64,000 nucleotides of DNA, from the NCBI RefSeq assembly GCF_001428505.1, contig NZ_LMHU01000008.1, positions 1-64,000 on the forward strand, written 5' to 3'. A program made the translations under genes and the position numbers. Within the stretch, counting starts at the first letter, position 1; the number at the start of each line of letters is the position of its first letter. This DNA is from Terrabacter sp. Root181 (GTDB lineage Bacteria; Actinomycetota; Actinomycetes; Actinomycetales; Dermatophilaceae). The notes under the pieces are model-generated. The model did not search any database. It worked only from the letters and a program-made list of their open reading frames with translations, and was not told where the DNA came from. Positions 1 through 64,000 of the stretch are shown piece after piece.

Positions 1-330
1 CCAGCTCAACGAGCCAGCCTCCGGGGCAACCCTTCAAACTTACCCGCCTCAAGCTTGGGAGTCAAACCCGCGAACCGCCCTTCAGGACGACCAGGCCCAA
101 CCCGCTTGGAATCAGCGGCACTACCCCCAAAGCCTACCGGATCAACCAGAGTGCTTCGGACGGGATCCGCAGCGTCTCGATCACTCGAGAGCCGCTCCGG
201 ACCTTCCGAATCCTACCCGATCGACTCGAGTGCTTCGGACCTTCTCTCAGCCCCGGGACCGGCCTACTTCGCGTCGCGATCGCTCGCTCTGCGGTGGTGT
301 CCGTTCCTCCCTGTCGGGCTGACGAAGAGA
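1..330 (-). promoter_or_regulatory. Possible leader of a transcription unit beyond the window (rRNA operon suspected)
   Basis: No convincing protein is encoded here; the short frames that exist lack family resemblance and ribosome binding sites. The stretch follows the tyrS terminator on the minus strand and holds a candidate promoter at its upstream edge and a degenerate 35-base direct repeat. In many Micrococcales tyrS is followed by a 16S-23S-5S operon with a long multi-promoter leader, so I infer that the 16S gene lies just left of position 1. No 16S sequence is visible, so this rests on gene order and layout only. Confidence 0.35.
127..240 (-). repeat. Two degenerate 35-base direct repeats (127-161 and 206-240) with -10-like hexamers
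   Basis: The two copies match at 29 of 35 positions by eye and lie 79 bases apart. On the minus strand each starts with GTCCGAAGCACTC and carries a TANNNT hexamer, TAGGAT at 215-210 and TAGGCT at 136-131. They may be tandem promoters or protein-binding boxes of the leader. No good -35 hexamer is visible, so the promoter reading is tentative. Confidence 0.5.
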
Positions 331-360
331 ACATTAACCCGGCCTTCCGGAGAAACACAA
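331..360 (-). promoter_or_regulatory. Candidate sigma70-type promoter downstream of tyrS
   Basis: On the minus strand TTGTGT (360-355) and TAATGT (336-331) are separated by 18 bases. It sits just past the tyrS terminator and points away from tyrS, toward position 1, so it would drive whatever lies beyond the window edge. Confidence 0.4.
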
Positions 361-392
361 ATCCACTCTCGCGGATGACGCCGGAAGGACGC

Positions 393-437
393 CGGAGGGG
401 CGGATCCCGTTGTCTGCCAACAGGATCCGCCCCTCCG
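393..437 (-). terminator. Stem-loop terminator of tyrS
   Basis: Perfect 15-base inverted repeat (393-407 with 423-437) around a 15-base loop, starting 66 bases after the tyrS stop. It has no T-run, as is common in high-GC actinobacteria. Confidence 0.65.
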
Positions 438-502
438 AGGCCCCATGGAAGGCCGTCCTCAGCCCGATCCGAGCCCCGATTCGAGCCCGATCCACGCTCC
501 GC

Positions 503-1762
503 TCAGGCGCGTCGCGCCGCTGCCAGGTTGCGGCGGCCCCGCTTGATGACGGCGACCGTCCCGTGCAGGAAGTCGCCCTCCCCCAGCACCTGCTCCGGAT
601 CGGTCAGCCTGACGTTGTTGAGCGAGGCACCGCCGTCGCCGATAGCCCGCCTCGCGCCGTTGCGGGAGTCGACGAGCCCGACCGCGACGAGTGCATCGAC
701 GACCGACGTCCCGACCGACACCGGTGCACCCGGCAGCTCGGCCGTGGCGTCCCTCAACGTCGAGACGTCGAGACCGGCGAGGTCGCCCTTGCCGAACAGC
801 GCCTCGGAGGCGGCCTGGACCGCGGCCGTCGCGTCGGGACCGTGCACGAGGGTGGTGACGTCGGCAGCGAGCGCCTTCTGGGCGGCCCGGCGGAACGGCT
901 CCTCGGCCACCTGCCGCTCCAGCTCGTGGATCTCCTCACGGGACCGGTCGGACAGGGCCTTGAGCATGCTGATGACCGAGGCGTCCTCCACGTTGAGGAA
1001 GTACTGGTAGAAGACGTACGGGCTCGTCATGTCGGCGCTCAGCCACACGGCGTTGCCCTCCGACTTGCCGAACTTGCGCCCCGTCGAGTCGACGAGCAGC
1101 GGCGTCGCGAGCGCGTGCACCGACCGTCCCTCGGCGCGGTGCACGAGATCGACGCCCGCCGTGATGTTGCCCCACTGGTCGCTGCCGCCGATCTGCAGGG
1201 TGCACCCGCGGCTCCGGTAGAGCTCGAGGTAGTCGAGCGCCTGGAGCATCTGGTAGCTGAACTCGGTGTAGGAGATCCCCTGGTCGCTCTCGAGCCGCCG
1301 CGCCACCGCCTCCTTGCGGATCATCTGGTTGACGCGGAAGTGCCGGCCGACGTCGCGCAGGAAGTCGAGGGCGCTCAACGGCGCCGTCCAGTCGAGGTTG
1401 TTGACGAGCATCGCCGCGTTCTCGCCCTCGAAGTCGAGCAGTGGCCCGACGAGCTGCTGGATGCGGCTCACCGCTGCCGCGATGGTGTCCTTGTCCTGCA
1501 GGACGCGCTCCGCGTCGGGCTTGGGGTCGCCGATGAGTCCGGTCGACCCGCCGACGAGGCAGATGACCCGGTGGCCCGCAGCCTGCATCCGGCGCATGAC
1601 GGACAGCTGGACGAAGTTCCCGAAGTGGAGCGAGGGCGCGCTCGGGTCGAACCCGCAATACAACGTGAGGGGTCCCTCAGCGAGTGCTTCGCGCAGCGCC
1701 GCCTCGTCGGTGGTCTGTGCCACCAGGCCGCGCCACTGCAGCTCGTCGAAGATGTCCGTCAC
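503..1762 (-). CDS. tyrS: Tyrosine--tRNA ligase
   Basis: Class I aminoacyl-tRNA synthetase that charges tRNA-Tyr in the cytoplasm. The HIGH-type element lies in PSAPSLHFGN (residues 40-49) and the KMSKS-type loop is KFGKS (230-234). The tyrosine pocket residues lie around GGSDQWGN (192-199), and the C-terminus is an S4-like tRNA-binding domain with a conserved RRAIGDGGASLNN stretch. I chose the GTG at 1762, giving 419 residues, the normal length, with GAGAGGA 11 bases upstream; the frame is open further upstream but that extension is unlike the family. It is the last gene of the run from argC, separated from mpg by about 110 bases and closed by a stem-loop. Confidence 0.97.
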   Translation of the reverse strand: MTDIFDELQWRGLVAQTTDEAALREALAEGPLTLYCGFDPSAPSLHFGNFVQLSVMRRMQAAGHRVICLVGGSTGLIGDPKPDAERVLQDKDTIAAAVSRIQQLVGPLLDFEGENAAMLVNNLDWTAPLSALDFLRDVGRHFRVNQMIRKEAVARRLESDQGISYTEFSYQMLQALDYLELYRSRGCTLQIGGSDQWGNITAGVDLVHRAEGRSVHALATPLLVDSTGRKFGKSEGNAVWLSADMTSPYVFYQYFLNVEDASVISMLKALSDRSREEIHELERQVAEEPFRRAAQKALAADVTTLVHGPDATAAVQAASEALFGKGDLAGLDVSTLRDATAELPGAPVSVGTSVVDALVAVGLVDSRNGARRAIGDGGASLNNVRLTDPEQVLGEGDFLHGTVAVIKRGRRNLAAARRA

Positions 1763-1873
1763 GGGTATCGGTGTCCTCTCGTTCCGGTGGGCTCCCTGCC
1801 CACCCCGCACACAGCCTGCCGTATGCCGCCGCGCGCAAGCCACCGAGTACCGCCCGGTCCCGCATGCCGGGCG

Positions 1874-2518
1874 TCAGGCTCGACGCCGCACGACACCGGC
1901 GCGGTATGCGGACACGCTCGGGTCACCGTCGACCCAGAAGCGCCAGGGGTATGCCGTGCCGTCGCCTCCGGGACCACTGACGCCGACGCGTGGGCCGACC
2001 CCGACCCGGGCGCGACGGACCGGGTCTCCCTCGGAGACGACGAGGTCGATGGGCTCCCCCACCGGCGGGCGGCAGAAGTCGAGCCCGGTGTGCTCCTTGG
2101 TCATCGCGAGCGCCTGGCCGAGCCGGCCCGGTCCACGCGCCCAGTCGCGCTCACGCACCGGCCCCCGTCGCGCCCGGACGAGGTCGTGGCCGGCCACCAC
2201 CTCACCGGCCCGCACGAGCACCGCCGAGGCCGCCCCCTCCTCGCCCACCACGAGGTTGACGCACCAGTGGTGGCCGTAGGTGAAGTACACGTAGGTGAAC
2301 CCGGGAGGCCCGAACATCGGCCGCGTGCGCGGCGTCTCGCCCCGGTAGGCGTGCGACCCGGGGTCGAGCTCACCGGCATACGCCTCGAGCTCGGTCAGGC
2401 GCAGCACGACGCCACCGAACGACAGGTGCCGGCCGAGCAGGTCGGGGGCCACCTCCACCGACGGTCGCGCGAAGAACTCGCGAGGCAGTCGGGTGTCGTC
2501 GAGGCTCACCCTCGACAC
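1874..2518 (-). CDS. mpg: DNA-3-methyladenine glycosylase (AAG/MPG family)
   Basis: Removes alkylated purines from DNA as the first step of base excision repair. The catalytic-region signature LTELEAYAGELDPGSHAYRG begins near residue 40, and FTYVYFTYGHHWCVN and the RGPGRLGQAL substrate loop follow, all typical of the MPG fold. The start is uncertain. GTG at 2518 gives 214 residues and leaves 13 bases after the argH stop; a second GTG nine bases in is equally possible, and neither has a clear ribosome binding site. It sits between argH and tyrS, an order seen in several actinobacteria, and is probably co-transcribed with the arginine genes. Confidence 0.92.
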   Translation of the reverse strand: MSRVSLDDTRLPREFFARPSVEVAPDLLGRHLSFGGVVLRLTELEAYAGELDPGSHAYRGETPRTRPMFGPPGFTYVYFTYGHHWCVNLVVGEEGAASAVLVRAGEVVAGHDLVRARRGPVRERDWARGPGRLGQALAMTKEHTGLDFCRPPVGEPIDLVVSEGDPVRRARVGVGPRVGVSGPGGDGTAYPWRFWVDGDPSVSAYRAGVVRRRA

Positions 2519-2531
2519 CGTAACGGCAGGG

Positions 2532-5741
<3,210 letters not shown>

Positions 5742-5745
<4 letters not shown>

Positions 5746-6781
5746 GACTCCTCCTCGGTCGTGCCGACGGTGCTGGGCGCATCGGATGCATCAGGTGCGT
5801 CAGGTGTCGCGGACGCACGTGGCCTCGTGGGCTCGGAACCCGTGATGTCGGGCAGGACCATGGTGCCGATCCCCTCGTCGGTGAAGATCTCGAGCAGGAT
5901 CGAGTGCGGCTTCCGGCCGTCGACGACGTGCGTCTGCGGCACGCCCCCCTCGACCGCGCGGATGCAGGCCTCGAGCTTGGGCACCATCCCGTGGTCGACG
6001 CGCGAGAGCAGCTCTCGCGCGGCGCTGACGGTGATGGTCGAGAGCAGCGAGCCGCGGTCGGGCCAGTCGGCGTAGATGCCCTCGACGTCGGTGAGGACGA
6101 CGAGCTTCTCGGCGCCGAGGGCCACGGCGATCGCGGCGGCCGCCGTGTCGGCGTTGACGTTGAGCACCTGGCCGTCGACGTCGAGATCGGGTGCGACGGT
6201 GGAGACGACAGGCACGCGACCGGCGTCGAGGATGTCGATGATCGCCGACGGGTTGACCGACTCGACGTCACCGACGAGGCCGAGGTCGACCTCCTCGCCG
6301 TCGACGACGGTGCCGCGACGGCGCGCGCCGAGCAGGGCGGCGTCCTCGCCCGAGAGTCCCACGGCGATCGGTCCGTGCTGGTTGAGCAGGCCGACGAGCT
6401 CGCGTCCGACCTGGCCCGTCAGGACCATCCGCACGACGTCCATGACCTCGGGCGTCGTGACGCGCAGACCGCCCTTGAACTCGCTCTCGAGCCCGACCCT
6501 CTCGAGCATCGCCTTGATCTGCGGACCCCCGCCGTGGACGACGACGGGGCGCAGGCCGGCGTACCGGAGGAAGGCGATGTCCTCGGCGAAGGCGGCCTTG
6601 AGCTCGTCGTCGACCATGGCGTTGCCGCCGTACTTGACGACGACGAGGGCGCCGCGGAAGCGCTCGAGCCACGGCAGCGCCTCGACGAGGGTGGCGGCCT
6701 TGCCCGCGGCCACCCGGATCGCGGCGGCGTCGATGAGGCCACGCAGGTCGGCGGGCGGGTCGGGACGGGTGCTGACGCTGC

Positions 6782-6785
<4 letters not shown>
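5742..6785 (-). CDS. argB: Acetylglutamate kinase with a C-terminal tail
   Basis: Phosphorylates N-acetylglutamate, usually the feedback-controlled step of the cyclic pathway. Motifs are [10 protein letters not shown] (phosphate-binding lysine and glycines) and VVHGGGPQI, followed by the ATP-site segments LSGEDAALL and [12 protein letters not shown]. The catalytic core ends near residue 305; about 40 further residues are rich in Pro, Ala, Asp and Ser, end in TTEEES and are probably disordered. Most homologues are near 300 residues against 347 here. It starts at ATG 6785, overlapping the argJ stop, and ends overlapping argD. Confidence 0.96.
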
Positions 6786-9030
<2,245 letters not shown>

Positions 9031-11589
9031 TCAGCGCTGCACGGCCCCCGTCGCCGACGTCGCCGACGCGACCGCCGCGTCGCGGAAGCCGTTGACCTCG
9101 TCGGTCGTCAGGGTCCGGTCGGGCGCCCGGAAGGTGAGGCGGTAGGCGAGGGACCGGTGGTCGGACTCGATGCGCTCGCCCTCGTAGACGTCGAAGAGCA
9201 CGACCGACTCGAGCCAGTCCCCCGCGCCGGAGCGCAGGGCGGCCTCCACGTCGGCCGCCGCGACGTCGGACGCCACGAGCAGGGCGATGTCGGTCATCGC
9301 CGGCGGGAACGTCGAGAACGGACGGGCCTGGACCGGCTCGGCGCTGGCCACGACGAGCACGTCGACATCGAACTCGGCGGCCACGGTGCGGGCGGGCAGG
9401 TCGAGCGCCGCGACCACCTTGGGGTGCAGCTCGCCCGCGTGGCCCACGAGCGTGCCGTCGGCGAGGGAGATGCGTGCGCAGCGGCCGGGGTGCCACGGAG
9501 CGTGTCCGGGGTCGTTCGCGACGACCACCGGCACCGCGAGCGCGGCCGCGACGGTCTGCACCGCGGCGACCATGTCGCTCCAGTCGGCGGCGCGGCCGGG
9601 GCCCCACCACCCGGCCTGCTCCGCCTGCCCCGTCGCGAGCATGCCCGCACGACGCGGCTGGGCGGGGACGGCGGCATACAGCTCTTCGAGCGTCTCGGCG
9701 TCGGGACGGGTGGCGACGCCGGGGACCGGTGCGGTGCCGACGGCGCCGCCCGGACGGAAGACGAGACCGAGCTCGTAGATCGCGACGTCCTTGCGGCCGC
9801 GCGCGACGTTGCGCCGCAGCGTGTCCACGAGGCTCGCGAGGATCGACGTGCGCAGGAGCGGCCGCTCCTCCGACAGCGGGTTGGCGAGCCGGACGGCGTG
9901 GCGGCGGTCGTCGTCGGCCGCCAGCATCAGCTGGTCGGCGAGCTCCTCGGACACGAACGGGTAGCTGAGGACCTCCGTGAGACCGGCACCGGCCAGCGCG
10001 TCCGCGACGACCCGGCGGGCCTTCTGGCCATGGGTCAGCCCACGGCCGTCGCTCGGCGTCGGGGTGATCGACGGGATGTTGTTGTAGCCGTCGATCCGGG
10101 CGACCTCCTCCGCGTAGTCGGGGGCGTCGACCAGGTCGGGTCGCCACGACGGAGGCGTCACGAGGACGTGGGTCTCGTCGGTGCCCTCGCCGGACTCCTC
10201 GACGACGCAGCCGAGGTCGCGCAGGATGCCCACGACCCGCTCGCGCGGGTAGTCGACGCCCACGATGCGCGCGGGCTCCGTGACGTCGAGGAGGTATGCC
10301 GTCCGGTCCGTCGTGCGGTCGACGTCGGTGACGGCGTCGTCGACGGTGCCCCCACCGTGCTCGACGAGCAGGTCGACGGCGAGCTGCGCCGCTGCGGCGG
10401 TCACCCGGGGATCGACGCCACGCTCGAAGCGCTTGGACGCCTCGGTGATGAGGCGGTGGCGCCGGGACGAGCGGGCCACGGTCGTGGGGTCGAAGTGGGC
10501 GGCCTCGATGAGCACGTCGGTCGTCGTGTCGGACACCTCCGAGGAGGCGCCACCCATGACCCCGGCGATCGCCAACGCCTGCTCGCCGCCGTCGGTGATG
10601 AGCAGGTCCTCCGGCGACAGCGTGCGCTCGACGTCGTCGAGGGTCGTCAGCGTCTCGCCGGCGCGGGCACGGCGCACGACGATCGAGCCGGAGAGCGTGT
10701 CGACGTCGAAGGCGTGGAGCGGCTGCCCGACGGCGAGCATGACGTAGTTGGTGACGTCGACGGCAAGCGAGATGGGACGCATGCCCATCTGGGTCAGGCG
10801 CTTGCCCATCCACGCCGGCGACGGCCGCGTCGGGTCGATGCCCCGCACGATCCGGGCGACGTAGCGGTCACACCCCTCGTTGCCGTCGATCGGCGAGTCG
10901 TCCTTGAGCTCCACGGCGTAGCCGCCGGCCCCGTGCCGAGGCGTCGCCACGTCGGCCGGGTCGCGGTAGCCGCCCTCGGGGCTGCCCTGCGCGTGCCAGT
11001 ACTCGCGAGCCAGGCCGCGGACCGAGAAGCAGTAGCCCCGGTCGGGTGTCACGTTGGTCTCGACGGTCTCCTCGCCGAGGCCGAGGAGCGCGATGGCGTC
11101 GTCGCCCGGCTGGAGGGTCGCCGCCTTCTCCTCACCGAGCAGACGGCTGAGCACGATGATGCCCTCGTGGTCATGACCGAGGCCGATCTCGTCCTCGGCG
11201 CAGATCATGCCGTTGGAGACGTGGCCGTACGTCTTGCGCGCGGCGATCTCGAAGCCCCCGGGCAGCACGGCACCGGGCAGCACGCAGACCACGAGGTCGC
11301 CGACCTCGAAGTTGTGGGCACCGCAGACGATCTCCTGGTGCTTGCCCTCGGCCAGCATCTGGCCGTTCCGGCCCACGTCGACGGTGCACCAGCGGATCGT
11401 CTTGCCGTTCTTCTGCGGCTCGAGCTCGAACGACAGGACCCGGCCGACGACGAGCGGACCCGTGATGTCGCCACCGTGGAGGTCCTCCTCCTCGAGACCC
11501 ACGCGGACGAGGCTGGCGGCCACGTCGGCACCCCGGACCCCGGGCGCGAGGTCGGTGTACTCGGCGAGCCAGCTGAGCGGCATACGCAT
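9031..11589 (-). CDS. pheT: Phenylalanine--tRNA ligase beta subunit
   Basis: Beta chain of the heterotetrameric enzyme; it binds tRNA-Phe and edits mischarged tyrosine. The order is an N-terminal MPLSWLAEYTDL start, an EMAP/tRNA-binding OB domain (about residues 40-160, containing GAHNF), the B3/B4 editing region, the B5 domain (DVEAPDYAEEVARIDGYNNIP-type segment), and a C-terminal anticodon-binding FDX-ACB domain with FPAMTDIALLV. At 852 residues it is full length. Two ATGs lie at 11589 and 11583; the first lies one base past the pheS stop, so translation is coupled. Confidence 0.97.
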   Translation of the reverse strand: MRMPLSWLAEYTDLAPGVRGADVAASLVRVGLEEEDLHGGDITGPLVVGRVLSFELEPQKNGKTIRWCTVDVGRNGQMLAEGKHQEIVCGAHNFEVGDLVVCVLPGAVLPGGFEIAARKTYGHVSNGMICAEDEIGLGHDHEGIIVLSRLLGEEKAATLQPGDDAIALLGLGEETVETNVTPDRGYCFSVRGLAREYWHAQGSPEGGYRDPADVATPRHGAGGYAVELKDDSPIDGNEGCDRYVARIVRGIDPTRPSPAWMGKRLTQMGMRPISLAVDVTNYVMLAVGQPLHAFDVDTLSGSIVVRRARAGETLTTLDDVERTLSPEDLLITDGGEQALAIAGVMGGASSEVSDTTTDVLIEAAHFDPTTVARSSRRHRLITEASKRFERGVDPRVTAAAAQLAVDLLVEHGGGTVDDAVTDVDRTTDRTAYLLDVTEPARIVGVDYPRERVVGILRDLGCVVEESGEGTDETHVLVTPPSWRPDLVDAPDYAEEVARIDGYNNIPSITPTPSDGRGLTHGQKARRVVADALAGAGLTEVLSYPFVSEELADQLMLAADDDRRHAVRLANPLSEERPLLRTSILASLVDTLRRNVARGRKDVAIYELGLVFRPGGAVGTAPVPGVATRPDAETLEELYAAVPAQPRRAGMLATGQAEQAGWWGPGRAADWSDMVAAVQTVAAALAVPVVVANDPGHAPWHPGRCARISLADGTLVGHAGELHPKVVAALDLPARTVAAEFDVDVLVVASAEPVQARPFSTFPPAMTDIALLVASDVAAADVEAALRSGAGDWLESVVLFDVYEGERIESDHRSLAYRLTFRAPDRTLTTDEVNGFRDAAVASATSATGAVQR

Positions 11590-11590
11590 G

Positions 11591-12700
11591 TCAGACCCCC
11601 ATCCCGAACTGCTGCGAGAAGCGGACGTCGCCCTCGACGATGTCGTGCATCCCCTGCACCCCGTGGCGCAGCTGGAGCGCCCGCTCGATCCCGAGCCCGA
11701 ACGCGAAGCCGGAGTAGACGTCGGGGTCGATCCCGCACGTGCGCAGCACCTTGCGGTTGACCATGCCGGAGCCGCCGAGCTCGATCCAGCCCGAACCGCC
11801 GCACGTGCGGCACGGCTCGGCGCTGCCCCAGGTCTCCTCGCCGTGGCAGGCGAAGCAGAGGAAGTCGGTCTCCATGCTCGGCTCGGTGAACGGGAAGTAG
11901 TTCGCGCGGACGCGGGTGCGCGTCTCCTCGCCGAACATGATGCGCACGAACGCGTCGAGCGCGCCGCGCAGGTGGGCCATCGTCAGGCCCTTGTCGATGG
12001 CGAGGCACTCGATCTGGTGGAAGACCGGCGTGTGCGTCGCGTCGAGGTCGTCGGTGCGGAACACCTTGCCGGGAGCCACGACGTAGATCGGCGGCTCCTT
12101 CTCGAGCATGGTCCGGATCTGGACGGGTGACGTCTGCGTGCGCAGCACGAGTCCGGAGTCGACCGGGTCGAGGAAGAAGGTGTCCTGCATCTGCCGGGCG
12201 GGGTGGTCGGGGCCGAGGTTGAGGGCGTCGAAGTTGAGCCACTCGCTCTCGAGCTCCGGCCCCTCGGCGACCTCCCAGCCCATGCCGACGAAGGCGTCGA
12301 CGAGGCGCTGGGCGACGAGATCGATCGGGTGGCGGGAGCCCGGCTCACGACGCAGGGCCGGGACGGTGACGTCGACGCGCTCGTCGACGAGGATGCGCTC
12401 GTCGCGCTCGGCCTCGAGCTCGGCCTGCCGGGCAGCGAGGGCCTGGCCGACCCGGCCGCGGGCCTGGCCGACGCGCTTGCCGGCCTCGGCCTTGGCGCTC
12501 GGCGGCAGCGCGCCGATCTCGCGGTTGGCCAGAGCCAGCGGGCTCTTCTCCCCCTGGTGCGCGATGCGCGCGGCCTTGAGGTCGTCGAGGGACGACGCCG
12601 CGGTGATCGCGGAGATGGCGTCCTGCACCGCTGCGTCGACGTTCGCCGGGTCGAGCGCGGAGACCTCGACCGGGTCGTAGTTCGTGTTGGGTCCGGACAT
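11591..12700 (-). CDS. pheS: Phenylalanine--tRNA ligase alpha subunit
   Basis: Catalytic class II subunit. An N-terminal coiled coil for tRNA contact (about residues 20-95) leads into the catalytic core with DTFFLDP, LLRTQTSPVQIR-like motif 2 (here VLRTQTSPVQIR), the zinc-type cluster CFACHGEETWGSAEPCRTCGG, and motif 3 GFAFGLGIERALQLRHG. I chose ATG 12700 (369 residues) because this matches the family length; a GTG at 12733 would add 11 residues, and neither has a strong ribosome binding site. A TAGACT hexamer at 12763-12758 is the probable -10. Confidence 0.95.
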   Translation of the reverse strand: MSGPNTNYDPVEVSALDPANVDAAVQDAISAITAASSLDDLKAARIAHQGEKSPLALANREIGALPPSAKAEAGKRVGQARGRVGQALAARQAELEAERDERILVDERVDVTVPALRREPGSRHPIDLVAQRLVDAFVGMGWEVAEGPELESEWLNFDALNLGPDHPARQMQDTFFLDPVDSGLVLRTQTSPVQIRTMLEKEPPIYVVAPGKVFRTDDLDATHTPVFHQIECLAIDKGLTMAHLRGALDAFVRIMFGEETRTRVRANYFPFTEPSMETDFLCFACHGEETWGSAEPCRTCGGSGWIELGGSGMVNRKVLRTCGIDPDVYSGFAFGLGIERALQLRHGVQGMHDIVEGDVRFSQQFGMGV

Positions 12701-12757
12701 CGGCGTGCGTTCACTGCTCTCGCTCGGGTTCACGGGTGGCTGTTCGTGCGGGTGCCC

Positions 12758-12763
12758 AGTCTA
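12758..12763 (-). promoter_or_regulatory. Probable -10 element of pheS-pheT
   Basis: TAGACT on the minus strand lies in the 109-base gap behind the histidine kinase gene, 24 bases before the GTG at 12733 and 57 before the ATG at 12700. The same hexamer precedes hisD, dnaE and the oligopeptidase gene in this window. A transcript from here would carry a short leader. Confidence 0.45.
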
Positions 12764-12809
12764 GGGGCGGCGTCGAGCCGGTTTCCCGGGCCATCCGCCC
12801 AGCGGAGGG

Positions 12810-13937
12810 TCAGCTGCCGACGACGTCGGGCAGGCCCGCCGGCAGTGTCACGACGAAGCGAGCGCCGCCTGCGTCGTTGTCGCCCACGAGGACCGAGCCG
12901 CCGTGGGCCTCGACCAGGCCCCGGACGACGTAGAGGCCGAGCCCGGTGCTCGCGTTGGAGGGGCCGTGCCAGAAGCGACCGAAGATCTTCTCGCGGTCGG
13001 ACGGGGGTATGCCGTCCCCCTCGTCGTCGACCTCGACGACCACCGACTCTGGTGCCTCACCGAGCGCGCCACCACGGTCCAGGGTCACCGTGACCTTGCC
13101 GGCGCCGTGCAGCAGGCCGTTCTCGATGAGGTTGAAGAAGATCTGCTCGAGCCGGTCGGTGTCGGCCCACATCTCCGGCAGCCCGTCGGCGCGGGCGGCC
13201 TCACCGAGTCCGAGCTGGACGACCCCGGACGAGCGCCCGAGCTCGTAGCGAACGACGTGCATCGTGAGCAGCGCGTGCAGGTCGACGGGTCCCCGCCTCA
13301 GGTTGAGGCTGTCGGAGTCGAGGCGCGAGATGTCGAGCAGCTCGGTGATCAGGCGCGTCAGGCGGGTCGCGTCGGCCTCGATCGTCTCGATCATGAGGCG
13401 CTTCTGCTCGTCGGTGAAGCGGTCCCAGCGACGCAGGAGGCTGCTCGTGAAGCCGGTCACCGACGTGAGGGGGGCGCGCAGCTCGTGCGCCACGGTCGAC
13501 AGGACCGTCGCCTGGTCGCGCTCGGCACGCTGCCGCGCCTCGGCGTCACGCAGCCCGAGCATGACCCGTTCGACGGGGCCGCCCGGCTCGGACCGCACGT
13601 AGCGCGCGGTGACGAGGACGTCCTGGCCCTTCGGCGCGACGAGGAGCTTCTCCTTGTGGCCGGCGCGGGTCGCCAGGCCGTTCCAGGGGTCCGTGTGCGC
13701 CCACCAGTCCCGGCCGTACTTGTCGGTGAAGGGCAGGCCCTCGTGCAGCGTGCGGCCGACGACGTCGTCGTGGTCGCAGTCGAGGATGCGGAGCGCCTCG
13801 GCGTTGGCGAACCGGATGCGCTGGTCGCCGCCGACCACGACGAGCCCGTCGGGGAGCAGCTCTCCCATCATGGCGACCGGTGCCATCGCGGACGCCGATC
13901 CGGGCAGCTGCGCACCGAGCCCGTCGACGGAGGTCAT
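12810..13937 (-). CDS. Orphan PAS-domain sensor histidine kinase
   Basis: Predicted cytoplasmic kinase: no membrane segment, a PAS domain at about residues 20-130, then HisKA with the phospho-acceptor in STVAHELRAPLTSV (His151). The HATPase_c part shows the N box NLIENGLLHG (Asn273), G1 DDEGDGIP and G2 STGLGLYVVRGL. All catalytic motifs look intact. No response regulator is adjacent; it sits alone between the SpoU methyltransferase and pheS, a placement I believe recurs in actinobacteria. The ATG is preceded by TATCCT with 6 bases between, so the mRNA is probably leaderless. The signal and partner are unknown. Confidence 0.88.
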   Translation of the reverse strand: MTSVDGLGAQLPGSASAMAPVAMMGELLPDGLVVVGGDQRIRFANAEALRILDCDHDDVVGRTLHEGLPFTDKYGRDWWAHTDPWNGLATRAGHKEKLLVAPKGQDVLVTARYVRSEPGGPVERVMLGLRDAEARQRAERDQATVLSTVAHELRAPLTSVTGFTSSLLRRWDRFTDEQKRLMIETIEADATRLTRLITELLDISRLDSDSLNLRRGPVDLHALLTMHVVRYELGRSSGVVQLGLGEAARADGLPEMWADTDRLEQIFFNLIENGLLHGAGKVTVTLDRGGALGEAPESVVVEVDDEGDGIPPSDREKIFGRFWHGPSNASTGLGLYVVRGLVEAHGGSVLVGDNDAGGARFVVTLPAGLPDVVGS

Positions 13938-13949
13938 GGCCCGAGGATA
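13938..13949 (-). promoter_or_regulatory. Leaderless-type -10 of the PAS histidine kinase
   Basis: TATCCT (13949-13944) ends 6 bases before the ATG at 13937 and no ribosome binding site is present, which fits transcription starting at or next to the start codon. Confidence 0.5.
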
Positions 13950-13975
13950 GTCACGGGCACGGGAGGAGGGCTCGG

Positions 13976-14779
13976 TCAGCGGCTCGTGCGGCGTGACTCG
14001 GCGGAGGCGTAGAGACAGATCGTAGCGGCCATGGCGAGGTTGAGCGACTCCGCATGACCGTGGATGGGCACACGGACGACGTCGTCACAGGCGTCGCGCA
14101 CCTCCTGCGGGAGACCCCATGCCTCGTTGCCCATGACCCACGCGTGCGCACCGGTCAGGTCGGCGTCGTGGAGCAGCGTCGTCCCCGCGCCGTCGGCGGC
14201 CAGCAGCCTCACCCCGTGCTGGCGCAGCGCCTCGAGGATCTCGGGGACGGATGCACCGAGGCTCACCGGCAGGTGCCAGAGCGAGCCGACGGTCGACCGG
14301 ACGACCTTGCTGTTGTAGACGTCGACGCTCGCGTCGCTGACGATGACGGCGTCAGCCCCGGCCGCGTCGGCACCCCGGATCACCGTGCCGGCGTTCCCGG
14401 GGTCGCGGACGTTCGTCAGGACACACACGAGCGCGTCGGGCGGAAGGTCCGCGAGGACGTCCTGCAGCGGCACGTCGAGGACCCGGCACACGGCAGCGAT
14501 CCCCTGCGGGGACTCCGTGTCACACATCGCGGCGAGGACCTCGGGCGTCACCTCGTGCACCCACAGCTGCGCGCCGCGGGCCGACTCGACGATGGCGGGA
14601 TGACGGTCGGCAGCCTCGGGCGTGACGTAGACGTCGCGGACGAGCTCTGGCCGGAACGCGACCGCCTCGCGGACCGCCTGGGGACCCTCGGCGAGGAACT
14701 CACCCGTGCGCGAACGCACCGAGCGCCGGGACAGCGCCCGTACCGCCTTGACCCGATCGGATCGGGGGTTGGTCAGCAC
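13976..14779 (-). CDS. SpoU/TrmH-family RNA 2'-O-methyltransferase
   Basis: SAM-dependent ribose methylation of tRNA or rRNA by a trefoil-knot SPOUT enzyme. The three SpoU motifs are clear: NVRDPGNAGTVIR, VMGNEAWGL and PIHGHAESLNLAMAATI near the C-terminus. An N-terminal substrate-binding domain (LSRRSVRSRTGEFLAEGPQ) precedes them. The GTG at 14779 gives 267 residues, normal for the family; upstream codons are shadow sequence. It lies directly behind rplT in a ribosome-related run, so an rRNA target is likely, but the exact nucleotide cannot be told from sequence. Confidence 0.92.
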   Translation of the reverse strand: MLTNPRSDRVKAVRALSRRSVRSRTGEFLAEGPQAVREAVAFRPELVRDVYVTPEAADRHPAIVESARGAQLWVHEVTPEVLAAMCDTESPQGIAAVCRVLDVPLQDVLADLPPDALVCVLTNVRDPGNAGTVIRGADAAGADAVIVSDASVDVYNSKVVRSTVGSLWHLPVSLGASVPEILEALRQHGVRLLAADGAGTTLLHDADLTGAHAWVMGNEAWGLPQEVRDACDDVVRVPIHGHAESLNLAMAATICLYASAESRRTSR

Positions 14780-14828
14780 GGGGGCGTCCCGGCGCTCGAG
14801 ATGCGTGTGTGTCGTCGGACGACGTCGC

Positions 14829-15230
14829 TCAGGCGGCGTCGCCGGCGACCTTCGCCTCGGCTGCGTTGACAGCGGCCGGGACGTTGGCGCGGGAGAGCTC
14901 CACGAGCGCGACGAAGGCCGGCGCGTCGTTGACGGCGAGGTCCGCGAGGATCTTGCGGTCGACCTCGACACCGGCGGCCTTGAGGCCCTGCATGAACCGG
15001 TTGTAGGTCATGCCGTTGGCGCGGGCCGCAGCGTTGATGCGCTGGATCCAGAGGCGACGGAAGTCACCCTTCCTGGCGCGACGGTCACGGTAGGCGTAAC
15101 CCAGCGAGTGGGTCACCTGCTCCTTGGCCTTGCGGTAGAGGCGCGACCGCTGTCCGCGGTAGCCGCTGGCGCGCTCGAGAACGACTCGACGCTTCTTCTG
15201 GGCGTTGACCGCCCGCTTCACGCGTGCCAC
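14829..15230 (-). CDS. rplT: 50S ribosomal protein L20
   Basis: Early-assembly 23S rRNA-binding protein. The start [15 protein letters not shown] and the [15 protein letters not shown] stretch are characteristic. It is 133 residues, slightly longer than the usual 117-130 because of an Ala-rich C-terminal end. It starts at GTG 15230 with AAGGAG about 9 bases upstream. It is the third gene of the infC-rpmI-rplT operon. Confidence 0.98.
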
Positions 15231-15332
15231 GTGAATACTCCTTCTCTGCTTGGCGCAGTGCTTGCTGCTGCTGCTGCTGGCTTACCGGAGACCCGGCTGC
15301 TCAGCGAATCGCTGATGGGTGGGGGTCCCGGC

Positions 15333-15527
15333 TCACTTGCCGAGGAGCTTCTTGGCCTTCTTGGCGTCCGGCTTGGCGAGCTCGACGTCGTTCGCGATGG
15401 AACGCATCTTCTTGCTCGACTTGTGCTCGAGCAGGTGGCGACCGCCGGCCTGCTCGCGCATGACCTTGCCGGTGCCCGTGAGGCGGAAACGCTTCTTCGC
15501 ACCGCTGTGCGTCTTCATCTTCGGCAT
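15333..15527 (-). CDS. rpmI: 50S ribosomal protein L35
   Basis: Small basic ribosomal protein of 64 residues, beginning MPKMKTHSGAKKRFR and containing the conserved LLEHKSSKKMR. The ATG at 15527 has AAGGAGAT upstream at good spacing; in-frame codons further upstream belong to the intergenic region. It is co-transcribed with infC and rplT. Confidence 0.97.
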   Translation of the reverse strand: MPKMKTHSGAKKRFRLTGTGKVMREQAGGRHLLEHKSSKKMRSIANDVELAKPDAKKAKKLLGK

Positions 15528-15620
15528 GGGGGCCGATCTCCTTCGTGTTGCGTGCGTCAGTGGACGCACGTGGTGTGTCGTGCCGGGGGCTCTCGCCTCC
15601 GGCGGGTCACCGCCCGCCGA

Positions 15621-16265
15621 TCACTCGGCGGCGGCGGTGGCCTCGTCGGTCTGCGGGGCCTGGGCCTCCGGCTGCTCGCCGGACGCGGCCTGCTCGGCAG
15701 CAGGGCGCTGGTCGTGCTGCTCGCGGGAGCGACGCTGCTCGGCCTTGGCCTCCGCCTTCTTCTTGGTCGGGCCGATCACCATGATCATGTTGCGGCCGTC
15801 CTGCTTCGGGGCCGACTCGACGAAGCCGAGCTCGGCGATGTCCTCGGCGAGGCGCTCGAGCAGACGGCGGCCGAGCTCGGGTCGCGACTGTTCGCGACCG
15901 CGGAACATGATCGTCACCTTGACCTTGTCACCCGCCTTGAGGAACCGCTCGACGTGGCCCTTCTTGGTGCCGTAGTCGTGCGGGTCGATCTTCGGACGGA
16001 GCTTGATCTCCTTGATGACCGTGTTGACCTGGTTCTTGCGCGCTTCCCGTGCCTTCATGGCGGCTTCGTACTTGAACTTGCCGAAGTCCATGAGCTTGGC
16101 GACCGGCGGCTTGGCCATGGGGGCCACCTCGACGAGGTCGAGGTTCGCCTCCTCGGCCAGACGCAGCGCGTCCTCGACGCGGACGATGCCGACCTGCTCG
16201 CCGTTGGGGCCAACCAAGCGCACTTCCGGGACCCGGATGCGCTCGTTGATGCGAGGCTCGCTGAT
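15621..16265 (-). CDS. infC: Translation initiation factor IF-3 with an AUC start codon
   Basis: Binds the 30S subunit, blocks 50S joining and checks the start codon. The N domain [23 protein letters not shown] and the C domain ([33 protein letters not shown]) are complete. The full N-terminus is only obtained from ATC at 16265: AGGAG lies 6 bases before it and the frame then begins I-S-E-P-R-I-N, exactly the family start. The first ATG/GTG-type codon lies inside the domain. Rare AUU/AUC starts let IF-3 repress its own translation. The length is 214 residues, with an acidic Ala/Gln-rich C-terminal tail of about 40. Confidence 0.96.
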
Positions 16266-16340
16266 GTGGTGCTCCTAAGTTCGATGAATGGTGTGACCAG
16301 ACGGGGTGGTGCCTGTCCTGCTGCGACCACAACGAGAAAA

Positions 16341-16368
16341 GGGCTCCCCGTGTGTGCACGAGGAGCCC
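16341..16368 (-). terminator. Terminator-type hairpin in front of infC
   Basis: On the minus strand a 12-pair stem (one G-U pair, loop CACA) is followed by TTTTCTCGTT, the only hairpin noticed here with a real T-run. It lies 76 bases upstream of the infC start and about 180 bases past the stop of the MFS gene. It could terminate MFS transcripts or act as an attenuator in the infC leader. Confidence 0.65.
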
Positions 16369-16376
16369 AAGGGTCG

Positions 16377-16405
16377 CGTATGCCGGACGGTCGCCGTCGC
16401 GTCAC
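16377..16405 (-). promoter_or_regulatory. Possible infC promoter
   Basis: GTGACG (16405-16400) and CATACG (16382-16377) are 17 bases apart on the minus strand. If used, the transcript would begin immediately before the hairpin at 16368-16341. The -10 is a weak match. Confidence 0.3.
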
Positions 16406-16546
16406 ACGGCTCGACGCGTGCGCCGCGGACGGCACCCGGTCGAGCAGACCTTGACCCGGCGACCGTGAGGTCGACGCGGGTGGAAGCGAGCTTCTCTTGC
16501 ACGTCGTCACCGCCTCCGCCGGAGCGGAAGCATGGGTGACGGCTGG

Positions 16547-17869
16547 TCAGTGCTCCATGCTAGCAGCCGCGACGCCGTGCTCCGAATCGGTGGCGGCCGC
16601 CCGGGCGGTCGCCCTCCGGCTCGTGCGCGAGCCGACGAGCCCGGCGGCGGCGACGAGGACCCCGAGGGCCGACACGACGATGAACCCCCACTGCCAGCCG
16701 CCCTGGTCGATCGCGAACCCGGCCACGGGGGCACCGACGGCCGAGCCCGCAGTCATGGCCGAGCCGTGCCACCCCATCATCTCGCCGCGGAACCGCTCGG
16801 GCACGTGACGGCTCAGCTGCTCGACCGTGGCCGTGATGGTCGGGGCGCAGAGGAAGCCGGAGACGGTGACGAGAACGGCGAAGCTGGGCACACCGACCGC
16901 GAGCGCGACGGGGGCCGTGGTGGCCGCGAGGCCGCCGAGCAGCCAGAACACCGAGAAGGAGCGGTGCCAGGCGCCGTAGACGATGCCGCCGACGAGCGAC
17001 CCGGCACCCCAGAGCGCGAGGACCCACCCGATCGAGCCGGTGGCCTCGAAGGACCGCAGGGCGGCGACGATGGACACGTCGGTGCCGCTGAGGACGAGCG
17101 TCGAGCAGGCGGCGGCGAGGTAGACGGCCGCGACGGGGACGGTGATGAAGCCGCGGATCGCACGGCTGGGTGCGGCGTCGCCCGGGACGGCCGGCGCCGC
17201 GATCGCCTCGGCCCGGGCGGCCTCACCGTGCTCGTCGCCGGCGACCGGATCGCCCGCCGACTCTCCATTGGAGTCACCCTCGCCGGGGTCCGACGTCAGC
17301 CTGGGGTTGACGACCCACAGCACGAATCCCGCTGCGACGGAGGTGAGCTCGCACACGAGCAGGGCCCAGGCCGTGTCCCATGACGTCGCGAGCCACACGC
17401 CGATGGCGGGACCGGCCATGAACGACAGCTCGGTCGCCGACGAGTCGAGGGAGAGGGCCGTGCGGCGCTGCTCGCTCGGCACCGAGCGGATGATGACCTG
17501 CCGCAGGATCGAGAAGGTCGGGACGACGAAGAGCCCTGCGAGCGCCGCGAACCCGATGAGCGGTGCATAGCCCACCCAGGGGGCGATCGACCAGCACACG
17601 ACCTGCACGACGAGCGAGGGGCCGACCGTGCGGCGCAGGCCGATGCGGTCGAGCAGCCGGCCGCGCCACGGGCCCGAGACGGCGACGGCGACGGTCGACG
17701 CCGCCGTGACCAGGCCGGCCGCGCCGTAGCTGCGCCCGAGCGTGGACACGACGTGGAGGGTGAGGATCACGCCGCCCGCCCACATGGGGACGCGGATGAG
17801 GAAGCCGAGCAGCAGCGCGGTGCGCGTGTCCCGGTTGGCCAGCACCGGCCGGTAGGCCCCCAGATCCAT
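16547..17869 (-). CDS. Major facilitator superfamily transporter
   Basis: About 12 predicted membrane helices in two halves, split by a long hydrophilic, acidic loop near residues 195-240 (GEGDSNGESAGDPVAGDEHGE region). The RIGLRR motif between helices 2 and 3 resembles the MFS A-motif. An enterobactin/multidrug exporter-like fold is likely, but no substrate can be assigned. The length of 440 residues is normal and it starts at ATG 17869. It stands alone, upstream of infC on the same strand and divergent from the EF-G-like gene. Confidence 0.85.
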   Translation of the reverse strand: MDLGAYRPVLANRDTRTALLLGFLIRVPMWAGGVILTLHVVSTLGRSYGAAGLVTAASTVAVAVSGPWRGRLLDRIGLRRTVGPSLVVQVVCWSIAPWVGYAPLIGFAALAGLFVVPTFSILRQVIIRSVPSEQRRTALSLDSSATELSFMAGPAIGVWLATSWDTAWALLVCELTSVAAGFVLWVVNPRLTSDPGEGDSNGESAGDPVAGDEHGEAARAEAIAAPAVPGDAAPSRAIRGFITVPVAAVYLAAACSTLVLSGTDVSIVAALRSFEATGSIGWVLALWGAGSLVGGIVYGAWHRSFSVFWLLGGLAATTAPVALAVGVPSFAVLVTVSGFLCAPTITATVEQLSRHVPERFRGEMMGWHGSAMTAGSAVGAPVAGFAIDQGGWQWGFIVVSALGVLVAAAGLVGSRTSRRATARAAATDSEHGVAAASMEH

Positions 17870-17992
17870 GGCGCCAGCCTGTCATCCCCCACCGACGGTG
17901 CGCACGCGGGTTTGTCGGCTCGACCGGGGGCGTGGCAGGCGGCATACGTCCGGGGTCTTGTGAGCGTTGGGAGACAGGTGAAGGGTGGGGGC

Positions 17993-20059
17993 ATGGCAAA
18001 GACGCCCGGCAGATCAGATCTTCCTGCGGCCCCCAACCCCGCCTCGCCGCAGGACATCCGCAACGTCGTGCTGGTCGGACCCGGCGGGGCCGGAAAGACC
18101 GCACTCTTCGAGGCGCTCGTCGCAGCGCGCGTCCCCGGTCAGCGCACCAGCACCGGCGACCACGTGCGCACGACGACCCTCACGGCCGCGTCCTTCGACT
18201 CCGGCCCGGTCACCCTCAACCTCCTCGACACGCCCGGCTACCCCGACTTCGTCGGCGACCTCCGTGCCGGCCTGCGGGCCGCCGACGCCGCCGTCTTCGT
18301 CGTCTCGGGCGCCGACGACATCGACCGGCCCGTCTCGCTGCTCTGGCGCGAGTGCGCGGCGGTCGGCATGCCCCGCGCCGTCGTCGTGACCCACCTCGAC
18401 CAGCCGCGCGCCGACTTCGGGGCGACCGTCGAGACGTGTCGCCGCACGTTCGGTGACGCCCGGGCCACGCACTGGCCGGTCGTCGAGAACGGCTCCGTCA
18501 CCGGCGTCGTCGGCCTCCTCACCGGCGAGACGTCCGAGGAGCACGAGGACGCCCGCTCCGCCCTCATCGAGTCCGTCATCGAGGAGTCCGAGGACGCGAC
18601 CCTGCTCGACCGCTACCTCGAGGGCGAGACGATCGACACCGAGTCGCTGCTCGGCGACCTGCGCACCGCGATCGCGCAGGGCACCTTCTTCCCCATCGTC
18701 CCGGTGTCCCCGCTCACCGGCGCCGGGGTCGAGGAGCTGCTCGCGATGGTCGAGCAGGCGTTCCCCGACCCGACCGTGCACCCGCTCCCGGCCATCGCCT
18801 CGCCCGTCGGCGGGGCCGTCAATGGCGTCGCGTGCGACCCGTCCCAGCCGCTCGTGGCCGAGGTCGTCCGCACGACGACCGACCCCTACGTCGGCCGCCT
18901 GTCCCTCGTGCGCGTCTTCTCCGGGACGCTCCGGGTCGACGAGACCGTGCACGTGTCCGGACACCTCGGCGACTTCGTCGGGCACGAGGTCGCCGGGCAC
19001 CCGGCGCACGACGACGACGAGCGCGTCGGGCCGCTCGCGTCGCCCTTCGTCGAGACGCACCGTCCCCGGGGCACCGCCATCGCCGGTGACCTGGTACTCG
19101 TGACCAAGCTGACCCGGGCCGAGACCTCCGACACCCTCTCCTCGGTCGACCGTCCCGCCGTCGTCGCGCCCTGGCTGCTGCCCGAGCCGCAGCTGCCGGT
19201 CGCGATCCGGGCCGCGACGAAGTCCGACGACGACAAGCTCGGCGGCGCCCTGCAGCGCCTCGTCGCCGAGGACGTGACGATGCGCATGGAGCACTCCCAC
19301 GAGACCGACCAGGTGGTGCTCTGGACCATGGGCCAGGCCCACGTCGACGACCTCATCGGCCAGCTCGCCGAGCGCTACGGCGTCACCGTGACGGCGGAGC
19401 CCTACCGCACCTCGCTGCGCGAGACGTTCGTCCGGCGCTGCTCGGTGCAGGGTCGACACGTCAAGCAGTCGGGCGGCCACGGGCAGTATGCCGTGTGCTC
19501 GATCGAGATCGAGCCACTCCCCCGCGGGTCGGGCTTCGAGTTCGTCGACAAGGTCGTCGGCGGCTCGGTGCCTCGCCAGTTCATCCCGTCCGTCGAGAAG
19601 GGTGCCCGGCTCCAGCTCGAGAAGGGACTGCTCACCGGCCACCCGGTCGTCGACGTGCGCGTCACGCTCACGGACGGCAAGTCGCACTCGGTCGACTCCT
19701 CCGACGTCGCGTTCCAGACAGCGGCGGCGCTGGCCCTCAAGGAGGCCGCGAACGCCTCGACGATGGCGCTGCTCGAGCCGATCGACCGCGTCGACATCAC
19801 CATCGCCGACGAGTACCTCGGTGCTGTCATGTCCGACCTGCGCGGACGTCGGGGGCAGGTGCTCGGCACCGAGCCGGCCGACGGGATGGGGCCCGAGGGC
19901 GGCTGGACGGTCGTGCACGCGGAGGTGCCGCAGTCCGAGCTGTCGCGCTACCCCATCGACCTGCGGTCCGTGTCGCACGGCACCGGGTCCTTCGTGCGCG
20001 AGCCGCTGCGCCATGACCTGCTGCCGGCCGACAAGGCCAAGGAGCTGCTCGGGGGCTGA
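17993..20059 (+). CDS. Elongation factor G-like GTPase (EF-G2 type)
   Basis: A paralogue of EF-G with the full five-domain plan in 688 residues, but not the housekeeping copy. G1 is GPGGAGKT (29-36) instead of the usual AHVDAGKT, G3 is DTPGYPDF (79-86), and G4 reads THLD (133-136) where NKxD is expected, so guanine recognition is probably altered. Switch I lacks the RGIT signature. Domain IV contains VKQSGGHGQYAVC and the C-terminus SHGTGSF. Such EF-G2 proteins occur in many actinobacteria; their role is not settled. The ATG at 17993 was chosen to begin just before the GTPase domain; the preceding GGGTGGGGG is a weak ribosome binding site. It ends in a strong terminator. Confidence 0.9.
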   Translation: MAKTPGRSDLPAAPNPASPQDIRNVVLVGPGGAGKTALFEALVAARVPGQRTSTGDHVRTTTLTAASFDSGPVTLNLLDTPGYPDFVGDLRAGLRAADAAVFVVSGADDIDRPVSLLWRECAAVGMPRAVVVTHLDQPRADFGATVETCRRTFGDARATHWPVVENGSVTGVVGLLTGETSEEHEDARSALIESVIEESEDATLLDRYLEGETIDTESLLGDLRTAIAQGTFFPIVPVSPLTGAGVEELLAMVEQAFPDPTVHPLPAIASPVGGAVNGVACDPSQPLVAEVVRTTTDPYVGRLSLVRVFSGTLRVDETVHVSGHLGDFVGHEVAGHPAHDDDERVGPLASPFVETHRPRGTAIAGDLVLVTKLTRAETSDTLSSVDRPAVVAPWLLPEPQLPVAIRAATKSDDDKLGGALQRLVAEDVTMRMEHSHETDQVVLWTMGQAHVDDLIGQLAERYGVTVTAEPYRTSLRETFVRRCSVQGRHVKQSGGHGQYAVCSIEIEPLPRGSGFEFVDKVVGGSVPRQFIPSVEKGARLQLEKGLLTGHPVVDVRVTLTDGKSHSVDSSDVAFQTAAALALKEAANASTMALLEPIDRVDITIADEYLGAVMSDLRGRRGQVLGTEPADGMGPEGGWTVVHAEVPQSELSRYPIDLRSVSHGTGSFVREPLRHDLLPADKAKELLGG

Positions 20060-20073
20060 CCGCCGGGACCACG

Positions 20074-20109
20074 ACGAGGGGGCGGGCGCCGTGGCGCCCG
20101 CCCCCTCGT
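20074..20109. terminator. Strong bidirectional stem-loop between EF-G2-like and oxidoreductase genes
   Basis: Perfect 17-base arms (20074-20090 and 20093-20109) with a 2-base centre, located between two convergent genes, 15 bases after the plus-strand stop and 30 bases from the minus-strand stop. No T-run. Confidence 0.75.
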
Positions 20110-20138
20110 GCTGTCCTCACCCGCCCTCGTCGGGGGGC

Positions 20139-21140
20139 TCAGAGGCGGACGACCATCTTGCCGACGTTCTCGCCTCGTAGGACGCCGAGGAAGGCGTCGA
20201 CCGCGTGGTCGATCCCGTCAGCGAAGGTCTCGCGGGAGGTCAGCGTGCCGTCCGCGATCCAGCCGGACGCCCGCTGGGCATACTCGCCCGCGAGGTCCCA
20301 GTGGTCGCCGACGAGGAAGCCCGTGATGGTGCCTCGCGTCTGGATCAGGCGCGCGAGGTTGCGCGGGCCGGGGGCGGGCTCGGTGTTGTTGTAGACCGAG
20401 ATGGCGCCGCAGACCGCGATGCGTCCGCCGAGTCGCAGCGACCCGATCGCGGCCTCGAGGTGGTCGCCACCGACGTTGTCGAAGTAGACGTCGATGCCGT
20501 CCGGGGCGGCCTCGCGCAGCAGGTCGGAGACGCGTCCGTCCTTGTAGTTGAACGCCGCGTCGAAGCCCAGGTCGTCGATGAGGTGGCGGACCTTCTCGTC
20601 GGAGCCCGCGCTGCCGATGACGCGGCTCGCACCGAGCGCCCTGGCCACCTGGCCGACGACGCTGCCCACGGCTCCGGCGGCGCCGGACACGAACACGACG
20701 TCACCTTCCTTGAGCCCGGCGACGCGGGTCAGGCCGGCGTATGCCGTCAGGCCGGTCATGCCGAGCACGCCGAGGTAGGCGGACGCGGGGGCGACCGACG
20801 TGTCGACGACACGGACACCGGAGGCGTCGACGACGGCCTCCTCGCGCCAGCCCAGACCGTGCAGCACGTGGTCGCCCACGGCGACACCGTCGGCCCTGGA
20901 CTCGGTGACCACGCCCACGGCGCCGCCGTGCATGGCCTCGCCGAGCGCGTACGGCTCGGCATACGACTTGGCGTCGCTCATGCGACCCCGCATGTAGGGG
21001 TCGACCGACATGACCTCGTTGCGCACGCGGACCTGGCCGTCGGCCAGGTCGACGGGTGCGCTCTCGACGAGCTCGAAGTCGTCGTGGGTGGGCCAGCCGA
21101 CGGGGCGGCTCTTGAGCTGGACCTCACGGGTGGTGGTCAT
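20139..21140 (-). CDS. Zinc-independent NADPH-dependent oxidoreductase (MDR superfamily)
   Basis: Medium-chain reductase of the leukotriene B4 dehydrogenase / curcumin reductase-like group, acting on alpha,beta-unsaturated ketones or aldehydes. The N-terminus MTTTREVQLKSRPVGWPTHDDFEL and VDPYMRGRM are typical of this subfamily. The dinucleotide site is FVSGAAGAVGSVVGQVA (GxxGxxG), and no zinc-binding cysteines are present. The length is 333 residues. The ATG at 21140 has AAGGAG about 6 bases upstream. Its place next to ohr suggests a role in detoxifying reactive carbonyls, which is inference from neighbourhood. Confidence 0.9.
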   Translation of the reverse strand: MTTTREVQLKSRPVGWPTHDDFELVESAPVDLADGQVRVRNEVMSVDPYMRGRMSDAKSYAEPYALGEAMHGGAVGVVTESRADGVAVGDHVLHGLGWREEAVVDASGVRVVDTSVAPASAYLGVLGMTGLTAYAGLTRVAGLKEGDVVFVSGAAGAVGSVVGQVARALGASRVIGSAGSDEKVRHLIDDLGFDAAFNYKDGRVSDLLREAAPDGIDVYFDNVGGDHLEAAIGSLRLGGRIAVCGAISVYNNTEPAPGPRNLARLIQTRGTITGFLVGDHWDLAGEYAQRASGWIADGTLTSRETFADGIDHAVDAFLGVLRGENVGKMVVRL

Positions 21141-21205
21141 CGGGTCTCCTTCGGGGGCAGGGGTTTCCGGGGGGGTGCGGCGGGGACCGCGTGAGGTGCC
21201 GACAC

Positions 21206-21634
21206 TCAGTCGACGAGGATCTCGACGGGGACGTTGCCGCGCGTGGCGTTGGAGTAGGGGCACACCTGGTGCGCGGTGTCGACGAGCTCACGGCCGAGCT
21301 GCGGGTCGATGCCCTCGGGCAGCTCGACGTGGAGCACGACCCCGAGGCCGAAGCCGGTGGTCGACGATCCCGAGAGGCTGACGTCCGCGGTCACGGCGAC
21401 GTCGAAGTCCTCGACCCGACGCTTGCGCGCGACGATCCCGAGGGCGCTCGCGAAGCACGCGGCATACCCGGCCGCGAAGAGCTGCTCGGGGTTGGTGCCC
21501 TCCCCGCTGCCGCCGAGCTCGCGCGGGGCGGCGAGCATGACGTCGAGGCCACCGTCGGAGGTGACGGCGCGGCCCTCACGTCCTGAGGCGGTGGCCGAGG
21601 CGACGTACTGGGCGGTCTGGGTGGTGGTGGTCAT
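21206..21634 (-). CDS. ohr: Organic hydroperoxide resistance protein (Ohr)
   Basis: Thiol peroxidase that reduces organic hydroperoxides using a reactive cysteine pair. The OsmC/Ohr fold is visible with the catalytic Cys60 in AAGYAACFASAL and the resolving Cys125 in HQVCPYSNATRGN. The 142 residues and the start at ATG 21634, with AAGGAG upstream, are standard. It is transcribed divergently from a MarR-type OhrR across a 59-base gap with an inverted repeat, the classical arrangement for peroxide-induced expression. Confidence 0.95.
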   Translation of the reverse strand: MTTTTQTAQYVASATASGREGRAVTSDGGLDVMLAAPRELGGSGEGTNPEQLFAAGYAACFASALGIVARKRRVEDFDVAVTADVSLSGSSTTGFGLGVVLHVELPEGIDPQLGRELVDTAHQVCPYSNATRGNVPVEILVD

Positions 21635-21654
21635 CGAGGCTCCTTGTATTGCCA

Positions 21655-21667
21655 ACAATTAGATTGT
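21655..21667. promoter_or_regulatory. Putative OhrR operator between ohr and ohrR
   Basis: Perfect inverted repeat ACAAT-TAG-ATTGT in the AT-rich 59-base divergent region, partly overlapped by a second near-palindrome (ATTGTGCGCAAT). The AT-rich half-sites resemble known OhrR boxes. Likely promoter parts flank it: TTGCGC/AATACA, 17 bases apart, toward ohr, and GATAGT or TACGCT toward ohrR. Confidence 0.6.
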
Positions 21668-21693
21668 GCGCAATTTGATAGTACGCTTGGGTC

Positions 21694-22155
21694 ATGAGCC
21701 CGTCCAGTTCGACCTCGGCCGCCTCGAGCCCGCTCAGTCTCGAGCAGCAGATCTGCTACGCCATGCACACGACCGTGCGGGCCTTCGACGCCGTCTACCG
21801 CGAGCTGCTCTCCGAGCACGGCCTCTCCTACCCCCAGTACATCGCGCTCATGGGCGTCGCCGAGCACGGGCCGCTCACGGTCAGCCGGCTCGGCGAGCTC
21901 ATGCGCCTCGACTCGGGGACGCTCTCCCCGCTGCTCAAGCGGATGGAGGCGGCCGGGCTCGTGGCGCGCACTCGCGACCCCGAGGACGAGCGGCGGGTCC
22001 TCGTGTCAGCGACCGCCGCCGGACGCGACCGCATCGGCGCCCTGGGCGACGTGCCCCACCAGATCGCGGTCCGAAGCGGCCTCTCGCGGCGGGAGCTGGT
22101 CGACCTCCACCGCACGCTGCGCCAGGTCACCGAACGTCTCGACACCGGCGCCTGA
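21694..22155 (+). CDS. ohrR: MarR-family peroxide sensor OhrR
   Basis: One-cysteine or two-cysteine winged-helix repressor that releases DNA when oxidised by organic hydroperoxides. The sensing cysteine is in LEQQICYAMH (Cys21), followed by the tyrosine-bearing VYRELLSEHGLSYPQY, the recognition helix region LGELMRLDSGTLSPLLKRM and the wing DPEDERRV. The length of 153 residues is normal. It starts at ATG 21694, and a TACGCT hexamer 6 bases upstream may make it leaderless. Together with ohr it forms a self-contained sensor/enzyme pair. Confidence 0.92.
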   Translation: MSPSSSTSAASSPLSLEQQICYAMHTTVRAFDAVYRELLSEHGLSYPQYIALMGVAEHGPLTVSRLGELMRLDSGTLSPLLKRMEAAGLVARTRDPEDERRVLVSATAAGRDRIGALGDVPHQIAVRSGLSRRELVDLHRTLRQVTERLDTGA

Positions 22156-22185
22156 GCCCGGTCACGTCGCGATCGTCGGCCTGCC

Positions 22186-23577
22186 TCAGGAGGGCAGCAC
22201 GATCGAGACCGCGTGTATGAGCATGCCGATGAGTCCACCCACGAGCGTGCCGTTGATCCGGATGAACTGGAGGTCCCGACCCACCTGCAGCTCGACGCGC
22301 TCGGCGGTCTCCTTGCCGTCCCAGCGGTCGACGGTGTCGCTGATGATGCGGGTCAGCTCCGTGCCGTAGCGGTCGATCGCATAGATCGTCGCGTCGCAGA
22401 TGCGGACGTCGATGCGCTCGCGCAGGGCGGCATCGGCGAGCAGTCGCTCGGCGAGCGCCGTCACCTCCGTGACGGCGCGGACGCGCACGGGGCCGCCCTC
22501 GTCCTCGAGCGCCGCGATGACGACGGCACGGAACGAGCCCCACAGCGACATCGCCGTGTCGGCCACCTGCGGGTGCGACAGGACCCGCTCCTTGAGGCGC
22601 TCCGCCTTGGCCTGTGTCACGGGGTCGTGCTGCAGGTCGTCCGCGAGGTCGATGAGCAGCTTGTCGAGCGCGAGGCGCACGTCGTGGCGGGGGTCGTTGC
22701 GGATGTCGCCGAGCCACTTGAGGGCCTCGACGTGGACCTTGCGCGCCACGATGTCGTTGATGGCGTCGGGCACCCAGGCCGGCGCGCGCTGCGTGATGAG
22801 CGACTCGAAGACGTCCTCGTTGTCCACGAGCCAGATGCGGATCTCGTCGAGCGCGAGGTCGACCAGGCCGACGTGCGCCTCGTCGCGCACCACCTGGTCG
22901 AGGAGCCCACCGGCGAGCGAGCTGATCGGCTCCTGCGCGAGACGCGGCAGCAGGGCCTGCTCGATGACGGCGCGGACGTCCTCGTCGGGGATGCGGTGCA
23001 GTGCGTGGACCGTGACCGTGGCCACCTCGTCGACGAGCCGCTTCGCGTGACCGGGGTGGAGCGCCCACTCGGCCGCACGGCGCGTGGGCTCCGCATCGAG
23101 CACCCGCTCGCGGATGATGTCCTCGCGCATGAAGTTCTCGCTGACGAACTCCTCGAGGCTGCGCCCGATCATCTCCTTCTTGCGCGGGATGAGTGCCGTG
23201 TGCGGGATGGGCAGGCCCAGCGGGTGCCGGAAGATCGCGGTGACGGCGAACCAGTCGGCGCAGGCGCCGACCATCGAGGCCTCGGCGCCGGCGTTGACGA
23301 AACCGAGGAGGCCGTCGTCGTGCCCCCGCGTCAGGACGTAGACGACAGCAGCGAACACGAGGAGCCCGGTGGCGACGAGCCGCATCCGCCGAAGGTCGCG
23401 TCGGCGCTGTGCGTCGAGGGCGGGGTCGACGATGAAGCCGAGGGGCCCGCTCGGGCCGCCGCCGGGGCCGCTGTGCCGGGCGGGCGTCGGTTTCCCGCCA
23501 GCGCGCGTCTCGGGAGGGACCTCGGGGTCGCGCTCCCGAGTCGCCTGGGGTGTGGTGTCCACGTCCGGCACCTCCAC
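22186..23577 (-). CDS. DUF445-family membrane protein
   Basis: Belongs to DUF445 (YjiN-like); function unknown. The hallmark GACADWFAVTAIFRHPLG, then IPHTALIPRKKEMIG, lies at about residues 100-140. There is one membrane helix near 65-83 (LVATGLLVFAAVVYVLT), a long alpha-helical soluble middle, and a C-terminal hydrophobic helix (GGLIGMLIHAVSIVL). A Pro/Gly-rich N-terminus of about 45 residues precedes the conserved part. It is convergent with ohrR (30-base gap), and upstream lies the sseB-like gene on the same strand. Confidence 0.88.
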   Translation of the reverse strand: MEVPDVDTTPQATRERDPEVPPETRAGGKPTPARHSGPGGGPSGPLGFIVDPALDAQRRRDLRRMRLVATGLLVFAAVVYVLTRGHDDGLLGFVNAGAEASMVGACADWFAVTAIFRHPLGLPIPHTALIPRKKEMIGRSLEEFVSENFMREDIIRERVLDAEPTRRAAEWALHPGHAKRLVDEVATVTVHALHRIPDEDVRAVIEQALLPRLAQEPISSLAGGLLDQVVRDEAHVGLVDLALDEIRIWLVDNEDVFESLITQRAPAWVPDAINDIVARKVHVEALKWLGDIRNDPRHDVRLALDKLLIDLADDLQHDPVTQAKAERLKERVLSHPQVADTAMSLWGSFRAVVIAALEDEGGPVRVRAVTEVTALAERLLADAALRERIDVRICDATIYAIDRYGTELTRIISDTVDRWDGKETAERVELQVGRDLQFIRINGTLVGGLIGMLIHAVSIVLPS

Positions 23578-23588
23578 GGGTGATGTGC

Positions 23589-24380
23589 TCAGCGCGCCGC
23601 TTCGAGCGCGAAGGTCAGAGCATCGATCCTCGCACGGGTCTCGCCGTCGGTCGCGATCCGCTCCCCGATCCGTGTCGCGATCGCGCCGACGAGGTCGGCG
23701 TCGCGGCCGGGCGCCAGGGTCAGCACGACCCGCAGCACGCCGGCTCCGGCCGGCTCACCGGCCTCCACCCGGTGGCCCGACACCTGCGGTTCGGCCTCGA
23801 CGGCCGCTCGCACCGCCGCCGCCACGTGCGCGTCGCGATGACTCGGCTCCCACGGCCGCTCCTGCGCGAGCGCCCACAGCATGCTCGGCCGCAGGACGGT
23901 CGCGTGGGACGAGGCGACGTCGACGAGCAGCACGTGGCACTCCTCGCTGATCGCCGCCTGCGCCGCGGCGGCCGCGCGCACCGGCACGGGCCGGGCACTC
24001 GGGTCCCACGCGGCGAGGCTCTCGAGGGAGGTGAACATCGGCAGCGCCCGTGACCCGTCGGGGGACGTCAGGGTGACGGCGGCCATGTCGCTGCGCGTGT
24101 CGACGGCGTGTGGCCCGGACTCGTCCACCTCGGACGCCACGGCGACCACCGGGACGAGCCAGCGTGCCTGCGCGACGCGTTCCATGACAGCCGTCTCCGC
24201 GTCGTCGCCCGGCACGTCGTGCGCCGCGACCAGTGCCGCGACGAGCTCGGCGTCGGCCGCTCCCGTGTCGCCCGCGAAGCCGTGTGAGGGGATCGCCTTG
24301 CCCTCCCAGGCCTGGCCGGCGGAGTCGGCCGGTCTCCCCTGCTCGTCGTGACGTCCCGAGGCGGGGGTCGCGCCGGTCAT
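23589..24380 (-). CDS. SseB-family protein
   Basis: 263-residue soluble protein resembling the SseB family, which in actinobacteria commonly lies beside hisA/priA; the molecular role is unknown. Visible features are the domain core [14 protein letters not shown] and the [15 protein letters not shown] stretch typical of SseB N-domains, and a C-terminal half rich in Ala with [19 protein letters not shown]. It starts at ATG 24380, overlapping the priA stop by 4 bases, so it is translated together with priA. Confidence 0.72.
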
Positions 24381-25135
24381 GAGCCCGGGTGCCCGGCGAC
24401 GTCAAGGGCCTCGGGCAGGGTGAACGCGCCACGGTAGAGGGCCGATCCGACGATGGCCCCCTCGACACCCTCGCCGACGAGCTCGCGGATCGTCGCGATG
24501 TCCCCGAGGGTCGAGACGCCTCCGCTCGCGACCACCGGACGGTCGGTGCGGGCGCACACGTCTCGCAGCAGCTGGACGTTGGGTCCCTGGAGCATGCCGT
24601 CCTTGTTGACGTCGGTGACGACGTAGCGCGCGCAGCCCTCGGCGTCGAGGCGCGCGAGCGTCTCCCAGAGGTCACCGCCCTCGCGGGTCCACCCGCGGGC
24701 CGCGAGCGTCGTGCCCCGCACGTCGAGGCCGATCGCGACACGGTCACCGTGGGCGGCGATGACCGAGGCCGTCCACTCCGGGTCCTCCAGGGCCGCGGTG
24801 CCGATGTTGACGCGGCGACAGCCGGTCGCGAGCGCCGCGTCGAGCGAGTCGGTGTCTCGGATGCCGCCCGAGAGCTCGACCTGCAGGTCGAGTCGCCCGA
24901 CGATCGAGGCGATGAGGTCGCGGTTGGTGCCGCGACCGAAGGCGGCGTCGAGGTCGACGAGGTGGATCCACTCGGCTCCCTGCTCCTGCCAGCGCAGGGC
25001 CGCCTCCCACGGGTCGCCGAACTCGCCGCCGGTGCCGGCGACGCCCTGGACCAGCTGGACGGCACGGCCGCCCGCGATGTCGACGGCGGGCAGCAGCTCG
25101 AGGTGGGGCTGGGCGTCGTGGTGCTGGCCGGTCAT
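24377..25135 (-). CDS. priA: PriA/HisA phosphoribosyl isomerase
   Basis: TIM-barrel isomerase converting ProFAR to PRFAR in histidine synthesis. Actinobacterial PriA usually also performs the TrpF step of tryptophan synthesis. The catalytic aspartates are in [15 protein letters not shown] (near residue 19) and [10 protein letters not shown]; phosphate-binding loops are LSGGIRD and VASGGVS. The length is 252 residues. The dual function is inferred from phylum and not shown here, since trpF was not sought outside the window. It is split off from the rest of the his genes by a plus-strand gene. Confidence 0.94.
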
Positions 25136-25395
25136 CGGGTCGGCTCCTCGGGTCGGTCACGACCGTCGCGGTCGTGGTCGGTGGGTCGTGGTCGGTGTCA
25201 GGTGTGCCCGGGGCTCGGGACCCCGGACGTGCGACCACCGAGTATGCCGTGTGCCCGCGGCGCCGCTCCCGACGTGTCGGTCCGTGGATCGCACGCCCAC
25301 CACGGCGCGGTCGCCCTCCCCACGTTCTGCGCGTGCCATGTGGTGGCGTCTGGTACACCGGAGGGACCCGAACCTCGCGACGCACGGGAGCCGAC
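25136..25395. other. Divergent intergenic region between priA and the homocysteine methyltransferase gene
   Basis: 260 bases without a credible gene. An 8-base inverted repeat (25158-25165 with 25169-25176) and short GTGGTCGGTG repeats follow the priA start. Two divergent promoters must lie here, but I cannot point to clear hexamers. Confidence 0.4.
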
Positions 25396-26358
25396 ATGGA
25401 TCACCTGCCACAGCTGGCCGGTCGGCCGATGGTGACGGACGGTGGCCTGGAGACCGACCTCATCTTCAACCACGGGGTCGAGCTCGAGGAGTTCGCCGCC
25501 TACCCGTTGCTCGGCGACCCGGCCGGCCGCGAGCTGCTCACGGGCTACTACGACGCCTACGCCTCCATCGCCGCCCGGGCCGGGGCAGGCCTGCTCCTCG
25601 AGTCACCCACGTGGCGTGCCAACCCGGACTGGGGCGCGCGGCTCGGGCACTCGACGGCCGACCTGGACCGTGCCAACTCGGACGCCGTCGACCTGCTGGC
25701 GTCGCTGCGTGTCAGGTATGCCGCCGAGCTCGGGCTGCGCGACGTCGTCGTCGTCGGGGTGGTGGGCCCGCGTGGCGACGGCTACCTCAGTGCCGGCGCG
25801 CCGAGCCCGGCCGAGGCCGCCGACTACCACCTCGCTCAGGTGACGACGTTCGCCAAGGCGGGCGTGGACGTCGTCACGGCATACACCCTCACCACCGCCG
25901 GCGAGGCGATCGGGGTCGTCCAGTCATGCCGGGAGCGCGGGCTGCCCGTGGCGATCTCGTTCACGGTGGAGGTCGACGGGCGGCTCCCCGACGGGACGAC
26001 GCTCGCCGAGACGATCTCCGAGGTCGACGACCGGGCAGCGCCGGACTACTACCTCGTCAACTGTGCCCACCCGCAGCACGTGCTCGCAGGGCTGGACGCC
26101 GACGTCGACGTGAGCGGTTGGCGCAGCAGGCTGCTCGGGCTGCGCTACAACGCGTCGACGCGCAGCCATGCGGAGCTTGACGACGCCGACGACCTGGACG
26201 CGGGCGACCTCGACACGATCTCGGCGGGACACGACCGGGTGGTCGGACGGCTCCCGGGTGTCACGGTCGTCGGAGGGTGCTGTGGCACCGACGCCTCTCA
26301 CGTCGCACGGCTCTGGGGCGTCGACCCGGGCGTCGTCGACCGAGACCGCTTGCGCTGA
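25396..26358 (+). CDS. Homocysteine S-methyltransferase family protein
   Basis: Zinc-dependent methyl transfer to homocysteine, probably from S-methylmethionine or a betaine-like donor (MmuM/BHMT group). The zinc ligands are in place: Cys223 in LVNCAHP and Cys295-Cys296 in VGGCCGTD. The N-terminal VTDGGLETDLIF is typical. The length is 320 residues. The ATG at 25396 with GGGAG 5-6 bases upstream was preferred over in-frame upstream codons. It is transcribed against its his neighbours, so it is a separate unit. Confidence 0.9.
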   Translation: MDHLPQLAGRPMVTDGGLETDLIFNHGVELEEFAAYPLLGDPAGRELLTGYYDAYASIAARAGAGLLLESPTWRANPDWGARLGHSTADLDRANSDAVDLLASLRVRYAAELGLRDVVVVGVVGPRGDGYLSAGAPSPAEAADYHLAQVTTFAKAGVDVVTAYTLTTAGEAIGVVQSCRERGLPVAISFTVEVDGRLPDGTTLAETISEVDDRAAPDYYLVNCAHPQHVLAGLDADVDVSGWRSRLLGLRYNASTRSHAELDDADDLDAGDLDTISAGHDRVVGRLPGVTVVGGCCGTDASHVARLWGVDPGVVDRDRLR

Positions 26359-26364
26359 ACGGTG

Positions 26365-26826
26365 TCACGGCCCCGGCGTGGCGGGCGGGGCGGTGGGAGC
26401 CGGCGGCTCCGATGCCGGCGCGGTGGCCGGTGCGGTCGGCTCGCCCCCGCCCGGCGCGGGAGCCACCTCCGGAGCGGACGGGCCGTCCGGAGTGGTGTCG
26501 ACGCCTCCCCCGGCGGCGAGCTCGGCCCGGTGACGCCAGAGGACGTATCCCAGCCCGGCGACGACGACCACGACGACGAGGACGATGCGCGCAGGCCACG
26601 AAAGGTCGAGCAGGGTCGTCACGACGAGCGTGCCGAGTGCCGTGCCCACCGCCGTCGGCAGGCCCGGGCGGCTGCTCCGGCGCCGCGGGTAGAGCGCGCC
26701 GGACGAGGACCGCCGCGTCGACGACGCGGTCCGCCCGGTCGTGCTCTTCGTCGCACTCGTGGTCGTCCTGGTCGTGCGCTTCCTGCTCGAACTGCTGGAG
26801 CTGCTCGCCGTCTTCCTCGTCGCCAC
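26365..26826 (-). CDS. Hypothetical membrane protein with basic Ser/Thr-rich N-terminus
   Basis: 153 residues, unknown function. Residues 1-55 are almost entirely Ser, Thr, Arg and Lys; one or two hydrophobic helices follow (about 57-90), then a short basic RHRAEL stretch, and the last 45 residues are Pro/Ala/Gly-rich with an acidic tinge. This looks like a small membrane protein with disordered ends. It lies 55 bases behind hisH on the same strand, and its stop is 6 bases from that of the convergent methyltransferase. Low complexity makes homology calls unsafe. Confidence 0.6.
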   Translation of the reverse strand: MATRKTASSSSSSSRKRTTRTTTSATKSTTGRTASSTRRSSSGALYPRRRSSRPGLPTAVGTALGTLVVTTLLDLSWPARIVLVVVVVVAGLGYVLWRHRAELAAGGGVDTTPDGPSAPEVAPAPGGGEPTAPATAPASEPPAPTAPPATPGP

Positions 26827-26881
26827 GATCCACTCCTCGTCGAGGTCCCGGCCGCCGGTCAGTCGGCGGACGGCAACCCGG

Positions 26882-27520
26882 TCACAGGTTGCGGACCCAG
26901 TTCTCGAGCAGGTGCAGCCCGGCGTCGCCGGACTTCTCGGGGTGGAACTGGGTCGCGCTCAGGGGCCCATTCTCGACCGCCGCGACGAACTTCGCACCGT
27001 GACGCGCCCACGTGACCGCAGGTGCGACCCGGGCGAAGGCGCCAGTGGCCTCGAGCGTCCACTGCTGCACCGCATAGGAGTGGACGAAGTAGAAGCGCTC
27101 GTGCTCGACCCCGGCGAAGAGGCGCGAGCCCTCGGCGACCTCGACCTCGGACCAGCCCATGTGCGGCACGACGTCGGCCGGGAGGCGCTCGACGGTGCCG
27201 GGCCACTCCGCGAGCCCCTCGAGGGGGTGGTCGGACGGCTCGGTCGAGCCGTCGAAGAGCGCCTGCATGCCGACGCAGACGCCGAGGACCGCCCGGCCCC
27301 CGCTGATCCGTCGACCGATGATGCGGGGTCCGTGCGCGGCCGCGAGGCCCGCCACGCAGGCATGGAAGTTGCCGACGCCCGGCACGAAGAGGCCGTCGGC
27401 CTCGAGGGCGCGGACGGGGTCGGACGTCAGCGTGACCGTGGCGCCGACGCGCTCGAGGGCGCGCACGGCCGACCGGACGTTGCCGCTGCCGTAGTCGAGG
27501 ACGACGACCTCGGCACTCAT
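26882..27520 (-). CDS. hisH: Imidazole glycerol phosphate synthase glutaminase subunit
   Basis: Class I glutamine amidotransferase that feeds ammonia to HisF. The catalytic triad is visible: Cys82 in [12 protein letters not shown] and the His/Glu pair in [11 protein letters not shown]. The start [11 protein letters not shown] is typical. The length is 212 residues. It follows hisB by 16 bases. Its partner hisF is not in the window and presumably lies elsewhere on the chromosome. Confidence 0.96.
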
Positions 27521-27536
27521 CGACGAACCACCATCG

Positions 27537-28145
27537 TCAGAGCGCTCCCTTGGCGCTCGGGATGCCCACGACGCGGGGGTCGGGCGCGATCGCGGCGCGA
27601 AGCGCCCGGGCGACCGCCTTGAACTGCGCCTCGACGATGTGGTGGGGGTCGCGACCGGCGAGGACGCGGACGTGCAGGCACAGTCCTGCGTTGTAGGCGA
27701 AGGACTCGAGGACGTGGCGGGTCATCGAGCCGGTGAAGTGTCCGCCGATGAGGGCGTACTGCTGCCCCTCGGGCTCGCCCTCGTGCACGACGTAGGGACG
27801 GCCGGCCACGTCGACGACGGCGTGGCACAGGGCCTCGTCGAGCGGGACCGTGGCGTCGCCGAAGCGGGAGATGCCGGCCTTGTCGCCCAGGGCCTCGCGC
27901 AGGGCCCGGCCGAGGACGATCGCGGTGTCCTCGACCGTGTGGTGCACGTCGACGTCGACGTCTCCGGTGGCCTTGACGGTGAGGTCGATGAGCGAGTGCT
28001 TGCTCAGCGAGTGGAGCATGTGGTCGTAGAACGGGACGCCGGTCGAGATGTCGGACGTGCCGGTGCCGTCGAGGTCGAGCCAGAGCTCGACGGACGACTC
28101 GGACGTCGCACGGCTGATCGTCGCGGTGCGGCTGGTGGGGCTCAT
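27537..28145 (-). CDS. hisB: Imidazoleglycerol-phosphate dehydratase
   Basis: Manganese enzyme that dehydrates IGP to imidazole acetol phosphate. The two metal-binding motifs are [13 protein letters not shown] and [12 protein letters not shown], with FYDHMLH near the start. It is 202 residues, the monofunctional form without the phosphatase domain. The ATG at 28145 overlaps the hisC stop (ATGA). Confidence 0.97.
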
Positions 28146-29311
28146 GCGGGCGGCTCCTGCCGGTCGGCGCTGCTGGGGAGGACGTGGGCCGGGGCGAGAC
28201 GGGTCATCGCCTCGAGGAATGCGGTCGTCTCGTGGGGGTCGCCCGCCGTGACGCGCAGGTGATGGGCGATGCCCATGTCGCGGACCAGGACCCCCTCGTC
28301 GAGCAGGGCGTTCCACGTGGCCTTCTCGTCGCGGAGGCCACCGAACAGGACGAAGTTGCTGTCGCTGGCGACGGGGCGCGCGCCGAGCTCGGAGAGGCGG
28401 TCGACGATGCGGTCGCGCTGGTGCTTGATGACCTCGACCGTGCCGAGCATCACGTCGGCGTGCTCGAGGGCGATCCGGGCGATCGTCTGCGTCGGGCTGC
28501 TCAGGTGGTAGGGCAGGCGCACGAGACGGAGCGCGTCGACGAGCTCGGGTGCCGCCACGAGGTAGCCGAGACGACCGCCGGCGAAGGCGAACGCCTTGCT
28601 CATGGTGCGCGTCACCACGAGCCGGGGGTGTTCGGCGAGCAGCGTCAGCGCGGACCGCGTGCCGGGACGGGCGAACTCGGCGTAGGCCTCGTCGACGACG
28701 ACAATGGCGTTCGGGGCCGCCTCGAGCACGGCACCGATGACCTCGAACGGCAGCGCCGTGCCGGTCGGGTTGTTGGGCGAGCAGAGGAAGACGATGGACG
28801 GGTCGTGCGCCCGCGCCTGCTGCGCTGCCGACTCCGCGGTCAGGTCGAAGGCGTCGGGATCCGTTGCGGCAGAACGGAGCCCGTCGACCCACGTGGTGCC
28901 GTGCGTCTCGCTGATGATCGGGTGCATCGAGTAGCTCGGGGTGAACCCGAGCGCCACGCGCCCGTGGCCGCCGAAGGCCTGGACGATGTGCGAGAGCACC
29001 TCGTTGGAGCCGTTGCCCGCCCACACCTGCTCAGGCGTCACCGACACCCCCGACTGCTTCTCGAGGTATGCCGTAAGCGCCTTGCGCAGGTCGGTGAACT
29101 CGCGGTCGGGGTAGCGGTTGAGCGACGCCACGTCGTCGGCGAGCGCCGCGACCACGGCGTCGACGACGACCTGCGGCACCGGGTAGGAGTTCTCGTTGGT
29201 GTTGAGCCGCACCGGCACGTCGAGCTGCGGGGCGCCGTAGGGCGTGCGGCCACGCAGGTCCGGCCGCAGGAGCCGCTGGACCTCGTCGGCAGCCGTGGGG
29301 CCCTCGGTCAC
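28142..29311 (-). CDS. hisC: Histidinol-phosphate aminotransferase
   Basis: PLP enzyme making histidinol phosphate; the fold I signature is clear. The Schiff-base lysine is in [17 protein letters not shown], the cofactor-phosphate region in AGNGSNEVL, and [11 protein letters not shown] and VVDEAYAEF are conserved. The length is 389 residues. GTG 29311 overlaps the hisD stop in a GTGA arrangement. Confidence 0.96.
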
Positions 29312-30675
29312 CGGGGCACCTCGTCGCCGAAGCGCGCCGTCACGGCCTCACCGTGGGCCGGGAGGTCCTCGGCCTGGGCGAGCGTCACGACGTGGCGGGC
29401 GACCCCGCGCAGGGCCGGCTCGTCGTAGTCGACGACGTGGATGCCGCGCAGGAAGGACTGCACCGACAGGCCGCTCGAGTGGCATGCGCACCCGGCGGTG
29501 GGCAGCACGTGGTTGGAGCCGGCGGCGTAGTCACCGAGGCTGACCGGGCTGTGCGGACCGACGAAGACGGCACCCGCGTTGCGCACGCGGGCGGCGACTC
29601 CCGCAGCGTCGCGGGTCTGGATCTCGAGGTGCTCGGCGGCATACGCGTTGACGACGTCGAGACCCGCGTCGACGTCGTCGACGAGGACGATGCGCGACTG
29701 CGTGCCCTCGAGCGCCTCGGTGACACGTTCCGAGTGCTTCGTGGCGGGGACGCGCCGGGCCAGGGCCCGCACGGTCTTCTCGGCGAGCTCCTGACTGTCG
29801 GTGACGAGCACCGAGGCCGCGAGCGGGTCGTGCTCGGCCTGGCTCACGAGGTCGGCCGCCACGTGGTCGGGGTCGGCCGAGTCGTCGGCGAGGATCGCGA
29901 TCTCGGTGGGCCCGGCCTCGGCGTCGATGCCGATCAGGCCCTTGAGCAGCCGCTTGGCCGCGACGACCCAGATGTTGCCCGGGCCGGTGACGAGCGACAC
30001 GGGGTCGCACACGACCGGCTCGCCGTCGACCACGGCCCACTCGGGGTCGTCGTCGACGAAGCCGTGCGCGAACATCGCGACCGCCTGGGCGCCGCCGACG
30101 GCATACACCTCGTCGACACCGAGCAGCGCGCACGCCGCGAGGATCGTGGGGTTGGGGTAGCCGACGAACTCGCCGACGTTCTCGCGCTGCGGCGGGGACG
30201 CGACCGCCAGCGAGCCGACCCCGGCGAGCTGGGCGGGGACGACGTTCATGATGACGCTGCTCGGGTAGACCGCCAGGCCGCCGGGCACGTAGAGGCCCAC
30301 GCGGTCGACGGGGACCCACCGCTCGGTCACCGTGCCACCGGGGACGACCTGGGTCGTCGTGTCGGTGCGGCGCTGGTCGGCGTGGACGATGCGGGCGCGT
30401 CGGATCGACTCCTCGAGCGCGGCGCGCAGGTCGGGGTCGAGAGCAGCGAGGGCGGACTGGAGGACGGCCCGCGGCACTCGCAGGTGCGTCGGCCGCACCC
30501 CGTCGAACCGCTCGCCGAGGTCGCGCAGCGCGGCGGCCCCCCGATGCTCGACGTCCTCGCAGATCGGCCGCACCTGCTCGAGGGCGGCCGTGACGTCGAA
30601 CTCGGCTCGGGGCAGGGCCCGGCGCAGGAAGCGCACGTCTAGCGTGCGTCCGCGCAGGTCGAGGGAGGACATCAT
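29308..30675 (-). CDS. hisD: Histidinol dehydrogenase
   Basis: Zinc- and NAD-dependent oxidation of histidinol to histidine, the last pathway step. Conserved stretches include [35 protein letters not shown] and the AEHLEIQT histidine/glutamate pair. The length is 455 residues. Two consecutive ATGs (30675, 30672) begin the gene; no ribosome binding site is present, and TAGACT ends 8 bases upstream, so a leaderless message is likely. It is the first gene of the his run D-C-B-H. Confidence 0.96.
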
Positions 30676-30689
30676 GGTTCACCAGTCTA
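30676..30689 (-). promoter_or_regulatory. Leaderless-type -10 of the his operon
   Basis: TAGACT (30689-30684) followed by 8 bases and the first ATG of hisD. No Shine-Dalgarno sequence lies between. Confidence 0.5.
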
Positions 30690-30753
30690 GAAGGCGGTGC
30701 CGGGGGCGAGGACCACGGTCTCAGCGTGCGGAGCATGCCAGGACGCCCGTACG

Positions 30754-30819
30754 CGGTGCCGAGGCGGTGCCGAGGCGGCGCTGACGCGGTGCGGGCGCGG
30801 TGCGGGCGCGGTGCGGGCT
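30754..30819. repeat. Six-copy 11-base tandem repeat between hisD and the secreted nuclease
   Basis: Six consecutive units: two CGGTGCCGAGG, one degenerate CGGCGCTGACG, then two CGGTGCGGGCG and one CGGTGCGGGCT. The rest of the 288-base gap (30676-30963) shows no gene. The period of about one helical turn would place every CGGTG core on the same DNA face. Confidence 0.85.
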
Positions 30820-30963
30820 GCCGAATCTTGGACCGGGCCTGACGAAGGGCAGACCAACGACTGACCCGGCGTTCACGGCCGATCCGCCACGCTCGTGAGG
30901 TCGCCGCCCGACCGGGCGGTGGGTGCGTCATCCACCCGACTCCCCCGCCCGACAGGAGAACCC

Positions 30964-32226
30964 GTGCCCGTCGTCATCCCCCGGCGTCGCATCGCAGCCG
31001 TCGTCACCGGCATCGCCGTCGCCCTCGTCCCGCCCAGCCTCGCGCTCACGAGCGCGGCCGGCTCGCCCGCCACTACGATTGCGCTCCCCCGTGCCGCTGC
31101 CGCGCCGGCACTCGTCGCAGCGGCACCCCTCACGGTGTCGCAGGCCATCGGCTCGCAGACCGGCCAGAGCGCCACCGTCCGCGGCTACGTCGTGGGCCAG
31201 CCGACCGCGACGAGCACCGTCGTGCGGTCGAGCTTCCCCAGCGACTACGCGCTCGCGATCGCTGACTCCGCGTCCGAGACGTCGACGAGCCGGATGCTCT
31301 ACGTCCAGATCCCGTCGGCCTTCCGGTCCTCGTGGGGCCTGCGGAGCAACCCCTCCCTCATGGGCCTCCAGCTCGACGTCACCGGCGCCCTGTCGGCGTA
31401 CTTCTCGCACCCGGGCATGACGTCGACGAGCGCCTTCGCGTTCAGCGGCTCGTCGACGACCACGACCAGCCCGACGAGCACGACCACGAGCCCGACGTCG
31501 AGCCCGAGCCCGACCGGCACGACCAGCCCCTACGACTCGACCTACTACACGTCCGCGATCGGCAGGACCGGCTCGGCGCTGCACACCGAGCTGCACCGCA
31601 TCATCTCGAGCGGTGTCACGACGCTCACCTACGACCAGGTCTGGACGGCGCTCAAGGACACCGACCAGGACCCGGGCAACACCAACAACGTCGTCGAGAT
31701 CTACTCGGGCCGCTCGATGGCCAAGTCCGACAACGGCGGCGGCGTCGACCAGTGGAACCGCGAGCACGTCTGGGCCAAGAGCCACGGCGACTTCGGCACG
31801 GTCAGCGGCCCCGGCACCGACGTGCACCACCTGCGGCCGGAGGACGTCACGGTCAACTCCACGCGCGGCAACCTCGACTTCGACCTCGGCGGCTCGGCGG
31901 TGTCGCAGTGCACCGGCTGCCTGAGCGACGGCGACTCCTTCGAGCCGCGCAACGCGGTCAAGGGCGACGTGGCCCGGATGATCTTCTACATGGCGGTGCG
32001 CTGGGACGGCGGTGACGGCTTCGCCGACCTCGAGCCGAACAACCTCGTCGGCAACGGCACCGCCCCGCACATCGGCAAGATGTCGGTGCTCAGGCAGTGG
32101 AACCTGCAGGACCCGCCCGACGCATTCGAGAAGCGCCGCAACCAGGTCATCTTCGACACGTGGCAGCACAACCGGAACCCGTTCATCGACCACCCGGAGT
32201 GGGTCACCGAGATCTACGGCTCCTGA
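30964..32226 (+). CDS. Secreted endonuclease I-family nuclease with N-terminal OB-like domain
   Basis: Exported DNase/RNase. A basic start and hydrophobic core (residues 7-35) form a signal peptide. An OB-like domain of the DUF6359/YhcR type follows (about 57-160, with VRGYVVGQPTAT), then a 25-residue Ser/Thr/Pro linker. The endonuclease I domain (about 190-420) shows the His-Me finger elements REHVW (266-270), TDVHHLRP (285-292) and TRGNLDFD (300-307). Two cysteines in CTGCL may form a disulfide. The GTG at 30964 has AGGAG about 6 bases upstream. Bacillus YhcR has a related layout. The likely role is use of extracellular DNA. Confidence 0.88.
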   Translation: MPVVIPRRRIAAVVTGIAVALVPPSLALTSAAGSPATTIALPRAAAAPALVAAAPLTVSQAIGSQTGQSATVRGYVVGQPTATSTVVRSSFPSDYALAIADSASETSTSRMLYVQIPSAFRSSWGLRSNPSLMGLQLDVTGALSAYFSHPGMTSTSAFAFSGSSTTTTSPTSTTTSPTSSPSPTGTTSPYDSTYYTSAIGRTGSALHTELHRIISSGVTTLTYDQVWTALKDTDQDPGNTNNVVEIYSGRSMAKSDNGGGVDQWNREHVWAKSHGDFGTVSGPGTDVHHLRPEDVTVNSTRGNLDFDLGGSAVSQCTGCLSDGDSFEPRNAVKGDVARMIFYMAVRWDGGDGFADLEPNNLVGNGTAPHIGKMSVLRQWNLQDPPDAFEKRRNQVIFDTWQHNRNPFIDHPEWVTEIYGS

Positions 32227-32248
32227 GCCTTCCTGACTCCCTCGGCGG

Positions 32249-32286
32249 CGGCCGTGCTCACGACGTCTGGTCGATGAGCACGGCCG
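32249..32286. terminator. Bidirectional terminator between secreted nuclease and oligopeptidase genes
   Basis: 12-base arms (32249-32260 and 32275-32286) with a 14-base loop between convergent genes; the minus-strand stop codon lies inside one arm. Confidence 0.6.
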
Positions 32287-34357
32287 TCTCCCAAGCCCAT
32301 TCGCGCCACAGGTCGTAGCGACCCGACCGACCACCGTGGCCGGCGGCCATCTCGGTGCGGAAGAGGATCTGCGCAGGGTCGTCGACCTCGAGGTCGGCGT
32401 GGCGCAGGGCCGCGACCCACTTGGCCGGCTCGGTGACGTAGACCCGTGTGTCGTCGAGACCTGCCGTCACGAGGAGGCTCGGGTGCCGGGTCGGGCGGAC
32501 GTTCTCGTAGGGGGCGTACGACTTCATGAGGGCGTAAGCCGCCGGGTCCTCCAGCGGGTTGCCCCACTCCTCCCACTCGGCCACGGTGAGCGGCAGGCTG
32601 GGGTCGAGCACCGTCGTCAGGGCGTCCACGAAGGGCACCTGCGCATGGACGAAGCGGAAGCGGTCGGGGGCGAGGTTGACGACGGCGCCCATGAGCAGGC
32701 CACCCGCCGAGCCGCCTTCTGCTGCAAGGCGGTCCGTCGCGACGATCCTCGTCGCGACGAGGTGGTCGGCGCACGCGACGAAGTCGGTGAACGTGTTGGG
32801 CTTGGCCTCGAGCTTGCCGTCGTCGTACCACGACCGCCCCATCTCCGACCCTCCGCGCACGTGCGCGATGGCGAAGACCCAGCCCCGGTCGAGCAGCGAG
32901 AGCCGCAGCACTGAGAACCAGGGGTCGCTCGAGATGCCGTAGGCGCCGTACGCGTTGAGCAGGCCGGGCGCCGTGCCGTCGGCCGGTACGTCGTGGCGGT
33001 GCACGACGGAGATCGGGATGCGGGTGCCGTCGGGGGCAGTGGCCCACTCGCGCCGCTGGCGGTACCGCGCCAGGTCGACGTCGCCGCGCACGTGCTGCTG
33101 CTTGAGGAGGGTGAAGGTGCGGGAGCGCACGTCGTAGTCCTCGACCGTGCGGGGCGTGACGAGTGACTCGTGGACCACCTGCAGCGTCGGGGTCGACGCC
33201 TCGGGGTTGACCCCGACGTGCAGGGTGCCGATGGGCTCGCCGACGGCGATGTCGTGCGCCTCGCCCAGTCCGTTGGGCGCGGCCGGGTCGCGCAGCACGA
33301 CGCGCACGCCCGTGCCGCCCTCACGACGCAGGGACACGGCGATGAAGTCGTCGAACCCCTCGGCGCCCGTGACGTACTCGTCGTCGGTCGTCACCTCGAG
33401 GGGCACCCAGTCGTCGGCCGACGTGCTCGTGACGGCGGCCGTGGCCAGCTCGAAGTTGACCCGGTTCGCGTTGTGCGTCACGAGCAGCTGGTCGCCGAAC
33501 GGCTCGATGTCGTACTCGACGCCCTGACGACGCTCGGCCACGAGGCGGGGCGTGCCGAGGGGGTCGTCGGCGTCGAGCAGGCGGAACTCGCTCGTCGTCT
33601 TGGACCCGATGGCGATGATGACGAGACGGTCGTCGCGCGAGGTGCCCACGCCGACGAAGAAGCGCTCGTCGGTCTCCTCGTGCACGAGCACGTCGTCGGT
33701 TGCAGGCGTACCGAGCTCGTGCCGCCACACCTGGTGCGGCCGCCACGCGTCGTCGACCCGCGTGTAGAAGAAGTGCCGGGCGTCGAGCGACCACGCGAAG
33801 GACCCGCCGGTCCGGCGCACGACGTCGTCGAGCACCACGCCGTCCTCGATCCGGCGCACGCACACGTCGTAGCGTTCGTCGCCGACGACGTCGACGGCAT
33901 ACGCCAGCAGGTCGCCGGCCGGCGACACCTCGCTCACCCCGACGGCGAAGAACTCACGGTCGCGCCCCTCCTCGTTCTGGTCGAGGAGCACCTGCTCGCC
34001 GACCGGGGGACGGCCGTCGTCGAGCGTGGGCCGCTGCGGGTGGTCGGCGACGAGCACCCGCGCCTCGACGGCATACTGCTCCCCCTCGACCGTCCGCGAG
34101 TAGTACCACCAGCGGTCGTGGCGCACGGGGACCGACAGGTCCGTCTCCTCGATGCGGGAGCGGAACTCCTCGAAGACCTGGTCGGCGAGCGGACGCAGGT
34201 GCTCGGTGCGCTCGGTGGCGTGGGCGTTCTCGGCGACGAGGAGCTCGCGCAGCTCGTCCGAGTCCCGGTCGGCCATCCACGCATAGGGGTCGTCGAAGCG
34301 GTCGCCGTGGTGCTCGCGGGCGACGGGGTCGCGCCGGGCGGTCGGGGGGTGCTGCAT
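32258..34357 (-). CDS. ptrB: Oligopeptidase B (S9A serine peptidase)
   Basis: Cytoplasmic prolyl-oligopeptidase-family enzyme cutting short peptides after basic residues. The N-terminal beta-propeller (to about 400) covers a C-terminal alpha/beta-hydrolase domain. The nucleophile is Ser550 in GGSAGGLLMG; HVRGGSEMGRSWYDDGK, the aspartate region TAGLDDTRVYV and the histidine in AAGHGGRSGRYD complete the pattern. It is 699 residues, with no signal peptide. TAGACT lies 6 bases before ATG 34357, suggesting a leaderless mRNA. Confidence 0.94.
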   Translation of the reverse strand: MQHPPTARRDPVAREHHGDRFDDPYAWMADRDSDELRELLVAENAHATERTEHLRPLADQVFEEFRSRIEETDLSVPVRHDRWWYYSRTVEGEQYAVEARVLVADHPQRPTLDDGRPPVGEQVLLDQNEEGRDREFFAVGVSEVSPAGDLLAYAVDVVGDERYDVCVRRIEDGVVLDDVVRRTGGSFAWSLDARHFFYTRVDDAWRPHQVWRHELGTPATDDVLVHEETDERFFVGVGTSRDDRLVIIAIGSKTTSEFRLLDADDPLGTPRLVAERRQGVEYDIEPFGDQLLVTHNANRVNFELATAAVTSTSADDWVPLEVTTDDEYVTGAEGFDDFIAVSLRREGGTGVRVVLRDPAAPNGLGEAHDIAVGEPIGTLHVGVNPEASTPTLQVVHESLVTPRTVEDYDVRSRTFTLLKQQHVRGDVDLARYRQRREWATAPDGTRIPISVVHRHDVPADGTAPGLLNAYGAYGISSDPWFSVLRLSLLDRGWVFAIAHVRGGSEMGRSWYDDGKLEAKPNTFTDFVACADHLVATRIVATDRLAAEGGSAGGLLMGAVVNLAPDRFRFVHAQVPFVDALTTVLDPSLPLTVAEWEEWGNPLEDPAAYALMKSYAPYENVRPTRHPSLLVTAGLDDTRVYVTEPAKWVAALRHADLEVDDPAQILFRTEMAAGHGGRSGRYDLWREWAWETAVLIDQTS

Positions 34358-34369
34358 CCGCGCAGTCTA
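34358..34369 (-). promoter_or_regulatory. Leaderless-type -10 of ptrB
   Basis: TAGACT (34369-34364), then 6 bases, then the ATG; no ribosome binding site. Confidence 0.5.
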
Positions 34370-34419
34370 GGTCGCGGCCCACCGCGGACCGTCGGGCGGT
34401 GTCTGCACCGAGGGAGCGG

Positions 34420-34836
34420 TCAGCCGGTGGTCGGCGTCAGCCGCACGACGGCGATACGCCGGCTCACCTTCGACTGGTAGGAGTCGAAGTCGAAGACGGC
34501 GTGGTTGAGCTCGGTCCAGAGCTGCTCACGCTCCTGGCCCGTGACCTCCTCGCCGCGCACGGGCACCGAGCGCCCCCCGACCTCGACGGTCGCGGGCGAC
34601 CCCGCCCGCAGGTTGAGCCACCAGCCCGGCTCCCAGTCGGCACCCCCGTTGGAGGCGACGACCAGCCAGCCGCCGTCGCGCGCGAGGTGGAGGAGCGGCG
34701 TCGTGCGCCGCTGCCCGCTCCGGCGACCCGTCGTGGTCAGCATCAGCAGGTCGCCGCCTCGGAAGCGCCGCAGCCCGAGCCGCCGCACGACGACGTTCGC
34801 GACCCGGTTGACCCGTACGAACAGTGCTCGCCTCAT
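34420..34836 (-). CDS. DDN/F420-type nitroreductase family protein
   Basis: 138-residue protein of the deazaflavin (F420)-dependent nitroreductase family, related to mycobacterial Ddn. The split-barrel core shows LLMLTTTGRRSGQRRTTPLLHL, then WLVVASNGGADWEPGWWLNL and EVGGRSVPVRGEEV, all typical. The substrate is unknown; members reduce quinones or nitro compounds with F420H2, which implies that the organism makes F420. Start ATG 34836 with TACGGT 6 bases upstream. Confidence 0.88.
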   Translation of the reverse strand: MRRALFVRVNRVANVVVRRLGLRRFRGGDLLMLTTTGRRSGQRRTTPLLHLARDGGWLVVASNGGADWEPGWWLNLRAGSPATVEVGGRSVPVRGEEVTGQEREQLWTELNHAVFDFDSYQSKVSRRIAVVRLTPTTG

Positions 34837-34848
34837 GGCGTCACCGTA
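34837..34848 (-). promoter_or_regulatory. Leaderless-type -10 of the DDN-family gene
   Basis: TACGGT (34848-34843), 6 bases, ATG; no Shine-Dalgarno sequence. Confidence 0.4.
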
Positions 34849-34879
34849 TCCGGGTGCGCCGCCCTGACGGGCCGACGGA

Positions 34880-34923
34880 GACGCGTTCGGCCCGGGATCG
34901 GTCGATCCCGGGCCGAACGCGTC
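34880..34923 (-). terminator. Perfect 21-base inverted repeat behind the large nuclease gene
   Basis: Arms 34880-34900 and 34903-34923 pair without mismatch around a 2-base centre. It starts 23 bases after the ExeM-like stop on the minus strand and has no T-run, the usual terminator form in high-GC actinobacteria. Confidence 0.75.
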
Positions 34924-34945
34924 GTGGAACGCGGTCAGTGCGACG

Positions 34946-37900
34946 TCAGTGGACGACGACCTGACCCTTGACGGCCTGCGTGCCGGAGTCGTACGTCACG
35001 GAGCCGCCGGCACCTGTCACGACGAGGCGGAACGTGTCGTTCTTGCCCGGGTCGGTCACGGTGACGACCGCGCGGTAGCCCGCCTGGCCGTTCACCGTCA
35101 CGGGTGCCGAGAACGTCGCCGTGGTGCCCGTCACGACGAGCCAGTCGAACGTCGTGGTGGCGACGGCGAACGTCGTGCCCGCGAGGCTGTACGTGAACGA
35201 GCCGGTCGGGACGGTGGCCCCGCTCGGGTACGCCACGGACAGCTGCAGGCTGCCCTTGCCGCTGTGCGACGGGTCGGAGGCCAGCGCCCCGACGGGCGAC
35301 GCGATGGTGCCGCCCCCCGTGGCGAAGCCTGCCGCGCGGTCGTAGACGACGACGGTCGTCGTGCCGCTGTCGGCGTTGCCCCACTGGTCCGTGACGGTGA
35401 CGGTCACGGTGTAGATGCCCGCGGCCGTGTAGACGTGGCTGCCACTGACGGTGCCACCGGTCACGGTGCCGGCCGAGGACTGCCCGTCACCCCACGCGAC
35501 GGTCGCCGTGTGGGTGTCGAGCGGGTCCGCGTCGGTGAAGGTCGCACTCACACCGGCCGGGGCACCGACCGAGACTGCAGCGGACGGACCGGTGACCGTG
35601 CCGACGACCGGGTCGGCGTTCGTCAGGTCGAGCCCGACGACGACGGGGTCGTGGTCCGAGATCCGGAACTGGTCGGGAGCGTAGAGGCTCGTGACCTGCG
35701 CCGGTGTCTTGAACTCGGTGTTGTAGTCGAGGATCGAGGGCTCGTCGGCGTTGACGTGCCAGTCGCCGACTCCCGTCACCTGGCTGCTCATCGACGCCGA
35801 GCCGAGCGCGTGGTCGAGGTAGCCCCACTGCCCGTCGAACGCGTAGGAGTACGCCTCGCGCCCGTTGCGCTGCTCGATGAGGTTGGTGAAGCCGGCCTTC
35901 TCGAGCGTCGTGATCGGGTCCTCCTTGGCGTAGGAGTTCATGTCGCCGAGGATGAGGACGTCGGGGTCACCGGTGCCCGTCGGGTCGCCGGCCAGCCACG
36001 AGGCGAGCAGGTCTGCCGAGACGACGCGGACCTTGGAGCAGTTGCCCTGGCCGTCGCCGGCGTCGGGTTTGTCGCACGCGCTGCCCTTGCTCTTCAGGTG
36101 GTTCGCCACGGCGACGAAGGTGCCACCGGTCGTGTTGTCGCGGAACGCCTGGGCGAGCGACGGACGGTTGCGCGGGCCGGAGTCGCCACCGGTGACGAAG
36201 TCGTCGGAGTTGAGCGCGGCGGTCGCCCCCACCGGCGTCACCGCGGCCGGCTTGTAGAGCATGCCCACCTTGATGGCGTCGTTGCCGAGGGCGTCGACCT
36301 GCCCGGTGCGGGCGTCGGCATCGATGAACGCCCACGTGCCGGCACCGTCCTGCTCGTTGAGCTTGCCGACGAGGAACTGCTCGGCGCTGTCCGGGCCGTA
36401 GCCGTCGTTCTCCATCTCCATGAAGGCGACGACGTCGGCCTGGGTGCCCGAGACGGCGGCCAGCGTCTTGTGCCACTGGCGGTCGAACTCGGCGGCGGTG
36501 TTGGCGCCGCGACAGTCCATGACCACCCCGGTGAGGCCACCGCGGCAGTTGTTGCCGGACGTGTCGAGCGTGTTGAAGAAGTTGAGCAGGTTCATCCCGA
36601 CGACGCGGGTGTCGCCACCGACGGCGGGCGGGCTCGTCGGACGCGGGTTGGTCGGCTGGAAGTCGACCGTCGCGGACGGGTTCACCGGGCGGATGCGGTA
36701 CGCGTTGGCGCTGGCCGCGTTGCCACCCCACGTGTAGTTGAGCACCCCGGTCAGGTCGGTGACGGTGTCGCCACCGCGGAGCGTGTTGGCAGCGGTGAGC
36801 GGCTGGCCGCCGCGACCGAACACGATCGGGTCGACGTTCTGGGCCTGCGTCGTGTCGTCGAGGATGATCTTGCGCAGGTCGTTCGACGCCTGAAGCGCGG
36901 CGGCGGGGTCTCCCGGGGCGACGACGTTGGTGGGCTGCTCGAGGCGGCCTCCCTGCGAGAGGGTGACCTGGCCGAAGCGGCCGAGCTGGAAGTGCTCGGT
37001 CACCGACATGTCCTGCGGGAGCGTGACGAGCATGCCCTCGTAGCGCTCGAGGGCGGTGCCGCTGGCCACGGGGAAACGCACCTCGGTCGGGGCGACCGTG
37101 CCGGTGCCGCAGACCGTGACCGTGCCGGCGCTGACCTGGGTCTGACCCTGGTTCTCGCCCGCGTTGCCCGTCACGGTGACGAGGTCACCGATCTTGACGG
37201 AGTTGGCGTTGCTGCCCTCGAACACGAAGATGCCGTCGGACGTCGCAGGGTCGCCGTCACCGGACGGGTCCTGCAGGAAGAAGCCGCGCAGGGCCGGTGA
37301 GGGGCCCTCGTAGTCGCCGACGACGACGCCACGGGTCGTGACGCTGCCGGTGACCGCAGCGGTGTCGCCGCTGCCCTGGATGGCCGGGATCGGGGTCGCG
37401 GTCACCTCGCACGGGTTGGCGGCCGGGACCGAGAAGCGCACGACGACGTCGCTCGCCGGTGAGTCCGGCGGGTCGATGGCGTCCTGGTCGGTGACGGCGG
37501 ATGCCGTGACCGTCAGGGTGCAGGCGTCGCCGAGGGTGAAGTCGGCCGACGGGTCGAGCGTGAAGGTCGTCGGACCGCCGGAGACGGCGAGGATCTTGGT
37601 GCCCGAGAGGGAGCACGCGACGGTGAAGGCTCCGGCGGCGACGTTCACCGGCTCGGAGAAGGTGACCGTCGGGCTCGCGCCGACGGCGACGTTCGACGAA
37701 CCGTCGGTCGGGGTCGTGGCGGTGACGCCCGGAGCGACATCGGTCGCCGGACCACCGTCGACGGTGTGGGCGCCGAGACCGTCGAAGGTGTCGATGGCGA
37801 ACCCGTCCCATTGGACGGAGGGGTCGAACACGTCGGCGCCGTTGGCGTCGCCCGCCGTGACGGACGACTTGCGTCGGAGGGTGTTGTCCATGGTCGAGGT

Positions 37901-38368
37901 GAGGCCGGTGCCCCACTCGTTGACGGGGCGGAGGCCGACCTGGCCGAAGGCGTCGACGACGGCCCCGTCCTTGCGCAGGACGACGGCGTCGTCGCCGTTC
38001 CAGTTGGCGCTCCCACTCAGCAGGTCGGCCTGCCCGGTGATTCCCGAACCCGCCGAGGTGTTGGCGAGGACGAAGACGTCGCCCGAGGCAACTTTGCCGC
38101 TCAGAGCGATGGTGTTCGTGGTGGTAGCGGCACCGTTGGCGAAGACCTGGACGTTGTACTTGGCAGCCGCGAGATCGACCGTCGCGCCGGTGCCGTTGTA
38201 GATCTCGAGCGCTTTGTTGTTGCTCGAGCCCTCGACGTACTCGCTGATGAACAGCTCCGTCGGGGCCGCCGAGGCCGGTGCGGCCATGACGAACGGGGTG
38301 ATGCCCGCGGCGAGCGCGGCGGTGGTGACCGCGGCGACCCGGCGCAGGGCAGGACGAGATTGACGCAT
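34946..38368 (-). CDS. Large secreted ExeM/NucH-like nuclease
   Basis: 1140-residue exported enzyme. Signal peptide 1-35, ending in APASAAP; a lamin-tail domain (about 37-190, LFISEYVEGSSNNKALEIYN); an Ig-like Big_5 domain (about 210-310); an ExeM-type OB region (about 320-570); then the endonuclease/exonuclease/phosphatase catalytic domain (about 585-890) with MNLLNFFNT, VVAFMEMEND, LGDMNSY and the terminal SDHDPVVVGL. After it come a PKD domain (HVYTAAGIYTVTVTV) and a C-terminal beta-rich domain. No sortase motif or membrane anchor is seen. The ATG at 38368 is preceded by GGGAGGAAAT. The likely role is digestion of extracellular DNA. Confidence 0.93.
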   Translation of the reverse strand: MRQSRPALRRVAAVTTAALAAGITPFVMAAPASAAPTELFISEYVEGSSNNKALEIYNGTGATVDLAAAKYNVQVFANGAATTTNTIALSGKVASGDVFVLANTSAGSGITGQADLLSGSANWNGDDAVVLRKDGAVVDAFGQVGLRPVNEWGTGLTSTMDNTLRRKSSVTAGDANGADVFDPSVQWDGFAIDTFDGLGAHTVDGGPATDVAPGVTATTPTDGSSNVAVGASPTVTFSEPVNVAAGAFTVACSLSGTKILAVSGGPTTFTLDPSADFTLGDACTLTVTASAVTDQDAIDPPDSPASDVVVRFSVPAANPCEVTATPIPAIQGSGDTAAVTGSVTTRGVVVGDYEGPSPALRGFFLQDPSGDGDPATSDGIFVFEGSNANSVKIGDLVTVTGNAGENQGQTQVSAGTVTVCGTGTVAPTEVRFPVASGTALERYEGMLVTLPQDMSVTEHFQLGRFGQVTLSQGGRLEQPTNVVAPGDPAAALQASNDLRKIILDDTTQAQNVDPIVFGRGGQPLTAANTLRGGDTVTDLTGVLNYTWGGNAASANAYRIRPVNPSATVDFQPTNPRPTSPPAVGGDTRVVGMNLLNFFNTLDTSGNNCRGGLTGVVMDCRGANTAAEFDRQWHKTLAAVSGTQADVVAFMEMENDGYGPDSAEQFLVGKLNEQDGAGTWAFIDADARTGQVDALGNDAIKVGMLYKPAAVTPVGATAALNSDDFVTGGDSGPRNRPSLAQAFRDNTTGGTFVAVANHLKSKGSACDKPDAGDGQGNCSKVRVVSADLLASWLAGDPTGTGDPDVLILGDMNSYAKEDPITTLEKAGFTNLIEQRNGREAYSYAFDGQWGYLDHALGSASMSSQVTGVGDWHVNADEPSILDYNTEFKTPAQVTSLYAPDQFRISDHDPVVVGLDLTNADPVVGTVTGPSAAVSVGAPAGVSATFTDADPLDTHTATVAWGDGQSSAGTVTGGTVSGSHVYTAAGIYTVTVTVTDQWGNADSGTTTVVVYDRAAGFATGGGTIASPVGALASDPSHSGKGSLQLSVAYPSGATVPTGSFTYSLAGTTFAVATTTFDWLVVTGTTATFSAPVTVNGQAGYRAVVTVTDPGKNDTFRLVVTGAGGSVTYDSGTQAVKGQVVVH

Positions 38369-38412
38369 GGATTTCCTCCCTGGGACCGGCTCTTCCGCGC
38401 GGTCTGCGGGTC

Positions 38413-38418
38413 ACCCTA
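38413..38418 (-). promoter_or_regulatory. Probable -10 of the ExeM-like nuclease gene
   Basis: TAGGGT on the minus strand, 44 bases before the ATG; this would leave a leader of about 40 bases containing the GGGAGGAAAT ribosome binding site. Unlike several neighbours, this gene therefore has a conventional leader. Confidence 0.4.
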
Positions 38419-38504
38419 GACCGCGCTCCCCGGTCTCGCGCGGCGAGATGCCCACGGGTTGCTGAACGCCCGATGACATCGCGTCGTCACACCCGGGCAC
38501 GGCC

Positions 38505-39467
38505 TCAGAGGATCGGCCAGCGACCTGGCCACCGGCCCAGCCGGCGGCGGGTGACGAAGCGCCGCGGGGTGCCGTCGACGGGGTCCTCGAAGGCCAGGAC
38601 CGCCGCCAGCAGCTGCAGCGGCACGCTGAAGTCGCCCGCCGGCACGTCCCGCTCGACCGGGTAGAGCGGGTCGTCGACGATGGGGATGCCCAGCCCCTCG
38701 AGCTGGCAGCGCAGCTGGTGGGTGCGGCCGGTGCGCGGCGTCAGGAGGTAGAGCCCGAGGTCCTCCCCCGCCCGCCCGGCACCGGTCGACCTGTCGAGGA
38801 GCTCGACGAGCGTCTCGGCGTTGGGCTCGGCTCCCGGGACCTCGTGCGCCTGGTGGATGCCGTGCTCCTTGACGAGGTGCGTCCGCCGCACGAGCGGCAG
38901 CTCGAGCCCGTCCCGGACCGGCGCGACGGCGAGGTACTGCTTGTGGGCGAGGCCCTCGGCGAAGACGCGTTGGTACGCGCCGCGCCAGCGCTGCTCGGTC
39001 GTGAACATCAGGACACCTGCCGTCGGCCGGTCGAGGCGGTGCGCCGGGGTGAGGCGGTGCTCGCCCGTCAGGACGCGGGTGCGGGCGAGGGCGCTCTGTA
39101 CGACGTGCCGTCCACGGGGCATCGTCGCCATGTCGTGGGGCTTGTCGACGACGACGATCCGCTCGTCGCGGTGCAGCACGACGACCTCCTCGGGGTGTGC
39201 GACCTCCAGCGGCAGGTCGCGGTGGGCCCAGACGGCCGACTGTGGCACGAACGGCGCGTCCGCCGGCACGGGCGCTCCGGAGGCGTCGACGAACTCACCT
39301 GCGGCCAGCATCCGGTCCACCTCGGCGGCCGTCAGCCCCGGCGAGAGCCGTTCGACGAGATGGTCACGCAGTGATGACCAGGACCCGTCCTGCGGCATCC
39401 GGAAGCGCTGGGCGTCGACACCGTGGCGTGGCGGCAGCGGCGACGGCGGGACCGACCCACGCGCCAC
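38505..39467 (-). CDS. RluA-family pseudouridine synthase
   Basis: Isomerises uridine in RNA. The catalytic aspartate is in AHRLDRPTAGVLMF, with the following RTGRTHQLR motif and LAHKQYLAV also conserved. An N-terminal stretch (LVERLSPGLTAAEVDRMLAAGEFV) looks like a partial S4-type domain. The length is 320 residues; ATG 39467 leaves one base after the preceding stop, so it is probably co-translated with the winged-helix gene. The target nucleotide is unknown; a second RluA-family gene lies at 46524-47456. Confidence 0.9.
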   Translation of the reverse strand: MARGSVPPSPLPPRHGVDAQRFRMPQDGSWSSLRDHLVERLSPGLTAAEVDRMLAAGEFVDASGAPVPADAPFVPQSAVWAHRDLPLEVAHPEEVVVLHRDERIVVVDKPHDMATMPRGRHVVQSALARTRVLTGEHRLTPAHRLDRPTAGVLMFTTEQRWRGAYQRVFAEGLAHKQYLAVAPVRDGLELPLVRRTHLVKEHGIHQAHEVPGAEPNAETLVELLDRSTGAGRAGEDLGLYLLTPRTGRTHQLRCQLEGLGIPIVDDPLYPVERDVPAGDFSVPLQLLAAVLAFEDPVDGTPRRFVTRRRLGRWPGRWPIL

Positions 39468-39468
39468 C

Positions 39469-40583
39469 TCAGGCGGTCCCGTCGGCCGGCCCGACGCGTA
39501 CGACCTCGGTGTCGGTGCCGAGGAACGTGCCGTAGGCGTTCGCGGCCCGCTCCACCTCGCGCCACCGGCTCGCGGACAGCGGGACGAACGGCTGCACCTC
39601 GAGGAGGACGTGCGACCGCTTCTGGACCCGACGCCACGTGCCCGCGACCTCGCCGTCGACGACGAGTGTCGGCTTGAAGACCATGTTGCGGCCGGGCACG
39701 ACCTTGACGAAGTGCTCGGGTGGGAGGGTCACGTCACGCGACTTGTAGCCGAGCAGGAACTCGTCCCACTGGGGCAGCAGGTGCACGCCGCCCGGACCGT
39801 CCGGGGCGGGCCGGGCCTCGGCGTGCGTCAGCCAGGTCTGGTCGTCGACGTCCTCGCGCACGAGCCGGTCGCCGACGAGGGCGAGCGCCTCCCTCGTGAG
39901 CCCGAGCGGCTTGAGGAGCCAGCCGGCGAGGTCCTTCTCCGTCACCGGTCCGTGGCTGCGGACGTAGCGCTCCGCAACCGTCGCGAGGCCCTCCTCGCGG
40001 GAAAGCCTGCGGGAGTGAGGAACCCACGAGTCGATGAGGACGAAGCTCGGCTGCTTGCCGATGACCGGGCCCTGGCAGATGAGGCCGCTCATGCAGTGGT
40101 GGCCGATGAGGTGGTAGTTGCGCTGGTCGGTCGGGTCGATGCCGTGCTCGACGAGCAGAGCCGCGACCTCGGGTCGGCTCATCGGCTCGCGCAGGTGCTC
40201 CTCGAAGAGCCGGCCGGACAGCTCGACGTCGGCCTCGGTGAGGCCCAGCTGGGCGAACCGCGTGGCGAGGGTCGTGCTGCGGGGGGCCGCAAGCAGCTCG
40301 CACATCCAGCGGGCGTCCTCGGCCGGCACCCAGTGGATCGTCCCGCGCATCGGCCACGTGCGCACGACCTGGCGGTCGAGCACGGCCTGCTCGACCTGCT
40401 CGAGCGTGAGGCCCGAGCGCACCCCGAGGGACCACACCCCGCTCCCGTAGTCCTGGGCCTGCAACGCGCCGAGCTCACGGGCGACCCCGAGCGCCGACAC
40501 GGGTCCGTCGCTGCTGAGCGCGGGCGTCAGGCCGAGCGCGGCCATCCGCGCCCGACGCAGCCGCCGGCGGTCGGCTTCGCGCA

Positions 40584-40584
<1 letters not shown>
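39469..40584 (-). CDS. Winged-helix DNA-binding (HTH_42 / YcaQ-like) protein
   Basis: 371-residue protein of the HTH_42 group, which includes the crosslink DNA glycosylases AlkZ/YcaQ and the related AlkX. Family landmarks are LGALQAQDYGSGVWSL, VVRTWPMRGTIHWVPAEDARW, the middle winged-helix section with VTEKDLAGWL, and LLPQWDEFLLGY. Whether it is a glycosylase is open: the catalytic QxQ/QxD pattern is only partly matched by QAQD. Its ATG shares one base with the dnaE stop (TGATG), so it is coupled to dnaE. Confidence 0.85.
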
Positions 40585-44180
<3,596 letters not shown>

Positions 44181-44194
44181 CGTGGACGAGTCTA
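44181..44194 (-). promoter_or_regulatory. Leaderless-type -10 of dnaE
   Basis: TAGACT (44194-44189), 8 bases, ATG of dnaE; the same hexamer and spacing as in front of hisD. Confidence 0.5.
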
Positions 44195-44246
44195 AGCCTC
44201 CGCGAGGACACTCCTCGGCGTGTCGGTGCGGGTGTCGCGGGGTCCG

Positions 44247-44278
44247 CGCGAACCGATCCGGCGCGAGCGGTGTTGAGG
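44247..44278 (+). promoter_or_regulatory. ECF-type promoter of the sigma factor gene
   Basis: CGCGAACC (44247-44254) and AGCGGTGTTGAGG (44266-44278) are both repeated identically, with the same distance, in front of the gene at 45750. Read as -35 GAACC and -10 TGTTGA with a 16-base spacer, the pair fits ECF promoter geometry. The -10 ends 33 bases before the sigma factor ATG. This implies autoregulation. Confidence 0.72.
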
Positions 44279-44309
44279 GGGCGTCGGGACGGCACGATGG
44301 TGCCGAGGC

Positions 44310-44882
44310 ATGGTCGTCGGTGGGACGGAGGCAGCGATCGACACGTCCGAGGAGGCGGCAGCACTGGCGCGCGTACGCGCGGGGGACGCGTCGGCGTACG
44401 CGGTGCTCGTCACGCTCCACGCCCCGATCGCCAAACGGCTCGCGGTGCTCTCCGGCGCCGGGAGCGAGGCCGACGACGTCGTGCAGGAGGCGTTCGTGAA
44501 GGCATACCAGGCACTGCCGCGCTTCCACGAGGGCGCGGGTTTCCGTCCGTGGCTGCTGCGGATCGTCGTCAACGAGACACGCAACCTGCAGCGCGGGCGG
44601 TCACGGCGCGCCCTGCGCGAGCTCCGGGTGGCCGCGGAGAGGGCCGTGACGCACGCCGTCCCGGACCCGGCGGACGCCGCGGTCTCGCGCGACCGGCTCG
44701 ACGGGCTCATCGACGCGGTCGAGGGGCTGCCCGACGACCTGCGCGACGTAGTGACCTGCCGCTACCTGCTCGAGCTGTCGGAGGCCGAGACCGCCGGGAC
44801 GCTCGACATCCCGGCGGGCACGGTCAAGTCCCGGCTCCATCGCGCCCTCGGCTCGCTCCGGGAGGTGATGGCCGATGCCTGA
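44310..44882 (+). CDS. ECF-type RNA polymerase sigma factor
   Basis: 190-residue group IV sigma factor. Region 2 is recognisable (AYAVLVTLHAPIAKRLAVLS, then DVVQEAFVKAYQALPRF with the DxVQE -10-binding helix), with WLLRIVVNETRN following. Region 4 ends the protein (LPDDLRDVVTCRYLLELSEAETAGTLDIPAGTVKSRLHRAL). It starts at ATG 44310. It overlaps the next gene by 8 bases, and a duplicated promoter motif links it to the third gene of the cluster. I infer that it responds to an envelope signal held back by the membrane protein behind it. Confidence 0.92.
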   Translation: MVVGGTEAAIDTSEEAAALARVRAGDASAYAVLVTLHAPIAKRLAVLSGAGSEADDVVQEAFVKAYQALPRFHEGAGFRPWLLRIVVNETRNLQRGRSRRALRELRVAAERAVTHAVPDPADAAVSRDRLDGLIDAVEGLPDDLRDVVTCRYLLELSEAETAGTLDIPAGTVKSRLHRALGSLREVMADA

Positions 44883-45672
44883 CCACCTCGACCTCGAGGA
44901 CGAGCTCGTCGCCCTCGGCCGCACGCTTGTGACCGAGCCGCCCGGAGCGGATCTCGCGACGCTCGTGCTCGCCCGCCTGGACGCCGAGCCGCCACCCGTG
45001 CCGCAGCGTGAGGCCGTGGCGCCGGTCCCCGCCGCCCCACGCCCGACGCGCGTCATGACCCACCGACTCGGGTGGGCAGCGGCCGCCGTCGTCGTGCTCG
45101 TGCTCGCTCTCGTCCCGCCGGTCCGTGCCGCGGTCGTCGAGCTGCTCCGCATCGGCGGCATCGTGGTGCGGGAGGTGCCCACACCGGCCCCGACTCCCTC
45201 GACGACGTCTCGGGCGACCGGCACGAGCACCAGTGGTGCTCCGGCGACGCCCGTGACGCTGGGGCAGGCAGAGCACCTCGTCGGCGCGGACATCGGGGCG
45301 CCCACGGCGCTCGGCCCGCCGACGTCCGTCACCGTCACGCACGACGGGCGCGTCGCCGAGCTGGTGTGGGGGCCGGGCGCCGGCACGACGCGTCTCGACG
45401 TGTTCGTCGGCTCGTTGTCGTGGGGCTACCTCAAGACGGTGTGGGAGGCGGTCACGCCGACCACGGTGGCCGACCACGAGGCGGTGTGGCTCGGGTCGCC
45501 GCACCTCGTCGAGTGGGTGGACCGGGTCGGCGGCACGCACTCCGAGCCGCCGCGCCTCGCCGGGCCGACCCTCGTCTGGGTCGTCCCGTCCCCGGCCGGC
45601 GACGTGACCTACCGCCTCGAGGGTGTGGACACCCTCACCGAGGCGCTGCGCGTGGCCCGGTCCGCCGGCTGA
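44875..45672 (+). CDS. Putative transmembrane anti-sigma factor
   Basis: 265 residues: an acidic cytoplasmic part (1-62, DLEDELVALGRTL), one membrane helix (about 65-83, GWAAAAVVVLVLALVPPV), a Pro/Ser/Thr linker and an extracytoplasmic domain of about 150 residues, which includes WGPGAGTTRLDVFVGS. No zinc anti-sigma HxxxCxxC motif is present. The assignment rests on the layout and on the 8-base overlap with the sigma gene; the ectodomain may be the sensor. Confidence 0.65.
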   Translation: MPDHLDLEDELVALGRTLVTEPPGADLATLVLARLDAEPPPVPQREAVAPVPAAPRPTRVMTHRLGWAAAAVVVLVLALVPPVRAAVVELLRIGGIVVREVPTPAPTPSTTSRATGTSTSGAPATPVTLGQAEHLVGADIGAPTALGPPTSVTVTHDGRVAELVWGPGAGTTRLDVFVGSLSWGYLKTVWEAVTPTTVADHEAVWLGSPHLVEWVDRVGGTHSEPPRLAGPTLVWVVPSPAGDVTYRLEGVDTLTEALRVARSAG

Positions 45673-45673
45673 C

Positions 45674-45705
45674 CGCGAACCTCCACTTCCGCAGCGGTGT
45701 TGAGG
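45674..45705 (+). promoter_or_regulatory. Second copy of the ECF-type promoter, before the secreted-protein gene
   Basis: CGCGAACC (45674-45681), 11 bases, AGCGGTGTTGAGG (45693-45705), the same layout as at 44247-44278; a following CGTCGG is also shared. It begins 2 bases after the anti-sigma stop and ends 44 bases before the next start codon. Confidence 0.72.
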
Positions 45706-45749
45706 TGTCGTCGGCCCGTGCGCCGGCCCACTCGCCCACGGAGGAGAAC

Positions 45750-46496
45750 ATGCGCAGACTCGCCCCCCTCGCCGCCGCCGCAGCCGTCGCCGCGGCCCTG
45801 CTCGTCGCCGTCGCCCCGCAGGCCTCCGCCGGAGGCCCGACCTCGGTCCTCGCCGTCAACTACAGCGGGTCTCGCGCCGCGGCCGCCCTGACCGGAGGCA
45901 CGGCCTACGCGAACCTCGAGAAGGCCCTCGACGCGTACAACACCCCCACCGGTGACGCGATGCCCGCGGCCTCGTTCATGGACTCGCAGGTCCGGCTGAC
46001 GTGGCTGATCCACGACGTCACGCCGTGGCGCGTCGACGCCGTCCTCGTCGACGGCGACGACGTCTGGGTCGAGACGTCGATGAACCTCGCCGACGGCAAG
46101 GACCTCTTCCAGGCGCCCGCCGTGCTGCACCGACCCAAGGACGCCGCGCTGCTCCTCGCGACGCTGACCTCCCTCGGCGTCTACGGCGACGCGAAGCCGG
46201 CGAGGACGTCGACGACCCCGCCGGTCGCACGACCTGCGGCAGCTGCCCCGGTCGCGGCGCCGGTGACGCGCGGCACCGGTGACGCCGTGCCCCCGGGTGG
46301 AGTGCCGTGGTGGGCGACGACCGTCGCCGCGGTGGTCGCCCTCGGGCTGGGGATCGCCCTCGGACGGCGGCCACGAGCAGACTCCGGCGCCGGAACCGCC
46401 ACTGACACGCGGCCGCTCGGCCCGGAACGCACCGCCCCGGTCGGGTTCAGCACCGACCCCACGCCGCCAGGCGGCATACGGAATGGCTCGCCGTGA
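45750..46496 (+). CDS. Secreted, membrane-anchored protein of unknown function (ECF module)
   Basis: 248 residues, no family recognised. Signal peptide 1-27 (Ala/Val-rich, ending PQASAGG); an extracytoplasmic domain of about 110 residues with NYSGSRAAAALTGGTAY and two tryptophan-containing stretches; a Pro/Ala/Thr linker; a C-terminal helix (VPWWATTVAAVVALGLGIAL) followed by a basic, cytoplasm-type tail. The GGAGGAG ribosome binding site fixes ATG 45750. It has its own copy of the sigma gene promoter, so it is the likely target of that sigma factor. It might be an accessory part of the sensor instead. Confidence 0.75.
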   Translation: MRRLAPLAAAAAVAAALLVAVAPQASAGGPTSVLAVNYSGSRAAAALTGGTAYANLEKALDAYNTPTGDAMPAASFMDSQVRLTWLIHDVTPWRVDAVLVDGDDVWVETSMNLADGKDLFQAPAVLHRPKDAALLLATLTSLGVYGDAKPARTSTTPPVARPAAAAPVAAPVTRGTGDAVPPGGVPWWATTVAAVVALGLGIALGRRPRADSGAGTATDTRPLGPERTAPVGFSTDPTPPGGIRNGSP

Positions 46497-46527
46497 CCTT
46501 CACCCTCGCGTCGAGGGTGAAGGTCAC
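46493..46527. terminator. Bidirectional terminator containing both stop codons
   Basis: Perfect 15-base arms (46493-46507 and 46513-46527), 5-base loop. The plus-strand stop (46494-46496) lies in one arm and the minus-strand RluD stop (46526-46524) in the other. Confidence 0.75.
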
Positions 46528-47456
46528 AAGGTCGCGATGATGTCGAGTGCGCGCTGGAGGTCCTCCGGATAGGGGCTCTCGAAGCGGACGTACTCCCCCG
46601 TGCCCGGGTGCTCGAAGCCGAGTCCCACGGCGTGCAGCCACTGACGATCCAGCTTGAGGCGTGCCGCGAGCTTCGGGTCCGCCCCGTAGGTCGGGTCGCC
46701 GCAGCACGGGTGGTGCAACGCCGCGAAGTGGACGCGGATCTGGTGGGTGCGCCCGGTCTCGAGATGGATGTCGAGCAGGCTCGCGTAGCGGAACGCCTCG
46801 AGGACCTCGTAGTGCGTCACCGACGGCTTGCCGCTCTTCATCACCGCGAACTTGTAGTCGTGGCCCGGGTGGCGACCGATCGGGGCGTCGACGGTGCCGA
46901 CGACCGGGTCGGGTAGGCCCTGGACGAGGGCGTGGTACGTCTTGTCGACCGTGCGGCTGCGGAACGCCTGCTTGAGACGCGAGTAGGCGTTCTCGCTCTT
47001 CGCGACCACCATGAGACCGGACGTGCCGACGTCGAGCCGGCTGACGATCCCCTGGCGCTCCGGGGCGCCGGAGGTCGAGATGCGGTAGCCCGCCGCGGCG
47101 AGCCCGGACACGACGTCGGGCCCGCTCCAGCCGACGCTGGGGTGCGCGGCGACGCCCACCGGCTTGTCGACGACCACGATGTCGTCGTCGTCGTGGATGA
47201 TCGACATGCCCGGCACGGGCTGTGCGACGACCCTCAGGCTCGGGCCCTCCTCGGCACGCGGCAGCGACACCTCGAGCATCGAGCCGGCCGAGAGCCGCTC
47301 GGACTTCGCGACGGCCTTGCCGTCGAGCACGACGGCGCCGTCTGCCGCGAGGTCGGCGGCCTTGGTGCGGGACACCCCGAAGAGCCGCGCGACGCCCGCG
47401 TCGACGCGTTCGCCCTCGAGGCCGTCCGGCACGAGCACGGTGCGCACGTCAGGCAT
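46524..47456 (-). CDS. RluD-type pseudouridine synthase
   Basis: 310 residues: an N-terminal S4 RNA-binding domain (about 10-75, [20 protein letters not shown]), then the catalytic domain with the active aspartate in [17 protein letters not shown] and [15 protein letters not shown]. The usual VHRLD reads VSRLD here; the aspartate itself is kept. The position behind lspA is standard in actinobacteria. It probably modifies 23S rRNA, but the site is not provable from sequence. The start overlaps the end of lspA by 8 bases. Confidence 0.93.
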
Positions 47457-48204
47457 GGTCGTCCCCCTGACGCCGCACGGCGTGTTTCTCGCGCGTCTCG
47501 GTCGGGTCGGGCGTCTCGGTCGACACGGCCGACCCGCCGGGCTGCTGCGTCATGTCGGTCTCGCCGTTCGCTGGGCTATCGGACGTGGTCTCTCCGTCGC
47601 CGGCGCTGGGCTCGGACGCGACGGTGCGGGTGGCGGGACGGCCGTGGTCACGGCGACCGTCGACGCCGATCCCGAGCAGCGCCAGGATGACGACGAGCGC
47701 CGCGGCCGAGACGATCCAGATGTCGGCGACGTTGCCGATGAACCAGCGGTTGTAGTCGATGAAGTCCACGACGTGCCCCTGGCCGCCGCCGGGCGGGCGG
47801 ACGAACCGGTCCGTGAGGTTGCCGATCGCGGCGCCGAGCAGCAGCCCGAGCGCGATCGCCCAGGCCCATGACCCGAGCTGGCGGGCGACGACGATGATCG
47901 CGATCAGCACGGCGAGGGCGATGCCCGTCATGACCCACGTGTTGCCCGCGCCGAGCGACAGGGCCGCACCGGGGTTGCCGATGAGCTTGAAACGGATGAA
48001 CTCTCCGACGAAGGGACGCGACTCCCCGTCGGCGAGCACGTCGAGCGCGACCACCTTCGTCAGCTGGTCACTGACGTAGGCGAGGACGGCGACGGCCCCG
48101 AGGACGACGAACATCCGGGTGCGCCGGTCAGTTGTCGGTCGGGTCTCGTCGGCAGGCGTCGAACTCACGGTCTCGGTCGATGTGGTCGATGTAGTGGTGG
48201 ACAC
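47449..48204 (-). CDS. lspA: Lipoprotein signal peptidase
   Basis: Membrane aspartyl protease that removes signal peptides from prolipoproteins. There are four helices; the motif NPGAALSL and the two catalytic aspartates in [10 protein letters not shown] and [10 protein letters not shown]...GNVADIWI are present. A Thr/Ser-rich N-terminus of about 30 residues and a long acidic C-terminal tail flank the core. The start is uncertain: GTG 48204 (251 residues) avoids overlap, while ATG 48276 would overlap the preceding gene by 28 bases; a hairpin (48209-48233 region) lies just before the GTG and no ribosome binding site is clear for either. Confidence 0.92.
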
Positions 48205-48248
48205 GCCGTCGACCCCCGCGCGGGGGGTCGACGTGGCGTGCGTGGGCG

Positions 48249-49406
48249 TCAGTGGCGGTCTTGCTTCTCCTGGCATGTCATGCACAGGGTCGCACGAGGA
48301 CGGGCCTGAAGTCGAAGCTTGCCGATCGGGTTGCCGCAGTTCTCGCAGATGCCGTACGTGCCGGCCTCGAGCTGCTCGAGCGCGTGCTCCGCCTGACGCA
48401 GGCTCGCGCGGGCGTTGGCCGCGACGGAGATCTCGTGCTCGCGCTCTGCCGTCTTGGCCCCGGCGTCCGCCTGGTCGTCGCCGGACCCGTCGCCCGAAGC
48501 GCGGAGCAGGTCGTCGAGCTCGTCCTCGGCGAGCTTGAGCTCGACGCGGTGCTGGTCGATCTCCTCGAGCAGGACGCCGCGCACCTCGCCGATCTCGTCC
48601 TCGCTCCACGGGCTCTCGTCGTCCTTGACCCGGAGGCGCTCGGCGATCTTGCGCGCGTTGGTCCGGGTCGTGGTGCTGCTCGCGGCCTTCTTGGTCGCCG
48701 CGCGGGGTCCTGCCGTGGAGCTCGTCGTCACTGGTGCCTTCTTGGTTCGGGTAGCCGGTGCCTTGGCGGCGGGCTTCGCGCTCGCGGCACCTGCTCGGGT
48801 GGACGTCGTGGGGGTCGGCTTCTTCGCCGCCGTCGACCGGGTCGTGCCGCGAGCCGCCGGAGCGGCCTTCTTCGCGGGGGTCGCCTTGGTCGCCGTCTTC
48901 GTGGCCGTCGCGGCCTTGGCTGCGGTCGCGGTCTTCTTGACGGGGGTCGCCTTGGTCGCCGTCCTCGTGGCCGGCGCGGCCTTGGTCGCGGCCTTCTTCG
49001 CGGGAGCCGTCTTCGTCACTGCCCTCTTGGCGGGCGCGGCCTTGCTCGTGGCCTTGCTCGTGGCTTTGGTCGCGGACTTGGTGGCGGCCTTCTTGACGGG
49101 GGTCGCCTTCGTCGCCGTCCTCGCGGGCGGCGCGGCCTTGGTCGTGGCCTTCTTCGCGGCGGCGGCCTTCGTCACCGTCTTCTTGACCGGGGCGGCCTTG
49201 GTCGCGGACCTGGTCGCCGTCCTCGTGGCCGGCGCAGCCTTCGTCGCCGTCGTCTTGACCGCGGCCTTCGTCGCGGCCTTCCTCACCGGCGCGGCCTTCG
49301 TGACAGTCTTCCTCGCAGGCGCCGCCTTCGTGGCTGCGCCCGTCGTCCTGCTCGCGGTGGACCGCTTGGCCGCGGCTGTCGCCGCCGCCGTCTTCTTCGC
49401 CGCCAT
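48249..49406 (-). CDS. TraR/DksA-type zinc-finger protein with a long histone H1-like tail
   Basis: 385 residues. About 250 N-terminal residues are a Lys/Ala/Thr repeat of the TKAAP, KKAATK type with some Arg, resembling histone H1 tails and likely to bind DNA or RNA. The C-terminal 120 residues are a DksA/TraR module: a coiled-coil hairpin (about 270-340, acidic) and a C4 zinc ribbon in CENCGNPIG ... LCMTCQ. The DksA coiled-coil tip reaches into the RNA polymerase secondary channel in model proteins; whether this one does is unknown. ATG 49406 with GGAGGG upstream. It has its own promoter. Confidence 0.88.
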   Translation of the reverse strand: MAAKKTAAATAAAKRSTASRTTGAATKAAPARKTVTKAAPVRKAATKAAVKTTATKAAPATRTATRSATKAAPVKKTVTKAAAAKKATTKAAPPARTATKATPVKKAATKSATKATSKATSKAAPAKRAVTKTAPAKKAATKAAPATRTATKATPVKKTATAAKAATATKTATKATPAKKAAPAARGTTRSTAAKKPTPTTSTRAGAASAKPAAKAPATRTKKAPVTTSSTAGPRAATKKAASSTTTRTNARKIAERLRVKDDESPWSEDEIGEVRGVLLEEIDQHRVELKLAEDELDDLLRASGDGSGDDQADAGAKTAEREHEISVAANARASLRQAEHALEQLEAGTYGICENCGNPIGKLRLQARPRATLCMTCQEKQDRH

Positions 49407-49451
49407 CAGACCCTCCGTCGGTCACGCCGTCGACGCTGACAAGTGGGGCTG

Positions 49452-49480
49452 ACAATAAGCCCCGCACGGGTCGCGCACAA
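49452..49480 (-). promoter_or_regulatory. Promoter of the DksA-like gene
   Basis: TTGTGC (49480-49475) and TATTGT (49457-49452) with exactly 17 bases between them; transcription would start near 49445, about 40 bases before the ATG. One of the best sigma70-type matches in the window. Confidence 0.6.
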
Positions 49481-49497
49481 ACGCGAAACGCTTATGC

Positions 49498-49514
49498 GGG
49501 CGAAGTGTTCGCCC
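49498..49514. repeat. Small perfect inverted repeat between divIVA and the DksA-like gene
   Basis: 7-base arms around a 3-base loop, 18 bases upstream of the promoter -35 and 13 bases beyond the divIVA terminator. It could be an operator or part of the terminator region. Confidence 0.4.
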
Positions 49515-49527
49515 CTCGGATACACCA

Positions 49528-49558
49528 CAGGCCGTCCGGGATGTTCCCGGACGGCCTG
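49528..49558 (-). terminator. Terminator of divIVA
   Basis: 14-base perfect arms (49528-49541 and 49545-49558), 3-base loop, 25 bases past the divIVA stop; no T-run. Confidence 0.7.
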
Positions 49559-49582
49559 CCGTGCGTCTGTTCGAGGTGGGAC

Positions 49583-50794
49583 TCAGCCCTGGTTGCCGTC
49601 GCCGGCGCCGGCGTGGGCCGGCTCCTGGACGCTCGAGTCGAGGTCGTGGAGCTGACCCTCGATGTAGGACTTGAGGTTGGTGCGGTAGTTCTTCTCGAAG
49701 CCGCGCAGCTCGGCGATCTTGCGGTCGAGCAGGCCCTTCTGCTTGTCGAGCTCCTCGAGGAGAGCAGCCTTCTTCTGCTGGGCCTCCGCGACCATCCCGG
49801 TGGCACGCTCGCGCGCCTCGGTGAGCATCTCGTCGCGCTTGGACGTGGCCTCGGCGATCATCTGGTCGCGCTGCGAGGTGGCCTCGGCGATCATCTGGTC
49901 ACGCTGGGCCGTGGCTGCGGCTGAGATCTGCTCGGCCTGCTGGGTGGCCTGGTCGTGGCGGCTCTGGCCGGTGTTGATGAGGTCGTCGTGGCGGGCCTGG
50001 GCCGCAGCGAGCAGCTCGCGGTGGCGGTTCTCGGCCTCCGAGATGAGCTCGTTGCGGCGGGTCTCGCCGGCGGCCACGTGCTCGTCGTGCAGGCGCTGCG
50101 CGAGTGCGATGACGCCTGCGGCGTCGACGTTGCCGGCGGCGGCCGGAGCGGCTGCTGCAGCCGCGGCGGGCGCCGGGGCCTTGGCGGCCTCCTCGCGCAG
50201 GCGTGCCGCGTTGGCCGCCGCGGCCTCGGCATCGGACTGCGCCTTGGCGGCACGCTCATCGGCGGCGCGGGCGTTCTCCTGCGCCTTGGCGAGCTTGCCC
50301 TCGGCGTCGGCGACCTGCGAGTTGAGGCCGTTGAGCTTGGCCTGGGCGTCGTTGAGGGCCTGGGAGTCGACGGCCGACTTGGCGGCCGCCTCGGCTCGCT
50401 CGGCCTCGGCCTTGGCGCGGTCGATGCGCTCCTTGGCGGCCCGTTCGGCGTTGTCGGCGTCGGCCTTGGCCTTGGCCGCACGGTCGGTGGCGGCCTTGAA
50501 GGCGCGCTCCGCGTCCTGGATCTTCGCGGTGAGGCCGCCGAGCTTGGCGTCGTCACCGGGGCGTCCGACGGCCGGCATGGCCGCCGTCGCGCCGTCGGCG
50601 CGGACGGCCGACTGGTTCTTGCTCGCGCGGCAGTCGTTGAGCTGCTTCAGATAGTCGTCACGCTGCTCGATGAGCGAACGCATCTCCGCCACGATCTCGT
50701 CCAGGAAGTCGTCAACGTCCCGCTCCTCGTAGCCACGACGGAACTGCGTGGTCTGGAAGTGCTTGTTGAGCACCTGTTCAGGCGTAAGCGCCAT
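49583..50794 (-). CDS. divIVA: DivIVA/Wag31 polar growth protein
   Basis: Curvature-sensing coiled-coil protein that organises polar or septal wall growth. The N-terminal DivIVA motif FRRGYEERDVDDFLDEIVAEM (about residues 18-38) is followed by a very long Ala/Lys/Glu-rich coiled coil, interrupted by an Ala/Pro linker near 205-220. A second coiled part carries near-repeats of AEATSQRDQMI. It is 403 residues, longer than mycobacterial Wag31 (about 260). GAGGTGA lies just before ATG 50794. It is the last gene of the division cluster. Confidence 0.95.
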   Translation of the reverse strand: MALTPEQVLNKHFQTTQFRRGYEERDVDDFLDEIVAEMRSLIEQRDDYLKQLNDCRASKNQSAVRADGATAAMPAVGRPGDDAKLGGLTAKIQDAERAFKAATDRAAKAKADADNAERAAKERIDRAKAEAERAEAAAKSAVDSQALNDAQAKLNGLNSQVADAEGKLAKAQENARAADERAAKAQSDAEAAAANAARLREEAAKAPAPAAAAAAAPAAAGNVDAAGVIALAQRLHDEHVAAGETRRNELISEAENRHRELLAAAQARHDDLINTGQSRHDQATQQAEQISAAATAQRDQMIAEATSQRDQMIAEATSKRDEMLTEARERATGMVAEAQQKKAALLEELDKQKGLLDRKIAELRGFEKNYRTNLKSYIEGQLHDLDSSVQEPAHAGAGDGNQG

Positions 50795-50846
50795 GTGTCA
50801 CCTCGATACAGACGTAATGGTTCGGGTCAACGGTATCTAACGTTCC

Positions 50847-50858
50847 GGTCACGAACCA
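50847..50858 (-). promoter_or_regulatory. Shared 12-base box upstream of divIVA
   Basis: TGGTTCGTGACC on the minus strand, 52 bases before the divIVA ATG; the identical 12-mer lies upstream of ftsZ at 54877-54888. It may be a binding site common to both division genes. Confidence 0.45.
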
Positions 50859-50927
50859 AAGCCATGCTCACCGATCGGCGTGTGGAGACCCCTGACCCGC
50901 GCTGCGGGACGGGTGAAGGCCGGTCGG

Positions 50928-51212
50928 TCAGAAGAAGCTCGGCACGTTGAGAGCGAGAGAGGTCAGCAACATCAGGACGAGGAAGCTGAGGTCGAGTCGG
51001 ACGCCACCGAGGCTCGGTGACGGGATGACCTTGCGCAGGGCGCGCAGGGGCGGGTCGGTCACGGTGTAGACGGCCTCGGCCAGGACCAGGACGACCCCGG
51101 TGGGTCGCCAGGACCGGGCCAGCACCTGCACCCAGTCGATGACGAAGCGGCCGATGAGGGCGATGAAGAAGGTGAAGACCACCACCCCGTAGATCGTCCA
51201 GAACGCGTCCAT
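50928..51212 (-). CDS. YggT-family membrane protein
   Basis: 94 residues with two hydrophobic helices (residues 5-27 and 70-90) separated by a conserved segment with the family signature TDPPLRALRKVIPSPSLGGVRLDLSFLV. YggT proteins occur beside sepF and divIVA across Gram-positive bacteria; the role is unclear. ATG 51212. Confidence 0.9.
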   Translation of the reverse strand: MDAFWTIYGVVVFTFFIALIGRFVIDWVQVLARSWRPTGVVLVLAEAVYTVTDPPLRALRKVIPSPSLGGVRLDLSFLVLMLLTSLALNVPSFF

Positions 51213-51311
51213 GTCGGTCAGTGTCCCTGATGTCGGGGCAGGAGTGTGAACCGGGGCCCAGGTCGTTGCGCCTGCGACCGCGGTTTGCGCTCATGGCCGA
51301 GGGTCGGTGGC

Positions 51312-51794
51312 TCAGCTCTGGTTGAAGAATCCGCGCGTGGCGGCCGCCGGGGCCTCGGGCTCGTCGGCGGAGATCTCGACATGGGCGGGCGAGAGCAGGA
51401 ACACCTTGGAGGTGACCCGCTCGATGGTGCCGTGCAGACCGAAGACGAGCCCGGCGGCGAAGTCGACGAGGCGCTTGGCGTCGGCGTCGTCCATGTCGCT
51501 GAGGTTCATGATGACGGGGACCTGGTCGCGGAACCACTCGCCGATGTTCTTGGCCTCGTTGTAGGTGCGCGGGTGGATCGTCGTGATCCGGTTGAGCGAC
51601 CCGACCTCGACGTCGCGCACGACGGCGGCCACCGGTCGCTTCGTGGGCAGCTGCGTCACGGCAGCGGTGTGCTCGGTCTCGTCGTCGTAGCGGTCGGACT
51701 CGTCGTAGGCGTCGTAGTCGTCGTAACGGTCGTGACGCTGGTCCTCCTCGCTCAGTCCGAGGTACACCATCGTCTTGCGCAGTGCCCCTGCCAT
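51312..51794 (-). CDS. sepF: Cell division protein SepF
   Basis: Membrane anchor of the FtsZ ring, essential where FtsA is absent, as here. An N-terminal amphipathic helix ([15 protein letters not shown]) is followed by an acidic Asp/Tyr-rich linker and the SepF core (about 75-150, [34 protein letters not shown] type, including [11 protein letters not shown]). The length is 160 residues. ATG 51794 with GGGAG upstream. Confidence 0.96.
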
Positions 51795-51834
51795 GGCCAA
51801 CTCCCAAAACGTCGGATTGTGATCGTTGACGACG

Positions 51835-52575
51835 TTACAGAAGTGACGGGCGTGAACCGAGGATTGCCGTGCCGACACGCAGGTGTGTCGCACCGTGCCG
51901 CAGGCCGGCCTCGAGGTCACCGCTCATGCCCGCGGAGACCCAGTCGGCCCGCGGGTGCCGAGCACGTATGCCGTCCGCGACGTCCCGAAGACGCGCGAAC
52001 GACACATCCGGGTCGGCACCCAGGGGGGCCACGGCCATGACGCCGCGCAGGTCCAGGAGCTGTTGTGCCGCAACGGCATCCGCGAGGGCGTCGACGTCGC
52101 CGGGCAGGACCCCGCCACGCGACGTGTCGCCGTCGAGGCTCACCTGGAGGAGCACCTGGACGGTCCGGTCGGAGGTGTGCGCGCCCTTCGCGAGAGCTCC
52201 CACGAGCTTCGTGCGGTCGACCGACTGGATGACGTCGGCGTAGCCCGCGACGTGCGCCGCCTTGTTGCTCTGGAGCCGGCCGATGAAGTGGAGGGTCAGC
52301 GCCGGGGCGCCGCCCTCCGAGAGGACGTGTCGGACCTCACGGAACTTCTCTGCGGCCTCCTGGTCGCGGTTCTCGCCGAAGTGTCCGACGCCGAGGTCGT
52401 GAAGCAGCAGGACGTCGGACGCCGGGAAGAACTTCGTGACGACGACGAGGGTGATGTCGTCGGGATCGCGGCCGGCTTCGGCGCATCCGCGCTCGATGCG
52501 CTCGCGCACGGTCGCGAGACCTTCGCCCAGCTGTTCACGGCGGGCCCGGTCGTCGCCCGACGGCATACGGCTCAT
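51835..52575 (-). CDS. yggS: YggS-type PLP homeostasis protein
   Basis: Binds pyridoxal 5'-phosphate without a known catalytic reaction and keeps the PLP pool in balance. The lysine is in [33 protein letters not shown] and [13 protein letters not shown] are family hallmarks. The length is 246 residues. Its start overlaps the pgeF stop (ATGA). Confidence 0.94.
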
Positions 52576-53318
52576 GCGACTGCCGGCCGCAGCGCGACGA
52601 CACCCGCAAAGCGGCCGGTGCGGCCGTCCCGACGGTAGGAGTAGAGGTCACCGCTCTCCCGGGTGCACCCCGGAACCCATTGCACGGCAACGTCGGCCGC
52701 TGCGAGCTGCTCGACGACCCCGGCTGCCACGTCGATGGCGGCGGTACCGGTCCACGACCGCGCCGCAGCTGCCGGGGAGACCGCGGCAGCGCTGTGTGCC
52801 ATCTCCGCCGGGACCTCGTAGCACCGGCCGCAGACGGACGGCCCGACGGTGGCCGAGACCGCCGAGGCGCCAAGGTCTCGCATCGCTGCGACGGCCCGTC
52901 CGACGATGCCGGCGAGCATCCCCGGTCGACCCGCGTGGACCGCCCCGACGACCCCTGCGGCAGCGTCGTGCAGCAGCACGGGAACGCAGTCGGCGACGAG
53001 CACCGCGAGCGCGAGATCCGTTGCGCGGGTGACGATCCCGTCGACGGCCGGCGGCTCGGCGCCCCAGGGTCCGTCGACCTGCGCGACGTCGGAGCCGTGC
53101 ACCTGGTTCATGAGCACGAGACGCTCGCGAGGGAGGTTGATCTCGTGCGCGAGCGCCGTGCGGTTGCCCTCGACGTCGGCGGCGTCGTCGCCGACGTGAC
53201 CGCCGAGGTTGAGGCCGGCATACGGCCCGCTCCCCCGGCCCGCCGACCGGCCCGTGAAGCCGAGGTCGACGGCGCACGAGTCGCCGTCGCTCGCGATGGT
53301 GGTGCGCCAGTAGAACAC
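52572..53318 (-). CDS. pgeF: Peptidoglycan editing factor PgeF (laccase-domain, YfiH family)
   Basis: Cu/Zn-type purine nucleoside phosphorylase-like or peptidoglycan-precursor editing enzyme. The metal and active-site residues are in NQVHGSDV, LVADCVPVLL, VVGAVHAGRPGM and GPSVCGRCYEVP. GTG 53318 gives 248 residues; TAGGTT ends 7 bases before it with no ribosome binding site, suggesting a leaderless mRNA independent of ftsZ. The usual His-Ala-Gly-Trp motif reads HAGRPG here. Confidence 0.93.
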   Translation of the reverse strand: MFYWRTTIASDGDSCAVDLGFTGRSAGRGSGPYAGLNLGGHVGDDAADVEGNRTALAHEINLPRERLVLMNQVHGSDVAQVDGPWGAEPPAVDGIVTRATDLALAVLVADCVPVLLHDAAAGVVGAVHAGRPGMLAGIVGRAVAAMRDLGASAVSATVGPSVCGRCYEVPAEMAHSAAAVSPAAAARSWTGTAAIDVAAGVVEQLAAADVAVQWVPGCTRESGDLYSYRRDGRTGRFAGVVALRPAVA

Positions 53319-53331
53319 GATGACAAACCTA
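53319..53331 (-). promoter_or_regulatory. Leaderless-type -10 of pgeF-yggS
   Basis: TAGGTT (53331-53326), 7 bases, then the GTG start. Confidence 0.5.
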
Positions 53332-53387
53332 TCCCGCCGGTCCCGGGGAGTCGGGGGCACCCGTTCCGGCAAGAGCGGGTCAGCACG

Positions 53388-53428
53388 CCGACGGGCGGGA
53401 GACGCTGAACGCATCTCCCGCCCGTCGG
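53388..53428 (-). terminator. Terminator of ftsZ
   Basis: Perfect 15-base arms (53388-53402 and 53414-53428), 11-base loop, 33 bases past the ftsZ stop. Confidence 0.72.
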
Positions 53429-53460
53429 TACGGATCTCGGCTCGGAGCCGGCCCTCGGTC

Positions 53461-54741
53461 CTACTTGAGGAAGTCGGGCACGTCGAGGTCGTCGCCCTCG
53501 TCGAACGTCACCTGCCGAGGCGGCTGCTGCACCGGCTGGGCCGCGGGGGCCGGGACGTGGTGCTGGGGCTGCTGCGGCGCCGGCGCGGCCGGCTGCTGGG
53601 TGGGCAGCTGCTGGGCCGGCTGTGACTGGTGCACCGGTGCGGCCGGCGCCTGCTGGGGGATCGACTGCTGCGGCGCCGCCTGCGGCACACCGTTGGAGTG
53701 CTGCGGCGCCGGCGTGGCCGGACGCTGCTGGGCCGCCTGCGAGCGACCCATGACCTGCCCGAGGGCGCGGTCGTCGTGCCGCTGGCTGGGGCCGCCGCTG
53801 TCGAAGCCTGCAGCGATGACCGTGACCCGGACCTCGTCGCCGAGGGCGTCGTCGATGACCGCACCGAAGATGATGTTGGCCTCCGGGTGCGCAGCCTCCT
53901 GGACGAGGCGGGCGGCCTCGTTGATCTCGAAGAGTCCGAGGTCGGAGCCGCCCTGGACCGAGAGCAGCACGCCGTGGGCACCGTCGATGGACGCCTCGAG
54001 CAGCGGGCTGCTGATGGCGAGCTCGGCGGCCTGGACCGCCCGGTCCTCGCCGCGCGCGGAGCCGATGCCCATGAGTGCCGAGCCGGCACCCTGCATGACC
54101 GACTTGACGTCGGCGAAGTCGAGGTTGATGAGTCCGGGCGTCGTGATGAGGTCGGTGATGCCCTGGACACCGGAGAGCAGGACCTGGTCGGCCGAGCGGA
54201 AGGCGTCCATCATCGAGACGTTGCGGTCGCTGATCGACAGCAGCCGGTCGTTGGGGATGACGATCAGGGTGTCGACCTCCTCGCGGAGGCTGCCGATGCC
54301 GGACTCGGCCTGGTTGGCGCGACGGCGACCCTCGAAGGTGAACGGGCGCGTGACGACACCTATCGTCAGGGCACCGAGCTCGCGGGCGATACGGGCCACG
54401 ACGGGAGCGCCGCCGGTGCCCGTGCCGCCGCCCTCACCGGCGGTGACGAAGACCATGTCGGCCCCCTTGAGGACCTCCTCGATCTCCTCGGCGTGGTCCT
54501 CGGCGGCCTTCTTGCCGACCTCGGGGTCGGCGCCGGCACCGAGGCCGCGCGTCAGCTCGCGGCCGACGTCGAGCTTGACGTCGGCGTCGCTCATGAGCAG
54601 CGCCTGGGCATCGGTGTTGATGGCGATGAACTCGACACCCTTGAGGCCGACCTCGATCATGCGATTGATGGCATTGACGCCGCCGCCGCCGATGCCGACG
54701 ACCTTGATGACGGCCAAGTAGTTCTGCGGTGCTGCTGCCAC
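53461..54741 (-). CDS. ftsZ: Cell division protein FtsZ
   Basis: Tubulin-like GTPase that forms the division ring. The nucleotide signature [10 protein letters not shown] lies at 104-113, and the T7 loop NLDFADVKS is present. The conserved fold ends near residue 320; a linker of about 85 residues extremely rich in Gln and Pro follows, then the C-terminal peptide [10 protein letters not shown] that binds SepF. GTG 54741 with GGAAGG 9 bases upstream gives 426 residues. The gene is closed by a strong stem-loop. Confidence 0.98.
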
Positions 54742-55101
54742 GAGAGTGGGCCTTCCTGACTGATGGTGCCGGTGCTGCTGGTGGTCTGGGGACGGACAGT
54801 GCGTGGTGCGGGTGGTGCGGCTCGTTCCGAGCGTGTAGCCCTCAAACCTTAAACGTAGACATAAAGGTTACAGTTTGGTCACGAACCAGTGCCCTGACGG
54901 TATGACGAGGCACAGGGTCGATCAACCCACGTCGCGGCGTGTCGTCGCGGGGATTGCCCCAATTCCGAAGGGGGCGCCCCACGGGCCACACCAGCACCAC
55001 CGGACACTGGGGTCCCGACCGCCGGGCCTCACCCTCCCACGGACGCCGCGCGGCCACGCGGCCGGGTCCCCGACCCGGACGGCGGCTCGGACCGGTGGGC
55101 G
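54742..55101 (-). promoter_or_regulatory. 360-base ftsQ-ftsZ regulatory region
   Basis: No gene is seen. On the minus strand it holds the 12-base box TGGTTCGTGACC (54888-54877) shared with divIVA, an AACCTT/AAGGTT inverted repeat (54845-54850 and 54864-54869), and an AT-rich core with the TANNNT candidate TAACCT. All other joints in this cluster overlap, so ftsZ expression must be set mainly from here. Confidence 0.6.
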
Positions 55102-55878
55102 TCAGCGGGTTACGGGCGACGACGGGACGCTGACGTCGATCGTCGAACCCGGTTCCGGCAGAAGGATCTTCACCAGCTCTGCCTTGCGCGCGCCGTCGGC
55201 CGCGCCACCCCAGACGACCGTCTTGCGCTTCTCGCCCTTGGCCTTGACGGTGAAGGAGACCTGGTCGGCCGTCGACACCGACACCCCGGAGACGTCGGCG
55301 CGCAACGAGGGGTCGAGCGACCCGAGGGCCGCCAGCGCTGCGTCGACCCCCTCCTTCGTCACCTGCGCGGCCCCGGAGCTGACGAGCGGCACGCCCTCGG
55401 GGGCCGTGCCGACGGTGCGGAAGGTGACACCGTCCCGATCCACGACGTCGACCTCACCTCGAGGGTTACGGACCGCGAGCACGGCGATCCGGGGGGTCAA
55501 CGTGATGACGACGGTGTCCGGCAGGCTGCGGCCGACCGAGACGGCGCTCCAGGCCTTGTCGGCGAGCAGGCGCTGGGCCACCGCATCGGTGTCGACGCGC
55601 ATCAGGGGCCCACCGAGCGGCACCTCCGCGGACCTGCGCACCTGGGCGGACACGGACGCGCTCACCCCTCGGACCTCGACCCGCGACGCCGTGAGGACGC
55701 TGCTGAACCACCCCAGCCAGGCGACGAGCCCCGCCAGCACCAGGAGGGCGACGAGGACGCCCGCGACGAGGCGGGGGCGGCGGCGAGCAGCCGCGGCGCG
55801 TCGCTCGAAGCGCGTGCGTGACGACGCGAGCCCCGTGCCCGCGACGCGGCGACGGGCCGTGCTGTGCTCGAGCATCAT
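55102..55878 (-). CDS. ftsQ: Cell division protein FtsQ
   Basis: Bitopic divisome protein. A basic cytoplasmic tail (1-37), a membrane helix (about 38-60, LVAGVLVALLVLAGLVAWLG), a POTRA domain (about 64-135, ASRVEVRGVSASV) and the FtsQ beta domain follow; 258 residues. ATG 55878 overlaps the murC stop, and a second ATG follows at once. ftsA is not present downstream, as in other actinobacteria. Confidence 0.93.
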   Translation of the reverse strand: MMLEHSTARRRVAGTGLASSRTRFERRAAAARRRPRLVAGVLVALLVLAGLVAWLGWFSSVLTASRVEVRGVSASVSAQVRRSAEVPLGGPLMRVDTDAVAQRLLADKAWSAVSVGRSLPDTVVITLTPRIAVLAVRNPRGEVDVVDRDGVTFRTVGTAPEGVPLVSSGAAQVTKEGVDAALAALGSLDPSLRADVSGVSVSTADQVSFTVKAKGEKRKTVVWGGAADGARKAELVKILLPEPGSTIDVSVPSSPVTR

Positions 55879-57350
55879 GGCGCCCCTTCTTCGAGGATCC
55901 GCAGCACCTCCGGGCCGATCATCGTGACGTCGCCGGCTCCCACGGTGAGCACGAGGTCTCCGGGACGGGCCAGCCTCGCGACGCGTCCGGCGACCTCGGA
56001 CCACGAGGGCACGTAGTGGACCTCGACCTCGGGCCGGGCCGCCGTGACCGCATCGGCGACGAGACGCCCGGACACACCGGGCACGGGGTCCTCGCGGGCG
56101 GCGTAGACGTCCATGAGCACCACGACGTCGGCCGGCGACAGCCCGGCCCCGAGCTCCGCCGCGAAGTCACGCGTACGGCTGTACAGGTGGGGCTGGAAGA
56201 CGACGAGGAGCCGGCCGGTGTCGCCGACGAGGGACTTGGCCGTCTCGACGACGGCTGCGACCTTGCCCGCGTTGTGGGCGTAGTCGTCGACGACGACCAC
56301 TCCCCGGGCCTCGCCCTTCGGCTCGAAGCGGCGGCGCGTCCCCGTGAAGGACGCCAGCCCGGAGAGGACGCGGTCGGGGTTCTGGCCGAGCCCGTGGACG
56401 GCGGCGGCGTACGCGGCCGCGGCGTTGAGCGCGTTGTGGCGCCCGGGCACGCCGAGGGTCATGCGCCGCTCGGTGCCCTCGTCGAGCAGCGTGACCGACG
56501 CGGTGACGCCGTCCTGCTGGTGGTCGCCCAGGACGACGTCGGAGGAGGGGTCGAAGCCATAGGTGACGACGCGCGTGCCCGTGGCCCTGGCCCGCTCGGC
56601 CAGCGCGACGGCTCCGGCGTCGTCGGCGCACGTCACGAGCAGTCCACCGGGCCGGATCGTGTCCACGAAGGCGTCGTAGGCGGCCTGGACAACCGTGAAG
56701 TTCGAGTAGAAGTCGAGGTGGTCCGGCTGCACGTTGGTGACGATCGCGACCTCGGGACGGTAGACGACGAACGAGCCGTCGCTCTCGTCCGCCTCGACGA
56801 CGAAGACGTCGTCGGACCCGTCGTGGGCGTTGGTGCCGTGCTTGGCCAGCTCGCCACCGACCGCGAACGACGGGTCGAGACCGCAGCCCTGCAGCGCGAC
56901 CGTGAGCATGGAGGTCGTCGTCGTCTTGCCGTTCGCGCCGGCCACGGCGACCGGGCGGCGACCCTGCATGAGTGCCGCGAGTCCCTGGGCGCGGTGCAGC
57001 ACCGGCACCCCCCGCTCACGGGCGGCGACGAGCTCGATGTTGTCGTCGCGGATCGAGGAGCTCATGACGATCGCGTCGGCGCGCTCCTGGTGCCCCGCGT
57101 GGAAGCCGACCCACACGCCGGCCCCCTCGCTCTCGAGGGCCTTGAGGACGGGCACGTCCTTGGCGTCGCTGCCGGTGACCCGGATGCCGCGCGCCAGCAT
57201 GATGCGCGCGACACCCGACATGCCGGCTCCGCCGATCGCGAGGAAGTGCACGCGACCGAGGTCTGCGGCGTCGGGCACGGGGGCCCGGAAGTCGAAGCGC
57301 GCCGCGGCGAACGGGTCGTCGACGGAGGGGGTGCGCGGGGTCTGGGTCAC
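55875..57350 (-). CDS. murC: UDP-N-acetylmuramate--L-alanine ligase
   Basis: Adds L-Ala to UDP-MurNAc. A Rossmann start FLAIGGAGMSGVA, the ATP loop AVAGANGKTTTT, and the Mur-ligase residues EADESDGSF and NVQPDHLDFY are clear. The length is 491 residues. GTG 57350 overlaps murG by GTGA. Confidence 0.97.
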   Translation of the reverse strand: MTQTPRTPSVDDPFAAARFDFRAPVPDAADLGRVHFLAIGGAGMSGVARIMLARGIRVTGSDAKDVPVLKALESEGAGVWVGFHAGHQERADAIVMSSSIRDDNIELVAARERGVPVLHRAQGLAALMQGRRPVAVAGANGKTTTTSMLTVALQGCGLDPSFAVGGELAKHGTNAHDGSDDVFVVEADESDGSFVVYRPEVAIVTNVQPDHLDFYSNFTVVQAAYDAFVDTIRPGGLLVTCADDAGAVALAERARATGTRVVTYGFDPSSDVVLGDHQQDGVTASVTLLDEGTERRMTLGVPGRHNALNAAAAYAAAVHGLGQNPDRVLSGLASFTGTRRRFEPKGEARGVVVVDDYAHNAGKVAAVVETAKSLVGDTGRLLVVFQPHLYSRTRDFAAELGAGLSPADVVVLMDVYAAREDPVPGVSGRLVADAVTAARPEVEVHYVPSWSEVAGRVARLARPGDLVLTVGAGDVTMIGPEVLRILEEGAP

Positions 57351-58459
57351 GTGCGGTTCCTGCCTTCTGCGGCCCGGTCGACCAGGTCTGCGAGCTTCTC
57401 GTCGGCGGCGGGCTCGCCGAGCGTCAGGGCCGCCGCAGCCATCCGTGACACCCGGTCGCCGTCGGTGGCGAGACCGAGCAGCACGGCGTCGATCCAGTCG
57501 GGGGTGAGGTCGGCGTCGTCGACGAGCAGGCCGCCTCCGGCTGCCACGACGTCGGCCGCGTTGACGCGCTGCTCACCGTTGCCGACGGGCAGCGGGACGT
57601 AGACGGCCGGCAGGCCGACAGCCGTCAGCTCGCACACCGTGTTGGCGCCGGAGCGCGCGACCACGAGGTCGGCGGCGGCATACGCCAGCTCCATGCGGTC
57701 GGCGTACGGCACGACGACGTACGGGGCCCCCTCGGCGGGGGGCTCGGGGACGAACTCCTTGCCCAGTCCGGTCACGTGCAGCACCTGCACGCCCCCCCGG
57801 CTCAGCTCTGTGACCCTCGCACGGAAGGCGTCGTTGAGGCGCTGCGCGCCGAGCGAGCCCCCCGTGACGAGGACGGTGGGCCACTGGGGCTGCAGGCCGA
57901 AGTGCTCGAGGGCCTGCGTGCGCAGGCCCGCACGGTCGAGGGTCGCGACCTCGCGGCGCAGCGGCATGCCGATGCGCTGCGCGTGGGGCAGCGACGTGAC
58001 CGAGAACGTCGTCGCCACGGCGCTGGCCCAGCGGGCCCCGAGGCGGTTGGCCAGACCGGCCCGCGCGTTCTGCTCGTGGACGACGATCGGCACGTGGCGG
58101 CGCCGCGCGGCGAGGTAGGCCGGGGTGCTGACGTAGCCCCCGAAGCCGACGACGACCTCGGCTCCGGTCTCGTCGATGGCTGCGCCCGCGGCGTCGACGG
58201 CCGCCTTGAGGCGGCCCGGGAGCCGGAGCAGGTCGGCGCTCGGGCGACGCGGCAGCGGCACCTTGGGCACGAAGCGCAGGTCGTAGCCGCGAGCCGGGAC
58301 GAGGCGCGCCTCGAGGCCCTCCTCGGTGCCGAGCGCCGTGACCCGCATCTCCGGGTGGCGGCGACGCAGGGCGTCCGCGAGGGCCAGCAGCGGCGACACG
58401 TGGCCGGCGCTGCCTCCCCCGGCGAGCAGGACGGAGGTGGGCGAGGACAGTGGGATCAC
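57347..58459 (-). CDS. murG: Lipid II synthase MurG
   Basis: GT-B glycosyltransferase adding GlcNAc to lipid I at the inner membrane face. Motifs: LLAGGGSAGHVSPLLALAD (loop at 13-20), GFGGYVSTPAYLAA, VHEQNARAGLANR, VTGGSLGAQRLN and VVARSGANTVCEL. GTG 58459 overlaps the ftsW stop (GTGA), giving 370 residues. Confidence 0.97.
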   Translation of the reverse strand: MIPLSSPTSVLLAGGGSAGHVSPLLALADALRRRHPEMRVTALGTEEGLEARLVPARGYDLRFVPKVPLPRRPSADLLRLPGRLKAAVDAAGAAIDETGAEVVVGFGGYVSTPAYLAARRRHVPIVVHEQNARAGLANRLGARWASAVATTFSVTSLPHAQRIGMPLRREVATLDRAGLRTQALEHFGLQPQWPTVLVTGGSLGAQRLNDAFRARVTELSRGGVQVLHVTGLGKEFVPEPPAEGAPYVVVPYADRMELAYAAADLVVARSGANTVCELTAVGLPAVYVPLPVGNGEQRVNAADVVAAGGGLLVDDADLTPDWIDAVLLGLATDGDRVSRMAAAALTLGEPAADEKLADLVDRAAEGRNRT

Positions 58460-59742
58460 CGGCTTCTGCGACGTTGCGGGACGGAGCGGACGCGGGACGG
58501 GAGCACCGCGAGCGACCGACGGACGAGACTCGGGCGGGCGTCGAGCAGGGCCTTGCAGCCCGGCTCGTTGCGCGCGAAGGACAACAGGATGCCGAGGGCG
58601 AGCAGGGTCGTCACGAGCGACGACCCGCCGGCGGACACGAGCGGGAGCGGGACACCGATGACGGGGAAGAGCCCGATGACCGCGCCGATGTTGATGATGG
58701 CCTGACCGAGCAGCCACGCCATGATGCCGAAGCCCGCGATGCGGACGAACCGGTCCTGGGTGCGGCTCACGAGCCGGAAGCAGGCCCAGGCGAGGATGCC
58801 GAAGAGCAGCAGGATCATCAGCGTGCCCGGCAGGCCGAGCTCCTCGCCGATGATCGCGAAGATGAAGTCGTTGTGCGCCTCCGAGAGCCACTCCCACTTC
58901 TCCTTCGAGGCCCCGAGCCCGACGCCCCACCAGCCGCCGTCGGCCAGGGCGTAGAGGCCGTGCACCGACTGGCCGCACCAGCCGTCGGGGTCGGCCTGGC
59001 ACGTCGGGTCGAGCCAGTTGGAGATGCGGCTCGTGCGGTTGTTGCTGCCGGTCACCATCAGGGCGACACCGACGAGGGCGAGGCCGCCGCCGAGGGCGAA
59101 GACGCGCTTGGGGGCCCCGGCCACGAGCAGCACCGACGCGACGATGACGAGCACGACCATCGCCGTGCCGAGGTCGTGGCCGGCGAGGATGAGTCCGATG
59201 ACGACCGTGGCGATCGGGACGAGATAGGGCAGCACGACGTGGAGCATGCTGGCCATCCGCGAGGACTTGTTGGCGAAGATCACGGCTCCGACGAGCACGA
59301 GCCCGACCTTGGCGAACTCGGCCGGCTGGAACTGGACCGGGCCGAGCGCGAGCCAGTTGCGGTTGCCGTTGACGCTCTTGCCGAACGGGATGACGGCGGC
59401 GAGCAGCAGCACCGAGACGATGATCGTCGGGAACGCGAGCCGCTTCCACCACCGGACGTCGAGCCGGCTGGCGGCTCCGGCAGCGACCGCGCCCAGCACG
59501 GCGAACAGCAGCTGGCGCAGGAAGACGGTGTAGGACGCCTCGTCGGCGAGGAGCGCCTCGACGCTGGACGCCGAGAAGACCATGATCAGGCCGAAGACGA
59601 CGAGCGTCGAGGTCGCACCGAGGATGAGGTAGTAGGTCGTCAGCGGTGACTCGAGCTTGCCGATGACGGGCAGCGAACGGGACGTCGAGGACGGGTCGGC
59701 GGCCTTGCCCGACGTCTTCTCGTCGGCGGTCGTCGCGCTCAC
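58456..59742 (-). CDS. ftsW: Peptidoglycan glycosyltransferase FtsW
   Basis: SEDS-family septal glycan polymerase, 428 residues, about 10 membrane helices. Conserved stretches: GNRNWLALGPVQFQPAE, LILAGHDLGTAMV, EAHNDFIFAIIGEELG and VPLPLVSAGGSSLV. GTG 59742 overlaps the murD stop (GTGA). The basic C-terminal tail is Arg-rich. Confidence 0.96.
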   Translation of the reverse strand: MSATTADEKTSGKAADPSSTSRSLPVIGKLESPLTTYYLILGATSTLVVFGLIMVFSASSVEALLADEASYTVFLRQLLFAVLGAVAAGAASRLDVRWWKRLAFPTIIVSVLLLAAVIPFGKSVNGNRNWLALGPVQFQPAEFAKVGLVLVGAVIFANKSSRMASMLHVVLPYLVPIATVVIGLILAGHDLGTAMVVLVIVASVLLVAGAPKRVFALGGGLALVGVALMVTGSNNRTSRISNWLDPTCQADPDGWCGQSVHGLYALADGGWWGVGLGASKEKWEWLSEAHNDFIFAIIGEELGLPGTLMILLLFGILAWACFRLVSRTQDRFVRIAGFGIMAWLLGQAIINIGAVIGLFPVIGVPLPLVSAGGSSLVTTLLALGILLSFARNEPGCKALLDARPSLVRRSLAVLPSRVRSVPQRRRSR

Positions 59743-61229
59743 TCCAGCCCCCCGTGTGCCTCGAGGTGCCGCCGGACCGCCTCCTCGAAGGCGTCGCCGC
59801 GGGCTCCGTAGTTGGTGAACATGTCCATCGACGCGGCGGCAGGCGCGAGCAGCACGACGTCGCCCGGCTGGGCGAGGCGCGCGGCCTCCCTGACGACACG
59901 GTCCATGACCCCAGTGTCGGTGTCGGACACGTCGACGACCGGGACATCCTGCGCGTGTCGGGAAAGGGCCTGCGCGATCTGGTCGCGGTCGGCACCGATG
60001 AGGACGACGCCGCGCAGCCGCGAGGCCATCTCCTCGACGAGGCTGTCGACGTCGGCGCCCTTGAGCAGGCCGCCCGCGACCCACACGACGGAGTCGAACG
60101 ACCGGATCGCCGCCGCCGCCGCGTGGGGGTTGGTGGCCTTGGAGTCGTTGACGAAGCGCACGCCCTTGACGGTCGCCAGCTCGGCGATGCGGTGCCGGTC
60201 GGGGCGGAAGGCCCGCAGGCCGTCGCGGACCGCGATGGGTCCGACGCCGTACGCGCGAGCCAGCGCCGCGGCCGCGAGGGCGTTGGCGACGTAGTGCGGT
60301 GCGATGGAGGGGGCGTCGCCCTGCAGGTCTGCGATCGTGCAGAGCTCGGCGGCCGAGCGCTGGCGCTGCTCGACGAAGGCGCGGTCGGCGAGGACGTCCT
60401 CGACGACCCCGACCATCGAGGGGGCCGGGATGCCCGTCGTGAAGCCGATGGCGCGGCACCCCTCGACGACGTTGGCCTCCATCACGAGCTGCTCGGTCTG
60501 GATGTCGGCGACGTTGTAGATGCAGGCGAGGTGGGTGTTCTCGTAGATCTTGCCCTTGGCGCGGAGGTACTCGGCGTAGCTGCCGTGCCAGTCGATGTGG
60601 TCGGGCGCGACGTTGAGCACGGCGGACGCGACGGCCGACACCGACCGCTGCCAGTGCAGCTGGAAGCTCGACAGCTCGACGGCCAGCACGTCGTACGGCT
60701 CCGGGTGGAGCACGGCCTCGAGCAGGGGCGTGCCGACGTTGCCGGCCGACGTGGCGCGCAGGCCGGCGTGGCGCAGGATCGAGGCGAGCATGTTGACGGT
60801 CGTCGTCTTGCCGTTGGTGCCCGTGACGGTGAGCCACGGTGCGGCGCCCTCCCGGGCGCGCATGCGCCAGGCGAGCTCGACCTCTCCCCACACGGGTATG
60901 CCGGCCGTGGCCGCGGCGAGCATCAGCGGGTCGTGCGGGGGGACCCCGGGCGACGTGACGACGAGCTCGGTGCCGGGCGGCGGCTCGACGACGTGCTCGG
61001 GGCCGAGGCGGACGTCGACGTCGAGGATCTCGAGGATCGTCGCGCGCTCGCGGATCGCCTCGGTCACGTCGCGGGAGACGGCCGTGACGCGGGCGCCGCG
61101 GTCGGCGAGCGCGTCGGCGGCGGCGAAGCCGGACACGCCGAGCCCGACGACGAGGACGTTGATCCCCGACCAGTCGGCATCGCTGTGGGTCAGTCCCTCG
61201 CGGGGCTCGTAGAGCGGGTCGAAGCTCAC
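59739..61229 (-). CDS. murD: UDP-N-acetylmuramoylalanine--D-glutamate ligase
   Basis: Third Mur ligase, adding D-Glu. [15 protein letters not shown], the ATP loop [20 protein letters not shown] and [12 protein letters not shown], and [13 protein letters not shown] are conserved. GTG 61229 lies in the mraY stop as GTGA, matching all other joints of this cluster, so I prefer it to an in-frame start six codons upstream; 496 residues. Confidence 0.96.
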
Positions 61230-62311
61230 TGGGACCCCACCACCCACTCGGCGTAGAAGACGCCGAGGCCGAAGGCGACGAAGAGTCCGGCGATGATCCA
61301 GAAGCGGACCACGACCGTCACCTCGTTCCAGCCGACCATCTCGAAGTGGTGGTGCAGCGGCGCCATCCTCAGCACCCGTTTACCGGTGGTCTTGAACGAG
61401 GCGACCTGGGCGACCACCGACAGCGTCTCGAGGACGAACATGCCGCCGAGGATGATGAGGAGCAGCTCGGTGTGGGTCGTGATGGCGAGGCCGGCGAGCG
61501 CGCCGCCCAGGGCGAGCGAGCCGGTGTCGCCCATGAAGATCTTCGCGGGCGTCGCGTTCCACCAGAGGAACCCGAAGCAGGCGCCCATGCCTGCGGCGGC
61601 GACGAGCGCGAGGTCGTGGGAGTCGCGCACCTCGTAGCACTTGATGCCCGGGTTGGTCTGGCAGTTCTGGTTGAAGGTCCAGATGCTGATGAGGACGTAG
61701 GCGCCGAAGACCATCGTCGAGACGCCGGTCGCGAGGCCGTCGAGGCCGTCGGTGAGGTTCACGCCGTTGGACGCCCCCGCGATCATGACGTTCGCGAAGA
61801 CGACGAAGAGGATCACCCCGACGACGGTGCTGCCACCCAGCGCGAGGCTGATGTTGGTGTCACGGACGAACGACACGAGCAGCGACGCCGGCGTGCGGTA
61901 CTGCTCGTTGGGGAACTGCAGCGCGAGCCCGGCGAAGGTGATGCCGACGAGGGCCTGCCCCAGGAGCTTCTCCTTCGAGCGGAGGCCGAGGCTGCGCTGC
62001 TTGCTGATCTTGATGAAGTCGTCGAGGAAGCCGACGAAGCCGAGCCCTGCGGCCAGGAAGAGCACGAGCAGCCCACTGGCCGTCGGCGGGTTGAGCGTCA
62101 GCAGGTGGGCCAGGAAGTAGGCGCCGAGCATGGCCGCGAGGATGACGGCGCCACCCATGGTGGGCGTGCCGCGCTTCGTGTGGTGCGAGGTGGGTCCGTC
62201 GTCGCGGATGAACTGGCCGTAGCCGCGCTTGACGAGGAACTTGATGAACAGCGGGGTGCCGAACAACGAGATGATCAGCGAGATCGATGCTGCGAGCAGG
62301 ACGCCCTTCAC
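61226..62311 (-). CDS. mraY: Phospho-N-acetylmuramoyl-pentapeptide-transferase
   Basis: Makes lipid I from UDP-MurNAc-pentapeptide and undecaprenyl phosphate. Ten membrane helices; aspartates in GFLDDFIKI, the [13 protein letters not shown] stretch and the histidine motif APLHHHFE are intact. 361 residues from GTG 62311 (GTGA with murF). The loop around [16 protein letters not shown] holds two cysteines. Confidence 0.97.
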
Positions 62312-63729
62312 CGCGTGACCGCCTCTCCGGACGTGGTGGGGACGGGTGTGGCGGTGACCGGGCCACCTTCGGCCGCCAGGCGGTCGCCGAGCCAGCGCAG
62401 ACCGCTGTCCCGGCTCGACTTGAGCAGGACGACGTCGCCGGCGCGCAGCCGCGTGGCGAGGAGGTCGTGCGCGGCGTCGGTGTCGGGCACCCACTCGGAG
62501 CCCGCGAAGGCCTCGGCGAGCGGACGGGCGCCCTCGCCGACGGCCACGACGTGGTCGAAGGCGAGCGACGCGGCATACGACCCGACGGCCGCGTGCTCGG
62601 CGTCGCTGTCGGGCCCCAGCTCGAGCATGCCGCCGAGGACCGCCCAGCGCTCCCCCGCCACGTGCATGGCCGCGACGGCGTCGAGTGCGGCACGCATCGA
62701 GTCGGGGTTGGCGTTGTAGGCGTCGTTGACGACGACCACGCCGTCGGCCCGGTCGGTGATCTCCATCCGCCAGCGGCTCACCGCCTCCGCGGCGCCGAGC
62801 CCGGCGACGACCTGGTCGAGCGACAGCCCGAGCTCCAGGGCCGCGGCGGCGACGGCGAGCGAGTTGCCGACGTGGTGGGCGCCGCTCTGCTGCAACGAGA
62901 CCCGGGCCGTGCCCTGCGGGCACACGAGGGTGTATGCCGCCCTGCCGCGCTCGTCGAGGGTGACGTCCTCGGCGCGTACGTCGGCCTCGGGCGAGAGCCC
63001 GACGAGCTGGACGCGCGACGCCAGACCGGACGCCATGGCGGCGACGACGGGGTCGTCGGCGTTGAGGATCGACAGACCCTCGGCGGGGACGGCCAGCGGC
63101 AGCTCGGCCTTGGCGCGGGCGATGTTCTCGCGCGAGCCGAACTCGCCGATGTGGGCGGTGCCGACATTGAGCACGATGGCGACCTGCGGCGGCGCGATGC
63201 GCGTGAGGTAGTCGATGTGGCCGATCCCCCGGGCGCCCATCTCGGCCACGAGGAATCGCGTCGTCGGGGTGACGCGGCACACCGTCAGCGGCACGCCGAT
63301 CTCGCCGTTGAGGGAGTTGACGGGGGCAACGGTCTCGGCGACGGACGACAGCACGGACGCGAGCAGGTCCTTGACGCTGGTCTTGCCCGACGAGCCGGTG
63401 ATGCCCACGACCCGCAGCTCGGGGGCGCGGTCGACGACGCCGCGGGCGACGAGGCCGAAGGCGGTCTGGACGTCCTCGACGACGACGCACGGCACGCCTG
63501 CGACCGGGCGCGAGGTGAGGGCCGCGACGGCCCCGGCCGCGGCGGCCGCCTCGACGTAGTCGTGCCCGTCGGCGGTCTCGCCGATGCGCGCGACATAGAG
63601 GCTGCCCGGGAGGCAGTCACGGGAGTCGGTGGTCACCGGGCCGTCGACGACGACGGCCTCCGGGGAGTCGGTGCCGTGGACGGCGCCGCCCGTGAGGTCA
63701 CGAATCTCACTGAGGGACAAGGCGATCAC
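62308..63729 (-). CDS. murF: UDP-N-acetylmuramoyl-tripeptide--D-alanyl-D-alanine ligase
   Basis: Adds D-Ala-D-Ala to complete the pentapeptide. [18 protein letters not shown] (ATP loop), [25 protein letters not shown] and [18 protein letters not shown] are present. The length is 473 residues. GTG 63729 overlaps the murE stop (GTGA). Confidence 0.97.
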
Positions 63730-64000
63730 GATGTCACCCCCGACGAGGTGACGGCTGCGAGGGCGGCGCGCACGGCGTCGCGGTCGTCGAACGGATGCTT
63801 CACTCCGTGGATCTCCTGACCCTTCTCGTGTCCCTTGCCGAGCACCACGACGGTGTCGACAGGGCGGTCCTCCCCCGTACCGACCACCGCGAGGGCGATG
63901 GCCTCGGCGATGGCGCTCGAACGCGTGCCACCGTCGATGATCTCCGTGGCCTGCGCCGAGCCGGCACGGACCTCCGCGCGGGCTCCGGCGACGACGGCCG
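63726..64000 (-). CDS. murE: MurE, C-terminal fragment (cut by the window edge)
   Basis: Reading back from the TGA at 63728-63726 gives about 91 residues ending in a clear MurE C-terminus: DTVVVLGKGHEKGQEIHG, then VKHPFDDRDAVRAAL. This is the substrate-binding domain of the UDP-MurNAc-dipeptide ligase that adds the third residue. The part that reads the diamino acid lies beyond the window, so the peptidoglycan type cannot be read here. Confidence 0.93.
   Translation of the reverse strand, partial: AVVAGARAEVRAGSAQATEIIDGGTRSSAIAEAIALAVVGTGEDRPVDTVVVLGKGHEKGQEIHGVKHPFDDRDAVRAALAAVTSSGVTS

Follow-up and report, generated by a model that had tools for sequence, protein, structure and literature searches.

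ECF sigma factor systems of the RpoE-RseA and SigW-RsiW type consist of a sigma factor gene and a co-encoded single-pass membrane partner, expressed from a conserved operon promoter, and this arrangement is likewise found at the locus described here. Promoters of the mycobacterial SigL type carry a GAACC -35 element and a -10 element that contains GTGT. In actinobacteria, the sigma-E/CseA-CseB-CseC system of Streptomyces coelicolor resembles the present locus in that an ECF factor and a surface protein are encoded in the same cluster. According to the available part of PMC6767563, sigma-E sites are formed by a GGAAC-like and a CGTC-like block, with 17-18 bases from AAC to CGTC when counted on the examples listed there, and most ECF factors are said to autoregulate in the accessible portion of PMC3817407.

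The window analysed here is a stretch of 64,000 nucleotides from the 4.94 Mb genome of a soil actinobacterium; among named organisms, Terrabacter strains and one Terracoccus strain are its close relatives. It contains three genes on the + strand (Table 1), flanked by a DNA polymerase III alpha gene (divergent) and a pseudouridine synthase gene (convergent). Judging from sequence comparison, the three very probably constitute an autoregulated ECF circuit with a single additional, dedicated product. The ATG at 45750 is the start of the third ORF, which the mechanical ORF list prolongs upstream. The hairpin that follows, which has a folding energy of -35 kcal/mol (z -6.1) when its flanks are included (46485-46540), is probably a terminator, perhaps for both the third gene and the pseudouridine synthase gene. 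An Rfam search of positions 43000-47600 returned no match.

Table 1. Features of the three-gene locus, in window positions.
Feature	Coordinates	Strand	Remarks
P1, predicted sigma-dependent promoter of the sigma/second-gene operon	44247..44278	+	-35 GAACC 44250-44254; -10 region CGGTGTTGA 44268-44276
ECF sigma factor, 190 aa as listed	44310..44882	+	Pfam PF04542 and PF08281 above cut-off; start codon uncertain
Single-pass membrane protein, 265 aa, probable anti-sigma factor	44875..45672	+	start 8 bases inside the end of the sigma ORF
P2, second promoter copy, 5' of the third gene	45674..45705	+	-35 GAACC 45677-45681; -10 region CGGTGTTGA 45695-45703
Third gene, exported, C-terminally anchored protein, 248 aa	45750..46496	+	signal-peptide-like start; C-terminal hydrophobic segment
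Hairpin with a perfect 16-bp stem, separating the third gene from the convergent pseudouridine synthase gene	46493..46527	+	-35 kcal/mol for 46485-46540 (z -6.1)

The first gene had been proposed to encode an ECF sigma factor, and domain searches agree with this assignment, as the protein reaches 51.8 bits against PF04542 (Sigma70_r2, cut-off 24), 49.2 bits against PF08281 (r4_2, cut-off 25.7) and 79 bits against TIGR02937 (cut-off 42.9). Apart from sigma regions 2 and 4 it has no domain, which is the composition of ECF (group 4) factors, and the group to which it belongs may well already carry an ECF group number. Two narrower assignments were rejected, namely the Streptomyces SigE family TIGR02983 (96 bits, below the cut-off of 141.55) and PRK11922 (106.6, below the cut-off of 204). 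Among PDB entries, the protein scores 46 bits to a SigL chain and 79 bits to each of the sigma-E chains 6jbq and 1or7. As the ATG at 44310 is not conserved (five genus relatives have ACG or CCG at this place), the true start of the sigma factor may sit slightly downstream.

The second gene was initially described as coding for a single-pass membrane protein and overlapping the sigma gene by 8 bases, and both statements are correct for the ORFs at 44310-44882 and 44875-45672. The layout is that of membrane anti-sigma factors: the gene directly follows that of the sigma factor, and its product has one membrane segment and a short cytoplasmic N-terminus. When the start codon nearest to the sigma stop was chosen by script in 36 relatives, the second gene began 8 bases before the end of the sigma stop in 31 of them and 11 bases before it in four, the start being called later in the last one (L116). 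All 36 second proteins have one hydropathy peak. The N-terminus includes a partly conserved ELxxLGR, and the outer domain is better conserved. No Pfam or NCBIfam family, curated anti-sigma domains included, scored above its cut-off with this protein, and the PDB gave no sequence match beyond chance. The second protein is likely an anti-sigma factor, a label that derives from gene order, overlap and topology.

The third gene had been assigned to a signal-peptide protein with a C-terminal anchor and of unrecognised family, a description that holds, with no Pfam or NCBIfam family above cut-off. The protein comprises a signal peptide, a globular domain (about 28-150), an Ala/Pro-rich linker, a hydrophobic segment (about 187-205) and a basic tail. 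Across 41 sequences, including that of the window, the stretch after the signal peptide opens with AGGPTSVL, which hardly varies; further shared elements are TWxxHDvxxWRvD and, beyond it, W, T and H positions. No sequence relative was found in the PDB. A structure model built from a 6-row alignment was useless (mean pLDDT 40.6), and a 14-row model of the domain reached a mean pLDDT of 85.3 and a pTM of 0.82, so that the domain is predicted with good confidence to be small and mixed alpha/beta. Foldseek returned nothing at E 0.001 with this model. In a further structure comparison, the best entry was 4r7r (Z 6.6, rmsd 3.7, 103 residues), a putative lipoprotein of Clostridium perfringens, followed by 4q0y (Z 6.2, rmsd 3.9, 101 residues); at such Z values, the likeness to the model may reflect a common arrangement only.

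The bipartite motif that the initial annotation had reported in duplicate is exact in both copies. P1 and P2 share identical blocks of 8 and 13 bases, separated by an 11-base variable stretch that differs between them; the spacing from GAACC to TGTTGA is 16, as claimed, and CGTCGG follows both copies, at 44282-44287 and 45709-45714. Across the 4.94 Mb host genome, with up to 3 mismatches, this full motif has no copy beyond P1 and P2 (a reversed-pattern control gave 0), so the whole-genome scan yields just these two. As a consensus, the full 32-mer was discarded for being too long, its outer bases not being kept outside the genus. Among wider relatives, conservation is limited to GAACC-N13-CGGTGT, and the outer bases of the 13-mer and CGTCGG thus fall outside the wider consensus.

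Within the genus, nine genomes were compared, the window's own included, and one of them (G002) has a completeness of only 74%. The same six of the nine hold both the second and the third gene. An alignment of upstream regions shows the core GAACC-N12-GCGGTGT[A/T]G before both the sigma gene and the third gene in all six, with flanks and intergenic lengths that vary around it. When genomes were scanned for GAACC-N12-GCGGTGTWG, two exact sites were obtained in each of the six module genomes and none in the three module-less ones (G002 among them), and P1 and P2 are the sole sites common to all six. A separate feature, a 14-base near-palindrome, lies just past the predicted P1 start at 44291-44304; it is perfect (GGCACCATGGTGCC) in L004 and L006, and its GGCAC-ATGG part is kept in the six genus sequences.

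Conservation extends well beyond the genus. A profile search with the third protein in 296 genomes of the class, limited to 9 scored candidates per genome, gave matches in at least 37, including the window's own, and at least 28 others matched at 1e-12 or better. Eight matches with E above 1e-12, spanning only profile positions 131-232 (the linker and membrane part), were left out, as were L053-L057, since the five genus genomes that they duplicate were already in the count. Loci were fetched for 27 of the 28, the exception (G130) starting inside the second gene, and the gene order sigma/second/third is found in all 27. With six loci from the genus and six named ones, they form a set of 39, in which near relatives are included and the loci are not independent. 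In this set, the P1 core, GAACC-N13-CGGTGT, is exact in the 36 operons with an adjacent sigma gene (36/36), and the P2 core is exact in 34 of the 39 loci and has one mismatch in four (L063, L103, L115 and L119). At the remaining one, L107, the 300-base search region holds a four-mismatch site, and an exact site lies farther upstream, between the second and third genes (G128:C1:159755). Among scanned spacings of 6 to 20, only 13 recurs, with spacings 7 and 20 accounting for three single matches; in 3900 mononucleotide-shuffled regions, 1 exact and 14 one-mismatch sites were obtained. The base after the core is mostly A in wider relatives and mostly T in the genus. The motif is kept at orthologous loci across the class, at one spacing. 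Additionally, the sigma factors group in a tree largely by taxonomic family, which favours old conservation over recent transfer.

Three genomes, those of Microlunatus parietis, Kibdelosporangium aridum and a record labelled Rhodococcus rhodnii, carry the third gene without any sigma-like gene within 6 kb. The motif precedes the third gene in all three (with one mismatch in K. aridum), and genome scans place it directly before a sigma/second-gene operon elsewhere in each of them, together with 1 to 4 further sites per genome. Given these cases, a search for the motif by itself can point to the partner genes in further genomes. The record labelled R. rhodnii (L061, JOAA01000003.1, NRRL B-16535) belongs to a genome of 12.4 Mb, with a third gene that closely resembles the one of K. 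aridum (L063); its organism label is probably wrong. As for the initial proposal of a duplicated ECF promoter, it is supported by the fixed spacing across the class, by the position before these particular genes and by the presence of the motif in both places when the genes lie apart.

The size of the regulon was also considered. In the window genome, the 11-base core has three exact sites, P1, P2 and L199, the last with no look-alike in eight genus relatives. For L199 and two sites with one mismatch (L050 and L051), no called coding frame covers the position, and they may be minor targets. Further core sites number 1 to 4 in each of the six module genomes and 1 to 3 in each of the three module-less ones; one of them looks alike, by eye, in two genomes (G007 C2 and G008 C15). 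A wider regulon in the genus was rejected, as no further site is common to all six module genomes. Two one-mismatch sites are present in all nine genomes, with or without the module, and at the places checked (L048, L052 and L049) they fall within coding sequence, in genes that presumably resemble a D-Ala-D-Ala carboxypeptidase and a gyrB-type gene. The handful of hits upstream of envelope genes that had been predicted is not seen in the genus, where the module genomes share just P1 and P2. Outside it, two or three sites were found in 14 of the 15 f38 genomes searched and one site in the other. Eight genomes of genus g71 have 1 to 11 wider-motif sites each; several of the shared ones lie within genes, next to tRNA-like sequence or at what is likely a ribosome-binding site, and were left out of the targets. 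As the sites inside genes illustrate, an exact match alone is no proof of a promoter. In two g71 genomes (L157 and L165), the promoter pattern lies 30-50 bases before a homologous putative lipoprotein gene, whose product we take to resemble sugar dehydrogenases. This gene is likely a further target, so that in g71 the factor may act beyond the module; the regulon is, then, not everywhere limited to it.

These observations strongly support, at the level of sequence, the promoter logic of the module, and the motif would be read by the module's own sigma factor. In the circuit that we propose, the co-translated single-pass membrane protein would hold the sigma factor until a cue, presumably extracytoplasmic, frees it. 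The freed factor would then raise its own operon from P1, renewing its inhibitor as well, and would transcribe the third gene from P2, perhaps also by read-through from P1. The product of the third gene would be exported and anchored by its C-terminal helix, with its small globular domain outside the membrane, and would presumably act at the cell surface. An autoregulated envelope response with the surface protein as its main output had been predicted from the start. We infer the autoregulation and the dedicated target; the words "envelope" and "main output" stand on weaker ground, the latter because the third protein might instead serve in sensing or feedback.

Indeed, instead of being an effector, the third protein might belong to the signalling apparatus, binding the outer domain of the membrane protein in order to sense, damp or time the response, a reading to which we give slightly less than even chances. 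It would agree with the fact that the only sites common to the six genus module genomes precede the operon and the third gene, and with the co-occurrence of both proteins, as every genome with a third-gene match at 1e-12 or better (at least 28 in the class, and the three in which the genes lie apart) also has the second gene at 1e-12. Both are, moreover, membrane proteins with an outer domain, and the available part of PMC6767563 mentions a comparable role suggested for CseA, from the sigE operon of S. coelicolor. By contrast, third genes far from the sigma operon, as in the three genomes mentioned, and the tandem third-gene pairs of both Microlunatus genomes (L060 6058-7086 and L062 6082-7178) fit a product that is needed in quantity. 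Overall, a protective product is about as likely as a feedback or co-sensing part. More tentative still is a more specific idea, in which anchored extracytoplasmic partners that close a feedback on the anti-sigma factor form a family spread over the class, and the third protein is the first of them to be recognised. If it were true, the circuit would sense, report and reset itself, with a regulon limited to two promoters in many genomes.

As the recognition of P1 and P2 by the sigma factor is deduced from sequence comparison, the motifs could in principle be the operator of a different regulator that controls both genes, which we consider very unlikely. An ECF promoter would account for the sequence of the blocks, their single fixed spacing and the unvarying way in which they face the gene, and -35 boxes of the GGAAC type are usual for ECF factors in the parts of PMC8103513 and PMC6767563 available. 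Furthermore, the motif accompanies this sigma subfamily across the class, also where the third gene lies elsewhere. GGAACC-N13-CGGTGTA was found in 72 of the 296 class genomes. In a by-eye comparison, the 41 genomes with the second gene at 1e-12 (the window's own excluded) had at least one site in 34 cases and at least two in 28, and the remaining 254 had at least one in 38 and at least two in four. The motif is missing from ten operons with related sigma and second genes: in 10 of the 13 genomes that have the second gene and no match to the third, there was no site near the operon with up to one mismatch. As for the other three, only P1 occurs in G268; in G243, both promoters are accompanied by fragments resembling the third gene, which the first profile search had missed; and G248 has both promoters with an unrelated putative lipoprotein behind P2 (L195, about 3736-4301). 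In a quick tree of the sigma factors, the motif-bearing ones are strongly clustered (2 label changes, against 19.3 in shuffles) and nine of the ten motif-less ones fall in one group (SH-aLRT 89), in a topology with no backbone resolution, several long branches and an outgroup split across sides; a single origin of the motif-bearing factors is possible. The notion that the likeness of P1 and P2 is due to chance or to a recent local duplication without function, which the existence of just two genomic copies might suggest, can be set aside with near certainty, since shuffling excludes chance (no match with up to 3 mismatches in 100 dinucleotide shuffles of the window) and the variable stretches differ, yet both cores are kept across many families.

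The autoregulated ECF circuit proposed above assigns a well-delimited promoter to a sigma subfamily of actinobacteria that is so far uncharacterised, and ties it to two families without a Pfam or NCBIfam model. It would also be a very compact natural circuit, testable as a whole and made up of a sigma factor, a likely inhibitor, a surface protein and two like promoters. Circuits of this type are already known; what appears new is the conserved two-promoter module with its two unnamed protein families, of which we met no description in the literature searched, a body of work that does not cover the main ECF classification. Among described promoters, the mycobacterial SigL ones are alike in their GAACC -35 and GTGT -10 elements, and the window sigma factor scores lower to SigL than to the sigma-E chains. 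A promoter of the S. coelicolor sigma-E type was rejected, as the module has GAACC-N13-CGGTGT, with 14 bases from AAC to CGGTGT, when compared with the sites in the available part of PMC6767563. Within the same part of that source, the sigE locus lacks an anti-sigma factor, and sigma-E does not act on the sigE promoter, unlike what is proposed for the module described here. Finally, in comparison with the RpoE-RseA and SigW-RsiW type, the module adds an exact copy of the promoter before the gene of a third protein, exported and anchored.
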